DNA of 64,000 nt. Origin: Fimbriimonadaceae bacterium (GTDB lineage Bacteria; Armatimonadota; Fimbriimonadia; Fimbriimonadales; Fimbriimonadaceae). The translations under genes and the position numbers were made by a program. The notes under the pieces are model-generated. The model saw only the letters and a list, made by a program, of their open reading frames with translations. It was not told the DNA's origin and made no database searches. The stretch spans positions 434,001 through 498,000 of the forward strand of contig JAHBTB010000001.1 of the NCBI GenBank assembly GCA_019638795.1. Direction: 5' to 3'. Shown one piece after another: positions 1-64,000 of the stretch; position 1 is the first letter of the stretch; each line of letters opens with the position of its first letter.

Positions 1-399
1 CTCCGACTCCGGCTCGACCAAGATCACGCCGTCGACCCTACGGGTGCGCAGGAGCTCGTCGTAGACCGCGGACTGCTGCTCGCTGCCGGACGCGACGTCA
101 AGGCACAGATGGTAGTTCGACTTGCTCAGTACCTGGGTGATCTCGGAGATCAGGGCGCTGTAGAACGGATCGTCTTTCAGGCCGCCGTCGGGCCGCTTGA
201 GGACAAGGCCCACCAGACTGGTGCGGCGGCGGCGCAAGGCCTGGGCGCGCACGTCCGGACGGTAGTTGGATTGCTTGATGACGCTGAGCACGCGCTCCCG
301 CTTGTCGCGTTCGACGCGTTCGTCACCCGCCAAGACGCGGCTGACCGTCGCTTGCGAGACGGCCGCCAGTCTGGCGATGTCCTGTTGCGTGACCCTCAT
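1..399 (-). CDS. LacI-family transcriptional regulator (N-terminal part, cut by window edge)
   Basis: The first 133 codons are visible. The N-terminus (MRVTQQDIARLAAVSQATVS) is a typical LacI helix-turn-helix with a hinge helix near residues 45-58. It is followed by the start of the periplasmic-binding-protein-like sensor domain (residues ~60 on). The gene runs off the left edge, so the effector pocket is not visible. An in-frame ATG six codons upstream (417) is an alternative start. A perfect inverted repeat lies just upstream and is a candidate autoregulatory operator. The regulated sugar or nucleoside cannot be told. Confidence 0.9.
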   Translation of the reverse strand, partial: MRVTQQDIARLAAVSQATVSRVLAGDERVERDKRERVLSVIKQSNYRPDVRAQALRRRRTSLVGLVLKRPDGGLKDDPFYSALISEITQVLSKSNYHLCLDVASGSEQQSAVYDELLRTRRVDGVILVEPESE

Positions 400-421
400 T
401 GGTCGACGTGTCCCCATTGAC

Positions 422-441
422 GAATACGTGCATACGTATTC
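422..441. promoter_or_regulatory. Perfect inverted repeat, candidate LacI-family operator
   Basis: Arms GAATACGT and ACGTATTC (8 bp, perfect) flank the spacer GCAT, 23-42 bp before the regulator's ATG at 399. Size and symmetry fit LacI-family operators, and the site overlaps the likely promoter, which suggests autoregulation. Binding is inferred. Confidence 0.5.
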
Positions 442-454
442 ACAACTCGGGGAA

Positions 455-464
455 TGATATCACA
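455..464. promoter_or_regulatory. TGATATCACA element shared with the palindrome at 37176-37200
   Basis: The 10-mer TGATATCACA equals one arm of the larger palindrome at 37176-37200. It sits 56-65 bp before the LacI-family gene. It may be a second regulator's half-site or chance. Confidence 0.25.
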
Positions 465-513
465 GGAATCGCCGGACGGCAAGGGGGCCGCGCAAAAAAG
501 CCGGTGGCGGAGC

Positions 514-876
514 TCAGTAGTTGACGCGCTGGCGGCCACGGCCGAACTTTTCCCACAGGAACAGTCCGACGCCCACCAGGATGGGGAGCACCCACATCGC
601 GATGAACAAGAGGCTGATCTTGCGGCCGAAGTCGCCGAAGTCGCGCACGCCCGGTCGGGTGGAGTCAAACCAGGCGACCAAGCCGAGGACCGCGCCCAGG
701 GCCAGGGGGATGTAGGCGGAGTTTTTCAACTCGGGACGGCGCTGGGCGAACCAGAAATAGAGGCCGACCGCCACCAAGGTCGGGGCAAGAGCGAGGGTGC
801 CGACTATGGTCTGGTCCCAGGTTTCAACAAGTCCGAGGGGCATCCGAGCCAAATCGGTGACGAACATCATGTCCAT
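514..876 (-). CDS. Small membrane protein with three predicted helices
   Basis: A 120-residue protein of unknown function. Three hydrophobic segments are visible: about residues 20-42 (TIVGTLALAPTLVAVGLYFW), 55-73 and 86-107. It ends in a basic tail (FGRGRQRVNY). The ATG at 876 is preceded by GAGGAA at a suitable distance, so upstream in-frame codons were excluded. It lies upstream of and in the same direction as the LacI-family gene, 114 bp away. No family was recognised. Confidence 0.7.
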   Translation of the reverse strand: MDMMFVTDLARMPLGLVETWDQTIVGTLALAPTLVAVGLYFWFAQRRPELKNSAYIPLALGAVLGLVAWFDSTRPGVRDFGDFGRKISLLFIAMWVLPILVGVGLFLWEKFGRGRQRVNY

Positions 877-985
877 AAGGTTGTTCCTCAGTTGGGGCAC
901 AAACCGTGCCACCCCGACGTCCTGGCCAAAAGGATACCTCGGGGGCCATAGGCTCCCCGAGGCACCTAGATTCTTCACCGACTCT

Positions 986-1393
986 TTACAGGTCGTACTT
1001 CTTGGGGCCGCCGCCCTCGTCGCCGCCCTGGGTGATGCGCTTGACAAAAGCGACGAGTTCCATCGGGTTGAACGGCTTGGTCAAATACATGTCCGCGCCG
1101 TAGTGGTAGCCCTCGAAAACGTCCTTGTCCTGCGCCTTGGCCGTCAGCATGATGACAGGCAGGGTCTCGGTGGCGGCGTCCCGCCGCAACGTCTTGAGGA
1201 CCTCGAATCCGTCCATGTAGGGCATCATCACGTCGAGGACCATCAGGTCGGGCTTCTCGGCCTTCACCTTTTCCAAGCCCTCCTTGCCGTCGTAGGCGGT
1301 CACAACCTGGTAGCCCTGCTTCTCCAGGTTCACCTGGATCAGGCGCACGATGTGCCGTTCGTCGTCACAGACCAAAATCTTCAGCGGAGGCAT
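986..1393 (-). CDS. Single-domain response regulator (CheY-like receiver)
   Basis: The 135-residue protein is a lone receiver domain. The acidic pair is in VCDDERHI, the phospho-acceptor Asp in LMVLDVMMPYMDG, the Thr in PVIMLTAKA and the Lys in YLTKPF. No output domain follows, only a short Gly-rich tail (GGDEGGGPKK). It probably relays a phosphoryl group or acts through protein contacts. No histidine kinase is adjacent. Confidence 0.92.
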   Translation of the reverse strand: MPPLKILVCDDERHIVRLIQVNLEKQGYQVVTAYDGKEGLEKVKAEKPDLMVLDVMMPYMDGFEVLKTLRRDAATETLPVIMLTAKAQDKDVFEGYHYGADMYLTKPFNPMELVAFVKRITQGGDEGGGPKKYDL

Positions 1394-1543
1394 TGATGAA
1401 ACCCCGTCCCGGGCACACGCCCTTGGACACCTGCGGATGCTACCTCATGCCCCGCCGAGAGCGACAGGGGCTATGGACTCGCAAACGTCGGCCAAGGTCA
1501 GATGACGGGAGCGGCCCGACCGATCCCGGTACCCTTCCCGCCG

Positions 1544-2329
1544 ATGAAACTCGTCCGCTTCGAACTGGCCGGGCAACCTGGCCTGGCCCGCTCGGGCATT
1601 TTCCATGACAACCGGGTGTACGAGACCGACGGGGAGAAGGCCGTCGGCATCCATGACCCCGGCGCATATCGCCTGCTCGCCCCCATCGGCCAGGCCGCCG
1701 CCCTGCGGGTGTTCCACACCGTCACCGACAGCGGCGGCGACCGCTACCTTACCTACGGCCACCGGCACCCGGGCCTCGTGCACGGCCCGCTCAGCGAGAT
1801 CGAAATGGCCCCCGATGTGGACGGTCTCGACTTTGACGTCCATGTCGCCGCCGTCGTCCAGGCCAGCGGCATGGCCGTGGAACAGGGGGAGGCCTCCAGC
1901 TTCCTGCTCGGCTACACCCTGCTCGTCTCGTTCTATGTCCCCGGCGTCGTCGAAGACGACGTCATGAGGGGCGGCACCGGCGCGCCCGGACGGGACGTCG
2001 GCGCGGCAATGGGGCCGTTCATCGTGACCCCCGAAGAGATCTCCGAGTACCTTGTCTCCGGTGAGCAAGACGTCTACGCGTGGCCCTGGGAAGTGCGGGT
2101 CGAAGACGAGGTGCTGGCCGGTGGGGTCGTCGAGACCTGGCCCGGCTTTTCGCCGTTGGTGGCCCAGTCGACCTTGGTCGGCTCGGTCGTCGCCGGTGAG
2201 GTGCTGGCCTGGCCCGCCCTGCCCAAGCCGACCTTGGACGAGTCGTCGCTGGGACGATTGCTCCTGCCCTCGGAGCGGGTGACGTTCAACGTCGAAGGAC
2301 TTGGGTCGCTGGTCGCGAAGGTCGGTTGA
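1544..2329 (+). CDS. Fumarylacetoacetate-hydrolase-like protein
   Basis: The 261-residue protein follows the FAH/MhpD C-terminal fold: 'FLLGYTLLVSF' corresponds to the family's FGYT segment and 'GPFIVTPEEI' to the conserved GPxIVT. The expected E-x-E metal ligands before FGYT read D-x-H (DFDVHVAAVV), and the Asp after FGYT is missing. Catalytic activity of the usual type is therefore doubtful. The ATG at 1544 was preferred over the upstream in-frame ATG because FAH homology begins there (MKLVRFE). Its stop lies 4 bp from the end of leuA (tail to tail). Confidence 0.7.
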   Translation: MKLVRFELAGQPGLARSGIFHDNRVYETDGEKAVGIHDPGAYRLLAPIGQAAALRVFHTVTDSGGDRYLTYGHRHPGLVHGPLSEIEMAPDVDGLDFDVHVAAVVQASGMAVEQGEASSFLLGYTLLVSFYVPGVVEDDVMRGGTGAPGRDVGAAMGPFIVTPEEISEYLVSGEQDVYAWPWEVRVEDEVLAGGVVETWPGFSPLVAQSTLVGSVVAGEVLAWPALPKPTLDESSLGRLLLPSERVTFNVEGLGSLVAKVG

Positions 2330-2333
2330 CCGT

Positions 2334-3482
2334 TCAGCGCACGCTGACCAACTGCCGAAGGTCTTCGTCGTTGATCTCTTGCTTCTGGTCCGCCACGCGC
2401 AAGAACGCCTCGTAGATCACCTCGAACCGCTCGGCGGGGAACTCGAAGCCCAGCTCGCGGAGGCGGTGCCTCAGGCCGTGCCGGCCCGACCGCGCGGTGA
2501 GGACGATCTCTGACCTCAGGGCCCCGACCATGTGAGGGTCGATGATCTCGTAAGTCGACCGTTCCTTCAGGACGCCGTCTTGGTGGATTCCTGAGCTGTG
2601 GGCGTAGGCGTTCGCGCCGACGACCGCCTTGTTCCGCTGGACGATCATGCCGGTGAGCTCGCTGACCAGGCGGGAGACCTCCATCAGTTGGTTCGTCTTG
2701 ATCCGCGTCTCACACCCATAGTAGTCCTGGCGGACCTGCAGGGCGAGGACGACCTCTTCCAGGGCGGTGTTCCCTGCCCTCTCCCCGATGCCGTTGATCG
2801 TCACCTCGACTTGGCGGGCACCGCCACGCACCCCCGCCAACGTGTTGGCGGTGGCCATACCCAGGTCGTCGTGGCAGTGGCAGCTGAAGGTGGCCTTGTC
2901 GGAGTTCGGGACGTTGTTGATGATCCCCTCGATCAGGTCGCGGTATTCCTGGGGCGTTGAAAATCCGGTCGTGTCGGGGACATTGATGACGGTGGCCCCG
3001 GCGGCGATGACCGCCTCGACGACGCGGTACACGTAGTCGGGTTCGGCACGGCCCGAGTCTTCCATGAAGTACTCGACGTCGTCGACGAGGGACCGGGCCA
3101 GCTTGACGGCCTGGACCCCCGTCTCCAGCCCTTCCGCCTCCGTCATGCGGAGCTTGTGCTCCAGGTGGTTCTTGCTGACGCCCAGCCCGGTGTGGATGCG
3201 GGGCCGTTCGGCGGGCTTCAAAGCCTCGGCGGCGACCTCGATGTCCTTGGCCCGCGCCCTGGTCAGCCCGCAGACCGTCACGCCCTTCAGTTCCTTCGAA
3301 AGGGTGTTGACCGACTCGAAGTCACCGGGCGACGAAATGGGAAAACCCGCCTCGATGATGTCGACGCCAAGTTCGACGAGGGCCCGGCCGATGGTGAGCT
3401 TTTGGGCCATGTCCAAGTGCACACCAGGACTCTGCTCGCCGTCTCGCAGAGTCGTGTCGAAGACATAGACTCGATCGCTCAT
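2334..3482 (-). CDS. leuA: 2-isopropylmalate synthase without the C-terminal regulatory domain
   Basis: Condenses acetyl-CoA with 2-oxoisovalerate in leucine biosynthesis. Signatures include VFDTTLRDGEQSPGV at the N-terminus, the His metal ligands in FSCHCHDDLGMATANT, NGIGERAGN, and SSGIHQDGVLKE in the subdomain. The protein stops at residue 382, right after the subdomain (DEDLRQLVSVR). Usual LeuA is ~510 residues or more and ends with a leucine-sensing dimer domain, which is absent. Homocitrate-synthase-type enzymes have a similar length, but the local motifs look like LeuA. Confidence 0.9.
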   Translation of the reverse strand: MSDRVYVFDTTLRDGEQSPGVHLDMAQKLTIGRALVELGVDIIEAGFPISSPGDFESVNTLSKELKGVTVCGLTRARAKDIEVAAEALKPAERPRIHTGLGVSKNHLEHKLRMTEAEGLETGVQAVKLARSLVDDVEYFMEDSGRAEPDYVYRVVEAVIAAGATVINVPDTTGFSTPQEYRDLIEGIINNVPNSDKATFSCHCHDDLGMATANTLAGVRGGARQVEVTINGIGERAGNTALEEVVLALQVRQDYYGCETRIKTNQLMEVSRLVSELTGMIVQRNKAVVGANAYAHSSGIHQDGVLKERSTYEIIDPHMVGALRSEIVLTARSGRHGLRHRLRELGFEFPAERFEVIYEAFLRVADQKQEINDEDLRQLVSVR

Positions 3483-3512
3483 ATCGTCACCGCCGGGGGT
3501 TTACCCCGCCTC

Positions 3513-3518
3513 ATTATA
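3513..3518 (-). promoter_or_regulatory. -10 box (TATAAT) of leuA
   Basis: A perfect TATAAT on the minus strand about 30 bp before the leuA ATG, in the 45-bp gap after mqnD. It gives leuA its own leadered promoter. Confidence 0.5.
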
Positions 3519-3527
3519 CGTTCGTGG

Positions 3528-4370
3528 TCAGTCAATGACCGCGACTTCCACGGGCGGCACAAGTCCGGCCTCGGCGCCCTTTTGCAAGAACAGACGGATC
3601 GCTTTCACGCCGGCTTCGCCCATGTCGCGGGTGCGCTCGTTGACATACATGCCGACAAACTCGTCGCTGGTCGCGGGGTCCATCTCGCGGGCGAACTGCA
3701 AGGCGTACTCCAGTGCCTGCGGACGGTTACCCAGCCCGGCGTCGATGCTCGCGCGCATGCAGCGGCTGACCTCCTTGCAGACGTCGTCCCCGAGGTCCTT
3801 GCGCACCACGTTGACTCCCAGCGGGAGCGGGAGCCCGGTCTTCTCGTGCCACCACTTACCCATGTTGGCCAGCTCGACCAGGCCGTCCTTCTCGTAGGTC
3901 AGCTGGCCTTCGTGGATGATGAGGCCGACCTTGTGACGGCCCGACTGGACCGAGGGGACGATCTCGTCAAACGGCACGACCTCCGTCTTGGGGCGGACAC
4001 CCTTGCCGTACTGGTCTTCGAACCACAGGCACAACTGCAGGTAGGCGCTGGTGAGCAGACCCGGGACGGCGATCGTGGTCTCCCTGACCTCGTCGGCGGT
4101 GACGGGCGCGAGGGCGACCAGCATGGGGCCGTACTGCTCGCCAAACGAGCCGCCGTGGCGGAGGAGCGCGTACTTGTCGGCGACGTGGGCAAACGCGTGG
4201 ACGCTGACCGCGCTGCTTTCGAGCCGACCCTCTTTCGCCCAGTCGTTCAGCGTCTGGATGTCACGGAGGATGTGCTCGAACTCGTAATCGCTATGCACGG
4301 TGCCCGAGGCCAGGCCCCAGAACATAAAGGCGTCGTCGGAGTCGGGCGAGTGGCCGATGCGGATCTTCAT
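3528..4370 (-). CDS. mqnD: 1,4-dihydroxy-6-naphthoate synthase (futalosine menaquinone pathway)
   Basis: 280 residues. The N-terminal HSPDSDDAFMFWGL segment is the MqnD signature. The body has the periplasmic-binding-protein-like fold of the MqnA/MqnD family, with YGPMLVA and GLIIHEGQLTYE conserved. It converts cyclic de-hypoxanthine futalosine to 1,4-dihydroxy-6-naphthoate. No other mqn gene is in the window, so the pathway must be dispersed. A TAACTT box lies 9 nt before the ATG and no Shine-Dalgarno sequence is visible. Confidence 0.92.
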   Translation of the reverse strand: MKIRIGHSPDSDDAFMFWGLASGTVHSDYEFEHILRDIQTLNDWAKEGRLESSAVSVHAFAHVADKYALLRHGGSFGEQYGPMLVALAPVTADEVRETTIAVPGLLTSAYLQLCLWFEDQYGKGVRPKTEVVPFDEIVPSVQSGRHKVGLIIHEGQLTYEKDGLVELANMGKWWHEKTGLPLPLGVNVVRKDLGDDVCKEVSRCMRASIDAGLGNRPQALEYALQFAREMDPATSDEFVGMYVNERTRDMGEAGVKAIRLFLQKGAEAGLVPPVEVAVID

Positions 4371-4379
4371 CGCTGGCCC

Positions 4380-4385
4380 AAGTTA
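4380..4385 (-). promoter_or_regulatory. -10-like box (TAACTT) directly before mqnD
   Basis: TAACTT on the minus strand with a 9-nt gap to the mqnD ATG, matching the leaderless pattern seen at other genes here. Confidence 0.4.
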
Positions 4386-4417
4386 CCTATGGGCCAGCGG
4401 ATGCGAAGGGTCCGGGC

Positions 4418-4768
4418 TCAGGCGGCGATGTCGACGCCTTCGCTGACGACCGGAGCTTGGGGCCGGGACGTGGTCTGGGGCCGGGCGAGCATCGTCACGT
4501 ATGAAATGTCGCCGTTGGGCTTGGCGTCGGGCGCCAGCATCGTCACGTAGCTGATGTCACCCTTCGGTTTGGCCTTGTACGTCGTGGCCGGCCCATTGAA
4601 AGTCGGCGTCGTCGTCATCGGGCGGTCGCCCGTGGTCTCACGGAGCGGTCGCTTCTCGGCCTGTTGGAACCCTGCCTTGAGTTTGAGTTTGTGCTTGCCG
4701 TGGGTGGCGGTGGCCGATGTGCCGCTCCCAAACCACCGGGCTCGGCTGTAGATCGAGTTGATTGCCAT
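4418..4768 (-). CDS. Small protein with a duplicated GDISYVTMLA motif
   Basis: 116 residues with no recognised family and no signal peptide. Residues 66-80 (AKPKGDISYVTMLAP) and 82-96 (AKPNGDISYVTMLAR) are near-identical tandem repeats. The N-terminal half is basic and low-complexity, and the tail is acidic. A strong Shine-Dalgarno sequence (GGAG, 8 nt before ATG) supports translation. The layout of leader plus repeated short segment resembles repeat-core peptide precursors or short-linear-motif proteins, but no modifying enzyme or peptidase of that kind is adjacent. Function unknown. Confidence 0.7.
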   Translation of the reverse strand: MAINSIYSRARWFGSGTSATATHGKHKLKLKAGFQQAEKRPLRETTGDRPMTTTPTFNGPATTYKAKPKGDISYVTMLAPDAKPNGDISYVTMLARPQTTSRPQAPVVSEGVDIAA

Positions 4769-4850
4769 TTTTCACTCCTGGACTTGCCTTCCCTGTCAGG
4801 TCCACCAGTAGAAATTGTCGGTCGGCCGGAGGGCGGTTCTCCAGCCAGGC

Positions 4851-4856
4851 TAGAAT
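4851..4856 (+). promoter_or_regulatory. -10 box (TAGAAT) before the RecB-like nuclease
   Basis: TAGAAT lies 6 nt before the ATC codon at 4863. This is the same spacing seen before ATG codons of other genes in the window, which is why ATC is proposed as the start. Confidence 0.45.
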
Positions 4857-4862
4857 CTGACC

Positions 4863-5615
4863 ATCCGCAAGCCCACCCTGAGCCCCAGCAAAATCACCAC
4901 GTACCTGGCCTGCCCCATGAAGTACGCGCTGACTTACGTCAATCCTCGGGGACGGTGGTACTTGCGGTCGAAGAGCTACTATAGCTTCGGCACGTCACTC
5001 CATACGGTGCTCCAGCGGTTCCACGACTCGGGGGACTCTGGGGTGACGACCAGCCATGAGGCGGTCGCCGCCCTCGAAGAGAGTTGGATCGACGCGGGCT
5101 ACACGAGCCAAGAGGAGATGATGGAGGCCCAGGCCGAGGGCAAGGCGATCGTCGCCGACTACGTCGAGTCGGTCCGCCGCGAGCCGGTGACGGCGAAGAC
5201 CCTCTTCGTCGAGAAGTCTTTCCGCCTTGACATGGGCAGGTTCGTCCTCCTTGGCCGTGTCGACCGGGTGGACGAGCGGGACGACGGCACCCTCGAGGTG
5301 GTCGACTACAAGAGCGGTCGGCAAGACGTGTCTCCAGAGGAAGTGGCCGACGACTTGGCCATGTCGTGCTATCAACTGATGGTGCGCGACGCGTACCCTG
5401 GCCGACCGGTCGTGGCCACGATCGTCGCGCTACGGTCCGGTGGCAAGGCGACTGCGTCGCTCAGCGACGAAGAAGCCGAGGCCTTTGCCGCCGACCTCAC
5501 CGTGGTCGGGCGCGAGATTCTAGACCGCGACTACGAGAACATGCTGCCGAAGCAGAAGCCTCTGTGCACGGGATGCGACTTCTTGCCCCTCTGCCGACGC
5601 GGATTTGAAGACTAG
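4863..5615 (+). CDS. RecB-like PD-(D/E)XK nuclease with probable 4Fe-4S cluster; non-AUG start proposed
   Basis: The nuclease core shows GRVDRVDERDDG and LEVVDYKSG (the D...ExK catalytic set) followed by the CYQL helix. The C-terminus has C-TG-C-DFLPL-C, the typical three-cysteine end of an AddB/Cas4-like iron-sulfur cluster. The fourth cysteine and the family N-terminus (LSPSKITTYLACPMKY) are encoded upstream of the first ATG (4917), which is the Met of CPMKY. An in-frame TAG at 4851 limits extension, and only CTG 4857, ATC 4863 or CTG 4878 remain as starts. A TAGAAT box 6 nt before ATC 4863 favours that codon. DNA repair role inferred. Confidence 0.8.
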   Translation: MRKPTLSPSKITTYLACPMKYALTYVNPRGRWYLRSKSYYSFGTSLHTVLQRFHDSGDSGVTTSHEAVAALEESWIDAGYTSQEEMMEAQAEGKAIVADYVESVRREPVTAKTLFVEKSFRLDMGRFVLLGRVDRVDERDDGTLEVVDYKSGRQDVSPEEVADDLAMSCYQLMVRDAYPGRPVVATIVALRSGGKATASLSDEEAEAFAADLTVVGREILDRDYENMLPKQKPLCTGCDFLPLCRRGFED

Positions 5616-5633
5616 CCTTGATGGATTCGGGGC

Positions 5634-6302
5634 TCAGTCGCGCTGGTTTGTCGCCGGACGCGCCGTGATGGTCTGGCGGAAGCTGACCGAACCGCCTTTC
5701 GCGGGGTCGTCGATCCGATAGGTCATCACCGTCGGCACCCCGGTCTTGGGGTCGACGGCGAACTCCATGTCCTGGGTCTGCTTGCCGGACAGCAGGGCGA
5801 TGTCTTCCACGGTGAACCGGGCCGACTTACCCACGGTCCCATGATAGGTGTATTGCCCCTCGGTGCAGCCGCCGCTGGCCGTGGTCGACCCCGCATAGTG
5901 GTCGCCCGGCACCAACGCCCGACGCGAGAACTCGCACAGATAGATCCCGGCCTCGGCGAGGAGGGGGCCGAGCGACGGCGGCACACGTCTGGTCTGCAGA
6001 CGCGTCATCCCCCCGGCCCGCTGGGCGAGGTCGTTCCACTCCATGCTGACCCGCGTCGACTTGAGCGCCGCTTTGAGGGCGGCCGTCTGGTCTTGCCCGG
6101 CGACCTCGGCCCCGACCAAGTCGATGTCCATCCGGTAGTGACCCTTTCCGAGGCGCGTGGCCCGCATCTCCATGCGCAAAGAAGACGCGCTATGCTTGGC
6201 CGCCCAGTAGACCTTCAGCACCACGGCATAGACCTTGGTTGGATCAGGCGTGAACCGGAAGGTGGCCGGCGCGGCCGCCACGGCGAGGAGGAGAGCGGTC
6301 AT
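5634..6302 (-). CDS. Secreted hypothetical protein
   Basis: 222 residues with a short N-terminal signal sequence (MTALLLAVAAAPA). The rest is soluble and appears beta-rich, with two cysteines (residues ~122 and ~145) that could form a disulfide. It has a general resemblance in size and layout to the secreted protein at 52615-53286, but homology is not established. GGAGAGG lies immediately before the ATG. No function assigned. Confidence 0.7.
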   Translation of the reverse strand: MTALLLAVAAAPATFRFTPDPTKVYAVVLKVYWAAKHSASSLRMEMRATRLGKGHYRMDIDLVGAEVAGQDQTAALKAALKSTRVSMEWNDLAQRAGGMTRLQTRRVPPSLGPLLAEAGIYLCEFSRRALVPGDHYAGSTTASGGCTEGQYTYHGTVGKSARFTVEDIALLSGKQTQDMEFAVDPKTGVPTVMTYRIDDPAKGGSVSFRQTITARPATNQRD

Positions 6303-6341
6303 ACCTCTCCATACCGCCCGAAGGGGCCGAATAATTTCAGA

Positions 6342-7415
6342 TTATGAAGAATATACTTTGGCGACGACGTCCCAGTACTGGGGTGCGACGCCGCCGAACA
6401 GGGACACGCCGACCGCACCACGGTGGAACGCCGCCCTCAACCCGACCTCAAACTCCTCGGTCGACTTGAAGGCGGGCATATAGACACCCGCGCAGATGGG
6501 GAAATGGGCGGCCTGGAGGTCCTCGCGGACGCAGTCGCCGATCCACATGGCCGGTTCGTTATAGAAGCTGTGGTACGTCATGGGGCATGCCATGTCGAGC
6601 GGCCACTTGTCCCAGTCTTGCCGACAGATCTTGCGCGCCAGTGACGGTGTCGGGAAAACCGCGGCGGTCAGCGTCTTCTTGTGGGCTTTGACGGTGCCGT
6701 GGACCTTCTTCACCAAAGCCGTGACCGCGTCATACCGGAAATGGAGCCACTCTTGGTCGGTCGACGGGTCCTTGATCGCCCGGGGGTCGCGGCCATGGGC
6801 CCGCTTGAACGCGGCGACGGCCGCGTCGCCATAGTCGAAGTCATAGTCGGGTAGCTCGTCGGTCTGGTCAAGCTTGTACTGGCTCCACAGCGCGTCGGGC
6901 AAGATCACGTCCGGATAGCGGACGTAGTCGAGGTGGACGCCCTGTACCTGGCCCATCCGGGCGATCTCCTCGGCCCGGTCGCACACGTACTGGACCGCGC
7001 CGGGGATGTGCGGTGAGATCCAGCGGTAGTAGTCCACGTATGGTGGCTTGTCGAAGCACGACTTGCCGCTCCGGCTGACCTGGTACCACTCGGGGTGGTT
7101 CTTGCGGATCCACTCGTCGCCCCGGTTCGTCGTCCACATCCACACATGAAGCTCAAGCCCCGCCTCCCGGACGATGTCGTACTCGGCGGGGACCGGGTCT
7201 CCCCCGAGAAAGACACCGGTCAGCCCCTTGGCGCGTAGGTCGGCGTATTTCTTCTTGTTGTCCGATGCGGAGCGCTTGGGGTCGGAGTGGTCCCAAACGT
7301 AGAGCTTTTTGCCCGATGCTGAGAGTGTGTCCATTGTCGGTTCCATGTGGAAAGCGGACCACCACGCCACAGGGGCGGCGGCGGCTGAGGCGAGGAACTG
7401 GCGGCGGTCGATCAT
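6342..7415 (-). CDS. Tat-exported GHL10-type putative glycoside hydrolase
   Basis: 357 residues. The N-terminus (MIDRRQFLASAAAAPVAW) has a twin-arginine-like export signal. The barrel carries GVHLDYVRYPD, the hallmark of the GHL10/DUF187 glycosidase-like family, and later DMACPMTYHSFY, another conserved strand. The substrate is unknown, likely a polysaccharide. A GGGAG ribosome site precedes the ATG. It is followed 7 bp upstream on the same strand by the M42 peptidase gene, so the two may be co-transcribed. Confidence 0.8.
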   Translation of the reverse strand: MIDRRQFLASAAAAPVAWWSAFHMEPTMDTLSASGKKLYVWDHSDPKRSASDNKKKYADLRAKGLTGVFLGGDPVPAEYDIVREAGLELHVWMWTTNRGDEWIRKNHPEWYQVSRSGKSCFDKPPYVDYYRWISPHIPGAVQYVCDRAEEIARMGQVQGVHLDYVRYPDVILPDALWSQYKLDQTDELPDYDFDYGDAAVAAFKRAHGRDPRAIKDPSTDQEWLHFRYDAVTALVKKVHGTVKAHKKTLTAAVFPTPSLARKICRQDWDKWPLDMACPMTYHSFYNEPAMWIGDCVREDLQAAHFPICAGVYMPAFKSTEEFEVGLRAAFHRGAVGVSLFGGVAPQYWDVVAKVYSS

Positions 7416-7421
7416 GGCTCC

Positions 7422-8477
7422 CTAAACAGGATACGTGTAATGTCCGTTGTGACAGTCCTCAATATATGCGGCGAGAAGGTCGATGCTGGCCTGGACGTCG
7501 TCTCGGTGGACGGTCTCGTTCACCGTGTGGACGTACCGGCAGGGGATGGACAGGGTGAAGGCGGCGATCCCGCCGTTCTGGCGCTGGACACCGCCCGCGT
7601 CGGTGCCCCCCAGCGGAAGCAACTCCATCTGGTACTTGATCCCCTTGGACTCAGCCAGCCCGCGGAAGTGCTCGACGACCTTGGGGTGGCAGATGAGCGA
7701 GGAGTCCATGAACTTGACCGCCGTCCCATGGCCCAGCTTCGTGACGCTCATCTCCTCGGGGATGCCGGGATAGTCGTTGGCCAGGGTGATGTCCAAGGCG
7801 ACGACCACGTCGGGGTTGATCGCCTGCCCCGCCGCCGTCGCGCCTCGCAACCCGATCTCCTCCTGGACGGTCGCGACGCCATAGACGTCGACACCATGGG
7901 ACGAGGCCTTTTTCATCGCCTCGATCATCACAAAGACCGCCACACGGTCGTCCATCGCCTTACAGGTGTAGTGGTCGCCGAGCACTTGGAACTTACGGTC
8001 CATCGAGACGCCGTCGCCGATCCGGACCTTGGCCCTGACGGTCTCTGCGTCCATTCCTAGATCGACGAAGTAGTCCTCGATCTTGGGGGCCCGGGCGGCC
8101 TCCTCTGCGGTCAGGAGGTGCTTGGGCTTCACACCCAGCATCAAAAGTCCGGGGATCAAACCGCCTTGGGTGCTGACCATGACACGCTGGGCCGCCATCA
8201 TCCGGGGGTCCCATCCCCCCACGGGGACGATCCGCAAGAACCCCTTGTCGGAAATGTGGCTGACGACAAAGCCGATCTCGTCCATGTGGGCGGCGAGCAT
8301 GAGCTTCCGGCCGGTCGGGTTGGAGGTCGCGGCCCGATGGGCGACGAGGTTGCCCATGATGTCGGTGGAAAGGTCGGCGATCGGCTTGAGTTCGCGGGCG
8401 ACAATGGCCCGGATTCGGTCTTCTTGGCCGGGGACACCGTGGGCTTCAGTGAGTTCCCGCAGGAGGTCGACGTTCAT
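7422..8477 (-). CDS. M42-family metallopeptidase (FrvX/PepA-like aminopeptidase)
   Basis: 351 residues. Two-metal ligands are visible: His and Asp in AAHMDEIGF, Asp in CKAMDDRV, the catalytic and binding Glu pair in TVQEEIGLRGA, Asp in VALDITLA, and the late His in CRYVHTVNE. The lid domain sits between residues ~75 and ~175. These enzymes form large tetrahedral cytosolic aminopeptidase assemblies; some were once annotated as endoglucanases. The weak TAAAAC box 9 nt before the ATG may be its -10 element. Confidence 0.92.
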   Translation of the reverse strand: MNVDLLRELTEAHGVPGQEDRIRAIVARELKPIADLSTDIMGNLVAHRAATSNPTGRKLMLAAHMDEIGFVVSHISDKGFLRIVPVGGWDPRMMAAQRVMVSTQGGLIPGLLMLGVKPKHLLTAEEAARAPKIEDYFVDLGMDAETVRAKVRIGDGVSMDRKFQVLGDHYTCKAMDDRVAVFVMIEAMKKASSHGVDVYGVATVQEEIGLRGATAAGQAINPDVVVALDITLANDYPGIPEEMSVTKLGHGTAVKFMDSSLICHPKVVEHFRGLAESKGIKYQMELLPLGGTDAGGVQRQNGGIAAFTLSIPCRYVHTVNETVHRDDVQASIDLLAAYIEDCHNGHYTYPV

Positions 8478-8503
8478 GCACGGGCGGTTTTACCCCGCTC
8501 GGT

Positions 8504-10600
8504 TCAGGCCGCCTCTGGAAGTTCAGTGTAGGCGGTCGTGCGGTTTCTGCCTTCCACTTTGGACCGGTACATCGCGCGGTCGGCACGCTCGACCAGTTCT
8601 TGGGGCTTAGCCCCGCAGTCATTGCACACCGCCACGCCAAAGCTTGCCGTCACGGGTCGCTGGGGCCAATCTCCGCCTTCGATCTCCATGCGCATGATCT
8701 CGGCGAGTTGGAAAGCCTCGGCGTCATCCAAGCCGATCGCGACCACGACGAACTCTTCCCCGCCGTACCGGGCGACGAGGTGCGGCGACGACACGACGCG
8801 GGTCAGGCAGGCGGCGACACCGACCAAGACGGCGTCGCCGGCCTGATGGCCGAAGTCATCGTTGAAAGACTTGAACTTGTCGACGTCCATGAGAATGACC
8901 GACACCGACGGTCCCCCCGCATGGCCCTTCGCAAGGTGTTCGGCCAAGAAGTCCTGGAAGTAGCGGTGGTTGTGGATACCAGTCAGGCCGTCCGTGGTGG
9001 CGAGCGAACTGAGGTGGCAGTTTGCTGCCTCCAGTTGGAGGTTCACATCGTTCATCTTCAACAGCAGGGCGTCGACGTGCATCTGCATCTTCATTCGGTC
9101 AGTGATGTCCTTGAAGAAGACGCTACTGCCCTTGCCCGAGGGATACACCCGGAACTCAAGCCACGAGCCGTTGAACTCGAACTCAAGACTCTGCTTGTCG
9201 TTGGCCTGGGTGGCCTGCTTGCACAAGGCGTTGATCGGCAGAAGGAGTTCCCGGGGGCAAATCTCACTGAGGCGTTTTCCTTCTGATGTCGCTTTGCCCA
9301 CGCCTAGGAACAGGCAGGCGGTCTGGTTGATATAGACCACGACGCCATCGGCGTCCACGGACAAGAACCCGTCATTGATACTCTCCAGGATCGACGTCAC
9401 CTGCTCGTGGGCCTCGACCACCTCGTCCATCGCCGCCCTCCGGTCCGTGACGTCTTCGGTCATCATCGCGATCCCCCCGATCTCGCCGCTTGGCTCGAAC
9501 CATGGACGGACCTCCCATTTGATCCAGATATGGCTGCCGTCTAACCGGTCGAAGCGCTCTTCATCGGACGTGACGCACTCCCCATGGAGGCATCGTTGGT
9601 GGATTTCTCGCCAAGGCTCCGCGATTTCAGGAAAGACGTCGTAATGAGACCTCCCGACAATCTCCTGCCCCTCCAAGTTGTAGTCCGTCATCCAGCGCTT
9701 GCTGGCGACCAAGTACCGGATGTCCCGGTCGAAGATGGCGACGGCGGCCGGGGCGTGCTGCATGAACGCGCGGAACTTGGCCTCGCTCATCGCCACTTCC
9801 CGGGACGACAGCGTCGCCGTGGTGGTGTCATGGAGACACATGATGCCGCCGACGATCTCGCCGGATTTTTGCCGCATGGGGAAGACCTTGACGTTCACGA
9901 AGGTCTGCTCCACTCCTTCGCGCACCCACTCGGCCTCAAATGTCGTCGCGTTTCCTTGGGTGAGAGCGTTGTCAAGGGCTTGCGCCATCAGGGCCTCGTC
10001 GACGCCTCGAAACACGTGGAGCACGGGCCTGAGCAAGGCCTCGTGGGCCGCGCACCGTGCGATCGTGCTCATGGTGGTGTTCCACTCCATCACCTCGCCT
10101 TCGGTGTTGAAGGTGGCGCACCCCACCGGGAGGCCGTTGAACAAGGACTCGAACCGCTTGGACGCATGGGCGTAGAGCGACGTCTGGATCTCCGCGTCGG
10201 CGAGGGCCCGTTCCAGTTCGTCCTGCCGGACTTGGAGCTGGTCGGCGTAGTGCTCCAACTCTTCGGCCTGGGCCGTCTGCTCGGAGTTCAAGCCTTCCAG
10301 CTGTTGCACCGCTTCCTTCAAGGCCCTTGTCTGCCCGGCGACTTGTTCCTCGAGTTCTGCTTGGACCTTCTTTTGCCTCTTTCGCATCTCTAGGTCGACG
10401 ACGGTGACGGCGACGATGACGAGGACGGAGCATATGGCCATGGCGACGCGTGAAGCGACCAGCCATGCCGGCCCCCCAACCTCGACAGCCAGCGCGACCA
10501 AGGCGACAGACATGACCAGGGCAGTGGTGACAACACCCGCCCTTCTGATCACGGCCCAGTTCTTTTGCACCATCGTTGTCAACTCGGCGTAGGCAAACAA
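8504..10600 (-). CDS. Membrane-anchored PAS-repeat sensor diguanylate cyclase
   Basis: 698 residues from the TTG at 10600; an ATG nine codons later (10573) is an alternative start. Two transmembrane helices lie near residues 22-42 and 45-68, followed by a long coiled coil (to ~150). Three PAS/PAC modules follow (about 160-285, 288-405, 408-520) and then a GGDEF domain with RYGGEEF as active site. The product-inhibition I-site RxxD is replaced by SSPH, so feedback inhibition through that site is not expected. It makes c-di-GMP, presumably tuning motility or envelope functions. Confidence 0.9.
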   Translation of the reverse strand: MFAYAELTTMVQKNWAVIRRAGVVTTALVMSVALVALAVEVGGPAWLVASRVAMAICSVLVIVAVTVVDLEMRKRQKKVQAELEEQVAGQTRALKEAVQQLEGLNSEQTAQAEELEHYADQLQVRQDELERALADAEIQTSLYAHASKRFESLFNGLPVGCATFNTEGEVMEWNTTMSTIARCAAHEALLRPVLHVFRGVDEALMAQALDNALTQGNATTFEAEWVREGVEQTFVNVKVFPMRQKSGEIVGGIMCLHDTTTATLSSREVAMSEAKFRAFMQHAPAAVAIFDRDIRYLVASKRWMTDYNLEGQEIVGRSHYDVFPEIAEPWREIHQRCLHGECVTSDEERFDRLDGSHIWIKWEVRPWFEPSGEIGGIAMMTEDVTDRRAAMDEVVEAHEQVTSILESINDGFLSVDADGVVVYINQTACLFLGVGKATSEGKRLSEICPRELLLPINALCKQATQANDKQSLEFEFNGSWLEFRVYPSGKGSSVFFKDITDRMKMQMHVDALLLKMNDVNLQLEAANCHLSSLATTDGLTGIHNHRYFQDFLAEHLAKGHAGGPSVSVILMDVDKFKSFNDDFGHQAGDAVLVGVAACLTRVVSSPHLVARYGGEEFVVVAIGLDDAEAFQLAEIMRMEIEGGDWPQRPVTASFGVAVCNDCGAKPQELVERADRAMYRSKVEGRNRTTAYTELPEAA

Positions 10601-10729
10601 GAGATACTGGCGAGCGCCTCATGGTCGGGCATGCGACCGGGCGGACCCTGAGCTACATTGTTGGCTCTGGGACAGTGAAATCTCAGGAGTCCCACAGAGT
10701 CTGGGGGCATTATCAAAACAGACAAGCCT

Positions 10730-11662
10730 ATGGAAAAAGTCGTCATTGTCGGAACAGGGCCGGCCGGGTACACCGCCGCCCTCTATGCCGGGCGTGCCGG
10801 CCTCCAGCCTCTGGTCTTCGCCGGCCCCGAACCAGGCGGCCAGTTGATGATCACCACCGACGTCGAGAACTACCCGGGGTTCCCTGAGGGGATCATGGGC
10901 CCCGACATGATGGACCTCTTCCGCAAGCAAGCAGAACGGTTCGGGGCCAAGATCCTTGCCAAGACCGTCGACCGCGTCGATTTCAGCGGCGGTAACCTGC
11001 GGGTCTACGCCGACGACGAGGAGTACGCCGCGCAGACCGTCGTCGTTTCCACGGGGGCAAGCGCCAAGTGGATCGGCTTGGAGTCCGAGGTCACATTTGG
11101 CGGCTACGGCGTGAGCGCGTGCGCCACGTGTGACGGATTCTTCTACCGCGACAAGACCGTCGCCGTGGTCGGCGGCGGCGACACCGCGATGGAAGAGGCG
11201 AACTACCTCACCCGCCATGCCTCAAAAGTGTATGTGGTCCACCGACGCGACCAGTTCCGGGCGAGCAAGATCATGCAACAGCGGGTTATGGACAACCCCA
11301 AGATCGAAGTGCTCTGGAACAAGCGGGTCGACGAGATCGTGGGCGAGTCGGAACCCCGCAAGAAGGTGACGGGCGTCCGACTGGTCGACACCGTCAACGG
11401 CACGTCGAGCGACCTCGGCCTAGACGGCGTGTTTGTCGCCATCGGCCACCACCCGAACAGTGACCCCTTCAAGAGTGTCTTGGACACCGACGAAAACGGT
11501 TACATCAAGGTCAAGCCGTTCTCGACGGAGACTAACGTGCCCGGCGTCTTCGCTTGTGGCGACGTGACCGACCACAAGTACCGCCAAGCGGTGACCGCGG
11601 CCGGATCAGGCTGCATGGCGGCCATTGACGCCGAACGTTTCCTCGAAGCATTGGGCTCGTAG
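10730..11662 (+). CDS. trxB: Thioredoxin-disulfide reductase
   Basis: 310 residues, normal family length. The FAD-binding motif is GTGPAG (8-13), the redox-active pair is CATC (131-134), the second NADPH-binding motif is VVGGGDTAMEEA, and the FAD-binding C-terminal motif is GVFACGDV. It reduces thioredoxin with NADPH. It is divergent from the diguanylate cyclase. CATTAT at 10708-10713 could be its -10 box, giving a short leader. Its TAG stop overlaps a TAGAAT sequence that may be the promoter of the next gene. Confidence 0.96.
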   Translation: MEKVVIVGTGPAGYTAALYAGRAGLQPLVFAGPEPGGQLMITTDVENYPGFPEGIMGPDMMDLFRKQAERFGAKILAKTVDRVDFSGGNLRVYADDEEYAAQTVVVSTGASAKWIGLESEVTFGGYGVSACATCDGFFYRDKTVAVVGGGDTAMEEANYLTRHASKVYVVHRRDQFRASKIMQQRVMDNPKIEVLWNKRVDEIVGESEPRKKVTGVRLVDTVNGTSSDLGLDGVFVAIGHHPNSDPFKSVLDTDENGYIKVKPFSTETNVPGVFACGDVTDHKYRQAVTAAGSGCMAAIDAERFLEALGS

Positions 11663-11676
11663 AATGTAGAGGTGAG

Positions 11677-12822
11677 GTGGACTTCGTGAACGTCGCGCTC
11701 TTGGTCTTGGCGATCCTCAACCCCCAGGTCGTCCAAGACCCGAACAAGCCACCTCCCGGCACCGCCCCCTCCTACGCCACATCGGACCTGACCAGTGCCG
11801 AGGACCCCAAGTTGGTCCACACCCAGTGGATCCGGCTTGCCGCTGCCGAGGTGCCCCAAAAGTGCCCGCGCCATCCGTGGGAGTTCCCGTTCGTCACTGC
11901 CGCCTACGGACGCACCGCCGCGGGCCAGTCCGGTGCCAACCTCCGTTTCCGGGTGTTCTCCCAGTACCGGAACGAGACCCTTGACAACGACCCGTCGATC
12001 TGGGCGTCGCGCCTCCTCCTCCGGCTGTGGGACATCAACTACCACCGGTTGGGCATCGACAACCCCGAGCGCTACCGCAAGGTCGTCGACGTCTTCCTCT
12101 GCACGGAAGGCGAGCCGGGCGGCGAGCAGATGTTCGTGAACGCCGACTTGGGCACCCCCAACAAGCCGCAAATGGTCGACATGAACGCCGTGTTCGTCTA
12201 TCAGGTGCAGACCTTGACCGAGCCTATCGAGTTCGCTCGTGAAGTGGCCCATGAGTACGGTCATGCCAGCCTGCCTCAGATCGGCCCGTTCCAGGGCCCC
12301 GAGTCGTGGGCGAACGGCGACGTCGGGGAGCGCATCTTCCTCAAGTGGGTGGCCGACGAGGTCCGGGGAGGCCGCCTCGTTCCGGCCGATGTCGCCAACT
12401 CCAAGCTTAACGACCTAGACAATTACGTCCGTGCCCGCGTGACCCCCCTCGTCCGAAAGGTCGCCGCGGCCGGACCCGACCTGGCCTTACTCGCCAAGGA
12501 CAGCCCTGCCGCGTACGACGCCTACGTCGCCCTGTGCTGCTACGCCCAGGCTGTCCTTCCCGCCAAGGTCCTTGGACGGGCGTTCAAGACGACGGCAGGA
12601 AACCGGGGCAGCGACTTCGCCGCCGCCATTGTGGAGGCCTGCGGTGAAGTGCCCGACCTTGTGCTCCAAGTGCCCGAGGGCTGGGGGAAGAAGCCGCTGT
12701 GGCTTCCGGTCGGCCACGGCAGGGTGGTGTCGGGGTCCGTCAAATCCAAGCGAGGCGACTGGATGCAGGTGGTCCCGACTGGCGCTAGCGTCAAAATCCG
12801 CAATCCGATCCCCAAAAGCTGA
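11677..12822 (+). CDS. Exported protein with HEYGH putative zinc-peptidase motif
   Basis: 381 residues. A short hydrophobic N-terminus (VNVALLVLAILNPQVV) suggests export. Residues 189-197 (EVAHEYGHA) match the HExxH metal-binding core of zinc peptidases. A downstream Glu third ligand is plausible in GPESWANGDVGE but not certain. The rest matches no family I recognise. The GTG at 11677 lies 12 nt after TAGAAT. A second GTG at 11686 has the better Shine-Dalgarno spacing (GAGGTGAGG) and is an alternative start. It precedes the flagellar operon, without evident functional link. Confidence 0.7.
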   Translation: MDFVNVALLVLAILNPQVVQDPNKPPPGTAPSYATSDLTSAEDPKLVHTQWIRLAAAEVPQKCPRHPWEFPFVTAAYGRTAAGQSGANLRFRVFSQYRNETLDNDPSIWASRLLLRLWDINYHRLGIDNPERYRKVVDVFLCTEGEPGGEQMFVNADLGTPNKPQMVDMNAVFVYQVQTLTEPIEFAREVAHEYGHASLPQIGPFQGPESWANGDVGERIFLKWVADEVRGGRLVPADVANSKLNDLDNYVRARVTPLVRKVAAAGPDLALLAKDSPAAYDAYVALCCYAQAVLPAKVLGRAFKTTAGNRGSDFAAAIVEACGEVPDLVLQVPEGWGKKPLWLPVGHGRVVSGSVKSKRGDWMQVVPTGASVKIRNPIPKS

Positions 12823-12902
12823 CAAAGCACTCCAGTTCCTGGCAAGAACACCGATATCCAAGCTGAAGGCCAGGAGTGGACCACTTCGGCCGAGGCGGAA
12901 CC

Positions 12903-13946
12903 TTGTCGGACATCCTGTCACAGTCGGAGATCGAGGCCCTGCTGAGTTCGCTTGTCGAACCGCAGGCGGCCGACACGATCGGTGGTCCCCCTGCCACGGT
13001 GAACACGTCCGGCACGAGCCCCACCACGTTCAAGGGGAACGGCCTCGGATCCCACCGTGCCGCCGTGGCATACGAAGTCTACGACTTCCGCCGCCCTGAT
13101 AAGTTTTCCAAGGAGCAACTGCGCACTCTGCAGATGCTCCACGAGACCTTCGCCCGCATCGCCAGCACCGCCCTGAGCGCGTACTTGCGCAGCACGGTCA
13201 GCATCGACCTGATCTCCCTGGAGCAGGTCCCCTACGAGGAGTACCTGCGCAGCATCAACCAGTCGGTGTTCACCATCATGTCGCTGCCGCCGCTCAGCGG
13301 GCAGGCTGCCCTTGAGCTGGAGTTCGGGCTTGTCTTCACGATGATCGACAAGCTCTTGGGGGGGCCGGGCCGCTCGCTCGACCGCACCGTCCTCACCGAC
13401 ATCGAGCAGCCTCTGTTCCGCCAGATCGTCGAGCGCACCTTCATGGCGCTCAAGTCGGCCTGGGAAGGCGTCGTCATCGTCAACCCGTCGATGGAAGCCC
13501 TTGAGACAAGCGCCCAGTTTGTCCAGATCGCCCCGCCGACGGACATCGTCGTCAGCATCCTTTTCGAAGTCCGGGTCGGCGAGGCGCACGGCGCCATGAG
13601 CTTGTGCGTTCCCTACATGCTGCTCAAGCCCATCACCGCCAAACTCAGCGCCCAAAAGTGGTTTGCCGCGGCAAGCAACCGTAAGCAGACCGTCGCCAAC
13701 CGCCGTGCCCTGGTCGGACAGATCAACGCCACCGAGGTCGAGTGCGCCGTCCAACTGGGCAAGTGCCGGCTGAGCGTGCACGACTTCCTGCGGCTCCGTC
13801 ATGGCGACACCCTGCGGCTCGACCAGAAAACCGAGCGCGACCTTCGATTTATGGTCTCTGAGAACCCGAAGTATCTCCTCCGTCCCGGTCTGGACGGCAA
13901 GAAGCTCGCCTTTGAAGTGACCGCCCCGATCCGCCCCAACGAGTGA
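12903..13946 (+). CDS. fliM: Flagellar motor switch protein FliM
   Basis: About 347 residues. The N-terminal LSDILSQSEIEALLSSL is the CheY-P-binding peptide of FliM. The CheC-like middle domain and C-terminal SpoA domain follow (LGKCRLSVHDFLRLRHGDTLRLD). Start chosen at TTG 12903, with GAGGCGG just upstream, because the conserved peptide begins there; an in-frame GTG nine codons earlier lacks ribosome-site spacing. First gene of a seven-gene switch/export operon; its stop overlaps the fliY start region. Confidence 0.93.
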   Translation: MSDILSQSEIEALLSSLVEPQAADTIGGPPATVNTSGTSPTTFKGNGLGSHRAAVAYEVYDFRRPDKFSKEQLRTLQMLHETFARIASTALSAYLRSTVSIDLISLEQVPYEEYLRSINQSVFTIMSLPPLSGQAALELEFGLVFTMIDKLLGGPGRSLDRTVLTDIEQPLFRQIVERTFMALKSAWEGVVIVNPSMEALETSAQFVQIAPPTDIVVSILFEVRVGEAHGAMSLCVPYMLLKPITAKLSAQKWFAAASNRKQTVANRRALVGQINATEVECAVQLGKCRLSVHDFLRLRHGDTLRLDQKTERDLRFMVSENPKYLLRPGLDGKKLAFEVTAPIRPNE

Positions 13947-13951
13947 CCCCA

Positions 13952-14860
13952 ATGCAGAAGATCACGGAAGAACTGGTCCAAAAGTTCACGAACGCGCAAA
14001 ACCAGATTTGGCAGACCGTCTCGAACGCGGCCTCCGAGTCGATCGAAGCGGGCATCCAGTTCCGCGACCCGAAGGTCTCGGTGATGCCCCTGACCGACGT
14101 GTACTCGGAAATGGCCTCACCCAAGCTGGTGGTCCAGTTCTGCTTTGCGGACTCGCCCGACAGCATCCAAGCCGTCTTGGTGCCGACCGAGGGCTTCCTT
14201 GCCCTTCACGAACTCCTGACATCGGAGACCAAGACGATCGCGGACGACCAGATGGCGGGCAAAGTCCGGCCGTTTGTCGAGGGCTTGGTCCAGGGCATTT
14301 GCCAGGCGACCGGGACGATCCGTAACGAGCCGATCGTCGCCAGCGGCCTCTCGAACCGCTACCAGATCTTCAACCTGCCGAGCAACCTGCAGCGGATGCC
14401 CGAATTGATCAAGGTCGACGTCACGATCAGCGGCGAGGGCGTCGAGACGACGGCGATGTGGCTGGTCGACATGTCGACGGCGCGGCACATCACGAACACG
14501 CCCGAGAACGGCGAAGAAGAACTCGCCGTCAGCGTCCTCGGGGCCCAAACCGCCGAGGCCGGGGTCTCGGGGCCCGCCCTGTCCGTGGACGACAGCGCCC
14601 TTGAGATGATCATGGACATCCCCCTGGAGATCAGCGTCGAGTTGGGCCGGATGCGGATGCTCGTCAAGGACGTGGTCGAGCTGGGCTCAGGTTCCATCGT
14701 CCAGATCGACAAAGCGGCGGGCGAGCCGGTCGACGTCCTCGTGAACGGGCGGCTCGTGGCCCGCGGCGAGGTCGTCGTGATCGAAGACAACTTTGGCGTC
14801 CGGATCACCGAGATCCTGAGCCTGCAAGAACGACTTGCGAAACTGAACGAGGTCGCGTGA
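13952..14860 (+). CDS. fliY: Flagellar motor switch protein FliY/FliN
   Basis: 302 residues, much longer than a plain FliN. The N-terminal two thirds look like a CheC/CheX-type region (FVEGLVQGICQATG; DISP-like elements are diverged). The C-terminal SpoA domain (IPLEISVELGRMRMLVKDVVELGSGSIVQIDK) is typical FliN. It belongs to the C-ring and may modulate CheY-P. ATG 13952 has GAGTGA upstream; GTG 13943 is an alternative start that overlaps fliM. Confidence 0.9.
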   Translation: MQKITEELVQKFTNAQNQIWQTVSNAASESIEAGIQFRDPKVSVMPLTDVYSEMASPKLVVQFCFADSPDSIQAVLVPTEGFLALHELLTSETKTIADDQMAGKVRPFVEGLVQGICQATGTIRNEPIVASGLSNRYQIFNLPSNLQRMPELIKVDVTISGEGVETTAMWLVDMSTARHITNTPENGEEELAVSVLGAQTAEAGVSGPALSVDDSALEMIMDIPLEISVELGRMRMLVKDVVELGSGSIVQIDKAAGEPVDVLVNGRLVARGEVVVIEDNFGVRITEILSLQERLAKLNEVA

Positions 14861-15513
14861 TGAAGAAAGCCTGCATCCTCTCCATTGCCGCTGTGTTGCC
14901 GCTGACGTGTTGGGCCGGCGAGACGCTGGGCACCAAGAAAGACTTGACGACGGGTGTCAATGTGCCTCCCGGGCCGGCCGTGGGCGGCCTTGAGGTGGTC
15001 CAGATGGTCGGTGCCCTGGTCGTCGTCTTCGCCTTGCTCAAGTGGGGGCTGCCCTACCTCATGACCAAACTGGGCCGCCGACTGGACACCGGCATTGACC
15101 ACCCGATCAAGAGCCTGGAGTCGGCGAACTTCGGCGGAGGCACCTTGCAAGTCGTCGAGGTGCGCGACCGCACCCTGCTCCTTTCGGTGACGACAAGCGG
15201 AGCGACCCTGGTCTGTGACCTCACGCCGGACCCCGCCGCCGAGCGGGCCAAGCCCAAGGCGTTCTTCGAGATGCTTGACGCCAAGAACGCCGAACCCACA
15301 CCGGCGCCGACCCACGCGGTGGTGGATTTTGGCGACGACTTCGGTGACGACGACGACGAGCCGATGGACGGTCATGACTTTGAGGCGGCCAAGCGCCTCC
15401 TCACCGCAGCCAAGGCCCGCCTCGAGGTCCCTGAAGAAGTCGAGCCAGCCGAAGACGGTCGTCAAGACCGCGTCCGCGAGGCCCTTGAGCGCCTCGCCCG
15501 GCTGACCGGCTGA
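14860..15513 (+). CDS. fliO: FliO-like flagellar export accessory protein
   Basis: 217 residues. A signal-like N-terminus (MKKACILSIAAVLPLTCWA) and one transmembrane helix (VVQMVGALVVVFALLKWGLPYL) are followed by a cytosolic beta domain (SLESANFGGGTLQVVEVRDRTLLLSV) typical of FliO. An unusual acidic stretch (FGDDFGDDDDEPMDGHDF) lies near residue 150. Its ATG overlaps the fliY TGA. FliO assists assembly of FliP. Call rests on fold features plus position before fliP. Confidence 0.85.
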   Translation: MKKACILSIAAVLPLTCWAGETLGTKKDLTTGVNVPPGPAVGGLEVVQMVGALVVVFALLKWGLPYLMTKLGRRLDTGIDHPIKSLESANFGGGTLQVVEVRDRTLLLSVTTSGATLVCDLTPDPAAERAKPKAFFEMLDAKNAEPTPAPTHAVVDFGDDFGDDDDEPMDGHDFEAAKRLLTAAKARLEVPEEVEPAEDGRQDRVREALERLARLTG

Positions 15514-15523
15514 AACCAAGGCC

Positions 15524-16312
15524 ATGCGTCGTCTCGTCGATTGGGCACGCGGTCACCGAAGGCAGGTGATGGTCTGGGCGACCGTGCTCTCCCTGATCGG
15601 CCTGGCCGCCCTGGCCGTGAGCCAGCAAGTGCCGGTGCCGTCAGTCAATATCGGCGTCGGAACCGGCAGCGAACGCGAGCAACTCGGCGCACAGTTCAAG
15701 ATCCTCGCCCTGCTGACCGTGCTCAGCGTTGCGCCGGCGATCCTGATCCTGACGACGTGCTTCACCCGCGTCGTCATCATCCTCAGCTTCACCCGCCAGG
15801 CCTTGGGGGCACAGAACATCCCACCCAACCAGGTGCTGGTCGGGTTGAGCCTGTTCCTGACCTTCTTCATCATGGCCCCGACCTACAACGAGGTCAACAA
15901 GGCGGCGATCCAACCGTTCTTCCAACAAGGCTCGGTCATGCCGATGGACGAGGCCCTCAAGAACGCCGAAGAGCCCCTGAAGAAGTTCATGCTCAAGAAC
16001 ACCTATGAGTCCGACCTCAAGATGTTCCTGGACTTCCGCCACCAGACACCCAAGTCCCGGGCCGAGATCGACTTCATGTCGGTGGTCCCGGCGTTCGTCA
16101 TCAGCGAGCTGAAAACCGCCTTCGTCATCGGCTTCTACATCTTTGTGCCGTTTGTCGTCATCGACCTTGTCGTCGCCAGCCTGCTGATGGGCATGGGCAT
16201 GATGATGATGCCGCCGGTGGTGATCTCCTTGCCGGCCAAACTGTTGGTCTTCGTCCTCGCCGACGGGTGGTCCGTCCTCGTCCGCGCGATCCTCGCAGGG
16301 TACGGCACATGA
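15524..16312 (+). CDS. fliP: Flagellar type III export gate protein FliP
   Basis: 262 residues. Conserved FliP core: TCFTRVVIILSFTRQALGAQ and the following PPNQVLVGLSLFLTFFIM, then the C-terminal helices with FVIGFYIFVPFVVIDLVVAS and the Met-rich loop MGMGMMMMPPVVISLPAKL. Four transmembrane segments plus an N-terminal signal/anchor (residues 13-30). Forms the export gate with FliQ and FliR. Its TGA overlaps the fliQ ATG by 4 bp. Confidence 0.96.
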   Translation: MRRLVDWARGHRRQVMVWATVLSLIGLAALAVSQQVPVPSVNIGVGTGSEREQLGAQFKILALLTVLSVAPAILILTTCFTRVVIILSFTRQALGAQNIPPNQVLVGLSLFLTFFIMAPTYNEVNKAAIQPFFQQGSVMPMDEALKNAEEPLKKFMLKNTYESDLKMFLDFRHQTPKSRAEIDFMSVVPAFVISELKTAFVIGFYIFVPFVVIDLVVASLLMGMGMMMMPPVVISLPAKLLVFVLADGWSVLVRAILAGYGT

Positions 16313-16578
16313 ACCACGGCATCGTCATGGAGTTGACGCGCCAGGGCATCTTGGTCGCGATGATGGTGACCCTGCCGATCTTGGCGGTGGCCCTCTTTGT
16401 CGGCCTGATCGTCAGCGTGTTCCAGGCCGTGACCCAGGTGCAGGAGATGACCCTGACTTACCTGCCCAAGATCCTTGGCTGCGCCGCCGTGATCACGGGC
16501 ATGGGATCGTGGATGCTCACGACCCTCGTCAAGTTCATGGTCGTCTGCTTCGACCAGATCGCACGGGTCAACCAATGA
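16309..16578 (+). CDS. fliQ: Flagellar export gate protein FliQ
   Basis: 89 residues, the usual length. Two transmembrane helices flank the conserved VSVFQAVTQVQEMTLTYLPK segment. Start placed at ATG 16309 because it overlaps the fliP stop (ATGA) and gives the canonical length. Overlaps fliR by 4 bp at its end. Confidence 0.95.
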   Translation: MNHGIVMELTRQGILVAMMVTLPILAVALFVGLIVSVFQAVTQVQEMTLTYLPKILGCAAVITGMGSWMLTTLVKFMVVCFDQIARVNQ

Positions 16579-17336
16579 GCCTGGACGCCGCCTGGCTCGT
16601 CGCGTTTCTGGCCGTCGGGTGCCGCCTGGCCGCGATGGTCATGACCTCGCCTCTCTTCGGCACGACGATCCCCGTGCAGGTCCGCGGCATGTTCTGCCTG
16701 GCCATCTCGGCGGCCCTGACGCCCGCGGTCATGCCGCTGATGCCCCCCGTCCCCCAAAACATGGCGGACTTCGCCGGGATCTTCTTTCGCGAGATCATGA
16801 TGGGCTTGGCCCTCGGATGGTCGGTCCAGTTGCTCGTCAACAGCCTTCAAATGGCGGGCGGCATCATCGACCTGCAGGTCGGCATGGCCAGCGCCCAAAT
16901 CTTCAACCCGGCGGTCGGCGGGACGGCCTCGCCCGTGGCAAACCTCAAGGTCATGCTCGGCACCGTCTTGATCATGTTGTCGGGCGGGCACCAAATGATG
17001 TTCCGGGCGTTCATGGAGAGCTACCGCTACCCCACCGAGGCCCTGACCCCCACCCACGGCATGCTGGCTGTCCTCATGAGCATGCTCTTCCACCTCTTTG
17101 TCGGGGCGGTCCAGATCGCCGCGCCGGTCGTGGCGGTGACCATCGTCATCGACGCGGCGGCGTCCTTGGTGAACAAGGCCGTCCCCCAGACCCAACCGTT
17201 CCTGATCGCCCTTCCGGCCAAGATCGGACTCGGCATGCTGGCCCTGCTCCTTGGCCTGCCTGCCCTGACCGTCGGTGTCCAGCGCGGCCTGGACTCGGTG
17301 TTCACCACGGTGCCGAGGCTCCTCGGAGGCGGTTGA
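16575..17336 (+). CDS. fliR: Flagellar export gate protein FliR
   Basis: 253 residues with about six hydrophobic segments. The region 'LFGTTIPVQVRGMFCLAIS' and 'NSLQMAGGIIDLQVGMASAQIFNP' are the FliR signatures. Start at ATG 16575, overlapping the fliQ TGA. Works with FliP and FliQ in the export gate. flhB begins one base after its stop codon. Confidence 0.95.
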   Translation: MSLDAAWLVAFLAVGCRLAAMVMTSPLFGTTIPVQVRGMFCLAISAALTPAVMPLMPPVPQNMADFAGIFFREIMMGLALGWSVQLLVNSLQMAGGIIDLQVGMASAQIFNPAVGGTASPVANLKVMLGTVLIMLSGGHQMMFRAFMESYRYPTEALTPTHGMLAVLMSMLFHLFVGAVQIAAPVVAVTIVIDAAASLVNKAVPQTQPFLIALPAKIGLGMLALLLGLPALTVGVQRGLDSVFTTVPRLLGGG

Positions 17337-17337
17337 G

Positions 17338-18408
17338 ATGGCAGACAACGCTTCCGCACAGGAAAGGACTGAGGAGGCCACGCCTCGACGTAAGCAAGAG
17401 GCGCGCAAGAAGGGCACCGTCGCCCGGTCGACGGATCTGAACGGCGCCCTCGCCATGCTCACCCTCGCCATGCTCGGGCCTGGCGTCGCCGCCAAGCTTG
17501 CCGAGGCGATCCTCACATCCATCCAGTCGAACGTGGCCAAGATGCCGCGCGAGATATCTCCCGCGACGGTGATCATCCAGACGCAGAGCATGGCCGTCCC
17601 GGCCCTGTCGGCGGCCATGCCGCTCGCCCTCGGCCTCTGCGCGGTCGGCCTGGCCAGCAACTTCAGCCAGGTCGGGTTTGTGCTCAGCGGCGAACCGCTC
17701 AAGCCCAGTTTTGACAAGGTCAACCCCCTCACGGGGTTCAAGCGTCTGTTTTCGCGCCGCGCCGTGGTCGAAGGGCTGAAAGCCGTCGCCAAAATGTGCC
17801 TGTTCTCGTGGATCGCCTATGTGGTGCTCCAGCAAGACTGGGACAAACTACTGGGGATCGGCGGGATGGCGCCGGCGGTGGCGGCCGGAGTCCTCGGTGA
17901 AGTCGTCCACAAGCTGGTCATGCGCATCGCGGTCGTCTGGCTTGTCATCGCCGGTTTCGACTACTTCTTCCAACGCAAAGAAGTGGACAAGCAGATCAAG
18001 ATGACCAAGGACGAGCTCAAGCGCGAAATGCGCGAACAAGAAGGCTCGCCCGAGGTCAAGCAAGCCCAGTACCAGCGTCGCCGCAAGCTTTTGAAGGGCG
18101 GCATGGTCGCCAAGCTGAAAGAAGCGGACGTCCTGATCACCAACCCGACGCACTTTGCCGTCGCGATCAAGTACGAGCGGTCGCAGATGCACGCCCCGGT
18201 CGTCCTGGCCAAGGGCCAAGACTTGATGGCCCTGCGCATGAGGGAGTTGGCCGCCGACCTGCGCCTGCCCACCGTCGAGAACAAACCCCTCGCCCGGGCA
18301 CTCTACGCCCAATGCGAGGCGGGAGACTTTGTCCCCCGCGACCTCTTCGGACCCGTCGCCGAGGTCCTCGCCTACGTCTACAAGAGCACGCAGCGGACGA
18401 AGAAGTGA
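17338..18408 (+). CDS. flhB: Flagellar export switch protein FlhB
   Basis: 356 residues. The N-terminal ERTEEATPRRKQEARKKG is the FlhB signature, followed by four transmembrane helices. The cytosolic domain contains the self-cleavage site NPTH in LITNPTHFAVAIKY. It switches substrate specificity from rod/hook to filament proteins. It ends the operon; flhA, commonly next, is absent and a Tat-exported oxidoreductase follows. Confidence 0.96.
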   Translation: MADNASAQERTEEATPRRKQEARKKGTVARSTDLNGALAMLTLAMLGPGVAAKLAEAILTSIQSNVAKMPREISPATVIIQTQSMAVPALSAAMPLALGLCAVGLASNFSQVGFVLSGEPLKPSFDKVNPLTGFKRLFSRRAVVEGLKAVAKMCLFSWIAYVVLQQDWDKLLGIGGMAPAVAAGVLGEVVHKLVMRIAVVWLVIAGFDYFFQRKEVDKQIKMTKDELKREMREQEGSPEVKQAQYQRRRKLLKGGMVAKLKEADVLITNPTHFAVAIKYERSQMHAPVVLAKGQDLMALRMRELAADLRLPTVENKPLARALYAQCEAGDFVPRDLFGPVAEVLAYVYKSTQRTKK

Positions 18409-18452
18409 ACCGGCGACGGTAAGATCAAGGTGCTCAAAGCGGAGACAAGACC

Positions 18453-19763
18453 TTGGAAGACATGACCCGACGACGATTGCTGAGAAACACCCTGGCCGGA
18501 GCCACGATGGCGACGGTCCCCACGTGGTTTGCCGAACGCGCTGAGGCGGAGTACCGCGAGATCGAAGCGGTCCGGCCCCAGCGGGTCGGCGCCAACGACA
18601 CGATCCATGTGGCCGTCGTCGGCCCGGGCGGACGACGTGGCGGCTACCAGCAGGGGTTCGGCGTGTCACGTTACGTCCACAGCCAGCCGGGAGCCAAGGT
18701 CGTCGCCGTCTGCGACGTGGATGAACTGCACCTGAACGAGGCGGCCGCCTACTTTGGCCCGAGCACCTACAAAACGAAGGACTTCCGCGACATCATGGCC
18801 CGCAAGGACATCGACGCGATCGTCATCGGGACACCCGACCACTGGCACGCGACGATCAGCGTGGCGGCGATGAAGGCGGGCAAGGACGTCTACTGCGAGA
18901 AGCCGATGACCTTGACGATCAGCGAAGGACGGATGGTGGCCGAGGCAGCGGCGCGGTACAAGCGGGTTTTTCAGACGGGCAGCCAGCAAAGAAGCGACCA
19001 GCGGTTCCGACTTGCTTGCGAACTCGTCCGCAACGGCAGGCTGGGCAAGCTAAAAAAGGTCACGACCCACTTGCCGACGGGGCCGATCGGAGAACTGTTC
19101 TCAGTCGAGCCGGTGCCAGCCGGATTTGACTGGGAAATGTGGATGGGCCCGACTCAAAGAGTTGACTATTGTCATCAGCGCACCCACGGCACGTTCCGAT
19201 GGTGGCTCGACTATAGCGGTGGCATGCTCACGGACTGGGGCGCCCACCACAACGACATCGCACAGTGGGGGATCGGGGCGGACGGTTCCGGGCCGCTTTC
19301 GGTCGAAGGCCATGCCAAGAACCAGCCGACGGTCAACATGATGACCTACACGACGTTCCCCGAGTTCGACATCTTCTACACCTACCCGCACGACGTGCTC
19401 CTGCATTGCACCAACAAGGGAGAGAACGGCGTCACCTTCGAAGGCGAGGACGGCTGGATCTTCGTCAGCCGCGAACGCATCGCAGCGTCCGACGAAAAGC
19501 TACTCAAAGACCCGCTGCCCGCGAACGCGGTCAAGCTCTACGCAAGCGACGGGCATGCCAAGAACTGGCTGGACTGCATCCGCACGCGCAAGCCGACGAT
19601 TTGCGAACCCGAGGTCGGCCACCGGTCGGTCACGGTATGCCACATGGCCAATATCTCGCTCCGCCTTGGCGGTCGCAAGCTCGACTGGGACCCCAAGAGG
19701 GAGCGGTTCAGCGACGACGACGCCAACGCGATGCTTAGCCGCCCGCAGCGGAAATGGAGCTGA
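18453..19763 (+). CDS. Tat-exported Gfo/Idh/MocA-family oxidoreductase
   Basis: 436 residues. A twin-arginine signal (MTRRRLLRNTLAGATMATV) precedes a Rossmann fold (VAVVGPGGRRGGYQQG) with the diagnostic EKPMTLTISEG. The C-terminal beta-sheet domain closes the NAD(P) and sugar site. Secreted members are common in Planctomycetes, Armatimonadota and relatives; the substrate is unknown. TTG 18453 is used because GGAG lies 8 nt upstream; ATG 18462 is the alternative. TAAGAT at 18420-18425 may be its -10 box. Its 3' end overlaps the opposite-strand thioesterase gene by 29 bp. Confidence 0.9.
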   Translation: MEDMTRRRLLRNTLAGATMATVPTWFAERAEAEYREIEAVRPQRVGANDTIHVAVVGPGGRRGGYQQGFGVSRYVHSQPGAKVVAVCDVDELHLNEAAAYFGPSTYKTKDFRDIMARKDIDAIVIGTPDHWHATISVAAMKAGKDVYCEKPMTLTISEGRMVAEAAARYKRVFQTGSQQRSDQRFRLACELVRNGRLGKLKKVTTHLPTGPIGELFSVEPVPAGFDWEMWMGPTQRVDYCHQRTHGTFRWWLDYSGGMLTDWGAHHNDIAQWGIGADGSGPLSVEGHAKNQPTVNMMTYTTFPEFDIFYTYPHDVLLHCTNKGENGVTFEGEDGWIFVSRERIAASDEKLLKDPLPANAVKLYASDGHAKNWLDCIRTRKPTICEPEVGHRSVTVCHMANISLRLGGRKLDWDPKRERFSDDDANAMLSRPQRKWS

Positions 19764-20313
19764 GCAACTCCCGCACGGAACCTTCGTGAGCGAGCAGGCG
19801 GTCAAGGTCTTCGTCCTTGGCCGCCGCCAACATGTTCCGGTGGGCCTCGTTCTCCTGCAGCCGCTGTTGGCGGACCTCGCGGCGGAGCCTTCCCTCGAGA
19901 AACCGGAGCTTTTCGTCGCGGGTCTCGCAAATGAGCCGGGGCACGGGCACTGTGCGTCCGTCGCGCATCGCCACCATCGTCACCCGGGCCGTGTTGACGT
20001 GCCGCCGGTCATCCTGGATGAGGTTGGTCGCGTGGACGTCGACGATCACCTCCATGCTTGTCCGGCCGACAAAGCTCACGAACCCTTCTAGCTCCACAAG
20101 GTCACCGATCTCGACCGGCTGCAAGAAGTCCACCCGGTCGAAGGAGGCGGTGACGCACGCCTCGCGCGCAAACCGCGAACTGACGCTGGCGGCGGTGAGG
20201 TCGATGAGGGCCAGGATCGAGCCACCAAAGACCTTGCCCAGGTAGTTAGCGTCGTTCGGCGTCATGCGCTGGGCCATCACCAGCTTGGTCTCGGAGACAC
20301 GACGGGCTTCCAT
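19735..20313 (-). CDS. Acyl-CoA thioesterase (hotdog fold)
   Basis: 192 residues. The hotdog motif is clear: MTPNDANYLGKVFGGSILALID (catalytic Asn/Asp region of YciA/BFIT-type thioesterases) and ASFDRVDFLQPVEIGDLVEL. A basic/acidic helical tail (residues ~135-180) extends beyond the core. Likely hydrolyses acyl-CoA in the cytosol. It follows tpiA on the same strand after a 30-bp gap containing a hairpin. Confidence 0.88.
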   Translation of the reverse strand: MEARRVSETKLVMAQRMTPNDANYLGKVFGGSILALIDLTAASVSSRFAREACVTASFDRVDFLQPVEIGDLVELEGFVSFVGRTSMEVIVDVHATNLIQDDRRHVNTARVTMVAMRDGRTVPVPRLICETRDEKLRFLEGRLRREVRQQRLQENEAHRNMLAAAKDEDLDRLLAHEGSVRELLSSISAAGG

Positions 20314-20314
20314 G

Positions 20315-20338
20315 GGTCGGGCAGCAGTAAACCCGACC
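20315..20338 (-). terminator. Hairpin between tpiA and the thioesterase gene
   Basis: Arms GGTCGGG and CCCGACC flank a 10-nt loop and fill the gap between the thioesterase ATG and the tpiA stop. No T-tract follows, so termination or mRNA processing are both guesses. Confidence 0.3.
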
Positions 20339-20343
20339 GGCGC

Positions 20344-21135
20344 TCAGGCGCTCATGATGATCTGGGCAAAGCTGGCCGGGTCCAGGCTGGCCCCGCCGAC
20401 CAGGCCGCCGTCGATGTTGGCCTTGGCAAAAAGCTCTTTGGCGTTGTCGGGTTTGACCGACCCGCCATAAAGGATACGGACGTTGATCGCGACCTCGGCG
20501 TCGGAGACGGCCTCGATCACCGACCGGATGAAGCGGCACACACGATCCGCCTCGTCGGCGGCGCAGGTCTTGCCCGTGCCGATCGCCCACACCGGCTCGT
20601 ATGCCACGACAAGGCCGTACAGTTCACTGGAGTCACGACCGGCCAGAGCCCGCCGCAACTGACCCTCGATGACCTGCTCGGTCTGCGCCGCGTCACGCTC
20701 TTCCAGGGTTTCGCCGACGCACAAGATCGGTGTGATGCCGTGGAAGAGGAGCCGCTCGATCTTCAGGTTGACGGTCTCGTCGGTCTCGGCAAAGTAGGGC
20801 ACCGTCGACGCAGGAGTCTCCAGCTTGCCGAACCGGCCCCGGGTCTCCGAGTGTCCGACGATACAGAACGCCACCGACTGTTCGACCAGTTGCTTGGCAC
20901 TGACGTTTCCGGTGAACGCCCCCTCTTCCGCCCAGAACACGTCTTGTGCGCCGATCAAGATGCCCTGGTGGCGGACGGTGTCGCGGACCTTGGGGATCGC
21001 CAAATATGGAGGGCAGACGACGACGTCGACGTCATACCGCACGGCCACCTCTTTGGCGAACGTCTCGACCAAGGCGGCCCCTTGGGCGGCCGTCAGGTTC
21101 ATCTTCCAATTGCCCGCAACCAGCTTTGTACGCAT
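20344..21135 (-). CDS. tpiA: Triosephosphate isomerase
   Basis: 263 residues. Catalytic Lys in VAGNWKMN (residue 11), His in VGHSETR and Glu in VAYEPVWAIGTGKT are all present, and ILYGGSV is the phosphate loop. Interconverts dihydroxyacetone phosphate and glyceraldehyde 3-phosphate. Start at ATG 21135 fits the family N-terminus; GTG 21144 is three codons upstream. Lies 8 bp after osmC in the same direction. Confidence 0.96.
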   Translation of the reverse strand: MRTKLVAGNWKMNLTAAQGAALVETFAKEVAVRYDVDVVVCPPYLAIPKVRDTVRHQGILIGAQDVFWAEEGAFTGNVSAKQLVEQSVAFCIVGHSETRGRFGKLETPASTVPYFAETDETVNLKIERLLFHGITPILCVGETLEERDAAQTEQVIEGQLRRALAGRDSSELYGLVVAYEPVWAIGTGKTCAADEADRVCRFIRSVIEAVSDAEVAINVRILYGGSVKPDNAKELFAKANIDGGLVGGASLDPASFAQIIMSA

Positions 21136-21143
21136 AGACACCA

Positions 21144-21596
21144 CTACATCCGGACGATCACCGGTTCCACCACGACTTGTACCTTGTCGCGGATGGCGTT
21201 CGTGATGATGCAGTACATATCCGCCTTATGGGCCATGTCCTCGGCGACCTTGGCCTGGTTGTCGTCGGCTCCGGTCAAGACGATCCGCGGCTTTACCGTG
21301 ATCTTGGTGTACGTGAAGCTAGGGCCGTCCTCGACGACTTCACCGGTCACGTCGGCCTGGATGTCGGCGTAGGGGACTTTCCGGTTGGTGAGGACGATGC
21401 CCAGGGTGATGGAATAACACCCCGCCACGGCCATCGCCAAGAGTTGCTCCGGATTGGTCCCCGCCCCACTCCCGCCGAACTCCGGTGGGGTCGCCAGGGC
21501 CACAGTCGTGCCACTCCGGACGTCGGTGATCTCACCGGCGCCGTCCCGTCCTCCTTTCCAACTGACGCGGACAGGATACTCATGGGTCTTTGCCAT
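21144..21596 (-). CDS. OsmC/Ohr-family peroxiredoxin-like protein
   Basis: 150 residues. The family motif NPEQLLAMAVAGCYS holds the peroxidatic Cys, and the second Cys is in MYCIITNAI. Reduces organic hydroperoxides using a dithiol donor. A TAGAAT box lies exactly 6 nt before the ATG with no Shine-Dalgarno sequence, one of the clearest leaderless-looking starts in the window. Followed by tpiA, probably in one transcript. Confidence 0.92.
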   Translation of the reverse strand: MAKTHEYPVRVSWKGGRDGAGEITDVRSGTTVALATPPEFGGSGAGTNPEQLLAMAVAGCYSITLGIVLTNRKVPYADIQADVTGEVVEDGPSFTYTKITVKPRIVLTGADDNQAKVAEDMAHKADMYCIITNAIRDKVQVVVEPVIVRM

Positions 21597-21602
21597 GCCG
21601 GC

Positions 21603-21608
21603 ATTCTA
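21603..21608 (-). promoter_or_regulatory. -10 box (TAGAAT) of osmC, leaderless spacing
   Basis: TAGAAT on the minus strand with a 6-nt gap (GCCGGC) to the osmC ATG. Transcription would begin at or next to the start codon. Confidence 0.55.
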
Positions 21609-21882
21609 CGCGGAAGCCTGCCCTCGCCACGGGCGGGTCCGGACCACTCTGCCTACGCTACGCGCCTAAAGCCGAAACAGGTTGCAGCACTACCAATTCG
21701 CCTAATCATCATCTGAGGCATTTGACCTGTCACACAACTGACGACAATTTCCCTGATATATCAAGACCATCAAGTTCAAACTTAGCCTGGTAAGTCTGCT
21801 GGCAAAGTGATATTCAAATGCAACAAATCCAAAAGACTTACTAGTCGCAATTGGCATGAGTTATGCAGGACAATGTTGCGTG

Positions 21883-22572
21883 ATGAAGAAAGCCCTTCTC
21901 CTTCTCTCAATCAGCGCCGTGGTCGGAGTCGCCCAGGCCGTCGTCATCGACGACTTCAGCGGCAACTCCACGTTCGTCCAGACGAACAGCACGACCACCT
22001 TTGACTACGACTCGTCGACCGCCCCCGTCGTCGGTGGCACCCGCTACCTCGGCCAGACCTACCAATTCGGCAACAAGCTGAGCGCCGCAGCGATCGCCGA
22101 CGGCATCCTGGACGTCCAGACGCCCAGCAACGCGGTGACCAACACGGCCCTCGCCTACGGCAACATCACGTCCGACATGGGAGGCCTGCCCTTCCCGACC
22201 CCCGACTGGGGCGTCGACACCTCCGCGGCGAACTTCGGCTTGTCCGGTGACACGGTCCGCCTGAACTTCATTTCGAACGAACAGTCCTTGGACATTCGGT
22301 TCGTGGTGATGGCCGACGGCGTCTACACGGTCTACAACAAGACGGTCGCGGGCGGCCAGTACAGCCCGTTCACCGTGGACCTGACCGCTGCTGACATCAC
22401 GAGCAACGGCGGCACTACTCTGGCGAGCTTCGACTCCCTGTACATGAACTTCACGACCTCCCCGTCGGGTGACTTTGCTCTCGACAGCATCGAGACCGTC
22501 CCTGAGCCGGTCAGCATGGTCGCTCTCGGTCTGGGCGCCCTCGGCCTCGCCCGCAAGCGCCGCAACAAGTAA
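21883..22572 (+). CDS. PEP-CTERM sorting-domain protein
   Basis: 229 residues. A signal peptide (MKKALLLLSISAVVGVAQA) is followed by a beta-rich extracellular region and the C-terminal tail VPEPVSMVALGLGALGLARK plus basic residues, a PEP-CTERM signal normally processed by an exosortase. No exosortase is in the window. The ATG at 21883 was chosen over upstream codons because the signal peptide begins there. The preceding ~270 bp are AT-rich compared with the surroundings and gene-free. Role in the envelope or matrix is inferred. Confidence 0.88.
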   Translation: MKKALLLLSISAVVGVAQAVVIDDFSGNSTFVQTNSTTTFDYDSSTAPVVGGTRYLGQTYQFGNKLSAAAIADGILDVQTPSNAVTNTALAYGNITSDMGGLPFPTPDWGVDTSAANFGLSGDTVRLNFISNEQSLDIRFVVMADGVYTVYNKTVAGGQYSPFTVDLTAADITSNGGTTLASFDSLYMNFTTSPSGDFALDSIETVPEPVSMVALGLGALGLARKRRNK

Positions 22573-22609
22573 CTCGCCTACCGTCCGGCAACGGCGCCGA
22601 GAAGGAGGA

Positions 22610-22639
22610 CCGGGCCAGACCTGCAGAGGTCTGGCCCGG
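22610..22639 (+). terminator. Strong hairpin after the first PEP-CTERM gene
   Basis: A perfect 13-bp stem (CCGGGCCAGACCT pairing with its complement) with a GCAG loop, 38 bp after the stop codon. Only a weak T content follows (CTTGCGTTTG). Confidence 0.6.
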
Positions 22640-22853
22640 CTTGCGTTTGACCGGTCGCCTAGGTCTTTTGATCAAGTCTCACCGTATATTCACCAGGTTT
22701 TTGAGCCTGGTAAGGATACGTGACCGCGGGCCTGTTGAATTTCGCTCCAGACATCCGCTATACCAGGGCCTCAACGTTAAATGACGGCAAAAATGCGGGC
22801 ACTTTTAGCGGTGCCGGTTTTGAGCCGTGCAATCACCAGCGGAGGATCCCTCA

Positions 22854-23555
22854 ATGAAACTTGAAAGAATCGTCTCGATCGCCGGTCTCGTAATTCTTGC
22901 GGCCGCATCCCAAGCCGTCGTCATCTACGACGGGATCGGTGCCAGCACCACCTTCACCAGCACCACCGGCGGCACGCCGCGCAACCGCATGGCCGACAGC
23001 TTCAGCGCCACCGACCCGGGTTCGGGCGCCCACTGGAAGGTCACGTCCATTGATGTGGGAATCTGGGTCAACGCCGCTTCCCCCAGCGCGACCGCCGAAG
23101 TCATTCTCTGGAACGAGTGGAACGTCGCCGGGTTTGGCGGTTCAGGCACCAACGTCTTCCAGAACGAGGCCGGACGCGAAACGTTCAACCTTGGTGATCT
23201 GTCCGCCTCGGACGTCCATACCCTGACCTTCACCACGCCGATCCACCTCGACAACTTCCAAGACCTTGGTCTGGAAATCCAGCTCAAGACGAACGGGACG
23301 AAGTCGAACAGCTTGGCTCTCTCCCTGCAGGACGCCGTGCCGACCGTCGGGTCGGGAACGAACCTCTTCTATCGCGACAGCGACAACGACGAGGTCATCG
23401 AGACCCCCGACGCGCGCACGATCTCCGGATGGTCGAACGCGAACGTGATGTTCCGCGTGAACGCCGAGGTCGAGAGCGTCCCTGAGCCGGCGACGATGAC
23501 CGTCCTCGGGCTCGGCGCCCTCGCCCTCCTGCGGCGCCGCCGCCAAGCCAAGTAA
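22854..23555 (+). CDS. PEP-CTERM sorting-domain protein
   Basis: 233 residues. Signal peptide at residues 1-22 (MKLERIVSIAGLVILAAASQ), a beta-rich body with a probable jelly-roll layout, and the tail VPEPATMTVLGLGALALLRR followed by basic residues. ATG 22854 has a strong GGAGGA ribosome site. It lies downstream of the first PEP-CTERM gene with a separating terminator and a 214-bp leader, so it is probably a separate transcript. Not obviously a close paralogue of the first. Confidence 0.88.
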   Translation: MKLERIVSIAGLVILAAASQAVVIYDGIGASTTFTSTTGGTPRNRMADSFSATDPGSGAHWKVTSIDVGIWVNAASPSATAEVILWNEWNVAGFGGSGTNVFQNEAGRETFNLGDLSASDVHTLTFTTPIHLDNFQDLGLEIQLKTNGTKSNSLALSLQDAVPTVGSGTNLFYRDSDNDEVIETPDARTISGWSNANVMFRVNAEVESVPEPATMTVLGLGALALLRRRRQAK

Positions 23556-23578
23556 ATTCTGACCTTGGTCTATTGACC

Positions 23579-23614
23579 GACGCGGCCCGCGACACCCTTG
23601 TCGCGGGCCGCGTC
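23579..23614 (+). terminator. Very stable hairpin after the second PEP-CTERM gene
   Basis: A perfect 16-bp stem (GACGCGGCCCGCGACA and complement) closes a CCCT loop, 23 bp after the stop. No T-tract follows. Confidence 0.6.
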
Positions 23615-23670
23615 TCTGTACGGCGTCTCAGAAGGCGGACGACCACTGGGTCCGGACCCTGGCCCACGGG

Positions 23671-23676
23671 TATCAT
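23671..23676 (+). promoter_or_regulatory. -10 box (TATCAT) of tRNA-Cys
   Basis: TATCAT ends 10 bp before the tRNA 5' end, appropriate for a short precursor. Confidence 0.4.
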
Positions 23677-23686
23677 GACAACCCTT

Positions 23687-23762
23687 GGCGCCGTGCCCAA
23701 GTGGTTAAGGGGAAGGTCTGCAAAACCTTTATCCAGCGGTTCGAATCCGCTCGGCGCCTCCA
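23687..23762 (+). tRNA. tRNA-Cys (anticodon GCA)
   Basis: Acceptor stem GGCGCCG pairs with CGGCGCC (23752-23758). The anticodon stem AAGGT/ACCTT encloses loop CTGCAAA, giving anticodon GCA. The T-arm is AGCGG-TTCGAAT-CCGCT. The discriminator is T, as usual for tRNA-Cys, and the CCA end is encoded. Confidence 0.96.
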
Positions 23763-23802
23763 ATGCTTTGCCTTGCTCCCGGGCATAATGGGGGCTCGAC
23801 GC

Positions 23803-24564
23803 ATGCCGAAGAAGACCGAACTGGCGGCCGGTCAGGCCGTGGTCGGCCCCCTGGGGGTCACAGCGCCGCCCGACATCCACATTGCGTGCGAAGCTTTCGA
23901 GGGCTCACTAGGCGCCCTCTTCCTCTGCGTCCACGACCGCAAGATCGACCTCCTCGACATCCCCATGGCCCCGGTCTGCGAGGCGTACTTCCACTACGTG
24001 CTCGCCACCACGGACACAGACTTGGAGCAGGCGGCGGTCGCCCTCGCCGCCCTCGCCTACTTGCTCGAGCGCAAGGCGTGGGCGCTCGTGCCGACGGAAG
24101 ACGAGGACACCGTCGACGAGGACGCCCTGACCCTCGCCGCCGAGCCGTACGTCCACCTTTTTGACCCCGCCGTGCGTAGCCTCCTCGAACGGCGTGAGGA
24201 ACGCGAACGGCTCTTCTTCCGGTGGTCCGAGCAGTTCCGCCAACCCTACGAACTACCCTTCGACACCAGCGACGTCCAGATCGGTGACCTCGCCGGCGTG
24301 CTGGAGCGCCTGCTCGCCCGCGCCGTCCCCGACACGATGGAGCCCCTGAGCAAACCACGGCGCTCCCTGGCCGAACAAATGCTCGTCGTCCTACAGGCCT
24401 TGCCGTCGGAATTCGCCTCCCTCGACACGATCGTGGTCGGAGAATTCACCCGCAGCGAGGTTGTCTGGTGGTTCCTTGCCCTGCTCGAACTCATCAGGTT
24501 GGGCCAGGCCCGGGTGCACGTCACCGAGAGTGAAGTCCTCTTCGCCAGGGGCGGTCTGGTATGA
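23803..24564 (+). CDS. scpA: Segregation and condensation protein A
   Basis: 253 residues. The N-terminal ScpA pattern is visible as FEGSLGALFLCVHDRKIDLLDIPM, followed by the helical repeat region and a C-terminal winged-helix (SEFASLDTIVVGEFTRSEVVWWFLALLELIRLGQARV). It is the kleisin that bridges the SMC heads together with ScpB. The ATG at 23788 is a possible earlier start, but CATAAT (23784-23789) may be the -10 box, which favours 23803. Overlaps scpB by 4 bp. Confidence 0.9.
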   Translation: MPKKTELAAGQAVVGPLGVTAPPDIHIACEAFEGSLGALFLCVHDRKIDLLDIPMAPVCEAYFHYVLATTDTDLEQAAVALAALAYLLERKAWALVPTEDEDTVDEDALTLAAEPYVHLFDPAVRSLLERREERERLFFRWSEQFRQPYELPFDTSDVQIGDLAGVLERLLARAVPDTMEPLSKPRRSLAEQMLVVLQALPSEFASLDTIVVGEFTRSEVVWWFLALLELIRLGQARVHVTESEVLFARGGLV

Positions 24565-25136
24565 GCGTCATCCGCGACGTCGAGGCCCTGCTCTTTGTCG
24601 CCGAGACCCCTGCCACCGCCGAAGAACTGGCCGTCGCGATCGGTGTCCCGACTTTTGAAGTGGAGGACGCCCTTGAAAAGCTCGGTGGACGGCTGACCCA
24701 CAACAGCCCGCTCCAACTTGTCCGCATCGCGGGCGGCTATCAACTCTGCACGAAGCCCGAGTACGCCGAAGTCGTCACCCGCTTCCTGCAGCCGCAGCGC
24801 CACAAGCTCAGCCGGAGCCTCATGGAAGTCCTCGCCATCGTCGCTTACAAGCAACCGGTGACGATGGCAGAGATCGACGAGGTCCGCGGTGTCCAGAGCG
24901 ACTACGGTTTGCGGCAACTGGTCGAGAAGCGGCTTGTCGGGGAGCTAGGCCGTAAGGCGACGCCGGGACGGCCGGTCCTCTACGGGACCACCCAGCAGTT
25001 TCTCCACGTCTTTAACCTAGACAGCCTGGCCGATCTGCCTGACCTGGGCTTCGGCCGAGCCGCGTTGGACGCGGTCGGTACCCACCTGCCCCCCGACCAA
25101 CCGATGTTGCCTATGCAAGAGGAGAAACCCGTTTGA
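24561..25136 (+). CDS. scpB: Segregation and condensation protein B
   Basis: 191 residues. Two winged-helix domains: the first from the start to ~80 (ALLFVAETPATAEELAVAIG), the second with ALLEVLAIVAYKQPVT-like sequence (here LMEVLAIVAYKQPVTMAEI) and the TPGRPVLYGTT hairpin, both ScpB hallmarks. Dimer partner of ScpA in the SMC condensin. Start overlaps the scpA stop (ATGA); its stop overlaps the next TTG start. Confidence 0.95.
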   Translation: MSVIRDVEALLFVAETPATAEELAVAIGVPTFEVEDALEKLGGRLTHNSPLQLVRIAGGYQLCTKPEYAEVVTRFLQPQRHKLSRSLMEVLAIVAYKQPVTMAEIDEVRGVQSDYGLRQLVEKRLVGELGRKATPGRPVLYGTTQQFLHVFNLDSLADLPDLGFGRAALDAVGTHLPPDQPMLPMQEEKPV

Positions 25137-26326
25137 AGCCGTTCACCGTCGTCTGCGCCGTCCTGATCGCTGTGACGGCGACGGCGAAGAACGACGTGAA
25201 GTCCGGCCCCGAAGGAGTCGGGGCGGCGTCCGCGGTGGTCATGGACCAGCAGACCCGGCGCGTTTTGTGGTCCAAGGCGATGGACGCCAGGCGTTTCCCG
25301 GCCAGCACGACCAAGATCATGAGCGGACTGCTCGTGGCCGAAAACACCAATCCAAGCGAAGTCGTCTCCGCACCGCAAGGCGTCGAGAAGGTCGGCGAGA
25401 GCAGCCTGCACCTCCACTCCGGAGAGCAACTGACCGCCCAAGACATGCTCTACGCGATGATGTTGCGCAGCGCCAACGACGCCTGCTTCACCATGGCCAT
25501 CAAGGTCGCCGGTTCCGTACCGGCGTTCGCCAAGATGATGAACGAGAAGGCCAAGTCGCTCGGGTGCACGGACACGCACTTTGTCAATCCGCACGGCCTG
25601 CACGACGAAAACCACTACACCACCGCGCATGACTTGGCCCTCATCGCCTGCGCGGCCCTTGATAACCCACGCTTGGCCGAAATCGTCAAAACACAACGCC
25701 ACAAGGTCACCCGGTCGACCGACAGCAGAGACCTGACGATGGTCAATCGGAACAAGTTGCTCAAGGAAGACAAGGACTGCATCGGGATGAAGACCGGGTG
25801 GACTGTTCCCGCGGGCAAATGCTTCGTCGGGGCCTTCGACAACGGCGGTCGTAAGATCGTCACCGTCGTGATGGCCAGCCAGGACTGGGTCCGCGACACG
25901 ATCGCGCTGGAAGACTGGGCGGCCGACAACGTCGTGGACAAAGTGGTCGTCGACACGGGGCAAAGTCTGGGTTCAGCCGCCGTCAAAGGAGGCACGGCCC
26001 CGACTGTCGGCGTCCAGGCGGCCCGGCGAGACATCGTCCCCTGGGTGGACGGTGCGCCGTTCGAAGCGCAATTGGCCGGTCAACTTCCTACCGTCCCGGC
26101 TCCGGTCAAGGCTGGCCAGCGGCTCGGCACCGTGTCCATGAGGCTGTCTGACGGCTCCACCGTCCCCGTCTCGGTCGTCGCCTCGGTGGACGTGCCCGCC
26201 AAACCGCCCCTCACCAACGCCCTCAATCCCGGCACGATCGTGGTCGGCGGGGCCTTGGTCGGCGGATGGGCTCTTGTCCGGTCTCGGCAGAGGAGTCGAA
26301 GGAGGCTCGGTGCCCGACGCTGGTGA
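25133..26326 (+). CDS. D-alanyl-D-alanine carboxypeptidase (PBP5-like, S11 family)
   Basis: 397 residues. Active-site motifs are SxxK in ASTTKIMSG, SxN in LRSANDACF, and KTG in GMKTGWT. A signal peptide precedes (residues 1-17), and a C-terminal hydrophobic segment (GTIVVGGALVGGWALV) followed by many arginines is a likely membrane anchor. It trims peptidoglycan pentapeptides. The TTG start overlaps the scpB TGA, with GAGGAG upstream. Confidence 0.93.
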   Translation: MKPFTVVCAVLIAVTATAKNDVKSGPEGVGAASAVVMDQQTRRVLWSKAMDARRFPASTTKIMSGLLVAENTNPSEVVSAPQGVEKVGESSLHLHSGEQLTAQDMLYAMMLRSANDACFTMAIKVAGSVPAFAKMMNEKAKSLGCTDTHFVNPHGLHDENHYTTAHDLALIACAALDNPRLAEIVKTQRHKVTRSTDSRDLTMVNRNKLLKEDKDCIGMKTGWTVPAGKCFVGAFDNGGRKIVTVVMASQDWVRDTIALEDWAADNVVDKVVVDTGQSLGSAAVKGGTAPTVGVQAARRDIVPWVDGAPFEAQLAGQLPTVPAPVKAGQRLGTVSMRLSDGSTVPVSVVASVDVPAKPPLTNALNPGTIVVGGALVGGWALVRSRQRSRRRLGARRW

Positions 26327-27050
26327 GATGAGGCTGCACCGCTATCTGGCCCACGCCGGCGTGGCGAGCCGGCGCAAGGCGGAAGAGGTGATCCTAGAAG
26401 GGCGGGTGACGGTCAACGGGTCCCTCGTCACCGAACTCGGCGTGAAGGTGGGCCCCGACGACATTGTCGAGGTGGACGGGGAGGCGGTGCGTCCGGCCCG
26501 TCACGTCTATCTCCTTCTGAACAAGCCCGCCGGGTACGTGACTACCCTCGACGACCCCCACAGCCGCCGGACGGTGATGGACCTGGTGCCCGACGTCGGC
26601 GCACCGGTGAAGCCGGTCGGTCGCCTCGACATGGACACGGAGGGCCTGCTGGTCCTCACCAACGACGGGGACTTGGCGGCCCGGCTCTCCCATGCGCGTT
26701 ACGGAGTCGAGAAGGAGTACCTCGCCACCGTGCAGGGCCAACCTGACGACCGCGACCTCGAACGTCTGCGCAAGGGTGTCTTTCTTGAGGGCAAGAAGAC
26801 CTCGCCCGCCGTTGTGGAACTCGTGTCGCCAATGAACCAGGCAGGCACGTCGCTTGTCTCCCTGGTCATCCACGAAGGCCGCAAACGCCAAGTGCGCATG
26901 ATGCTCGCCGCGGTCGGGTGCCCGGTCGTCAGGCTGGTCCGGGTCAGGATCGCCCACCTGGTGCAGAAGGGGATGAAACCTGGCGAATGCCGGACCCTGC
27001 ACATGAAGGACGTCCAAAGGCTCCGGGCCTTGGTCGGCCTAGAACGGTAA
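26310..27050 (+). CDS. RsuA/RluB-family rRNA pseudouridine synthase
   Basis: 246 residues. An S4 RNA-binding domain ([20 protein letters not shown]) is followed by the catalytic domain with [17 protein letters not shown], where the Asp of RLD is the nucleophile, and [13 protein letters not shown]. Modifies uridine in 16S or 23S rRNA. GTG 26310 is chosen because GGAGG lies 4 nt upstream; ATG 26328 is an alternative. It overlaps the preceding carboxypeptidase gene by 17 bp. Confidence 0.93.
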
Positions 27051-27053
27051 CCT
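27048..27053 (+). promoter_or_regulatory. -10-like box (TAACCT) formed by the upstream stop codon
   Basis: The TAA stop of the pseudouridine synthase gene is the first half of TAACCT, 7 nt before the next ATG. Confidence 0.4.
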
Positions 27054-27060
27054 GCCCGGC

Positions 27061-29220
27061 ATGCCCAACCGGCTTGCCGCCGCGTCGTCCCTCTACCTGC
27101 GCGAGCACGCCGACAACCCGGTCGATTGGTATGAGTGGGGCGACGAGGCCCTCGCCCGGGCGAAGGCCGAGGACAAGCCCCTCTTTGTCAGCGTCGGCTA
27201 CAGCGCCTGTCACTGGTGCCACGTCATGGCCCACGAGTCGTTTTCCGACCCCGAGGTCGGTGCCGCGTTGAGCGCTTCGTTCATCTCGGTGAAGGTCGAC
27301 CGTGAGGAGCGTCCCGACGTGGACGACGTCTTGATGTCGGCCGTCCAGATGGCGAACGGCCATGGCGGCTGGCCGATGACCGTCTTCCTGACCCCGGACC
27401 TAGAACCTTTCTTCACGGGCACATATTTTCCCGGCCAGTCGAGGGACGGCATGCCGTCCTTTCTGAACGTCGTCAACAACCTTGCCCAGGCGTGGCGAGA
27501 ACAACGGACCGAGGTCGTACGCGCCGCCGCCGAATTCGCTTCTGCAGTCCGCCAGGCAGGGTCTCGGGCGATGTCCGCGTCCCGGACCTCGCTTGGGGTC
27601 GATCTACTCGACGACGCCGTCGCCGCCCTGTGGGCCAACTTTGACCGGGATTTCGGCGGCTTCGGCGACGCCCCCAAGTTCCCTCCTCACACCGCTGTCA
27701 CTTTCCTCCTCGACTATGCGGCCATGCGTCACAACCTCGGCGAGAAGGACGACCTCATCAGCAAAGCCTCGACCATGGCGGTCGCCACCCTCTTGGCCAT
27801 GTGCCGCGGTGGACTGCATGACCACGTCGGAGGAGGGTTCCACCGCTATTCCACCGACCGTGAATGGCTGTTGCCCCACTTTGAGAAGATGCTCAGCGAC
27901 AACGCCCTGATGGCAGGCAACCTCGCCCGCGTCGTGGACATCCTCGACGAGGGTGAGGCGCGCGACGAGCTGTCCGCCAGCCTAGAGGGCGTGCTTGGTT
28001 GGATCCGGCGGGAAATGACGGCCCCGGACGGCACCCTTTACTCCGCCCAGGACGCCGACTCCCCTGGTGGGGAAGGCGCCTATTACGTCTGGAGGTACGG
28101 CGAAGTCGCCGAAGCGCTTGGCGACGGGGCCGAAGCGTTCTGCCAGACCTTCTCTGTCCAACCAGAAGGCAACTACCTCGACGAAGCCACCGGCCATCCG
28201 ACCGGGGCAAACGTCTTGTATCGTTCGGACACCACACCACATAGCTCAGAGCTGGAGACCTTGCGGGCGGCCCGAGAGAACCGTCCCAAGCCCCAGACCG
28301 ACACCAAGCGGCTGCTTGCTTGGAACGCCTTGGCCGTCGGCGCGCTCGTCAGTGCAGGGCACATCGAGCAGGCCGAGCACATCGCCACCCAATGGTTGAA
28401 GCAGTCTGGCCCGGCGCTTCCTCACCAACTGGTTGATAATGGCCCACAAGGGATAGGGTTCCTCGATGACCACGCCTACATTGCCGACGCGTTGTTGGAC
28501 CTCTACGAGGCCACCGAGGACGGCAAATGGCTCGCCGAAGCCGAGGGTGTCGTCGACCAGGCGCTCGCCCTGTTCTCCGACCCCGGGGGGGGCTTCTGGT
28601 CGTCGTCCGCCGACCACCAGACACCGATCACCAAACTCAAGCCCATCCTTGACACAGCGTGTCCTAGCGCGACCGCTGTCATGCTCAGGATCCTGCGCCG
28701 CCTCGGGCGGACGTCCGAGTTCTCTCGTCACTTCACCCAAGTGGCGGGTTGGGCCGAACGTGCCCCGACAGCCTGTGAGTCACTCTTGCGAGAGCACCTC
28801 TACGCCCTGCTCCAGGGCGCGGGCGAGCAGGCTGTCGTGGACTTCTCGCGTCCAGGGGAGGCCCTCGTCTTTCTTACCGACTACGAGATCACTGCCGACG
28901 CAACCGGGTTTGGTCACACCACGATCGTCATCGACCTTCCCGAAGGGCACCACATCAACTCGCACGAGCCGCCCGCCAAATGGTTGAGCCCGACCACCGT
29001 CCAAGTCAAAGGCGCCCTTGGTGAAGTCGGCTTTCCTGATGATCCAAGCGGGGTGTACCAGGGGCGGGTCGAACTTCCCGTGCGGCTCTTTGCCGCGTCA
29101 GGCCGGCACGAGTTTTTTCTTTCGGTTTCCTATCAATTGTGCGACGAGAGCAAGTGCCTGGCGCCGGTCACCAAAGAACTGGAGGGACTCTTGATTGTGC
29201 CGCCCGGCCAACCCCAGTAA
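27061..29220 (+). CDS. DUF255/YyaL thioredoxin-like protein fused to a DsbD-alpha-like domain
   Basis: 719 residues. The N-terminal thioredoxin-like domain has [15 protein letters not shown] (CHWC pair) and [15 protein letters not shown]. An alpha/alpha barrel-like central region follows ([39 protein letters not shown]), typical of the DUF255/Spata20 family. Residues ~600-719 resemble the N-terminal DsbD domain ([24 protein letters not shown]), with a C-x4-C pair. No signal peptide is visible, which is odd for a DsbD-type domain. Function of the family is not settled; thiol chemistry is inferred. Confidence 0.88.
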
Positions 29221-29223
29221 ACT
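29218..29223 (+). promoter_or_regulatory. -10 box (TAAACT) of serA, overlapping the previous stop codon
   Basis: TAAACT starts with the TAA stop of the DUF255 gene and lies 7 nt before the serA ATG. Confidence 0.5.
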
Positions 29224-29230
29224 CGCAGCG

Positions 29231-30436
29231 ATGAAAGTCCTCGTCGCCGACAAACTTGAGAAGTCGGGCCTTGACGGCCTGAAGGCCATCGGTTGTGAGG
29301 TCGACTCCCAGCCAGACCTAAACGGGGACACTCTCCGCGACGCCGTCGCGAGCACGGGCTGCGACGTCCTCATCGTCCGGTCGACCAAGGTGCCGAAGGA
29401 TGTGGTCGACGCGGGCAAGCTCAGTTTGATCGTCCGTGCCGGGGCCGGATACAACACGATCGACGTGGACGCGGCCAGCCAGCGCGGCGTCTACGTCGCC
29501 AACTGCCCGGGCAAGAACAGTATCGCCGTCGCCGAACTCGCCTTTGGCCTCATGGTCGCGTGCGACCGACAGATTCCGGACAATGTCGCCGACCTACGGG
29601 CGGGCAAGTGGAACAAGAAGGCTTACAGCAAGGCACGGGGGCTCTACGGCCAGACTCTCGGCTTGGTCGGCATGGGCCAGATCGCCCAGGAGATGGTGCC
29701 CCGGGCCAAGGCGTTCGGCATGACCGTCATCGCCTACAGCCGGTGGATGACCCCGGTCGCCGCCGCCGCCCTCGGGATCGCCCGGGCGTCCAACATGAAG
29801 GACCTCGCCTCGCAGGCGGACGTCGTGTCGGTCCACGTTTCACTCAGCCCCGAGACCAAGGGCGTCGTCAACGACGAGTTTCTGAGTGCTATGAAGGACG
29901 GGGCGACCCTGATCAACACCAGCAGGGCCGAAGTCGTCGACCAGGCCGCCCTGCTCCGCCACACCGCAAGTGGCCGTCTCCGGGCGGGACTAGACGTCTT
30001 CGAGGGTGAACCGGCGGGCGCAGAGGGCACCTATGACGGGCCCCTCCTCACCGCCAAGGGGGTCTACTGCACCCACCATATCGGTGCGAGCACCGAGCAA
30101 GCCCAGGAAGCGGTCGCCGCCGAGACGGTGCGCATCGTCGCCGAGTACAAGACGACCGGTATCGTCCCCAACGTCGTCAACGTCAGCAAGGGTGAGGTGG
30201 CCACCCACCTCCTGGTCGTCCGACACCAGGACCGGGTCGGCGTTCTCGCCCACGTTTTGGGCGTCCTGAAGGACGAGGGCGTCAACGTCCAAGAAATGGA
30301 AAACATCGTGCTGGGCGGCGCACAAGCGGCCATCGCCCAGATCGGCCTTGATAAGGCCCCGAGCCTGGAGGCAGTCGGTGCGATCAAGACCCACCCCTGG
30401 GTCTTTGACGCCAGTGTCCTCCCGATGAAGGCCTAG
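29231..30436 (+). CDS. serA: D-3-phosphoglycerate dehydrogenase
   Basis: 401 residues. NAD-binding motif GLVGMGQIAQEM, substrate-binding VRAGAGYNTID, catalytic Glu/His region ending THHIGASTEQAQEAVA, and a single C-terminal ACT domain (RVGVLAHVLGVLKDEGVNVQEM). Commits glycolytic carbon to serine. The intervening domain of long SerA proteins is absent. ATG 29231 was preferred over an upstream in-frame start because the family N-terminus (MKVLVADKLEKSGL) and the TAAACT box fit it. Overlaps the opposite-strand alr by 4 bp. Confidence 0.93.
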   Translation: MKVLVADKLEKSGLDGLKAIGCEVDSQPDLNGDTLRDAVASTGCDVLIVRSTKVPKDVVDAGKLSLIVRAGAGYNTIDVDAASQRGVYVANCPGKNSIAVAELAFGLMVACDRQIPDNVADLRAGKWNKKAYSKARGLYGQTLGLVGMGQIAQEMVPRAKAFGMTVIAYSRWMTPVAAAALGIARASNMKDLASQADVVSVHVSLSPETKGVVNDEFLSAMKDGATLINTSRAEVVDQAALLRHTASGRLRAGLDVFEGEPAGAEGTYDGPLLTAKGVYCTHHIGASTEQAQEAVAAETVRIVAEYKTTGIVPNVVNVSKGEVATHLLVVRHQDRVGVLAHVLGVLKDEGVNVQEMENIVLGGAQAAIAQIGLDKAPSLEAVGAIKTHPWVFDASVLPMKA

Positions 30437-31545
30437 TTCTCGGGATAGACGTACCGTCTCGGCACCCGCGCCGTGATCCCGGTCAGGATTTCATGGGCGT
30501 TGGTGCCGGCCAGCGATGCCAGTTCGGATGCCGAAACGTTCGGCCCCAAGAGTTCTGCAACAGAACCCACGGCAAGGTTTTGGATTCCGGTGGCGTCGAC
30601 GAGGAGTTGGTCCATGCACACCAGGCCGATGACTGCCGCCCGCTGTCCGTTCAGGGCGACGAACCCTTTGTTGCTCAGATGGCGCTGGTAGCCGTCGCCA
30701 TAGCCGACACCCACCGTCGCGACCACTGTCTGGCGGGTTGTGGTGAACGTCCCGGCGTAGCCGAGCTTGGCGCCCGCCGGAACCATCCGGAGGCTGGTCA
30801 CCCGACCAAACCAGGACATGGCCGGTGTCACCGCGCCGTTGGTCAGCCCGAACGGATCGACCCCGTAGGCCAGGACACCGATCCGCACCATCGTCCCACG
30901 GCTCGCCGGGTATTTGAGGGCCGCCCCGCTGTTGGCCATGTGCACGTGTTCAAACTTCACCGACCGGGCGCGGCACTCCTTATGGGCTTGGTCAAATATC
31001 CAAAGTTGCTTGGCCGTCGACTGTTCGTCTGACGAACTGTCACTGAAGTGTTGGCACAGCCCGACAAGGCGACAGTTGGTGAAGCCGTCGATCTCGTGGG
31101 CGATCGTCGAGGCGTCTTTCGGGGCACAACCAAACCGGTGCAGCCCGGTGTCCACCTTGAGATGGACCCGCGCCTCCCGGGTCTGGCGTGCCGCGGCGAC
31201 GTCCATCGCCTTGGCCAGCGCGACATTCTCAACAAAGACGTCAAGGTTGTAGAACACGGCCTGCTCGCAGTCCACCGGCAAGATCGGCGACATCACCATG
31301 ACGGGGCACTCGACCCCGGCCTCACGGAGCGAGACGCCTTCTTGGACGGTGGCGACAGCGACGGCGTCCGCACCATGGGCGACGGCGAACCGGCACACCG
31401 GCAGCAATCCATGGCCATAGGCGTCGGCCTTGGCCACCAGCGCGATTTGCGCCCCACCCGCCCCAAGCTGGGAGCGGACGTAGGCGAGGTTGCCGCGAAG
31501 CACGCGGAGGTCCACCACGGCCCAAGTGCGCGGGTACGGGTCCAC
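30433..31545 (-). CDS. alr: Alanine racemase
   Basis: 370 residues. PLP-binding Lys39 in VAKADAYGHG, the catalytic Tyr region VGVGYGDGYQRHL, and VCMDQLLVD near the C-terminus. Makes D-alanine for peptidoglycan. Usual family length. Convergent with serA, stop codons overlapping. Start is the ATG at 31545; no clear ribosome site. Confidence 0.95.
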   Translation of the reverse strand: MDPYPRTWAVVDLRVLRGNLAYVRSQLGAGGAQIALVAKADAYGHGLLPVCRFAVAHGADAVAVATVQEGVSLREAGVECPVMVMSPILPVDCEQAVFYNLDVFVENVALAKAMDVAAARQTREARVHLKVDTGLHRFGCAPKDASTIAHEIDGFTNCRLVGLCQHFSDSSSDEQSTAKQLWIFDQAHKECRARSVKFEHVHMANSGAALKYPASRGTMVRIGVLAYGVDPFGLTNGAVTPAMSWFGRVTSLRMVPAGAKLGYAGTFTTTRQTVVATVGVGYGDGYQRHLSNKGFVALNGQRAAVIGLVCMDQLLVDATGIQNLAVGSVAELLGPNVSASELASLAGTNAHEILTGITARVPRRYVYPEN

Positions 31546-31612
31546 ACCTGTATTTTGGCGGCATCACGCCGCTTTTGTCGGCCCTACCCTGACGATTCGC
31601 CCACCAGACGGT

Positions 31613-31618
31613 TAAAAT
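31613..31618 (+). promoter_or_regulatory. -10 box (TAAAAT) of the TetR gene, leaderless spacing
   Basis: TAAAAT with only 6 nt before ATG 31625 and no ribosome-binding sequence. Confidence 0.55.
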
Positions 31619-31624
31619 AGGACT

Positions 31625-32179
31625 ATGAAGACCCGTCGGCCCGACATTCTCAAGGCGGCCTACGACCTCATGGGGGTGCAAGGGCTGGAATCCCTGACGG
31701 CCCGGAACGTCGCCGCCGAACTGGGCATCAACCACGCCACAGTGCACTACTACTTCCCCCATCGAGAAGACTTGCTGGCAGGGATCGCCGAGTTCACCCT
31801 CGATCAACTGAAACGGGACCGAGCCAAGTTCCACGTGGGGGCGGACAAACCTGCCGACAAAGTCGAGGCCGAGTTGGCCCTGGCCGAAGCGTATTGCCGG
31901 AAGTCCAGCCGCTTCGCCAAGGTGCTTGCCGGTCTCTATGTCGCAAGCATCGCGGACGCGGCCCTGCGTAAGAAGAACTCCGCCATATGGTCAGAGTGGT
32001 CCGGACTCTTGGTTGACCTAGCCCGCACGACCAAACTCAAGAAGGACACCCCCTATGCCGACGGCGAGCTCCTCGCCGCGACGTTCTTCGGTCTCATGCT
32101 CACCAGCCACCTGCTGGACGGCAAATTTTCGGCGAAAGACAAGGTCGACGAGATCTACGCCTCGATGTTCGGCGGCTAG
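31625..32179 (+). CDS. TetR-family transcriptional regulator
   Basis: 184 residues. An N-terminal helix-turn-helix (residues ~10-50: LTARNVAAELGINHATVHYYFPHREDLL) and a helical ligand domain. The target is unknown. It converges with the peptide ABC ATPase gene, whose stop overlaps its own by 4 bp, so they are not co-transcribed. Confidence 0.92.
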   Translation: MKTRRPDILKAAYDLMGVQGLESLTARNVAAELGINHATVHYYFPHREDLLAGIAEFTLDQLKRDRAKFHVGADKPADKVEAELALAEAYCRKSSRFAKVLAGLYVASIADAALRKKNSAIWSEWSGLLVDLARTTKLKKDTPYADGELLAATFFGLMLTSHLLDGKFSAKDKVDEIYASMFGG

Positions 32180-33120
32180 ACCGCCTGGGGCGACGCAAGC
32201 CAGCACTCCACGCGGTGGCCGCCGTCGACCGTGGCTTGAGGGTCTTGGTCGCATTGTCCGAACCGATGCGGGCACCGCGGGGCGAAGGCGCACCCTCCGG
32301 TGAGCTTGGCCAGGTTCGGTGGCTGTCCGTCAATGACCTCCAGCCGGTCGGCCCCGACTTGGGGCACAGACCTGAGCAAGGCTTGGGTGTACGGGTGTCT
32401 CGCTCCCCGTAGCACCGACTCGGCCGGGCCAGACTCGACGACCCGGCCCGCATAGAAGACGGCGATGTCGTCGGCCAGGCTGCCGATGACGCCGATGTCG
32501 TGGGAAATAAGGACGACAGCCGTGCCCGTCTCCTCCTGCATCTGCTTGAGCAGGCGCAGGATTTGCGCCTGGAGGGTGACGTCGAGGGCGGTGGTCGGTT
32601 CGTCGGCCACCAGCACCTTGGGAGTGGAGGCAAAGGCGATGGCGATCACGACCCGTTGCCGCTGGCCGCCGCTCATCTGGTGGGGGTACTTCCGCGCCGA
32701 CTCGGCCGGGGCCGGGACTCCGACCTTCCCCAGCATCTCGACCGCCTTGTCCCATGCCGCCTTCTTGGAAAGCCCCTGGTGGAGGGTGAAGACCTCGGCG
32801 ATCTGCCAGCCCACCTGCATGACGGGGTTCAGGCTGGTGAACGGGTCCTGCATCACCATCGAGATCTCTTGGCCCCGGATGCCAAGCCATTCCTTGCGGT
32901 CCAGGGTGAGCAGTTCCCTACCCTCCAGCGTCACCGAGCCTTCGACGGTCGCGGCCCTTGGTAACATGCCCATCACGGCCAGCCCGGTCATCGACTTGCC
33001 GCAACCTGACTCACCGACGACGCCGAGGGTCTTGCCCTTGTCAACCGACAGATTGACGCCACGCAGGATGTGCACGTCACCGACCCGCACGTGCAAGCCT
33101 CGGACCTCCAGGGTCGCCAT
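32176..33120 (-). CDS. Peptide ABC transporter ATP-binding protein (DppD/OppD type)
   Basis: 314 residues. Walker A GESGCGKSMTG, signature MSGGQRQRVVIA, Walker B VLVADEPTTALD, H-loop VLISHDIGVI. The C-terminal oligopeptide-type extension carries four cysteines (GGCAFAPRCPHRFGQC...VECW), which may hold an Fe-S cluster as seen in Opp/Dpp ATPases. Start at ATG 33120 with CATAAT 7 nt upstream. Its cognate permeases are not adjacent; a DppB/DppC pair lies at 55881-57667. Confidence 0.92.
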   Translation of the reverse strand: MATLEVRGLHVRVGDVHILRGVNLSVDKGKTLGVVGESGCGKSMTGLAVMGMLPRAATVEGSVTLEGRELLTLDRKEWLGIRGQEISMVMQDPFTSLNPVMQVGWQIAEVFTLHQGLSKKAAWDKAVEMLGKVGVPAPAESARKYPHQMSGGQRQRVVIAIAFASTPKVLVADEPTTALDVTLQAQILRLLKQMQEETGTAVVLISHDIGVIGSLADDIAVFYAGRVVESGPAESVLRGARHPYTQALLRSVPQVGADRLEVIDGQPPNLAKLTGGCAFAPRCPHRFGQCDQDPQATVDGGHRVECWLASPQAV

Positions 33121-33127
33121 AGGCAAG

Positions 33128-33133
33128 ATTATG
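33128..33133 (-). promoter_or_regulatory. -10 box (CATAAT) of the ABC ATPase gene
   Basis: CATAAT on the minus strand, 7 nt before ATG 33120, in the 48-bp divergent gap. Confidence 0.5.
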
Positions 33134-33153
33134 CCCCGGCAGGCCCGCGAAGG

Positions 33154-33159
33154 TAACAT
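33154..33159 (+). promoter_or_regulatory. -10-like box (TAACAT) of the NarL-type regulator
   Basis: TAACAT with a 9-nt gap to ATG 33169. Confidence 0.4.
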
Positions 33160-33168
33160 AGCCGGACT

Positions 33169-33831
33169 ATGTCCTCGTCCATACGGCTCGTGATCGCCGA
33201 CGACGAACAGGCCTACCGCAATGCGGTGCAGAGGTCTCTGACGCTCATGCCTGAGTGCCAGTTGCTTGCCGCGTGCAAAGACGGCCAAGAGGCGCTTGAA
33301 GTCTGCCTGAACGACCCGCCCGACGTCTTGCTCACCGACATCAACATGCCGCGCATGGGCGGCATCGAGCTCATGTCGCGCCTGCTGAAGAAGGAAAAGG
33401 ACGTCAAGGTCGTCGTCCTGACCATCAACGAGGACGACGAGACCGTTTTCGAGTCGTTCCGCGCCGGTGCCTTGGGCTACCTGCTCAAGACCAGCACACC
33501 GCAAGAGGTCATCGAGGCGATCCGCTTGGCCCATCGGAGCGAGGCCAAAATCACACCGCGCATCGCCACCAAGGTCATCGAGGACTTCCGGCGGGTCAAA
33601 GACGACGAGGAGACCGACGACACCGAGCTCTACGTCCTCAGCGACCGCGAGACCGAAATCCTCGAGCTGATCGCCAAGGGCATGCGCAACAAGGAGATCG
33701 CCAACCACCTCAGCATCGCCGAGAAGACGGTCAAGAACCACGTCTCCAACATCCTCAAGGCGTTGCAGGTCAACTCCCGGACCGAGGCGGCGATGAAAGC
33801 CGTCCGCGCGAGGTTAGTCCAGGGAAACTGA
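33169..33831 (+). CDS. NarL/FixJ-type response regulator
   Basis: 220 residues. Receiver domain with acidic pair (IADDEQ), phospho-acceptor Asp in VLLTDINMPRMGG, and Lys in GYLLKTS. The LuxR-type HTH is at residues ~150-212 (LSDRETEILELIAKGMRNKEIANHL...EKTVKNHVSNILKAL). Binds DNA when phosphorylated. No sensor kinase nearby. Divergent from the ABC ATPase gene. A GGCCAG-GCGA-CTGGCC hairpin begins 4 bp after its stop. Confidence 0.94.
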   Translation: MSSSIRLVIADDEQAYRNAVQRSLTLMPECQLLAACKDGQEALEVCLNDPPDVLLTDINMPRMGGIELMSRLLKKEKDVKVVVLTINEDDETVFESFRAGALGYLLKTSTPQEVIEAIRLAHRSEAKITPRIATKVIEDFRRVKDDEETDDTELYVLSDRETEILELIAKGMRNKEIANHLSIAEKTVKNHVSNILKALQVNSRTEAAMKAVRARLVQGN

Positions 33832-33962
33832 CCGGGCCAGGCGACTGGCCTTCCGAAGAATAGAGACGACAAGGGTCACCTGGACTGACAACTCTCTTTG
33901 CCGCTTTATGGCGAGAAGGTGTTCCTTTACGGTGACTTGGATCCTCAATCTGTTGCTTGGAC

Positions 33963-33999
33963 AAAAAAACATGCCGCGGGACTGAACTCCCGCGGCATG
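33963..33999 (-). terminator. Intrinsic terminator, minus strand
   Basis: A perfect 12-bp stem (CATGCCGCGGGA and complement, loop CTGAAC) followed on the minus strand by seven T. It would end the leftward transcript of the kinase-like gene at 34126-34980. Confidence 0.75.
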
Positions 34000-34093
34000 A
34001 TTGCGTTTGAACCTGATGGCGATAACGCTGAACCAAGCGTCCCGGAAGGCACACGCCGCCGAGGATGCGACCGCAACATAAGCAAAGACACTG

Positions 34094-34121
34094 TGGCCGG
34101 GCAAACCCCGGCCATTTTTTT
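34094..34121 (+). terminator. Intrinsic terminator, plus strand
   Basis: An 8-bp stem (TGGCCGGG and complement, loop CAAAC) followed by seven T. It faces the rightward transcript from the NarL-type gene, leaving a ~290-nt 3' UTR. That UTR holds no gene I can support. Confidence 0.7.
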
Positions 34122-34125
34122 GTTG

Positions 34126-34976
34126 TCAAGGTTCCAGACGTTCGAGGGCCCGGACCAGTTCCGTCCAAGGCGCCAAGAACCCGTCCGACGCCCACAGCAC
34201 CGAGACCACCGCGACGACGAAGGCCCAGCCCCACACCCGGTCCCACGGTTCGCCCAGTTGGTCGGCGAACAAGCGCAGCCTGCGGCTGGTCAGTTCGACG
34301 AGGGCGTCACCGGTCGGCAGGCGGTGGACGATGTTGCGCAGATAGGCGGCCGGTTCGACCGACGGGTCGCACCACATCCCTTTCGGGTCGATCGCCACCC
34401 ACTCGCCGTCATGCCGGACGATGTTGAAGTGGTGGAGGTCGCCATGGACCAGGGTACGCCGGGTCGTCGTCGCCTCCAACTCCTCGAACATCGCCCGGGC
34501 GCGCCGTACCTGCCCGGGGTCAAGCGGCGCACGGTCGGGCCCCTGGGCACCTAGGAGCTCGAACCAGCGTTCCATGGGCCAGACCGCCGTGCCGGGCGAA
34601 CCCTGGAGCCGGAGCGCGACACCAGCCTGGACCGACAGTTGCTCGTCGTCCGTGGCGTCGTACCTATCAAGGGTCGGACCGACGGCAAAGGGCATCAAAA
34701 GCGCGCCGGCCGCTTCGTCATGTTCCCAAACAGGGATGCCGCCGTGCCCCGCGTGGGCGACCGCGGTGGGCACGCCGCAGACCCGCTCCTCTTCCGCCAA
34801 GGTGATCTTCAGGACGGCCCGGGCACCATGTCGCCGGACATCGGCGACCAGCGAGCAGGTCGCCCCGGGCAACTGCCCCACGATGTCCAGACCCCACTCA
34901 GACGCGAGGCGGGCCAGATCGTCGACTGCCCTTTCCCACGACCCGACGTCGTCCCAGCCCTCGGGACTGGCAAACC

Positions 34977-34980
<4 letters not shown>
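34126..34980 (-). CDS. Aminoglycoside/hydroxyurea-type phosphotransferase
   Basis: 284 residues. Kinase motifs are LVHGDLHHFNIV (catalytic loop) and AIDPKGMWCDPSVEPAAYLRN (metal-binding Asp), the pattern of the APH(6)/hydroxyurea-resistance kinase family. The true substrate may be a housekeeping small molecule; resistance is not implied. It overlaps the kbl stop by 4 bp and is probably co-transcribed with it. Confidence 0.85.
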
Positions 34981-36167
<1,187 letters not shown>

Positions 36168-36174
36168 GCCCGAC

Positions 36175-36180
36175 AGTTTA
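36175..36180 (-). promoter_or_regulatory. -10 box (TAAACT) of kbl, leaderless spacing
   Basis: TAAACT on the minus strand, 7 nt before ATG 36167; the same hexamer and gap as serA. Confidence 0.55.
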
Positions 36181-36197
36181 GTCCGTCGCAGGGCCTG

Positions 36198-37175
36198 TCA
36201 CAGGTTCTTGGACGCCCAGTCGGCCATCTGGCCGACGGTGCCGGGGACGACAGGGCCGCCAAACCCCGGGTCCTTCGCGTCCTTCCAAACCTTGAGGCAG
36301 TGCGTGCCGCCCTTGACGACCATGACGTCGGCATGGGGTAGCGCGGAGCGGAGCAGGGGCAGGTCCCGGTCGACCGATATCTGCACGTCCTTGTCCCCTT
36401 GGACGAGCAGGGCCGGTCCGTGGAACTCTTTGGCCAGGTCGACGGGGTTGATCGTCATTTCCGAGTGCAGGAGCCGGGCCGCATAGCTGGGGAACACCGC
36501 CTTGAGGGCGGGATGGATGTCCTGAGGGACGGGCGAACCATTGCGGACCGACGCCACCGCACGCTTGGTGTCGGAGACCAGTTTCGCCAGAGTGTCCTTC
36601 GGCGTGAACTGGGCGGAGAACCCTTGGCCGATCTGCTCCTCCACGACGACACCCAGGTCGCGGCCCGCCGTGGCGACCAGGATCAGGCCCTTGGGCTTGA
36701 CCCGGCCCGCGATCGCCAGGGCGATCAGGCCTCCCTCGCTGTGTCCCAGTACGGCTGTCCGCGTGGGGTCGACCTCAGGCTGGGACCGCAACCATGCCAT
36801 CCCGCCTTCCGCGTCGCCGGTGAACGCTTCAAAGCTGAAGAAGTCCTCGTAGTCGCTGAGCTTGGCCGGAAACTTGGCCCGGTATGTCGCCGCCACAGAC
36901 CGCTTGTCGTAGCGAAGGGTGGCGATGCCGCGAGCGGCCATGCCCTCGGCGATCTCCCTCAGAGTCCCGATTTTCAGGGGGCCGGAGTCACCATTTCGGT
37001 CCGTCGGGCCGCTCCCCGCGACGAGCATGACGGCGGGTCCGGCCGTCTTGCCCTTGGGGGCCAGGTACGTGCCGACAAGTTCAAAGTCCTTGTATCCCTT
37101 AAAATGGACCTCGCGCGAGGTGTAGTCCAAGACCAGCGGGGTCGTCGCCAACAAGAGTGCTCCGATGAGAGTCAT
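36198..37175 (-). CDS. Exported alpha/beta hydrolase
   Basis: 325 residues. Signal peptide (MTLIGALLLATTPL), nucleophile elbow GHSEGG, oxyanion region VAGSGPTDRNGD, and a C-terminal GGTHCLK with the catalytic His. Resembles secreted dienelactone-hydrolase or acyl-peptidase-like proteins. ATG 37175 was chosen over a GTG four codons upstream, which lies inside a palindrome. Expression is likely controlled by that palindrome, which abuts the start codon. Confidence 0.9.
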   Translation of the reverse strand: MTLIGALLLATTPLVLDYTSREVHFKGYKDFELVGTYLAPKGKTAGPAVMLVAGSGPTDRNGDSGPLKIGTLREIAEGMAARGIATLRYDKRSVAATYRAKFPAKLSDYEDFFSFEAFTGDAEGGMAWLRSQPEVDPTRTAVLGHSEGGLIALAIAGRVKPKGLILVATAGRDLGVVVEEQIGQGFSAQFTPKDTLAKLVSDTKRAVASVRNGSPVPQDIHPALKAVFPSYAARLLHSEMTINPVDLAKEFHGPALLVQGDKDVQISVDRDLPLLRSALPHADVMVVKGGTHCLKVWKDAKDPGFGGPVVPGTVGQMADWASKNL

Positions 37176-37200
37176 ATGTGATATCACGATGATATCACAT
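37176..37200. promoter_or_regulatory. 25-bp palindrome abutting the hydrolase start codon
   Basis: Two perfect 11-bp arms (ATGTGATATCA and TGATATCACAT on the minus strand) separated by 3 bp. It covers positions -1 to -25 of the hydrolase gene, where it would block polymerase or ribosome access. The ATGT...ACAT ends recall PadR-type sites, but the regulator is unknown. Confidence 0.6.
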
Positions 37201-37247
37201 TTTGGGTTGCACGCTGGTGAGCCCTCTCGGGCCGTCTGGGCCAGAGG

Positions 37248-37757
37248 TCAACCGTCGATCGATTGGAGCTTCGGCGTCCACTTGGGGTCGGGCTGGTGGG
37301 TCAGCTCGATCATGCGGAGCATGAAGAATCCGAGGGCGTCGCCGAACTCGCGCGCCGTCATCCCTTCTCCAGGCCCGGTCACCAGGGGCCCGACCGTCGC
37401 GACACAGCCCCACCGGACCATCTTGGCGAGGCTCTGCCGCACCTTCGGGTCGGTGTTGTACTTGTCGATCGAATCTTGATAAACCTTGAGCGGTCGCGGC
37501 GTGAACCGGAACTTCGGTTTGCACTCGGCGAAGACCCTCTCCATCTCGGCCAAGACTTGGGCACGGGTGGCCACCTTGTTGCTCAGCCGGGTCGAGGCAG
37601 GTGTGGGGGCGCCGACGATCTTGGCGAGCCCCGTTTCGTACTTGGAGAACGCCGCCCACATGTCTCCCTCACGGAGCGGGGGCGACGGCCTGGGAGTTTG
37701 GGCCAACAAGCCGATGGGCAAGGCCAACGCGACGACTACGGCAAGGTTGCGTCTCAT
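37248..37757 (-). CDS. Secreted hypothetical protein
   Basis: 169 residues with a signal peptide (MRRNLAVVVALALPIGLLAQ). The mature part is mostly helical, with no motif I recognise; two cysteines are present. Its start overlaps the mreB stop by 4 bp, so it is the last gene of a murA-mreB transcript. A link to cell shape is suggested only by position. Confidence 0.75.
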   Translation of the reverse strand: MRRNLAVVVALALPIGLLAQTPRPSPPLREGDMWAAFSKYETGLAKIVGAPTPASTRLSNKVATRAQVLAEMERVFAECKPKFRFTPRPLKVYQDSIDKYNTDPKVRQSLAKMVRWGCVATVGPLVTGPGEGMTAREFGDALGFFMLRMIELTHQPDPKWTPKLQSIDG

Positions 37758-38764
37758 ACGGGGGTCACCGCTCCACTTGCGACAATGGCGTCCATCTCGT
37801 CAAGCGCCCGTCCGGTGCCGATCGCCACCGCATGCATCGCGTTGTCGGCCACTCGTACGGGGATCTCTGTGACGGACGCCAAAAGTTTGTCTAGTCCACG
37901 CAACAACGCGCCACCTCCGGTCAGGGTGATCCCGCGTTCGATGATGTCGCTGGACAATTCGGGCGGAGTCATTTCGAGGGCGGCACAGAGTTTTTCGGCG
38001 ATGGCGCGCACCGGCTCGGTCAACGCCTCGCGGATCTCGTCACTGGAAACCTCGACGGTCCTCGGCAGGCCGGCGATCAGGTCGCGCCCCCGGATCGACA
38101 TCCGGAGCTCCTGGTCCATCGGGTAGGCCGAACCGATCTTGATCTTCACGTCCTCGGCAGTCGGGTCGCCGATGGAAAGGTTGTAGACATGCCGGACGTG
38201 CCGGACGATCGCCTCGTCCATCTTGTCCCCACCCACCCTCAGGCTCTGGGAAAGGACGATGCCTCCCATCGAGATGACGGCGATGTCGGTGGTGCCGCCG
38301 CCGATGTCGACGACCATGTTGCCGCCGGGTTGGCTGATCGGCAGACCCGCCCCGATCGCCGCCGCCATCGGCTCCTCGATGACCTCCGCCCGGCCGAACC
38401 CGGCCTCTTTGGCCGCCTTGATGACTGCCCGGCGCTCCACATTGGTGACCCCGCTGGGGACGCAAATCAACGCGAACGGCTTGACGATCTGATGGCCGAT
38501 CGTCTGCTTGCGGATGAACTCCAGCATCCGTTCGGTGACGGTGTACTCGGCGATGACCCCGTCGCGCATCGGCTTGATCGCGGTGATGTGTCCCGGGGTG
38601 CGCCCCAGCATCTCGCGGGCGGCCCGGCCGACTGCCAACACCTTTTTTGTGTTATTGGCAATGGCCACGACGGTCGGCTCGCTGAGCACGATGCCCTTGC
38701 CGCGCCGGTATACGATGATGTTGGCGGTCCCGAGGTCGATCCCGATGGCGGCGACGAGTTTCAA
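37754..38764 (-). CDS. mreB: Rod-shape determining protein MreB
   Basis: 336 residues, actin fold. Phosphate 1 motif IGIDLGTANIIVY, phosphate 2 motif VVDIGGGTTDIAV, adenosine motif ITLTGGGALLRG. Polymerises along the membrane and guides lateral wall synthesis. Starts with TTG at 38764 with AGGA about 9 nt upstream, 12 bp after murA. mreC and mreD are not adjacent. Confidence 0.95.
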   Translation of the reverse strand: MKLVAAIGIDLGTANIIVYRRGKGIVLSEPTVVAIANNTKKVLAVGRAAREMLGRTPGHITAIKPMRDGVIAEYTVTERMLEFIRKQTIGHQIVKPFALICVPSGVTNVERRAVIKAAKEAGFGRAEVIEEPMAAAIGAGLPISQPGGNMVVDIGGGTTDIAVISMGGIVLSQSLRVGGDKMDEAIVRHVRHVYNLSIGDPTAEDVKIKIGSAYPMDQELRMSIRGRDLIAGLPRTVEVSSDEIREALTEPVRAIAEKLCAALEMTPPELSSDIIERGITLTGGGALLRGLDKLLASVTEIPVRVADNAMHAVAIGTGRALDEMDAIVASGAVTPV

Positions 38765-38776
38765 GTCAAGTTGATC

Positions 38777-40057
38777 CTAGACCAGGGTGGCCTCAAGGCC
38801 GCGGGACTCGCCCACACGCTCGATGTCCCCACCCAACGACACCAAGGTCGCCTCAAGGTCTTCATATCCACGGTCAATGTAGTGGACGTTCTTGACGACC
38901 GTCTCGCCCTCGGCGGCAAGCCCGGCCAAGACCAAGGCCGCCCCGGCGCGCAGGTCGCTGGCCTCCACGGTCGCCCCGCTCAAGCCGTTGACTCCGTTGA
39001 TGACCACCGACTTCCCCTCGATGCGCATCTTCGCCCCCATGCGGTTCAGCTCGTTGACGTGGCCGGTACGGGACTCATAGATGGTCTCCTCGACCACGCT
39101 CGGCCCGTCGGCCATGGTGAGCAACGCCGCCATCGGCTGCTGGATGTCGGTCGGAAACCCAGGGTAAGGCATCGTCTTGACGCGGATTCCGTTCGGTCTG
39201 GCCCGGCCCGACACACGCACCCAATCCGGCCCTTCGTCACCGTCGACCCCCGCTTCGCGCAACTTATGCACAAGGGCGGCCTGACATTCGGGCAACACGC
39301 CACGGACGGTCACGTCGCCCCCGGTGATCGCGCCGGCCAAGAGGTAGGTCGAGGCTTGGACGCGGTCTGACGGCACCAGGAAGTCGGCGTCGCCCAGTTC
39401 CTTCACGCCACGGATCGTGATCGTGGAGGTGCCGGCACCCTCGATTCGGGCCCCCATGCGGACGAGGAAGTCGGCAAGGGAGACCACCTCGGGCTCCATG
39501 GCGGCGTTCTCGATCGTCGTGACGCCTTCGGCCAACGTCGCGGTGGCCATCAAGTGCTGGGTCGCGCCGGCGCTGGGAAAGTCCAGGTAGATCTCCGCGC
39601 CGGTGAGTTTCGGCGCCCGGCCGATGTAGCACCCGTTGCGCAGTTCGACCTCGGCACCCAGGGCGTGGAGCCCCTTGAGGTGAAGGTCGACCGGGCGCGC
39701 ACCGATGCGGCATCCCCCCGGCATGGGCAGGACGGCATGGCCGACCCGGGCCAAGATCGGGCCCAAGAGGTAGAAGGACGTCCGGATCGGACGCACCATT
39801 GCCTCCGACGGCTCGTAGGCCCGGATGTCGGAGCAGTCGAGGAAGATGTCTTTCCCGTCACGCTCGATCCCAGTGCCGTAGCCTGCGATCAAATTGAGCT
39901 TGATATCGACGTCCGAAATCTGCGGTGCGCTCCGCAAAGTGATCTTGCCGCTGCTCAAAAACACTGACGACAACAGTGCCAAGGCGGCATTTTTGCTACC
40001 CGGCACCTGCACGTCGCCCCGCAAGGGGCGCCCTCCAATGATCTTTAAAACGTCCAT
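38777..40057 (-). CDS. murA: UDP-N-acetylglucosamine 1-carboxyvinyltransferase
   Basis: 426 residues, EPSP-synthase-like fold. Catalytic Cys116 in MPGGCRIGARPVDLH; PGSKNAALALL near the N-terminus; a late FPTDIQQPMAAL region contains the conserved Asp. First committed step of peptidoglycan synthesis; the Cys form is the fosfomycin-sensitive type. A -35/-10 pair lies ~46 bp upstream. No Shine-Dalgarno sequence is evident. Confidence 0.95.
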   Translation of the reverse strand: MDVLKIIGGRPLRGDVQVPGSKNAALALLSSVFLSSGKITLRSAPQISDVDIKLNLIAGYGTGIERDGKDIFLDCSDIRAYEPSEAMVRPIRTSFYLLGPILARVGHAVLPMPGGCRIGARPVDLHLKGLHALGAEVELRNGCYIGRAPKLTGAEIYLDFPSAGATQHLMATATLAEGVTTIENAAMEPEVVSLADFLVRMGARIEGAGTSTITIRGVKELGDADFLVPSDRVQASTYLLAGAITGGDVTVRGVLPECQAALVHKLREAGVDGDEGPDWVRVSGRARPNGIRVKTMPYPGFPTDIQQPMAALLTMADGPSVVEETIYESRTGHVNELNRMGAKMRIEGKSVVINGVNGLSGATVEASDLRAGAALVLAGLAAEGETVVKNVHYIDRGYEDLEATLVSLGGDIERVGESRGLEATLV

Positions 40058-40102
40058 TTGGTTGTCCCGTCCGTGGGCCCGGCGGACTCCGCCGATCTGG
40101 CC

Positions 40103-40131
40103 ATTCTACCGGAGATTCAAATCCCTGTCGA
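40103..40131 (-). promoter_or_regulatory. Promoter of murA
   Basis: On the minus strand, TCGACA (-35) and TAGAAT (-10) are separated by 17 bp, about 46 bp before the murA ATG. Confidence 0.5.
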
Positions 40132-40223
40132 TGCCCGGTGTCATAACGGGCATCGACAGTCGAAAGCGACAGTTTTTCGTCTGAGACCAACCAACTGATT
40201 CCTTTTGCCCGGCCCAAGCGTCG

Positions 40224-40229
40224 TATAGT
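40224..40229 (+). promoter_or_regulatory. -10 box (TATAGT) of the HNH leader
   Basis: TATAGT lies 8 nt before an ATG at 40238 that opens a short frame running into the HNH gene. Confidence 0.45.
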
Positions 40230-40237
40230 GCAAGGAG

Positions 40238-40385
40238 ATGGCTCAAAAGGGTCCCCTGACAGAGGCCGCGCGAGTCGTGGTCGAGCAAGGAGACACCCTC
40301 ATATGCGGCGTCAGCAATGAGGGCGGGAAGGGTCTGCGTGCCAAGGCATGCAGGCCTTTTTTTGGCGGTCCAGGGAGGTGTCGAT
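40238..40385 (+). other. Attenuator-like leader with a 48-codon reading frame before the HNH gene
   Basis: From ATG 40238 a frame of 48 sense codons reads MAQKGPLTEAARVVVEQGDT and on, ending in TGA at 40383-40385, which overlaps the HNH ATG (ATGA). An 11-bp hairpin (40331-40356) followed by seven T lies inside the last third of the frame. A second hairpin (CCCTCAT/ATGAGGG arms, 40296-40323) precedes it. Either a leader peptide or structured leader RNA controls read-through into the HNH gene, or this is a short terminated RNA. No known riboswitch class was recognised. The rest of the 326-bp murA-HNH gap holds only the murA promoter. Confidence 0.4.
40331..40363 (+). terminator. Intrinsic terminator in front of the HNH gene
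   Basis: A 12-bp stem with two wobble pairs (left arm 40331-40342, right arm 40345-40356) is followed by TTTTTTT. It lies only 20 bp before the HNH ATG, pointing into the gene. Confidence 0.7.
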
Positions 40386-40920
40386 GACCCCGTATGACGT
40401 CCTCCTCTTGAACGCCAACTACGAGCCCCTCAACGTCTGCAACATCCGGCGGGCCGTCAGTCTGGTGCTCCTCGGCAAAGCCGAAGTGATCGAGGGCTCG
40501 GAGCGGGCCCTGCGCACCAGCGAAGGCGCCCTCAAGGTGCCGTCGGTGGTCAAAATGCGCTACCACGTCCGCCGGCCGATCCCCAAGTTGCGCCTGTCGC
40601 GCCATTCCGTTCTCGCCCGGGACAACTTCACCTGCCAGTACTGCGGGTCGACCCGAGACCTCACGATCGACCACGTCGTCCCCCGATGGATGGGCGGCCC
40701 CTGCACATGGGAAAACCTCGTCGCCTGTTGCCGCCGGTGTAACCTCAAGAAGGGCGACAAGACGGTGCAGGCCGCCAACATGAAGCTGAGGACGACTCCC
40801 AAACGACCGCACTACGTGCCCTACCTGTCCTTGCAAAAGTACATCCGGGCCATGCAACGCGACGATTGGCAGTTCTATCTGCCCGTCTTCGACGAGTTCA
40901 CCAAGACCGTCGTCAACTGA
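40384..40920 (+). CDS. HNH endonuclease family protein
   Basis: 178 residues. The HNH core has CQYC (84-87), the catalytic DH in LTIDHVVPR (96-97), N111, and CRRC (116-119), two zinc-binding pairs. The N-terminal part (LLLNANYEPLNVCNIRRAVSLVLLGKAEVIE) is typical of the common chromosomal HNH family seen in many phyla. ATG 40384 has a strong GGGAGGT ribosome site. An upstream terminator suggests regulated read-through. The biological role of the family is not settled. Confidence 0.92.
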   Translation: MTPYDVLLLNANYEPLNVCNIRRAVSLVLLGKAEVIEGSERALRTSEGALKVPSVVKMRYHVRRPIPKLRLSRHSVLARDNFTCQYCGSTRDLTIDHVVPRWMGGPCTWENLVACCRRCNLKKGDKTVQAANMKLRTTPKRPHYVPYLSLQKYIRAMQRDDWQFYLPVFDEFTKTVVN

Positions 40921-40930
40921 ACGGCCTTCG

Positions 40931-41641
40931 CTACAGGACGCCCTTGGGGGGCGTGATCGTCATCTCGTCCACAACTCGGTCGCGTGGGAGTTTGACAAGG
41001 TCGCGGACCACCTGCCCGACTGACTGCGCCGTCAGCATGTCCTCGCGCGGCGGTGAGCCGGCTTGGGTGTCCCAAAGCGGCGTGTCCGTCGCGCCCGGGA
41101 ACAGCGACGTGACCCGGAGCCCCTGCGAACGATAGCTGGCCGAAAGCGACTTTCCAAACGCGTGGGCCCCTGCCTTGCTGGCCGAATAGGCCTCCGAATG
41201 AGGGAACGTGGTCTGTGCGGCGATGCTGAGGACGTTGATGATCTGCCCGCCCCCCGACTCCAGCATTTGGGGTAGCAGGGCGTGGGTCACCGAAACCAGG
41301 CCGACCAAGTTCACCTCGATTTGCCGCAAGTGTTCGTCAATGGAGAGCTCGTGGAACGGGCCGAACGCGGCGACCCCGGCCACGTTGACCAAGACGATGT
41401 CGCCGGCCCCCAGGGCCTGCACGTGGTCGGCGACGCGTGGCCCGGTCGCCCGGTCGGCCAAGTCGAGGGCGGCGGCGTCCGCCGACCGCGCCCCGGCGCG
41501 CAGGCAGTCCTGGGCCAGCTCGACCAGGCGGTCCAGTCTTCGTGAGACAAGCACCAGGGAGTGGCCGTCTTTGGCCAGGGCCAGAGCCGCTTCGCGACCG
41601 ATCCCGCCGGTCGCCCCGGTGATGACGACACGGCTACTCAC
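40931..41641 (-). CDS. Short-chain dehydrogenase/reductase
   Basis: 236 residues. NADP-binding TGATGGIG, the NVAG structural motif, catalytic Ser in VLSIAAQ region and YSASKAG. GTG 41641 was chosen because it overlaps the TGA of the pterin-synthase-like gene. Co-transcription with a pterin synthase raises the possibility of a sepiapterin-reductase-type role, which is inference only. Generic 3-oxoacyl or alcohol substrates remain possible. Confidence 0.88.
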   Translation of the reverse strand: MSSRVVITGATGGIGREAALALAKDGHSLVLVSRRLDRLVELAQDCLRAGARSADAAALDLADRATGPRVADHVQALGAGDIVLVNVAGVAAFGPFHELSIDEHLRQIEVNLVGLVSVTHALLPQMLESGGGQIINVLSIAAQTTFPHSEAYSASKAGAHAFGKSLSASYRSQGLRVTSLFPGATDTPLWDTQAGSPPREDMLTAQSVGQVVRDLVKLPRDRVVDEMTITPPKGVL

Positions 41642-42461
41642 CTGCTGCCACCTCGAAGGCGTTCCGGGCCGTCTCAAAGAGGGTCACCTTCACCAACTTG
41701 GCCGGCACCTTGCCCACCAGCGCGTCGAATATGGCCGAGGCGACGTTCTCGCTGGTGGACGGCCGTCCCCGGAGCGCCTCGATGTCTACATCCAGGTTTT
41801 TATGGTCATACTTACTGATAACCAATTCTTCTACAACAGCGTCGAGGTCCTCCAATCGGCAGACCATCCCGCTGGACGGGTCGGGCACACCAGCGACACT
41901 GACCTCGAGGACATAGTTGTGCCCATGCCCGGCGGCGTGGTGGCACTTTCCGTACAGACGGACGTTCTCCTCTTCGGACAGGCCGTCGGCGTGAAGCCGG
42001 TGGGCAGCGGCAAACTCATAGGTGCGTGTCAGGGTCAGCATGTCGCTCGGTGCGGTCCACTCGGCCCGCAAGTCTTCGGTTTCGTCCAGCCGGAGCCCCG
42101 TCAGCTCGGCACCTCCCGGTAGGTCGCCCAGGGTACGGCGCAGGTACGCCATCAAGTTCTCCAAGCTGGGTGACACCCCGGCCAATGCCGGGACTTCGTC
42201 GTTCAGGCTCCTTTGGTCGAGTGCACGGACGACCCGCTCCTGGAGCACGTCGTCGATCCACTTGATGTTGACGACCATACCGGTCGTCGGGTCGACGGGC
42301 CCACGGGCCCTCACCCACAAGACGTAGTTGTGCCCGTGGTTATAGGGTGACGCCCAGCGGCCGAAGAGGGCACGGTTTTCGTCTGCCGAAAGGTCGTCTC
42401 GCCAATACCGATGGCCCGCGCTGAAGGTGACGCGGCGCGACATCGTCACCAGGCGGCTCAT
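41634..42461 (-). CDS. Tandem 6-pyruvoyl-tetrahydropterin synthase-like protein
   Basis: 275 residues made of two PTPS/QueD domains. Domain 2 (about 143-275) is complete: zinc ligands H154, H179, H181, catalytic C173 (YGKCHHAAGHGHNY) and D219-H220 in YDHKNLD; it strongly resembles animal-type PTPS. Domain 1 (about 5-135) keeps zinc ligands H17, H42, H44, but the Cys position is W36 and the Asp-His pair reads D82-Q83. One active and one degenerate domain are therefore predicted. Overlaps the SDR gene downstream and the permease gene upstream. Confidence 0.88.
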   Translation of the reverse strand: MSRLVTMSRRVTFSAGHRYWRDDLSADENRALFGRWASPYNHGHNYVLWVRARGPVDPTTGMVVNIKWIDDVLQERVVRALDQRSLNDEVPALAGVSPSLENLMAYLRRTLGDLPGGAELTGLRLDETEDLRAEWTAPSDMLTLTRTYEFAAAHRLHADGLSEEENVRLYGKCHHAAGHGHNYVLEVSVAGVPDPSSGMVCRLEDLDAVVEELVISKYDHKNLDVDIEALRGRPSTSENVASAIFDALVGKVPAKLVKVTLFETARNAFEVAAGE

Positions 42462-43327
42462 GCTTCCTCCCGCATCGGCACACCCAGGCTGGCCGGTGCG
42501 CCGGCGCCACGGCCGGCGACGACCAAGACGACGAAGGCCAAGACATACGGCAGGGCGCGCCACGCCTGGGGAGGCATCGCCGAGCCTTGGGCGAAGGCGC
42601 TGAACTGCGCCCAGTCCGCCGCGCCGACGAAGACCGTCGCCGCCGCGACCCAGAGGGGCTTCCACCGACCGAACGTGACCATGGCCAAAGCGATGAACCC
42701 CCGGCCCGAAGTCATGTTCTCGGCGAACGAACCGGCGATCCCCAAGCTCAGATACGCCCCCGCGACGCCTGCCGTCACGGCTCCCATGACCAATGCGGCA
42801 AGCCTCAGCCGCATCACGGAGAACCCTGCCGCCGTCACGGCTTGGGGAAACTCGCCGCACGCCCGCAAAGCCAGGCCAATCCGGGTGCGCGTCAAGACGA
42901 CTCCCGCGACCGCCGCCGCGACCAAGCCGAGGACGAGCACGATGTCGAGCCCGCCGGGCAGTTTTGGGAAGGTCGGCACGCTCAGGAGCTTGCCCGACGT
43001 CCCGAACTGGAGCCGGAACAAGGCACTGGTCACGCCCATGGCGAGCAGGTTCACCACCGTCCCGACCACCACTTGGTCCGCGGCGAGCTTCAGGGTGAAG
43101 TAGGCCTGGGCCAGGCCGAGGACCACCGATGCCGCCACTCCTGCGGCGAGGCCCAGCCACGGGTTCCCGGAGGCCCCGCTGGCGACGACGGCGGCATAGG
43201 TGCCCGCCAGCATCATCCCCTCCAAGCCGACGTTGATGACCCCTGCCTTCTGCCCGACCGTCTCGCCAGTCGCGGCCAGGCCGATCGGCGTCGCAAACCG
43301 GAGCACGTCGACCAAGGTGCCGATCAT
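42458..43327 (-). CDS. BMP-type ABC transporter permease 2
   Basis: 289 residues, about eight hydrophobic segments. The conserved loop INVGLEGMMLAG is typical of the nucleoside/BMP importer permeases (NupQ/YufQ type). Overlaps the neighbouring genes on both sides by 4 bp, so it is translated as part of the same unit. Confidence 0.9.
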   Translation of the reverse strand: MIGTLVDVLRFATPIGLAATGETVGQKAGVINVGLEGMMLAGTYAAVVASGASGNPWLGLAAGVAASVVLGLAQAYFTLKLAADQVVVGTVVNLLAMGVTSALFRLQFGTSGKLLSVPTFPKLPGGLDIVLVLGLVAAAVAGVVLTRTRIGLALRACGEFPQAVTAAGFSVMRLRLAALVMGAVTAGVAGAYLSLGIAGSFAENMTSGRGFIALAMVTFGRWKPLWVAAATVFVGAADWAQFSAFAQGSAMPPQAWRALPYVLAFVVLVVAGRGAGAPASLGVPMREEA

Positions 43328-44337
43328 GCCGTCTCCTCCACCCGCCTTGGACGCCGGGCCATCAACTGCCCAAGGGCCAGGAAGGCGAGCACGGCGGTCG
43401 CCTGGACCACCACGACGACGGTGTTACCGATCGGCGTGTAGCGGGTCAGGTTTTCCGTGCCGGCGAACAGCACCCCGAAATACAAGGCCGAAACCGCGAC
43501 CCACAACGGCTCAAGGCCACCGAGGAGGGCGACCGGGATGGCGAGGAAACCCCAGTTCTGCGAGAAACCGTCGCCGAGCCGCCCGGTGACTCCGGCAAAG
43601 TCGACCGCCCCGGCCAGGCCGCACAGTCCGCCGGAGACGGCCATGGCCACCGCATGGGTCCGGTCCACGGGCAGGCGCTCGGTACGCGCCAGCCGTGGGT
43701 TGGCCCCGACCACCCGCAGGACGAGCCCCTGCTTCGTGAAGGACATGTAGACCCAGACCCCCACGACGGCCAAGGCGGCGACGAAGACGCCGCTGTGCAG
43801 GCTTGTCCCCCTCACAAGTTGGAGCAGCATCGCGTCGTTCGGGACGGCCGCCGTCATCGGCCGTTGGTGGCTGGGCTCCTGGAGCGGCCCCCGGACGGCC
43901 CACGCCACGGCCTCCACGGCGACAAAGTTGAGCAAGATTGTCGAGACGACCAACTGGACTCCGCGCTTAAGCCACGCCCAGGTCGCCAGTGACGCCCACC
44001 CCGCGCCGCCCACGACGCCGCTGCACAGCATCACCGGCGCCCAGACCGGCGCCGCCACGGGGGCAAGCAGGACGGCCGCCCCGGCCGCCGCCAAGGCCCC
44101 GACCAGATACTGTCCTTCCCCTCCGATGTTGTACATGCCCGCCCGCCACGCCACCGCCATGCCGAGGGCGGTCAGGCAGAGCGGCGTCGCCCGGGTCAGG
44201 GTCGTCGGCCACCCGTAGTTCGGGTTGAAGGCGCCCTCGGCGATGAGCCCCAGAGAGCGAGGGACGTCGAGGCCGAAAGCGGCCAAGGTCAGGGCAAGGA
44301 TGGCGACCATGCCGACCGCGGAGACCAGGAACTTCAC
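43324..44337 (-). CDS. BMP-type ABC transporter permease 1
   Basis: 337 residues with eight or more membrane segments. MYNIGGEGQYLVGALAAA is the family loop that contacts the ATPase (NupP/YufP type). Forms the membrane channel with the following permease. 4-bp overlaps with both neighbours. Confidence 0.9.
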   Translation of the reverse strand: MKFLVSAVGMVAILALTLAAFGLDVPRSLGLIAEGAFNPNYGWPTTLTRATPLCLTALGMAVAWRAGMYNIGGEGQYLVGALAAAGAAVLLAPVAAPVWAPVMLCSGVVGGAGWASLATWAWLKRGVQLVVSTILLNFVAVEAVAWAVRGPLQEPSHQRPMTAAVPNDAMLLQLVRGTSLHSGVFVAALAVVGVWVYMSFTKQGLVLRVVGANPRLARTERLPVDRTHAVAMAVSGGLCGLAGAVDFAGVTGRLGDGFSQNWGFLAIPVALLGGLEPLWVAVSALYFGVLFAGTENLTRYTPIGNTVVVVVQATAVLAFLALGQLMARRPRRVEETA

Positions 44338-45764
44338 GCCCCGCCTCCGACCGACGCCGAGAACCGCCCCGCCGACATGTAGACCTTGCGGTCGGCGAGC
44401 AGGTCCAACTCGTCAAGGTCGGTGGTGAAGAGGACGACCGCCGCCCCGTCCGCGGCAGCCTGTCGAATAACCGTGTGGACGAAGTCTGTCGCCCGCACAT
44501 CGAGGCCCCTGGTGGGGTTCATCACAACGAGAAGGTCGGGCCGTTGGCTCAGCACCCTGCTGACCACGACCTTCTGCTGGTTCCCCCCGCTCAAGCTCCC
44601 CGCCGGGTCGCGGGGTGATGCGACCTTGACGGCAAACTTTTCGACCAGACCCTTGGCCGTCGCCCGCGCCTGTCGCCGGTCCAAGAACGGGCCGCGGGTC
44701 AGCCGAGGGTCGGCGAGCATGCCCACCACGAGGTTGTCTTCGACCGAGAGATCGAGGGCCAAGCCGTCATGCCGCCGGTCTTGGGGGACGAAGCCGGTCC
44801 GGTCGGGCCGGTCCAAGTGGCCACCGGCAAGGTCACGCACCCCGGCCAAAGCCTCGGCCAACTCTAACTGGCCGTTGCCGTCGACACCTCCGATCCCGAG
44901 CACCTCGCCGGCGCGGCACGTCAGGTCGACACCGTCGACCGCCCGATTGCCCCGGTCGCCGGTGACGACCAGACCCTGGCCGGACAGGACGGTCATTCCC
45001 GGTCCCGAACCCGCCACGAGGGTCGCCGGCGGCCGCTCGCCGACCATCCACCGCTCCAGCTGGGCCGCGTCGACGTCCTTGGCGTCCGCCTCCGCCACCT
45101 TGCGGCCCGACCTCAACACGGCCACGCGGTCTGCCACCGAGAGCACCTCGGCGAGCTTGTGGGCGATCAGAACCACCGCCCTGCCCTCTGCCGCCAACTG
45201 CCGCAAGACCCGGAAGAGGTCGGCGACTTCGTCAGGGGAGAGCACGGCAGTGGGCTCGTCCAACACGAGCACGCGGGAGTCTTGGGCCAAGGCTTTGAGA
45301 ATCTCGATCCGTTGCTGCACGCCGACGGCGGTCTGCGACGCCTTGTCGTCCAGGGGTAGTTCCCAACCCAGGCGGCCGGCCCACGCGACGGCACCCTCGA
45401 CCAAGGCGTCGGTGTCGAGGCGTCCGTTCAAACTGCCCATTGTCGCCAGAGCGATGTTCTCGCGGGCGGTGAACTCGGGCACCAGCATGAAGTGCTGGTG
45501 GACCAGGTGGATCCCCGACTGCCGTGCGGCGACGGGGTCACCGCCTGGCAGGGCCCGGTCACCATAAAAGACGGCCCCATGGTCGAGCTTCACAAACCCG
45601 GCCAAGACCCCCATCAGAGTGGACTTGCCCGCGCCGTTCTCACCCAAGACCGCATGGACCTGACCAGGCTCGAAGGCTAAATCGACATCGACCAAGGCGC
45701 GGACGGAGCCGAACGCCTTGCTGACGCCCCGTGCCTCCAGCCGTTCGGCCTGGCCCCCCACCAC
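44334..45764 (-). CDS. BMP-type ABC transporter ATP-binding protein
   Basis: 476 residues, two ABC domains in one chain as in NupO/RbsA types. Domain 1: Walker A GENGAGKSTLMG, Walker B VLVLDEPTAVLSP. Domain 2: diverged Walker A GIGGVDGNGQLEL, signature SLSGGNQQKVVVSR, and Walker B-like VVMNPTRGLD. Domain 2 lacks the usual Walker A Lys, as is common in this family. Drives import with the two permeases. Confidence 0.93.
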   Translation of the reverse strand: MVGGQAERLEARGVSKAFGSVRALVDVDLAFEPGQVHAVLGENGAGKSTLMGVLAGFVKLDHGAVFYGDRALPGGDPVAARQSGIHLVHQHFMLVPEFTARENIALATMGSLNGRLDTDALVEGAVAWAGRLGWELPLDDKASQTAVGVQQRIEILKALAQDSRVLVLDEPTAVLSPDEVADLFRVLRQLAAEGRAVVLIAHKLAEVLSVADRVAVLRSGRKVAEADAKDVDAAQLERWMVGERPPATLVAGSGPGMTVLSGQGLVVTGDRGNRAVDGVDLTCRAGEVLGIGGVDGNGQLELAEALAGVRDLAGGHLDRPDRTGFVPQDRRHDGLALDLSVEDNLVVGMLADPRLTRGPFLDRRQARATAKGLVEKFAVKVASPRDPAGSLSGGNQQKVVVSRVLSQRPDLLVVMNPTRGLDVRATDFVHTVIRQAAADGAAVVLFTTDLDELDLLADRKVYMSAGRFSASVGGGA

Positions 45765-45765
45765 G

Positions 45766-46785
45766 TCAGAACTGGTCCATCGGGACTTTGACCGACCCTT
45801 GGATGATGCCGATCGTCAAGGAGTCGATCTGGCTCCGGACCTCGGGCGGCACCTTGTCGGCCAGCTTGGGGTTGAACGTGAACCGGACGGCTCCCTTCGA
45901 CATCCCCACCGTGGTCACTTCGCCTTGATAGGTGCCCGCCTGGACCCGCTTGGCGAGTTCTTCGAAGGCAGGCTTCGCGACGATCTCGGCCGAGGCAAGG
46001 ACGATCCCGCTCGGGTTGTCGTTTTGGTCCAGGTTGGACCCGAAGGCGTAGACCCCTTTCTCCTTGCAGGCGTCGAAGACACCCTGGGCCGCCGCGTTGG
46101 CCTGGTGGATCACAAAGTCAGCGCCTTGCCCGATCGCCGCAAGAGTCGCCTGCTTTGCCTTGGCGACGTCCTGCCCGTCGTTGGTGAACGTCTCGATCAC
46201 TTGGACGCTGGGATCGGTCGCCTTGGCCCCGGCCTCAAACGCCTTGAACGTGGACCGGATCGACGGCACGTCGGGGCCACCGATCATCGCGAGCTTTTTG
46301 GTCTTGCTCATCTTCGCCGCCGTCACCCCGGCGAGGTAGAAGCCCTCTTCTAGGGCGAACCGGAACGCCCCGACGTTGGCGGCCGTCTTGCCGCCTGAAC
46401 TGCTGATGAAAACCGTGTTGGGAAACTCCTTGGCCACTTCGATGGCAGGGTCGTTGTACTCGTACCCGTGCCCGAAGACGAGGTTGTAGCCCTTTTGAGC
46501 GTACGAACGCATCGCGTCCTTGATCTGGGCGTCCTTGGCCTCCTGGTTGTGCACTTCGGCGTGGAGGTCGGTCTTGATCGCCTGGAGGCCGTCGTAGGCC
46601 AGGGCGCTCCATCCCGAGTCGCTGACCGGGCCCGGCGTCAGCAACGCGACCTTGAGCGTCCCTTGGACTGCCGCGACTTTCTTGGTTTCTGGCGACGGCA
46701 AGGCCGCGTCCGGTTTCTGCGTCCCGCCGGAACATCCGGCCAAGAACAGCGCCACCGTGGCGAACGACAACAACGTTCGAGTCAT
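45766..46785 (-). CDS. BMP-family substrate-binding lipoprotein
   Basis: 339 residues. Lipobox LFLAGC at residues ~14-18, then the BMP (PnrA-like) fold: GPVSDSGWSALAYDGLQ, the FGHGYEYNDPAIEVA segment and IHQANAAAQGVFDAC. PnrA-type proteins bind purine nucleosides, so this is the probable substrate; the aromatic ligand contacts were not verified. First gene of the unit with TAGAAT 9 nt upstream. Confidence 0.93.
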   Translation of the reverse strand: MTRTLLSFATVALFLAGCSGGTQKPDAALPSPETKKVAAVQGTLKVALLTPGPVSDSGWSALAYDGLQAIKTDLHAEVHNQEAKDAQIKDAMRSYAQKGYNLVFGHGYEYNDPAIEVAKEFPNTVFISSSGGKTAANVGAFRFALEEGFYLAGVTAAKMSKTKKLAMIGGPDVPSIRSTFKAFEAGAKATDPSVQVIETFTNDGQDVAKAKQATLAAIGQGADFVIHQANAAAQGVFDACKEKGVYAFGSNLDQNDNPSGIVLASAEIVAKPAFEELAKRVQAGTYQGEVTTVGMSKGAVRFTFNPKLADKVPPEVRSQIDSLTIGIIQGSVKVPMDQF

Positions 46786-46794
46786 CTCAACCGC

Positions 46795-46800
46795 ATTCTA
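46795..46800 (-). promoter_or_regulatory. -10 box (TAGAAT) of the importer unit
   Basis: TAGAAT on the minus strand, 9 nt before the binding-protein ATG; the likely promoter for the downstream six-gene unit. Confidence 0.5.
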
Positions 46801-46872
46801 CGTCGGAGACTACGCCTTTCTGCCAGTGGATACCCATGGACGACGGCAAGCCAGAGGTAAAAGTCTGTCCAC

Positions 46873-48219
46873 GTGAACGACACGGTTCCTGCGCCACGGA
46901 CCGTCACGGCGCGCCAAGCCTGGGCGATCTACTTCCCCCTTGCCGCGTCGTGGCTGTTCATGGCGGTCGAGGCGCCCGTCTCCAACTTCATCCTCTCGCG
47001 CCATCCTGACCCCACCCTCACGACGGCGTCGTACATGCCGCTGATGGCGATGTGCATGCTGATCGAGAGCCCGGTCATCGACCTCCTCACCACGTCGACG
47101 ACCCTCGGGGCCAAGAAGTCGGCCTTTCCAGTCCTCAAGCAGTACGCCGGGCTCCTGTGCTTGCTCGTGACCCTGGTCCACGCTTTGGTGGTCTTCACCC
47201 CGCTGTACGACATCCTGACGCTCGGCGCTCTGAAGCTGGAGCCGGAGATCGCGCGGACCGCCCACGTCCCTATGATGATCATGACGCCGTGGGCCGGCTT
47301 CGTCGGCCAGCGTCGCTACCTGCAGGGGCTCATGATCCGCAACGGAGAGACCAAGCGGATCGGCTTCGGCACGTTCCTCCGCATGGCGACCGTCGTGGTC
47401 TGCGGCGCGGGGCTGACCCTCCTCACCAAGTTGCCCGGTCTCGTCGTGGTCGCCTGGGGTCTGGTCGCCAGCGTCGCCGTCGAGGCAGGCTACATCCGCT
47501 GGGCGAGCCGACGCGTGGTCGCGACCTACACCGATGCGCCCGACGACGGCGTGGACGCCCCGACACTGTCGTCGGTGTTGCACTTCCACCTCCCCCTCTT
47601 TGGCACGATGCTCATCATCATGAGCATGTCGTTGGTCGTGACGGCGGCACTCAGCCGTGGCATGGACGCGGTGGTCTCGCTGGCCGCCTGGCAATTGGCC
47701 GCCTCGACGGTCTGGCTCTTCCGCACCGTCCTCTTTGCCCTGCCGGAGATGATCATCAGCCAGTTCGAAGGCGGCCACAACGCGGCGATGCTGTTCAAGT
47801 TCAGCACGACAGTCGGCCTGGTCTGCTCCGGCGTCATGCTCATCGCTGTCGTCACGGGGCTCGACCGGTTCATTTTCCGCGTCGGCTTCGACGCTGAGGC
47901 CACCGTCGCCGCCTCAGCGTCGTTGGCCTTCGCCCTTTGTGTCGCCCTCCCCATTGTCAGCGCGTGGATCTCGTACGTCCGGGCCGCCCTCACGGCCAAG
48001 CACGACACGGCCAGCCGCTTCTGGGCGATCATTGTCGATGTCGCCGTCCTCTTTGCCATGCTTGAAGTCGGAGTCAGGCTCCGATGGCCCGGCGTGGTCA
48101 ACGCGTCCGTCGCCCTGACCTTGGCTCTCGCCGTCGAGACGGCCTTCTTGGCCTCGCGCTGGCAACGGCTCAAAGCACGAGAGGCGATGAACGCCGCATT
48201 GGCGGCGGCGGACGTCTAG
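46873..48219 (+). CDS. Multi-pass membrane transporter, MOP/MATE-like
   Basis: 448 residues with about twelve hydrophobic helices and a repeated two-half layout. RRYLQGLMIRNGETKRIGFGTFLR at mid-protein recalls the cytosolic loop of MATE/flippase-type and ANKH-like transporters. Substrate unknown. GTG start at 46873 with a weak TAAAAG box 9 nt before it and no ribosome site. Divergent from the importer unit. Confidence 0.7.
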   Translation: MNDTVPAPRTVTARQAWAIYFPLAASWLFMAVEAPVSNFILSRHPDPTLTTASYMPLMAMCMLIESPVIDLLTTSTTLGAKKSAFPVLKQYAGLLCLLVTLVHALVVFTPLYDILTLGALKLEPEIARTAHVPMMIMTPWAGFVGQRRYLQGLMIRNGETKRIGFGTFLRMATVVVCGAGLTLLTKLPGLVVVAWGLVASVAVEAGYIRWASRRVVATYTDAPDDGVDAPTLSSVLHFHLPLFGTMLIIMSMSLVVTAALSRGMDAVVSLAAWQLAASTVWLFRTVLFALPEMIISQFEGGHNAAMLFKFSTTVGLVCSGVMLIAVVTGLDRFIFRVGFDAEATVAASASLAFALCVALPIVSAWISYVRAALTAKHDTASRFWAIIVDVAVLFAMLEVGVRLRWPGVVNASVALTLALAVETAFLASRWQRLKAREAMNAALAAADV

Positions 48220-48232
48220 TCCCCGGCCCAGG

Positions 48233-48238
48233 TATAAA
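48233..48238 (+). promoter_or_regulatory. -10-like box (TATAAA) of the GH26-like gene
   Basis: TATAAA with a 9-nt gap to ATG 48248. Confidence 0.45.
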
Positions 48239-48247
48239 AAAGGTTCG

Positions 48248-49606
48248 ATGCGCCGCTCCCGACTGTGCACCGCGTTCGTCGCCCTGTTGGGTGGGGCGGC
48301 CTTCGCCAGCGCACCCCCAGGGCCCGGCCTCCAACTCGGCCTTTACATCGACCGACAGCCGACCGAACGTGAGATCCAAGCCAATTACTTCGGCGCGAAA
48401 CTCGAGCCACGGGTCGGCTGCTATATCGGCGCCTACATCGACCTCGACTCACGCCTCAAAAAGACCTACATCGACGACACCGACAAGGTCCACAAACTCC
48501 CCGAGGAGTTCGAGGCTCTCACGGGCAAGAGCCACGCCAGCTACTTCTTCTACCTGGGCTACGGCAAGGACATCCCGCTTGACTGGGTGACCATCCTGGG
48601 CAAGAAGGGCAAGATCGTCCACATCGCCCTAGAACCCAACGACGGCCTGGACCCGGTCAAAGACGACGCCTATCTGCGCCGGCTGGCCGACGACATCAAG
48701 CGGTCAAAGGCTCCGGTCTTCCTGCGCTTCGGTAGCGAGATGAACGGGGCCTGGACGGAGTACGGCAAGAACGCCAAGGCCTTCCGCGAGAAGTTCCGGC
48801 TCGTGTCCCGCGTCATGCACGAGAGGGCCCCCAATGTCGCGATGGTCTGGTGCCCGTTCACCATGCCCCAGGCCAATATCGCCAGCTTCTATCCGGGAGA
48901 CGAGGCGGTCGACTGGGTGGGCGTCAACATTTACTCGGTCACCTACTTCAACCAAGACAAGCGGCAGCCCGCCATGTTCATCCATCCGACGGAGATGCTG
49001 GACTATGTCTACAGCAGCTTCGGCACCCGGAAGCCCTTCATGATCGGTGAATATGGGGCGACCCACTATTCGATGGCCGAGGACCGGCCCCAAGTGCAGT
49101 TCGCCCAGCGGGTCATCCGTGGTCTTTACCAGGCGCTTCCCCGGAAGTACCCCCGGGTGAAGTGCATCAACTACTTTGACAGTAACGCCATAGAACTGGC
49201 CCACCGCAAGAACAACAACTATGCGGTGACGCAAGACCCGGACGTGCTCAAGACGTACCGGGAGGTGGTGTCCTCTCCCTACTTCCTGGGTTCGGCCGAG
49301 GTGCCCAGCAACAAGTTTTCACCGGTCGACGGCGGGCCGCCGCTTGCCATTCCGGAGAAGCCGATGACCCTCCGCGACGGTGAAGCCGTCGGTGGGGTCG
49401 TCAAGCTGTCTGCCTACGCCCGCGACAAGTGGGGCACGGTCAAGTTGAAGTTCTTGGTCGACGGCAAACCCGTCCAGAGTGACGGATGGGAAGTCGATGT
49501 CGAAACCCGGGCACTTGCCAACGGCCCGCACACGTTCACCGTCGAGGCGTACCAAGACGGCAAACGTGTGGAACAGGTGACCACCAAGGTCAACGTCGAG
49601 AACTAG
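48248..49606 (+). CDS. Secreted GH26-like glycoside hydrolase with C-terminal Ig-like domain
   Basis: 452 residues. Signal peptide at 1-21. A beta/alpha barrel carries the acid/base candidate E164 in LRFGSEMNGAWTEYG and the nucleophile candidate E268 in FMIGEYGAT, the arrangement of GH26 beta-mannanase-type enzymes. Residues ~365-450 form a beta-sandwich (GGVVKLSAYARDKWGTVKLK; ANGPHTFTVEAYQDG), a Big-type Ig domain. Substrate not determinable. It overlaps the 3' end of the opposite-strand PEP-CTERM gene by 4 bp. Confidence 0.85.
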   Translation: MRRSRLCTAFVALLGGAAFASAPPGPGLQLGLYIDRQPTEREIQANYFGAKLEPRVGCYIGAYIDLDSRLKKTYIDDTDKVHKLPEEFEALTGKSHASYFFYLGYGKDIPLDWVTILGKKGKIVHIALEPNDGLDPVKDDAYLRRLADDIKRSKAPVFLRFGSEMNGAWTEYGKNAKAFREKFRLVSRVMHERAPNVAMVWCPFTMPQANIASFYPGDEAVDWVGVNIYSVTYFNQDKRQPAMFIHPTEMLDYVYSSFGTRKPFMIGEYGATHYSMAEDRPQVQFAQRVIRGLYQALPRKYPRVKCINYFDSNAIELAHRKNNNYAVTQDPDVLKTYREVVSSPYFLGSAEVPSNKFSPVDGGPPLAIPEKPMTLRDGEAVGGVVKLSAYARDKWGTVKLKFLVDGKPVQSDGWEVDVETRALANGPHTFTVEAYQDGKRVEQVTTKVNVEN

Positions 49607-50286
49607 GCTTTCTTGCGACGGCGCAGGAACGGCACCACACCGAGGACCAGCAAACTCGTGGCCGGCTCGGGGACCGCGTTGACCGAGTAGCTCAGCAACG
49701 AGGCGTCTGTGTTGGTGTAACCGGTCGCGTCGGCAAAGAAAAGCCCGAGGTCCGAATCAATCTGCGGCATGGCGAAGTCCTTCACCTGCTCGACGCCGTC
49801 GATCCAGAAATCGACCGTCTTGGTCGCCTGGTGGCCGACCAGCCGGTAGGTGTGGGTGTCGAATCCGTTGAACGCCACGGCGTTCTGGTTATAGAGCGCC
49901 CACCGGTCGCTTGCGATCCCGATCAAGGCGTAGCCGTAGTGGGTGACCACACCGAAGGAGAGCCCGTAGGGACTCACGTTCGACATGCGTTCTTCGGCGG
50001 AGATTTGGGCGACCGCCTCCAAAACGAAGTCTGAGTCCGGCATCGGATGTGCCCGCGAATACAGGACGTAGCCCGACCCGCCGTAGGCGGTGCCGGTCAG
50101 TTTCTGGTGCAAGGCACCGCCAGAAGCGTCAAAGACCTGGCTCTCTTGAAGCCCGGCCCGGTTGCCCGCCGCCAAGTAGGACCACCCCTGCTGGGTCGGT
50201 AACTTTGTCATGTCAAGCGTGAGGGCTTGGCCGACCGTGGCTCCTAGCAACGCGAGGGCTGACAAAACAACGTGGAACTTTTGCAT
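49603..50286 (-). CDS. PEP-CTERM sorting-domain protein
   Basis: 227 residues. Signal peptide (MQKFHVVLSALALLGATVGQA), a beta-sandwich body resembling concanavalin-like lectin folds (ALYNQNAVAFNGFDTHTYRLVG; VDFWIDGVEQV), and the tail VPEPATSLLVLGVVPFLRRR. The lectin-like body suggests carbohydrate binding, as inference. ATG 50286 has AGGTG upstream. Third PEP-CTERM protein in the window. Confidence 0.87.
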   Translation of the reverse strand: MQKFHVVLSALALLGATVGQALTLDMTKLPTQQGWSYLAAGNRAGLQESQVFDASGGALHQKLTGTAYGGSGYVLYSRAHPMPDSDFVLEAVAQISAEERMSNVSPYGLSFGVVTHYGYALIGIASDRWALYNQNAVAFNGFDTHTYRLVGHQATKTVDFWIDGVEQVKDFAMPQIDSDLGLFFADATGYTNTDASLLSYSVNAVPEPATSLLVLGVVPFLRRRKKA

Positions 50287-50363
50287 GGCAAACACCTGAG
50301 AATCCGATCTTACTCGTAAATATGCGGAATGGCCACGACCCGGACGCATAAGTTTTCCAATGT

Positions 50364-50369
50364 CAGAAT
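50364..50369 (+). promoter_or_regulatory. -10-like box (CAGAAT) of proS
   Basis: CAGAAT with a 9-nt gap to the GTG start at 50379. Confidence 0.4.
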
Positions 50370-50378
50370 CACCTGACT

Positions 50379-51893
50379 GTGGCCAAAGAACTCGGGATCA
50401 CGGCGCGGGCTGACAACTACGCCGAGTGGTACAACGACCTCGTCAAGCGGGCCGACCTCGCCGACAACTCCGTCGTCCGCGGGTGTATGGTCATCAAGCC
50501 GCACGGGTACGCCGTGTGGGAGCGAATGCAGGGTGCCTTAGACGCCCTCTTCAAAGCCCACGGCCACGTCAACGCCTACTTCCCCCTCCTCATCCCGAAG
50601 TCCTTCCTCAGCCGTGAAGCCGAGCACGTCGAAGGCTTTGCCAAGGAGTGCGCGGTGGTCACCCACCACCGCTTGATGAACTCTCCCGACGGCAAGGGAG
50701 TCGTCGTCGACCCCGAGGCCAAGCTGGAAGAGGAGCTGATCATCCGCCCCACCAGCGAGACGATCATCTGGAACGCCTACAAAGGCTGGATCCAGAGCTA
50801 CCGCGACCTGCCCTTGCTCATCAACCAATGGGCCAACGTCATGCGGTGGGAGTTGAGGCCGCGCCTCTTCCTGCGGACCGCCGAGTTCCTGTGGCAAGAG
50901 GGCCACACGGCCCACGCCACCTTCGACGAGGCCGAGGCCGAGGCCAGGTTGATCCTGCATCAGTGCTACCAGAAGTTCATCGAGGAGTGGATGTGCGTCC
51001 CCGTCATCGTCGGCCCCAAGAGCGACGGCGAGAAATTCCCTGGCGCGGTCACAACCTACACCTTGGAAGCCCTGACCCAAGACCTACGAGCCATCCAGGC
51101 GGGCACGTCCCACAACCTGGGCCAGAACTTCGCGAAGGCCTTCGACGTCACCTTTCAGACCGCGGAAGGCAAGTTGGAGCACGTCTATGCCACGTCGTGG
51201 GGAGTCTCTACCAGGCTGGTCGGCACGATGCTCATGGTCCATTCCGACGACAAGGGCTTCGTCTGCCCGCCCCGACTGGCCCCCATCCAAGTCGTGTTCG
51301 TCCCAATCGGCCGGGGCGACGAGCGGGCCGCCGTGGACGAGGCGGTGCGGACTCTTGCCGAAGAGGTCAAGGGGAGCACCTGGATGGGCGACAAAGTCCG
51401 CGTGCACGTGGACGGGCGCGAGAAGGAGTCTCCGGGATTCAAGTTCAACCACTGGGAGATGCGCGGCGTCTGCCTGAGAGTCGAAATCGGCCCGCGCGAC
51501 CTGGAAGCCGGGCAATGTGTCCTGGCCCGCCGTCACGACGGCGACAAGCAGACCGTGGCGTTGGGCGAACTGGTCGCCAAGGTCCACGAAGGTCTCGACG
51601 CGATGCAGTCGGGCCTCTACGACCGGGCCAAAGCCCTGGCCCAGGCCAACACGCGCCGGGTGGACACGTGGGACGAGTTCCTGCAGGTCTTCGAAGGTGA
51701 CGGTGGGGTGGGATTCGTGCTCGCCCACTGGGACGGCACCCAAGAGACGGAAGACGCGGTCTCGGCCGCCACCAAGGCGACGATCAGGTGCATCCCACTT
51801 GAACCGCACGACCCTGCCGACCTTGAACCCGGTCGGTGCGTCTATTCTGGCAAGCCGAGCCAGCGCCGCGTCGTGTTTGCCCGGGCTTATTGA
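50379..51893 (+). CDS. proS: Prolyl-tRNA synthetase, archaeal/eukaryal type
   Basis: 504 residues. Class II motifs: the motif 2 region with RPTSETIIW and [31 protein letters not shown], then motif 3. No editing insertion is present between motifs 2 and 3. The C-terminus ends in Tyr ([11 protein letters not shown]), a hallmark of the ProS type found in archaea, eukaryotes, Thermus and some other bacteria. GTG start. Confidence 0.96.
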
Positions 51894-51900
51894 CCCCCGG

Positions 51901-52611
51901 TCAAGCCAGGCCGAGGGACTCTTCGTGCCCGCACATCACGTTGAAGGTGTGGACGACCTGGGCCGCGCCACACTTGCCGTCCCGGTCAGCCATCGCTTGG
52001 ACGGTGAGGAGGGTGTTGGGGTCGCCCGGCGTCTGGCGCACGCGGTACACCGCGCCCGGCCGACCCGCGACCAGCGCGGTGTCCCAGTCACCGTCAGCCT
52101 CCTTCACAAAGAAGCTCCGTCCATAGCTCTCGTCATAGAGCCCGTCGATCTCGGACATGTCGGACAGCGTGGGCACTTCGACAAGTGCGGTCACGGCCCG
52201 CACCCCACCCAAGTCTCGAGGGTCGACCTGAACGACCACGTCCATGCCCAGACCTGCCGAGGTCAGTTCCCGGTCGAGGTCAGGCGCGTCGAAGTCAAAG
52301 CTGGCCACGAGAACGGGCGGTTCGGCCACGAGGCCGGCCCGCGCCAAGGGGCCAAGGGCGACGAGCGCCAAGGTGGTCAAAGGAGTCGGCACCGACGCGA
52401 CGTCCGCGCAGACAAGGGGGTTGTTGTCGCCCAGTTCGACGAGGCCGCCGACCTGCCCTGCGCCGCCGTCAAACCGCAAGGTCCGTCGCCAGCCGCCTTG
52501 CTCCCACTGGAGACACCCGGCCGTCGGCGCGCCCTCCCCCCAGCGGACCAAGGGATGGCCGGACAGCATCCCGGCCAAGACCGAGTCAGCACAGGGGGTG
52601 AGCGTGACCAC
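51901..52611 (-). CDS. ArgC-like protein lacking the NADP domain and catalytic Cys
   Basis: 236 residues. The C-terminal half matches the dimerisation domain of N-acetyl-gamma-glutamyl-phosphate reductase: LYDESYGRSFFV, LLTVQAMADRDGKCGAAQVV, and the end HTFNVMCGHEESLGL (compare ...GAAGQAVQNxNLMxGxxETxGL). Residues 63-93 align with the NPGCYPT region, but the Cys before 'PT' is Val. The N-terminal Rossmann domain is missing; normal ArgC is about 345 residues. It may be a scaffold or a specialised relative. GTG start, 4 bp after the upstream gene. Confidence 0.55.
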   Translation of the reverse strand: MVTLTPCADSVLAGMLSGHPLVRWGEGAPTAGCLQWEQGGWRRTLRFDGGAGQVGGLVELGDNNPLVCADVASVPTPLTTLALVALGPLARAGLVAEPPVLVASFDFDAPDLDRELTSAGLGMDVVVQVDPRDLGGVRAVTALVEVPTLSDMSEIDGLYDESYGRSFFVKEADGDWDTALVAGRPGAVYRVRQTPGDPNTLLTVQAMADRDGKCGAAQVVHTFNVMCGHEESLGLA

Positions 52612-52614
52612 GCC

Positions 52615-53286
52615 TTACTTTCGCCTGATCGTGACGGTGACGGGCAGGACCTGTTTGGCCGCGACACCGCGCTTGTCGGTCGTCGGGACGGTGAGCCTCT
52701 GTTCCATTTCGGCCCGCACGGTCATGCCGTCGGCCACGTCCACGTAGACGGTGCCCGAACCGGTCCCTTTCACCTTTGCCCCGTCTAGCTTCATGGCGAG
52801 GGAGAGGACGGCGACCTTCTTGCCGCCCACTGTGTCGATCTTCTTCAGTGTCAGGGCGTTCCTGATCGTCATCTTGCCCATCAGGCTTTCGGTCGTCGTC
52901 GTGTTGCTCCAGGTCTCGCCGATTCTGAGCGGCCTGTCCGGGAGGCCCGCCAGTTCCGTGGCAGGGGAATCGCCGGACACGGTCTTACCATGGCTGTCGA
53001 CTTTGGCCGTCTCGACCTTGTCGCTCATACCCTGGACGTTGCGGAACTGGTACTCCAGCGTGGCGACACCGTTCCGGACGTCCTTGACCTTCATGACGTA
53101 GGAACTCACCTGGCCGATGGGCTCGCGGGCGCCCGGGACGGTGACTTTAGTGGAGATCGTGTAGGTGTAGGAGTGCCCCTTCTGCCACTTGACCCGGAGA
53201 AGGTAGCGGTCGCCCTGCCGGGAAACCTGGGCTGGCGAAGCCAGGGCCAGGACCAGCAACGCCGTACCAGTCCACGGCAGCCTCAC
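52615..53286 (-). CDS. Secreted hypothetical protein
   Basis: 223 residues. Signal peptide (MRLPWTGTALLVLALASPAQ), then a beta-rich domain without recognisable catalytic motif (YLLRVKWQKGHSYTYTISTK; GVATLEYQFRN; IGETWSNTTTTE). The build recalls DUF6263-like lipoprotein folds, weakly. GTG start with a strong AGGAGG ribosome site overlapping the 3' end of the FKBP gene region. Confidence 0.75.
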   Translation of the reverse strand: MRLPWTGTALLVLALASPAQVSRQGDRYLLRVKWQKGHSYTYTISTKVTVPGAREPIGQVSSYVMKVKDVRNGVATLEYQFRNVQGMSDKVETAKVDSHGKTVSGDSPATELAGLPDRPLRIGETWSNTTTTESLMGKMTIRNALTLKKIDTVGGKKVAVLSLAMKLDGAKVKGTGSGTVYVDVADGMTVRAEMEQRLTVPTTDKRGVAAKQVLPVTVTIRRK

Positions 53287-53287
53287 T

Positions 53288-54088
53288 TTAACCTCCTATC
53301 TTCAAGAGCTTGATGGTGAAGACGCACGGCTGGTTACCCGTGATCGATTGGTTGCCGGCACCACCGAAGACGAGGGCAGGGGGCAGAGTCAGCTTGCGCT
53401 CGCCACCGACCTTCATGCCCCGGATACCGAAGTCCAGACCCCTGATCATCTTGTCCTTGACGCCCGACGTCTCGCCCACCTTGACGGTCACCGGCTTCGA
53501 ACCCGACGGTCGTTTCTCAGAGTTGTCGAACTCAAGGCCGTTTATGTATTCGCCCTTGTAGTGGAACGTGACCGTGTCACCTTCCTTGACCTCGGGCCCG
53601 GTGCCGACCTTCAGGTCGTCCTTGTCGTACACCGTCTCGTCACCTTTCTTGACGACATAAATGACCTTGACGTCGAAATTCAGGTCGGCCTTGGCCGGGA
53701 TCTTGCCGCTTCCCTCCGGCCCATAGGCCAAGTTGAACGGAATCTCCAACTTGCGCTCGCCGCCCTGACGCATCCCGACGATGCCGAGGTCCCAGCCCTT
53801 GATGACGCCACTCGTGCCGGGGGTGTCAGCAAAGCGGACCATCAACGGCATGTCGTTCGGCCCCATGTTGGCGTCGAACTCCTTCCCGTCGCGGAAGGTG
53901 CCGCGGTACAAGACCCACACCATGTCCCCTTTGGCGACCTCGGGCCCGTCGCCGACCTTGACGTCGGTCTTGACGAGTTCTTTCAGAGGGGGAAACTTCT
54001 GGGATTCATCTTTGGCCGTGCTGCCGTTGCAACCGACAAGGGCGGCACCCAGCAGGGCCAGACAGACGGTCCGACGCATGGGACGCAT
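53288..54088 (-). CDS. Lipoprotein with two FKBP-type peptidyl-prolyl isomerase domains
   Basis: 266 residues. Lipobox ALVGC near residue 20. FKBP domain 1 covers ~40-150 (GTFRDGKEFDANMG; VIKGWDLGIVGMRQGGERKLEIP), and domain 2 covers ~158-265 (GEYINGLEFDNSEK; MIRGLDFGIRGMKVGGERKLTLP). Both keep the core FKBP pattern. A periplasmic folding role is likely. ATG 54088 has GGGAGG upstream; ATG 54079 is an alternative. Gap of 35 bp to the divergent smpB. Confidence 0.92.
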   Translation of the reverse strand: MRPMRRTVCLALLGAALVGCNGSTAKDESQKFPPLKELVKTDVKVGDGPEVAKGDMVWVLYRGTFRDGKEFDANMGPNDMPLMVRFADTPGTSGVIKGWDLGIVGMRQGGERKLEIPFNLAYGPEGSGKIPAKADLNFDVKVIYVVKKGDETVYDKDDLKVGTGPEVKEGDTVTFHYKGEYINGLEFDNSEKRPSGSKPVTVKVGETSGVKDKMIRGLDFGIRGMKVGGERKLTLPPALVFGGAGNQSITGNQPCVFTIKLLKIGG

Positions 54089-54110
54089 GGTACCAGCCTC
54101 CCGCTTGAGT

Positions 54111-54116
54111 ACACTG
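54111..54116 (+). promoter_or_regulatory. -10-like box (TACACT) of smpB, leaderless spacing
   Basis: TACACT with a 7-nt gap to ATG 54124. Confidence 0.45.
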
Positions 54117-54123
54117 AGGGCCC

Positions 54124-54600
54124 ATGGCCGCCAAGGTCGCAAAAGCGGACGGCCCCCGTGGGCCAGCCACCATTTCCAACCGAAAGGCTGGGTTTGACTA
54201 CCACTTCGTCGACAACGTCGAGGCCGGGCTCGTCCTTGTCGGTTCCGAGGTGAAGAGCCTCTTTCTCGGCCGAGCCAATCTCACCGACGCTTTTTGCCGG
54301 GTCCTTGACGGGGAGATGTGGTTGCTCAATCTTGACATCGAGCCCTATGACAAGGCGTCGCGGTTCGGCCATGAGCGAAGGCGCGACCGCAAGCTGCTCC
54401 TTCACCGCAAGGAAATCGACGTCCTCGCCCGCAAAGTCCAGGAGAAGGGCCTCTCCCTGATCCCCACCAAGATCTACTTCAAGGACGGCAAGGCCAAAGT
54501 CAATATCGCTTTGGCCCAAGGCAAAAAGGACTACGACAAGCGGGACTCCATCAAAGAGAAAGACCAGCGCCGCGCCCAGCAACGCGGCCTGGAAGACTGA
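54124..54600 (+). CDS. smpB: SsrA-binding protein SmpB
   Basis: 158 residues. Conserved GLVLVGSEVKSLFLGRANLTDAF-like core (here LVLVGSEVKSLFLGRANL), HERRRDRKLLLHRKEI and the basic C-terminal tail (KKDYDKRDSIKEKDQRR). Delivers tmRNA to stalled ribosomes. The tmRNA gene itself is not seen next to it. Confidence 0.97.
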   Translation: MAAKVAKADGPRGPATISNRKAGFDYHFVDNVEAGLVLVGSEVKSLFLGRANLTDAFCRVLDGEMWLLNLDIEPYDKASRFGHERRRDRKLLLHRKEIDVLARKVQEKGLSLIPTKIYFKDGKAKVNIALAQGKKDYDKRDSIKEKDQRRAQQRGLED

Positions 54601-54603
54601 GGC

Positions 54604-55263
54604 TCAGGCGGTCCGCGCCGTCCACATGCGGGCGAAGAGCGAACGGAACACCTCGACCGGGGGCGTGAACCCTGCGTCGGCCAAATCGGCCAAGTATTCG
54701 TCAGGGCTGACGGCCACGACGTCCTCGTGGAATCCCTGGACGATGTCTTCCACCTTCTCGGCGTCGAACCCCATACCCAGCACCGACCGCCACAGCGGTT
54801 CGTGGGCCCCGGCGACCAGAGCGGCCTCGACGAGGAGGCCGCCTGGTCTCAAGCGGCGGCTGATCTCACCGAAGTGGCCGGCGCGGCCCCGCGGCAAGAA
54901 ATGCGCGACAAGGAGCTCGGTGGCCACGTCAAACGGGCCGTCGGGGGCATCGGCGACGCCGCCACAAACCAAGGTGACTCGGTCGGCCAAGCCGGACACG
55001 GTGAGTTTGGCCCTGGCGATATCGAGCATGTCGGCCGACACGTCGACGCCGACAATGGTCGCGTCGGGGTGGTCGTGGGCCAAGGCCACCGCCTCTTCAC
55101 CGGTGCCGACCCCGACCACAAGGACCCGGCGCACGTTGTGCTCCAGCAAGGCAGCGGCGCGGGCCAGCCGGTGCATCGCCTCGTAACCGACGACGATCCG
55201 CGAAATGATGCGGTCATACCGCTCGGCCCGACCGTCGTCGAAGAGCGGGGTCGTTTCGGCCAT
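54604..55263 (-). CDS. Class I SAM-dependent methyltransferase
   Basis: 219 residues. Motif I VLVVGVGTGEEAVALA, acidic residue of motif II in IVGVDVSADML, and motif post-I elements (VTLVCGGVADAP). A generic small-molecule methyltransferase; substrate unknown. CATAAT 8 nt before the ATG. Convergent with smpB. Confidence 0.9.
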   Translation of the reverse strand: MAETTPLFDDGRAERYDRIISRIVVGYEAMHRLARAAALLEHNVRRVLVVGVGTGEEAVALAHDHPDATIVGVDVSADMLDIARAKLTVSGLADRVTLVCGGVADAPDGPFDVATELLVAHFLPRGRAGHFGEISRRLRPGGLLVEAALVAGAHEPLWRSVLGMGFDAEKVEDIVQGFHEDVVAVSPDEYLADLADAGFTPPVEVFRSLFARMWTARTA

Positions 55264-55271
55264 GCAAGGAG

Positions 55272-55277
55272 ATTATG
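55272..55277 (-). promoter_or_regulatory. -10 box (CATAAT) of the methyltransferase gene
   Basis: CATAAT on the minus strand, 8 nt before ATG 55263. Confidence 0.5.
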
Positions 55278-55315
55278 CCCGACCGCCGTGACACGGACGG
55301 CGCGTCGGCCGTCTG

Positions 55316-55888
55316 ATGCAATGGATGTCCCGGTTCTTGCGCGCTCTTCTCCTCCTTGCCACCAGCGTCCTGCTCGTGGCGGGCCTCGTGGCCGCGCCAG
55401 TCCAGGAGAAACCCGCTAAGGGCGAGACCTGGATGGTGATGAAAGTCGAGGGCCGCGGCGAGGTCAAGATCAAACTGGAAACGGCCAAGGCGCCCAAGGC
55501 GACCGCCCATGTCATCGCACTGGCGACCCAGGGCTTTTACAACGGCCAGACGTTTTTCAAAGTGATCAAGGAGCCGCGGCCGTTCCTGGTCCAGTTCGGC
55601 GACCCCGGCTCGCGAGGTGACACCAAGCAGGAACTGGGCCAAGGAGGCTCAGGCAACCGCGTGCCGTTCGAGGACAGCGGCCTGTCCAACGTCGAGGGTG
55701 CGGTCGGACTCAGCACCTTGCCCCGGGACCCCAACAGTGGCGACAGCATTTTCTACATTTGCCTCGCCGAGAGTCGGTTCCTGGACGGGAAATACACTGT
55801 CTTCGGCCATGTGGCCTCGGGAATGGACGTGGTCAAGGCCGTGAAGGAAGGCGACAAGGTATCTTCCGTCACGATTCTTCGTGGCTGA
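55316..55888 (+). CDS. Cyclophilin-type peptidyl-prolyl isomerase, exported
   Basis: 190 residues. An N-terminal signal/anchor (residues ~8-27) precedes a compact cyclophilin domain: GFYNGQTFFKVI, FLVQFGDPGSRGD, GAVGLSTLPRDPNSGDSIFYICL, YTVFGHVASGMDVV. The usual catalytic Arg of 'FHRVI' is replaced by Lys (FFKVI). Likely periplasmic. Overlaps the permease gene that follows by 8 bp. ATG 55325 is an alternative start. Confidence 0.9.
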   Translation: MQWMSRFLRALLLLATSVLLVAGLVAAPVQEKPAKGETWMVMKVEGRGEVKIKLETAKAPKATAHVIALATQGFYNGQTFFKVIKEPRPFLVQFGDPGSRGDTKQELGQGGSGNRVPFEDSGLSNVEGAVGLSTLPRDPNSGDSIFYICLAESRFLDGKYTVFGHVASGMDVVKAVKEGDKVSSVTILRG

Positions 55889-56855
55889 AACCCACCGATC
55901 CGCCACCGGCGTCTGGCGCGCCGTGCTGCTCCGGCTCCTCTATGGGCTTGTCAGCCTCGTTTTTATTTCTCTCGTCACCTTCATGGCCGACGAGATTGCG
56001 CCCGGCGACGCGGCCACGGCGGTCGCGGGGGAAAAGGCGACGGTCGAACAGGTCGACCGCCTCCGTCACCAAATGGGCCTTGACCGGCCTTGGCCGGTGC
56101 GCTACTTCGAGTTTGTCGGCCATGCGGCGAGGTTTGAGTTTGGCAAGTCGTATTTCGGCACGAAAGAGCCGGTCAACACGATCATCGGACGGGCCTTGCC
56201 CCTCACGCTTCTCCTCGCCGGATCGGCCATCGCCCTCGCCACCATCCTCGGCCTTTCCCTCGGCACCTTGGCGGCGATCTGGCGCGACCGCCCTCCCGAC
56301 CGGCTGACCCTCACCCTCAGCACCCTCGGCGTGACCGTGCCCAACTTTGTCCTCGCGCCGATCCTGGTGTTCATTTTCGCCGTCCGAATGGACGTCCTCC
56401 CCACGACGTGGGAGGTCAAGAGGGTCGCCCCCGACTTCTTCTACCTGGTGCTCCCCGTCATCGTCCTCGCGGCACGCCCCGCGGCGTCGTTGACCCGCCT
56501 GACCCGGGCAAGCATGGTGGACACCCTGAGCCAAGAGTTCGTCCGCTTGGCGGTCGCGAAAGGAGTCCCTCCCTGGCAGATCTACTTCAAACACGCCCTG
56601 CGCAACGCCGTCCTGCCCGTGCTCACGTCGATCGGCACCAGCTTCGGCTACTTGCTGACCGGGTCGTTCGTCGTCGAGACGATATTCACGATGCCCGGCC
56701 TGGGGCACGCCGCCATTGACGCCATCCTGAAAGGCGACACGCCGGTCATCTTGGCCTCGACCCTCGTCTCCGGCGCGCTGTTTGTCCTTGTGAACCTTCT
56801 TGTCGACATGGCGTTACCCGTCATCGACCCGCGAATCCGGGAGTCTCAGATATGA
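55881..56855 (+). CDS. Peptide ABC transporter permease (DppB/OppB type)
   Basis: 324 residues. Six transmembrane helices and the EAA-loop RLAVAKGVPPWQIYFKHALRNAVLPVLT; N-terminal PGD motif (APGDAATA). The GTG start lies inside the end of the cyclophilin gene. No binding protein or ATPase is adjacent; a DppD-type ATPase lies at 32176-33120. Confidence 0.93.
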   Translation: MAETHRSATGVWRAVLLRLLYGLVSLVFISLVTFMADEIAPGDAATAVAGEKATVEQVDRLRHQMGLDRPWPVRYFEFVGHAARFEFGKSYFGTKEPVNTIIGRALPLTLLLAGSAIALATILGLSLGTLAAIWRDRPPDRLTLTLSTLGVTVPNFVLAPILVFIFAVRMDVLPTTWEVKRVAPDFFYLVLPVIVLAARPAASLTRLTRASMVDTLSQEFVRLAVAKGVPPWQIYFKHALRNAVLPVLTSIGTSFGYLLTGSFVVETIFTMPGLGHAAIDAILKGDTPVILASTLVSGALFVLVNLLVDMALPVIDPRIRESQI

Positions 56856-57667
56856 GCCTGAAGCGCAACTGGATGTTCTGGTTGGGCATCAGCTACCTCG
56901 CCCTGATGGTGCTGTTCGCGATCTTCGGCCCCAACATGCGCCACGCCTGGAACGACCCGATCGGCCCGGCCCGCTTGGGCCCCAGCGCCGAGTACTGGCT
57001 GGGCACCGACGAACAAGGCCGCGACGTTTTCGCCCGCCTTGCCTATGGCGCCCGCCTCTCGCTCACAATCGGCCTGACCGTGCAGGTCATCGCGGTGGTC
57101 GTCGGGGTCGTCGTGGGGGTCCTGGGCGTCTATGGCCCGCGCTGGATCAGCAACCCGCTGATGCGCCTGACCGACGGCATGTTCGCCTTTCCCGACCTGC
57201 TGTTGGCGATCATGCTGGTGGGCCTCTTTGGCATGGGGGCCGGGCCGGTCGTCGCCTCACTTTCCATCGCGGCCTGGCCGTCGGTCGCCCGCCTGGTGCG
57301 GACGCAGGTGGCTTCACTCAAGGACAGGGAGTTCGTTGTCGCCGCCCAGGCGATGGGGGCACGGACGCCGTACCTGGTCGTCAAGCACATCCTGCCCCAC
57401 CTGGCCGGTGTCCTCCTCGCTGTCATGATGGTCGATGTCGCCGCGACGATCCTGAGCGAGAGCACCCTCAGCTTCCTGGGCATCGGCGTCCAGCTACCCG
57501 AGGCCAGTTGGGGGAGCATGATCCAGACCGGCAACCTCTACATCAGGAACCAGCCCCTCCTCCTGCTCTGGCCGTGCCTCGCCTTGTCACTGACGATTTT
57601 CGCCCTGAACTTCGTCGGTGACGGCCTCAGGGCCATGGCAGACCCGAAAGGGTCCGAAACCCGCTGA
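56852..57667 (+). CDS. Peptide ABC transporter permease (DppC/OppC type)
   Basis: 271 residues. The N-terminal helix and 'WLGTDEQGRDVFARLAYGARLSL' are the OppC/DppC signature, with an EAA loop at FVVAAQAMGARTPYLVVKHILPHL. Overlaps dppB by 4 bp and pairs with it in the membrane. Confidence 0.94.
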   Translation: MSLKRNWMFWLGISYLALMVLFAIFGPNMRHAWNDPIGPARLGPSAEYWLGTDEQGRDVFARLAYGARLSLTIGLTVQVIAVVVGVVVGVLGVYGPRWISNPLMRLTDGMFAFPDLLLAIMLVGLFGMGAGPVVASLSIAAWPSVARLVRTQVASLKDREFVVAAQAMGARTPYLVVKHILPHLAGVLLAVMMVDVAATILSESTLSFLGIGVQLPEASWGSMIQTGNLYIRNQPLLLLWPCLALSLTIFALNFVGDGLRAMADPKGSETR

Positions 57668-57668
57668 C

Positions 57669-57704
57669 AAAAATGTCCACCCGGCCGACACCGGGTGGAC
57701 ATTT
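57669..57704 (-). terminator. Terminator between dppC and the M61 peptidase gene
   Basis: A perfect 14-bp stem (AAATGTCCACCCGG and complement, loop CCGACA). On the minus strand it is followed by a T-run, ending the M61 transcript; on the plus strand ATTT follows, so it may act in both directions. Confidence 0.75.
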
Positions 57705-57725
57705 GCGGTTTCCTGGCCGACTATC

Positions 57726-59459
57726 CTACTTCGCGGCGGTCCATGCCTTCCACAGGGCCTGCTTCGCAAGGTTGCCGTCGGTAGCTGGGGTCACCCGGTA
57801 GCTGGCGACCTTGTTCTCCGCCACCTTCACGGTGGTCGTCTTCGTCTCCGTCCCCCGCTTGTAGGTCACCTCGATCGCGTCCCCGATCTTGGCTCCGGTC
57901 GCGGCCACACTGACCGCCCTGAAGCCACGGAAGCCCGACTCCACGTTGTCCTTGCCGACCTTGAGCACCACGTCACCCTTTTGCAGGTCACCGGACTCGC
58001 CGTTGGTCTCATTGACGACGACGGGGGCGTCGGCCCCCGTGACCGTGACGGTGAAGGGCATGCGCGGCAACGACCGCTCGGTCTTCTCCATGTTGACCCC
58101 GACCTTGGCGAGTTCTTCCTCGACGGGTAGTTCGCCCGGCGTCATGATCCACTTGTCGTAAAGAGCCCCGAACTCAGGCCCGCCATGCTTGATGAGCGTC
58201 GTCCGGATGCCGTCCTCGGGAAAGCCGGGCTTGCCGTTGCACTGGGCGAAGAGGTCGTGGACCACGTCGTCCAGCGTCACCTTACCCGCCGACCGGTCGC
58301 GTAGCTCGATGTCAAAGCACATCCCCGCCAACCATCCGAAGGTGTAGTAGTCGAGGCGGTTACCGGTGGAGCTACCCCGGCCGTTGTCGGCCTGGTCCAG
58401 TGTGTAGCTGGCGTCGTAGATCGTCGAAGTCAGGCGGGCGGGGTTCCGCCGCGCCGCCGTCACGTGCCGGGCGGCTTCTTCCTGGATGAACTCCGGTGCG
58501 GCCAGGCCCGAACGGGCCAGGGTGACGCTGGCATAGTAGTCGGTCACGCCCTCCAGCCACCACAGGGCCCCCGTGCGGGGCAACCTCTGGTAGTCAAAGG
58601 GGCCGAGGACCGAGCTTCGGATCCGCTTGACGTTCCAAGCATGGAAGTACTCGTGCGCCATGACGCTCTTGGTGCCCGTGTTGAAGCCGGTCGCCATGCC
58701 GACTTGGGTGCTGCTCAGGTGCTCCAGACCCCAACCGCCACCGGGCGAGTCCATGACCGAGACGTGCCAGACGTACCGGTCGAACGGCAGCTTGCCCCAG
58801 AACTTGACCATGAAGTCGCTGATCTGGCTCAGGGTCTGGACGACTTGGGGTCGCTTCAGTTTGTCGACCGGGCCGGAGTGATAGACGATGGTGTGGGGCA
58901 CCCCGCCCGACATGTACATGTCGTGAGGGAGGTCACCGGCGCTCACCGGGTTGTCGGCCAAAACGTCGTAGGTCGGGGCGTAGAAGCTGTTCTTCCCCGA
59001 GTCAGGGTTCAGGCCGACATAGACGCCCCAGTCCGAGGGGCACACCACCTTCAGGTGGCAGGGCTCGTCCTTGCGGCCGACCAGGTACAGGTACGTCGAA
59101 GGGCCGGCCAGGTGGAACCGGTCCTTTACCGGCCCGGTGACGGTGTAGCTCGCTTCGACTCGTTGCGCCTTGTCGACCGACACCTTCCAGGTCTCTTTGT
59201 TCGGTTTGGCCACGGTGAGCGGCTTACCGTCTTCTCCGACCATCCGGAAGTCGGCGACGCGGGCGGCGTAGTCTCCCAGGCCGTAGGCACCCGGCGACCA
59301 GCGCGGTATCTGGAGTTCAGTGTCGCCCTTGGCGGCGTCGAAAGCGATGCGGACGACAAGACCCTTGGCGCCCGGGGCGGCTTGGACCGTGTACCAAACG
59401 TCGGCCTGAGCGATGCCTGCGGCAAGAAGGGCGCCGATGCCCAACAACCAGTTCTTCAT
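57726..59459 (-). CDS. M61-family (glycyl aminopeptidase-like) metallopeptidase with PDZ domain
   Basis: 577 residues. Signal peptide at 1-19. Zinc motif HEYFH in VMAHEYFHAWNVKRIR, followed by LWWLEGVTDYYA with the third ligand Glu, as in family M61. A C-terminal PDZ domain (~455-545; TVTGADAPVVVNETNGESGDLQKGDVVLKVG) completes the usual layout. Exported aminopeptidase activity on Gly/Ala residues is known in the family. Confidence 0.93.
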   Translation of the reverse strand: MKNWLLGIGALLAAGIAQADVWYTVQAAPGAKGLVVRIAFDAAKGDTELQIPRWSPGAYGLGDYAARVADFRMVGEDGKPLTVAKPNKETWKVSVDKAQRVEASYTVTGPVKDRFHLAGPSTYLYLVGRKDEPCHLKVVCPSDWGVYVGLNPDSGKNSFYAPTYDVLADNPVSAGDLPHDMYMSGGVPHTIVYHSGPVDKLKRPQVVQTLSQISDFMVKFWGKLPFDRYVWHVSVMDSPGGGWGLEHLSSTQVGMATGFNTGTKSVMAHEYFHAWNVKRIRSSVLGPFDYQRLPRTGALWWLEGVTDYYASVTLARSGLAAPEFIQEEAARHVTAARRNPARLTSTIYDASYTLDQADNGRGSSTGNRLDYYTFGWLAGMCFDIELRDRSAGKVTLDDVVHDLFAQCNGKPGFPEDGIRTTLIKHGGPEFGALYDKWIMTPGELPVEEELAKVGVNMEKTERSLPRMPFTVTVTGADAPVVVNETNGESGDLQKGDVVLKVGKDNVESGFRGFRAVSVAATGAKIGDAIEVTYKRGTETKTTTVKVAENKVASYRVTPATDGNLAKQALWKAWTAAK

Positions 59460-59566
59460 GGCGAGGCCGGTATACCTTCCGGGTGTCCCCGATAGGAAAG
59501 GGTGGGCGAGCGTATTCGCCTCACGGGGACCAGGACCGCCCGGACCCGGACGGCAAACTGCTGGCG

Positions 59567-60058
59567 ATGAACGGTTACTTGGAGACGTGGCGGTTCACCC
59601 GCGGTCGACTGGCCCCCAGCTGGGAAGACCTCAGCGAGGCCCAACTGGCGTGGAAGTCGCCCGAAGGTGAAGGTCCGATCGCCGACATCCTCGCCCACAT
59701 CGCCGGGTGCGAGCATTTCCTGGGTAAGCGCCTATTGGGCGAGGATCCCCGCGCCACGGAGCGCGACGCGAAGCTGGACGACAGCGCCAGAGCCGTATTC
59801 TTGAATGACGACCCGTTCCCCTGGGGGGCCGAGGAAATGTCCAAGACAGGCCTGCAGGCGATGCTGGACGAGACCGCCGCCTCGACGGAGCGCGCCCTTA
59901 GCGACGGGTTGGCCCGGAACCACGACTCCGACCAAGACAGCCCGCTCGGGGCGACGATCAAGGGTTCGGGAGCGGCCCAGCGCATGGCCCAGCACGCCGG
60001 ATACCACACCGGCCAAATCTGGATGGTCCGTCGCCACCCCCAGTTCCCGAAAGACTGA
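59567..60058 (+). CDS. DinB-family protein
   Basis: 163 residues, four-helix bundle pattern. Metal-ligand histidines are in ILAHIAGCEHFLG and MAQHAGYHTGQIWMVRR. Such proteins bind Ni/Zn and include thiol transferases. ATG 59567 begins the homologous region (MNGYLETWRFTRGRL); CAAACT lies 7 nt before it. Confidence 0.85.
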   Translation: MNGYLETWRFTRGRLAPSWEDLSEAQLAWKSPEGEGPIADILAHIAGCEHFLGKRLLGEDPRATERDAKLDDSARAVFLNDDPFPWGAEEMSKTGLQAMLDETAASTERALSDGLARNHDSDQDSPLGATIKGSGAAQRMAQHAGYHTGQIWMVRRHPQFPKD

Positions 60059-60071
60059 ACCGGTCGGCTGG

Positions 60072-60077
60072 TATCCT
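60072..60077 (+). promoter_or_regulatory. -10-like box (TATCCT) of accD
   Basis: TATCCT with a 9-nt gap to ATG 60087. Confidence 0.4.
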
Positions 60078-60086
60078 TGGCGTCCG

Positions 60087-60920
60087 ATGTTGGGCCGCAG
60101 ACCACCGGCGAGCGAACCGAACCCGAACTTCATTCAGTGCCAGAGTTGTAAGAAGACTCTGTTCGCCGCCGAGTTCGATTCCAACCTTCGCGTCTGCCCG
60201 TCGTGTGGGTTTCACCACCGACTGACTTGGCGTCAGCGGGCCGAGTACACCTTTGACAAGGGCTCGTTTATCGAAACCGACACCGGACTTGCCTCGCTGG
60301 ACCCGCTCAACTTTCCTGATTACGCCGAGAAGCACGGGCAGGCCCAAGCCAAGACCGGAATGGCCGACAGTGTGGTCTGTGGCACGGCGAAGCTGGAGGG
60401 CAGACCGGTGAGCGTCGCCATCAGTGACTTTCACTTCATGGGCGGTTCGATGGGGAGCGTCGCTGGTGAGAAGATCACGCGGGCCCTAGAGCGCGGGGCC
60501 GAGGAAGGCATGCCCGTCATCATCTTTTGCGCCAGCGGCGGCGCACGCATGCAGGAGGGCCTTCTTAGCCTGATGCAGATGGCCAAGACGACCGCCGCCG
60601 TCGAACTCTGCCGCACACGCGGTGTGCCCTACATCGCCGTCTTCACCGACCCGACCATGGCCGGAGTCCTGGCCAGCTATGCCTCGGTGGCCGACGTCAT
60701 CTTGGCCGAGCCCAAGGCCCTTGTCGGCTTTGCCGGCGCACGGGTCAGTAAGCAAGCCCAGGTCGTCAAGGCACCGGACGACTTCCAGACGGCGGAGTTC
60801 GTCCTGCGGTCCGGAATGCTCGACCGCATTGTCAACCGGCGCGACATGCGCGGCACCCTCTCGGCCCTGGTCCGCCTGCTTGGCGGCCACCTGGACCGAA
60901 CGGAGGCCCACGTTGGCTAA
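60087..60920 (+). CDS. accD: Acetyl-CoA carboxylase carboxyltransferase subunit beta
   Basis: 277 residues. N-terminal zinc finger CQSC...CPSC (residues ~18-40), then the carboxyltransferase core with FMGGSMGSVAGEKI, IIFCASGGARMQEG and GFAGARV. Forms the biotin-dependent carboxyltransferase with AccA. Overlaps accA by 8 bp. A distance of 29 bp from the DinB gene. Confidence 0.96.
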   Translation: MLGRRPPASEPNPNFIQCQSCKKTLFAAEFDSNLRVCPSCGFHHRLTWRQRAEYTFDKGSFIETDTGLASLDPLNFPDYAEKHGQAQAKTGMADSVVCGTAKLEGRPVSVAISDFHFMGGSMGSVAGEKITRALERGAEEGMPVIIFCASGGARMQEGLLSLMQMAKTTAAVELCRTRGVPYIAVFTDPTMAGVLASYASVADVILAEPKALVGFAGARVSKQAQVVKAPDDFQTAEFVLRSGMLDRIVNRRDMRGTLSALVRLLGGHLDRTEAHVG

Positions 60921-61887
60921 GAGTTGGAAAGAATGGGAAAAGCCGATCCTTGAGCTCGAGGAGGGGATCGACAAACTCAACCAACTGATCGCAGTCGAGC
61001 GCGACTTCGAGAAGAAGGCCGCCCTGACCGTCCGGGCCCAAGAGTTCACCGAGAAACTCAACAAGTTCATCGACGTCCGGTACAGCCGTCTCGGCCCGTG
61101 GGAGAAGGTGCTCGTCGCACGTGCCGAGACGCGGCCCTACACCTTGGACGTCGTCGCGGCGGTCTTTGACGAGTTCGTGGAGTTGGACGGCGACCGCCGC
61201 GTCGGGGCCGACCACGCCGTCGTCGCCGGCCCGGCTTCCCTGGAGGGCAGACCCGTCATGGTCGTCGGCCAGCAAAAGGGCCGCAACATTCAGGAGCGCA
61301 CCCACCGCAACTTTGCGATGGCCAAGCCCGAGGGGTACCGCAAGGCGATCCGCATGTTTGAGATGGCCGAGCGGTTCCGGATGCCCGTGGTCACCATCGT
61401 CGACACCCCCGCCGCCGACCCCGGCGTCGAAAGCGAGAGCCGGGGCATCAGCGAGGCGATCGCCGCTTCGATGCTGGCGATGTTCGGGCTCACCGTGCCC
61501 GTCGTCTCCGTCATCATTGGCGAAGGCGGGAGCGGAGGGGCCATCGGCATCGCGGCGGCGAACCGGGTGCTGATGCTTGAACATTCGGTGTACAGCGTCA
61601 TCCCGCCCGAAGGCTGCGCCGCCATCTTGTGGCGTGACCCGGCCAAGGGCCCCCAGGCCGCCGCCGCCCTCAAATTGACGGCCCAGTCGGCCTTGGAGCT
61701 TGGATTGGTCGAAGAAGTGATCCCCGAACCGTTCGGCGGGGCCCACCGCGACCCCGGCGAATCAGCGGCTCGGGTCAAGGAAGCGCTTGTGCGCCACCTT
61801 GCCGAAGTCGGGGCCGGCTCCCCAGCCGAAATCAAGCAAGCACGATACGACCGCTTCCGTGGCCTGGGGCAGTGCACGGACTCGTAG
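60913..61887 (+). CDS. accA: Acetyl-CoA carboxylase carboxyltransferase subunit alpha
   Basis: 324 residues. Core motifs QQKGRNIQERTHRNFAMAKPEGYRKA, VDTPAADPGVESESRG and IGEGGSGGAIGI. The N-terminal helical region (EGIDKLNQLIAVERDF) is typical. TTG start at 60913 with GGAGG 6 nt upstream, overlapping the accD stop. Supplies malonyl-CoA with AccD and biotin subunits located elsewhere. Confidence 0.96.
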   Translation: MAKSWKEWEKPILELEEGIDKLNQLIAVERDFEKKAALTVRAQEFTEKLNKFIDVRYSRLGPWEKVLVARAETRPYTLDVVAAVFDEFVELDGDRRVGADHAVVAGPASLEGRPVMVVGQQKGRNIQERTHRNFAMAKPEGYRKAIRMFEMAERFRMPVVTIVDTPAADPGVESESRGISEAIAASMLAMFGLTVPVVSVIIGEGGSGGAIGIAAANRVLMLEHSVYSVIPPEGCAAILWRDPAKGPQAAAALKLTAQSALELGLVEEVIPEPFGGAHRDPGESAARVKEALVRHLAEVGAGSPAEIKQARYDRFRGLGQCTDS

Positions 61888-61922
61888 CGGACCTCGATCA
61901 CCGACAGAGGCCACAATAGGGC

Positions 61923-62483
61923 GTGCCCGACTTCGCCGCCCTCGACCGTGAACTGTTCCGGGCGGTCCACATCGGATGGCACCAAGACTGGCTGGACAAG
62001 CCCTTCTTGCTCGTGACCTACACGGGAGACGGCTGGCAACTGGTGCCACTCCTCCTCGGCCTCTTCAAGAAGGAGTGGCGGCCGACGCTCCTGCCCGCCG
62101 TGGCCAGCTACCTGCTTGCCGGGGCGGTGCGGATCGTGATCATGCTCGGCGTCAACCGGGAGCGGCCAAGCAACTTGGCCTTCGCCCACCCCCTGGAGCA
62201 GATCACCGGCAACACCAGCTTCCCCAGCGGCCACACGACGACGACTTGGGCGATCGCCTTGGCGGTGGTTCTCTTTTGCTCCGGCCCCCGGGCGAACTGG
62301 ATCCGGGCCGCAGTGGTCGCCTGGGCCGTTCTTGTCGCGGTGAGCCGGGTGTACATCGGCGTCCATTATCCGACCGACGTGGTGGGCGGGGCCGCCCTAG
62401 GGGCCCTGGCCGCCGGTGTCGTCCGCCTCGTGTGGCCCGCCCCCCGACCAACCACGGAAGGCGACTCCGGCATCAAGGCATAG
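61923..62483 (+). CDS. PAP2-family membrane phosphatase
   Basis: 186 residues, about five transmembrane helices. Phosphatase motifs: (K)x6RP-like NRERPSN, PSGH in SFPSGHTTTTWA, and SRVYIGVHYPTDVVGG. Could act on undecaprenyl diphosphate or phosphatidate. GTG start with CACAAT 5 nt upstream. Confidence 0.92.
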   Translation: MPDFAALDRELFRAVHIGWHQDWLDKPFLLVTYTGDGWQLVPLLLGLFKKEWRPTLLPAVASYLLAGAVRIVIMLGVNRERPSNLAFAHPLEQITGNTSFPSGHTTTTWAIALAVVLFCSGPRANWIRAAVVAWAVLVAVSRVYIGVHYPTDVVGGAALGALAAGVVRLVWPAPRPTTEGDSGIKA

Positions 62484-62489
62484 GGACGG

Positions 62490-62732
62490 TCAGGTCCTGA
62501 ACGTGCAGTCGATGACGACGTCCTTGATGTGCGCCTTCGTCCGCAGGATCTTCGAGATGATCTCGACTTCCTTTCTTGCGTCGGGGGGCCCACCCTTGAT
62601 CACCCCGATGGCACCGCGGATATAGCAGACGCCGTGGGTCACGCGCAGGTCGGCGCGGGTCGTGTCGAGCATCCGCTTGCTGAACTCTTGCCGCACCATC
62701 TTGTTTGCCGCGACGTCATTCGGATCGGCCAT
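62490..62732 (-). CDS. Small BON-like domain protein
   Basis: 80 residues. ADLRVTHGVCYIRGAIGVIKGG followed by EVEIISKILRTKAHIKDVVID has the alternating pattern of a BON domain, although weakly. No signal peptide. A TACAAT box lies only 6 nt before the ATG. Confidence 0.7.
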   Translation of the reverse strand: MADPNDVAANKMVRQEFSKRMLDTTRADLRVTHGVCYIRGAIGVIKGGPPDARKEVEIISKILRTKAHIKDVVIDCTFRT

Positions 62733-62738
62733 GGCGTG

Positions 62739-62744
62739 ATTGTA
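62739..62744 (-). promoter_or_regulatory. -10 box (TACAAT) of the BON-like gene, leaderless spacing
   Basis: TACAAT on the minus strand, 6 nt before ATG 62732. Confidence 0.55.
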
Positions 62745-62774
62745 CTAGCGGCGTCCTTGCGCCGCATGCCCGGG

Positions 62775-62817
62775 AAAAAAAGAAACCGCCCCCTCACCAC
62801 GTGGCGAAGGGGCGGTT
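62775..62817 (-). terminator. Intrinsic terminator of hppA
   Basis: Arms AACCGCCCC and GGGGCGGTT (62784-62792, 62809-62817) followed on the minus strand by TTC and seven T, 11 bp after the hppA stop. Confidence 0.75.
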
Positions 62818-62828
62818 CTGGGTCCAGG

Positions 62829-64000
62829 TCAGGCGCTGGGCTCTTCCGCGGCGGCTGACTGCATGCCCGAGGCCATGCTGCCCCGCTTCGACCAGTAGAT
62901 GGCCACGGCCAAGGCGACGGCGGCAATAACGGTCACGGTGATGAGCACGCCTTGCGACCACGGTTGGATGACCTGCGGCGCGATGAGCAACGCGACCAGG
63001 TTCATGACCTTGATGAGCGGGTTCATCGCAGGGCCGGCGGTGTCCTTGAACGGGTCGCCGACCGTGTCGCAGACGACCGCGGCCTTGTGCGCGTCGGTAC
63101 CCTTGCCGCCCCACAGTCCGTCCTCGATCAGCTTCTTGCTGTTGTCCCACATGCCGCCCGAGTTGGCGAGCATGACGGCCAGCAACTGGCCGGAGAGGAT
63201 CGCACCGGCAAGGAAGCCGCCCAAGGCCTGGGCGCCGACGAGGTTGTACTCCACGCCGCCGATGTTGGTCGTCGGCTGGCCGATGGCGAAGCCGAACGCG
63301 ACCAGCACGGGGAAGCCGATAGCCAGGATGCCCGGGCCGATGAGTTCCTTCTGCGCCGCGGCCGTGACGATCGCCACGCACTTGGCGTAGTCGGGCTTGC
63401 TCGTGCCCTCCATGATGCCCTTGTCAGCGTGGAACTGCCGACGGACCTCGTTGATCAACTCGAAGGCCGCCCGGCCCACCGCGTTGATGGAGAACGCGGA
63501 GAACAAGAACGGGGCCGCGCCGCCGATGAGCAGGCCAAGGAAGATCTGCGGGATCTCCAACCTCATGCCGGCCTGGGCCAGCTGGCCTTCTTCGACAAAG
63601 GCATGGAACAACGCGACCGCGGCGACGACCGCCGTCGCGATGGCAAAGCCCTTGGTGAGGGCCTTGGTCGTGTTGCCCGCGGCGTCCAGCAACTGGACGC
63701 GACGCGCACCTTCCGCGTTCTCGTGGCCGGCGCCCGACATCTCGAAGACGCCCTGGGCGTTGTCGCTGATCGGGCCGAAGGTGTCCATCGCGAGGATGAA
63801 CCCGGTGGTGGTCAGCAATCCGAGGCCGACAAGGGCGATGCCGTAGAAGCTCAGGATGTACCCGCCGTACACCGCCGCCGGGAAGACGACGAGCGGGACG
63901 ATCAGTGACAGGACGATGGCGAACAGGCTGAACACCGAGCTCTCTTGGCCGTAGGCAAAGCCAGAGATGATCATCGGGGCCGGGCCCGCGCTCGCCATGT
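62829..64000 (-). CDS. hppA: Membrane-bound proton-pumping pyrophosphatase (C-terminal part, cut by window edge)
   Basis: About 390 C-terminal residues are visible; the gene continues past the right edge, and the Met at 63998 is internal. The segment DTFGPISDNAQGVFEMSG and, later, CDTVGDPFKDTAGPAMNPLIKV are the PPi-binding signatures. GNTTKALTKGFAI has Lys and Thr at the positions that mark K+-independent H+-pumping enzymes. Couples pyrophosphate hydrolysis to ion export. Confidence 0.96.
   Translation of the reverse strand, partial: MASAGPAPMIISGFAYGQESSVFSLFAIVLSLIVPLVVFPAAVYGGYILSFYGIALVGLGLLTTTGFILAMDTFGPISDNAQGVFEMSGAGHENAEGARRVQLLDAAGNTTKALTKGFAIATAVVAAVALFHAFVEEGQLAQAGMRLEIPQIFLGLLIGGAAPFLFSAFSINAVGRAAFELINEVRRQFHADKGIMEGTSKPDYAKCVAIVTAAAQKELIGPGILAIGFPVLVAFGFAIGQPTTNIGGVEYNLVGAQALGGFLAGAILSGQLLAVMLANSGGMWDNSKKLIEDGLWGGKGTDAHKAAVVCDTVGDPFKDTAGPAMNPLIKVMNLVALLIAPQVIQPWSQGVLITVTVIAAVALAVAIYWSKRGSMASGMQSAAAEEPSA

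Follow-up and report, generated by a model that had tools for sequence, protein, structure and literature searches.

Tetrahydrobiopterin is a cofactor best known from animals. Its pathway, described in animals, Synechococcus and Chlorobium, proceeds in three catalytic steps, which are carried out by a GTP cyclohydrolase, a PTPS enzyme and a sepiapterin reductase of the SDR family. PTPS enzymes are distinguished by the spacing of their motif, being C-x5-HGH in PTPS-II (biopterin), C-x3-HGH in PTPS-I (queuosine) and ExxHGH in PTPS-III (folate) (PMC5041015, PMC5445326). Only about 50 bacterial COG0720 proteins are counted as biopterin enzymes, and the best match of a PTPS may be the wrong paralogue (PMC5041015). 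In the sepiapterin reductase of C. tepidum, Phe-99 and Trp-196 stack the pterin and are indispensable for its binding (PMC7520308). In the literature searched, pterin transporters are described for Leishmania-type parasites and mammals, and none was found for bacteria; nothing was found there on bacterial pterin ABC importers or on biopterin in Armatimonadetes.

The window, which is the whole stretch of 64,000 nucleotides analysed, belongs to a Fimbriimonadaceae bacterium (Armatimonadota) and carries an operon whose likely functions are tetrahydrobiopterin synthesis and the uptake of a pterin-like substance. The biopterin half of this interpretation is strongly supported. The enzymes are of known kinds; the novelty lies in the half-decayed tandem PTPS and, even more, in the coupling of importer and biopterin genes across the phylum. 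No earlier description of either was found in the literature searched, with most subscription journals outside the search.

The six-gene operon and its surroundings

The host genome has 2.7 Mb and is 99% complete. The operon is formed by six genes, all on the minus strand, running from 46785 to 40931. The first encodes a BMP/PnrA-type substrate-binding lipoprotein (45766..46785, 339 aa) with lipobox Cys18, which matches Pfam PF02608 (E 9e-52) and has an AlphaFold model with pLDDT 89. It is followed by an ABC ATPase (44334..45764, 476 aa) with two nucleotide-binding halves, which matches PF00005 in two stretches, and by ABC permease 1 (43324..44337, 337 aa) and ABC permease 2 (42458..43327, 289 aa), which both match PF02653. 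The last two genes encode a tandem PTPS of 275 aa (41634..42461), which has two PF01242 matches, and an SDR (40931..41641, 236 aa from the GTG at 41641), which matches PF00106.

The BMP and ATPase genes are separated by 1 nt, the ATPase/permease 1, permease 1/permease 2 and permease 2/PTPS junctions overlap by 4 nt each, and the PTPS and SDR genes overlap by 8 nt, provided that GTG 41641 is the SDR start. The coordinates and the strand thus confirm the overlapped six-gene unit of the original prediction. The single promoter of that prediction did not find the same confirmation, as a promoter and terminator scan of 40700-47200 gave no sigma-70-like consensus site and nothing above chance. The sole candidate promoter region is the gap of 87 nt on the minus strand (46786..46872) before the divergent gene at 46873, and transcription of the six genes from one promoter may be presumed from the gene overlaps. 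No riboswitch was found by Rfam, whose only match within the window is one tRNA. Gene order and content are kept in distant relatives, far beyond chance. The operon adjoins genes for an HNH endonuclease, murA and mreB (37754-40920), whose synteny is conserved in several genomes of the same family.

The importer and its predicted ligand

The transporter genes encode a lipoprotein of BMP fold, a double ATPase and two permeases, which is the composition of a BMP/PnrA importer. The nearest folds of the binding protein are AtzT, which binds guanine, BmpD, Lbp, PnrA, and RfuA, which binds riboflavin. The best NCBIfam model of the ATPase is a putative B6 ABC ATPase, matched far below its cut-off. Guanine and pterin have a 2-amino-4-oxo-pyrimidine ring in common, and the ring of riboflavin is pteridine-like, so a pterin ligand is plausible. 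In the pocket, Trp59 aligns with the stacking Tyr45 of AtzT, while Glu165, which contacts guanine, and Asn169 are not conserved. Since the key glutamate of AtzT is not kept, the ligand has to be predicted from gene context, from which a pterin (or guanine-type compound) is the best inference, and it is the least certain part of the interpretation.

The context was surveyed in 151 genomes of the phylum, 54 of which have the tandem PTPS. The ATPase and both permeases lie directly before the PTPS in all 20 genomes of the host's family, with the BMP gene in front in 18, and the arrangement of transporter and PTPS recurs in several other families. In two Planctomycetota, too, a tandem PTPS is preceded by the ATPase and both permeases; no BMP gene was found immediately ahead of this ABC set. 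Four genomes of another Armatimonadota family (L200, L201, L202, L203-L204) have the same transporter genes with no tandem PTPS; the set lies on one contig directly before FolE in three of them and is split between two contig ends in the fourth. One of the four (G007) retains an aromatic hydroxylase. BMP proteins that score above 380 bits against the profile of the linked proteins occur in 32 genomes, which are 28 with the tandem PTPS and the four importer genomes that lack it. The enzyme cassette is found without the transporter in many phyla, which counts against the coupling. The recurrence of the gene set across the phylum suggests pterins as the substrate of the importer. Tentatively, the BMP-ABC system could even be a bacterial importer reserved for biopterin-type pterins, one that co-evolved with biopterin synthesis across Armatimonadota and forms a branch specific to pterins within the family of nucleoside importers.

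A second BMP paralogue is encoded outside the operon (G000:C15:27676-28644, L205); it scores about 213 bits against the linked profile and is probably of the ordinary nucleoside type.

Alternatively, biopterin would be synthesized as proposed and the imported compounds would be guanine or purine nucleosides, replenishing the GTP from which pterins are made, in line with the nearest solved relatives, which bind guanine (AtzT), guanosine (Lbp) and other nucleosides. This is rather unlikely, because GTP serves many pathways, which makes an operon with two late pterin enzymes odd, because the second BMP paralogue exists outside the operon, and because the Glu165 contact of AtzT is lost.

The predicted biopterin enzymes and the probable users of pterin

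Tandem PTPS—The AlphaFold model of the protein has two PTPS folds (pLDDT 94), and its nearest structures are human, rat and nematode PTPS. Animal PTPS enzymes are the closest solved structures to domain 2; this similarity by itself is not taken as proof, because a best match can mislead (PMC5041015). Domain 2 (41634..42047) has the PTPS-II motif CxxxxxHGH as C173-HHAAG-HGH, and its catalytic set is complete: Cys173, three histidines as zinc ligands (His154, His179, His181), Asp219 paired with His220, and Glu263, which anchors the pterin. Among 89 tandem homologues, C173, H154, H179, H181 and E263 are invariant, Asp219 is kept in 85 and His220 in 75. Domain 1 (42048..42461) retains the zinc histidines and the anchoring glutamate, with W36 in place of the catalytic cysteine and Q83 in place of the histidine. 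It is 37% identical to domain 2 and is therefore a duplicate, decayed as judged from its residues. The cysteine of domain 1 is retained in 15 of the 89 homologues, and only four, which belong to Chloroflexota and Candidatus Binatia, retain the full catalytic set in this domain; in some Armatimonadota even its zinc ligands are gone.

SDR—The window SDR carries the Ser-Tyr-Lys triad, and the equivalents of Phe-99 and Trp-196 are both kept. A profile built from 15 PTPS-linked SDRs places the C. tepidum sepiapterin reductase 2bd0 in the top three of all SDRs in the PDB (E 3.7e-55), on a par with the second-best match. Among PTPS-linked SDRs, the tryptophan is present in 48 of 52 and the phenylalanine in 36 of 52; the 13 other SDRs of the host genome have the tryptophan in two cases, the phenylalanine in none, and both residues in none. 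In the SDR tree the linked SDRs of the same family form a supported clade, and, within a backbone that is not resolved, 2bd0 is found among the linked SDRs and most of the other SDRs of the host in a separate supported clade. The SDR is probably a sepiapterin reductase of Chlorobium type and appears to lie on the sepiapterin-reductase side; clustering with fatty-acid or polyol reductases was the outcome that the original prediction had named as speaking against it. Of the 19 other loci from the same family, 12 have the SDR gene 3' of the PTPS and 7 lack it in the operon.

GTP cyclohydrolase—The enzyme is absent locally, as the original prediction had noted, and the genome nevertheless has a FolE2 on contig C2 (C2:156890-157636), whose family assignment was confirmed. 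FolE or FolE2 is present in all 54 genomes with the tandem PTPS, and the 20 genomes of the host's family all have FolE2 and lack FolE. Outside this family, the gene directly 3' of the tandem PTPS is FolE in 19 loci and FolE2 in 7, sometimes with an SDR next. The PTPS, FolE and SDR cassette is also found in Herpetosiphon and Chloroflexus (Chloroflexota), Poribacteria, Paenibacillus and Anoxybacillus (Bacillota) and Acidobacteriota. These neighbourhoods are evidence for a complete biopterin pathway that is independent of the motif. The FolE2 of the host completes the de novo route to tetrahydrobiopterin, which makes salvage alone, the purpose first suggested for these enzymes, unlikely.

Other arrangements were observed as well. 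In Paenibacillus and other Bacillota (L118, L121, L124, L128, L138) the SDR precedes the tandem PTPS, FolE is absent from the locus, and the recurrent neighbours include large membrane proteins that resemble sensors. In Acidobacteriota, two consecutive PTPS-like ORFs precede FolE (L140-L142, L145-L147, L149, L162, L166-L167, L180-L181), and these loci may encode three PTPS domains.

Pterin users—The biopterin-dependent aromatic amino acid hydroxylase (PF00351) is found in 28 of the 151 genomes, 27 of which have the tandem PTPS. Outside the host's family this holds for seven of eight hydroxylase genomes (hypergeometric p 3e-4, uncorrected for kinship). In the host, the hydroxylase gene (L197 5957-6880) lies some 4 kb to the left of the window, and its product matches NCBIfam phenylalanine 4-monooxygenase above cut-off. 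Pterin-carbinolamine dehydratase (PF01329), which acts in recycling, is present in all 28 hydroxylase genomes, the host among them. NO synthase was rejected as a pterin user, its gene being absent from all 151 genomes. The hydroxylase is absent from 27 of the 54 tandem-PTPS genomes; with only half of them having it and none having NO synthase, another use of pterin must exist there. The motif, the stacking residues of the SDR, the FolE and FolE2 neighbours and the co-occurrence with the hydroxylase together uphold the assignment of PTPS and SDR to the latter half of the tetrahydrobiopterin pathway.

The same half of PTPS genomes without hydroxylase, and the PTPS-less genomes that keep importer and FolE, one of them (G007) with the hydroxylase, would fit a product that is a related but different reduced pterin, such as tetrahydromonapterin or a glycosylated or otherwise modified pterin. 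Such a product is improbable, as PTPS and a sepiapterin-reductase-like SDR are the defining pair of biopterin synthesis. Very improbable is a folate bypass, in which the PTPS replaces dihydroneopterin aldolase in the PTPS-III role with FolE alongside: FolB is undetected in 6 of the 20 same-family genomes and FolE neighbours are common to both pathways, but the host has FolB (C4:27713-28039), the ExxHGH signature is absent and the cysteine invariant, and no part in folate synthesis is known for the SDR. The tandem PTPS can hardly be the queuosine enzyme QueD, although it passes the NCBIfam QueD cut-off of 89.25 bits with 92.1, for it has the x5 spacing of PTPS-II, no Que gene is recognised among its recurrent neighbours, and a separate PTPS with C-x3-HGH (L034:8684-9154) has QueC and QueE within 3 kb in the same genome.

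With this separate PTPS and FolB in the genome, neither queuosine nor folate synthesis needs the tandem protein. QueC, QueE or QueF partners had been named in the original prediction as the sign of queuosine use, and the queuosine genes sit with the other PTPS. This QueC/QueE-linked PTPS fails the QueD cut-off with 71.1 bits, which the tandem PTPS passes, so the database names of the two types have probably been swapped by automatic annotation.

Proposed pathway and comparison with known systems

In the proposed biopterin route, FolE2, encoded elsewhere in the genome, would convert GTP to dihydroneopterin triphosphate, from which domain 2 of the PTPS is predicted to form 6-pyruvoyl-tetrahydropterin. 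The SDR would then reduce the side chain, and the tetrahydrobiopterin formed may be the L-threo isomer, as it is in Chlorobium. Phenylalanine hydroxylase is the probable user, and pterin-carbinolamine dehydratase would recycle the cofactor. The most likely task of the BMP-type importer is to retrieve pterins (biopterin, dihydrobiopterin, sepiapterin) that are lost to the medium or found in it, which would spare GTP.

The biopterin cassette recurs across one phylum and several others, and its PTPS would be called QueD by automatic models. The decayed domain 1 represents a homo-oligomeric enzyme becoming a tandem with a single working half. As the binding protein shares an operon with biopterin enzymes, it lends itself to a direct ligand test.

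The pathway of animals, Synechococcus and Chlorobium has the same three enzyme families, the same PTPS-II motif and the same three catalytic steps as those encoded here. It differs in that the PTPS here is a tandem with a decayed first domain, the first step goes via FolE2 in the host's family, and the late enzymes share one operon with an ABC importer. The window SDR and 2bd0 share the Ser-Tyr-Lys triad, the Phe-99/Trp-196 stacking residues and a C-terminal P-x-G, but they are deeply diverged, and the tree leaves their exact branching among SDRs unresolved. The AtzT, PnrA, Lbp, BmpD and RfuA importers have the same fold and gene set as the window importer, with a binding protein, a double ATPase and two PF02653 permeases, whereas the latter is linked to pterin genes and has a different set of conserved residues around the ligand site (W59, H106-G107, E109, N251, Q254 and N255).
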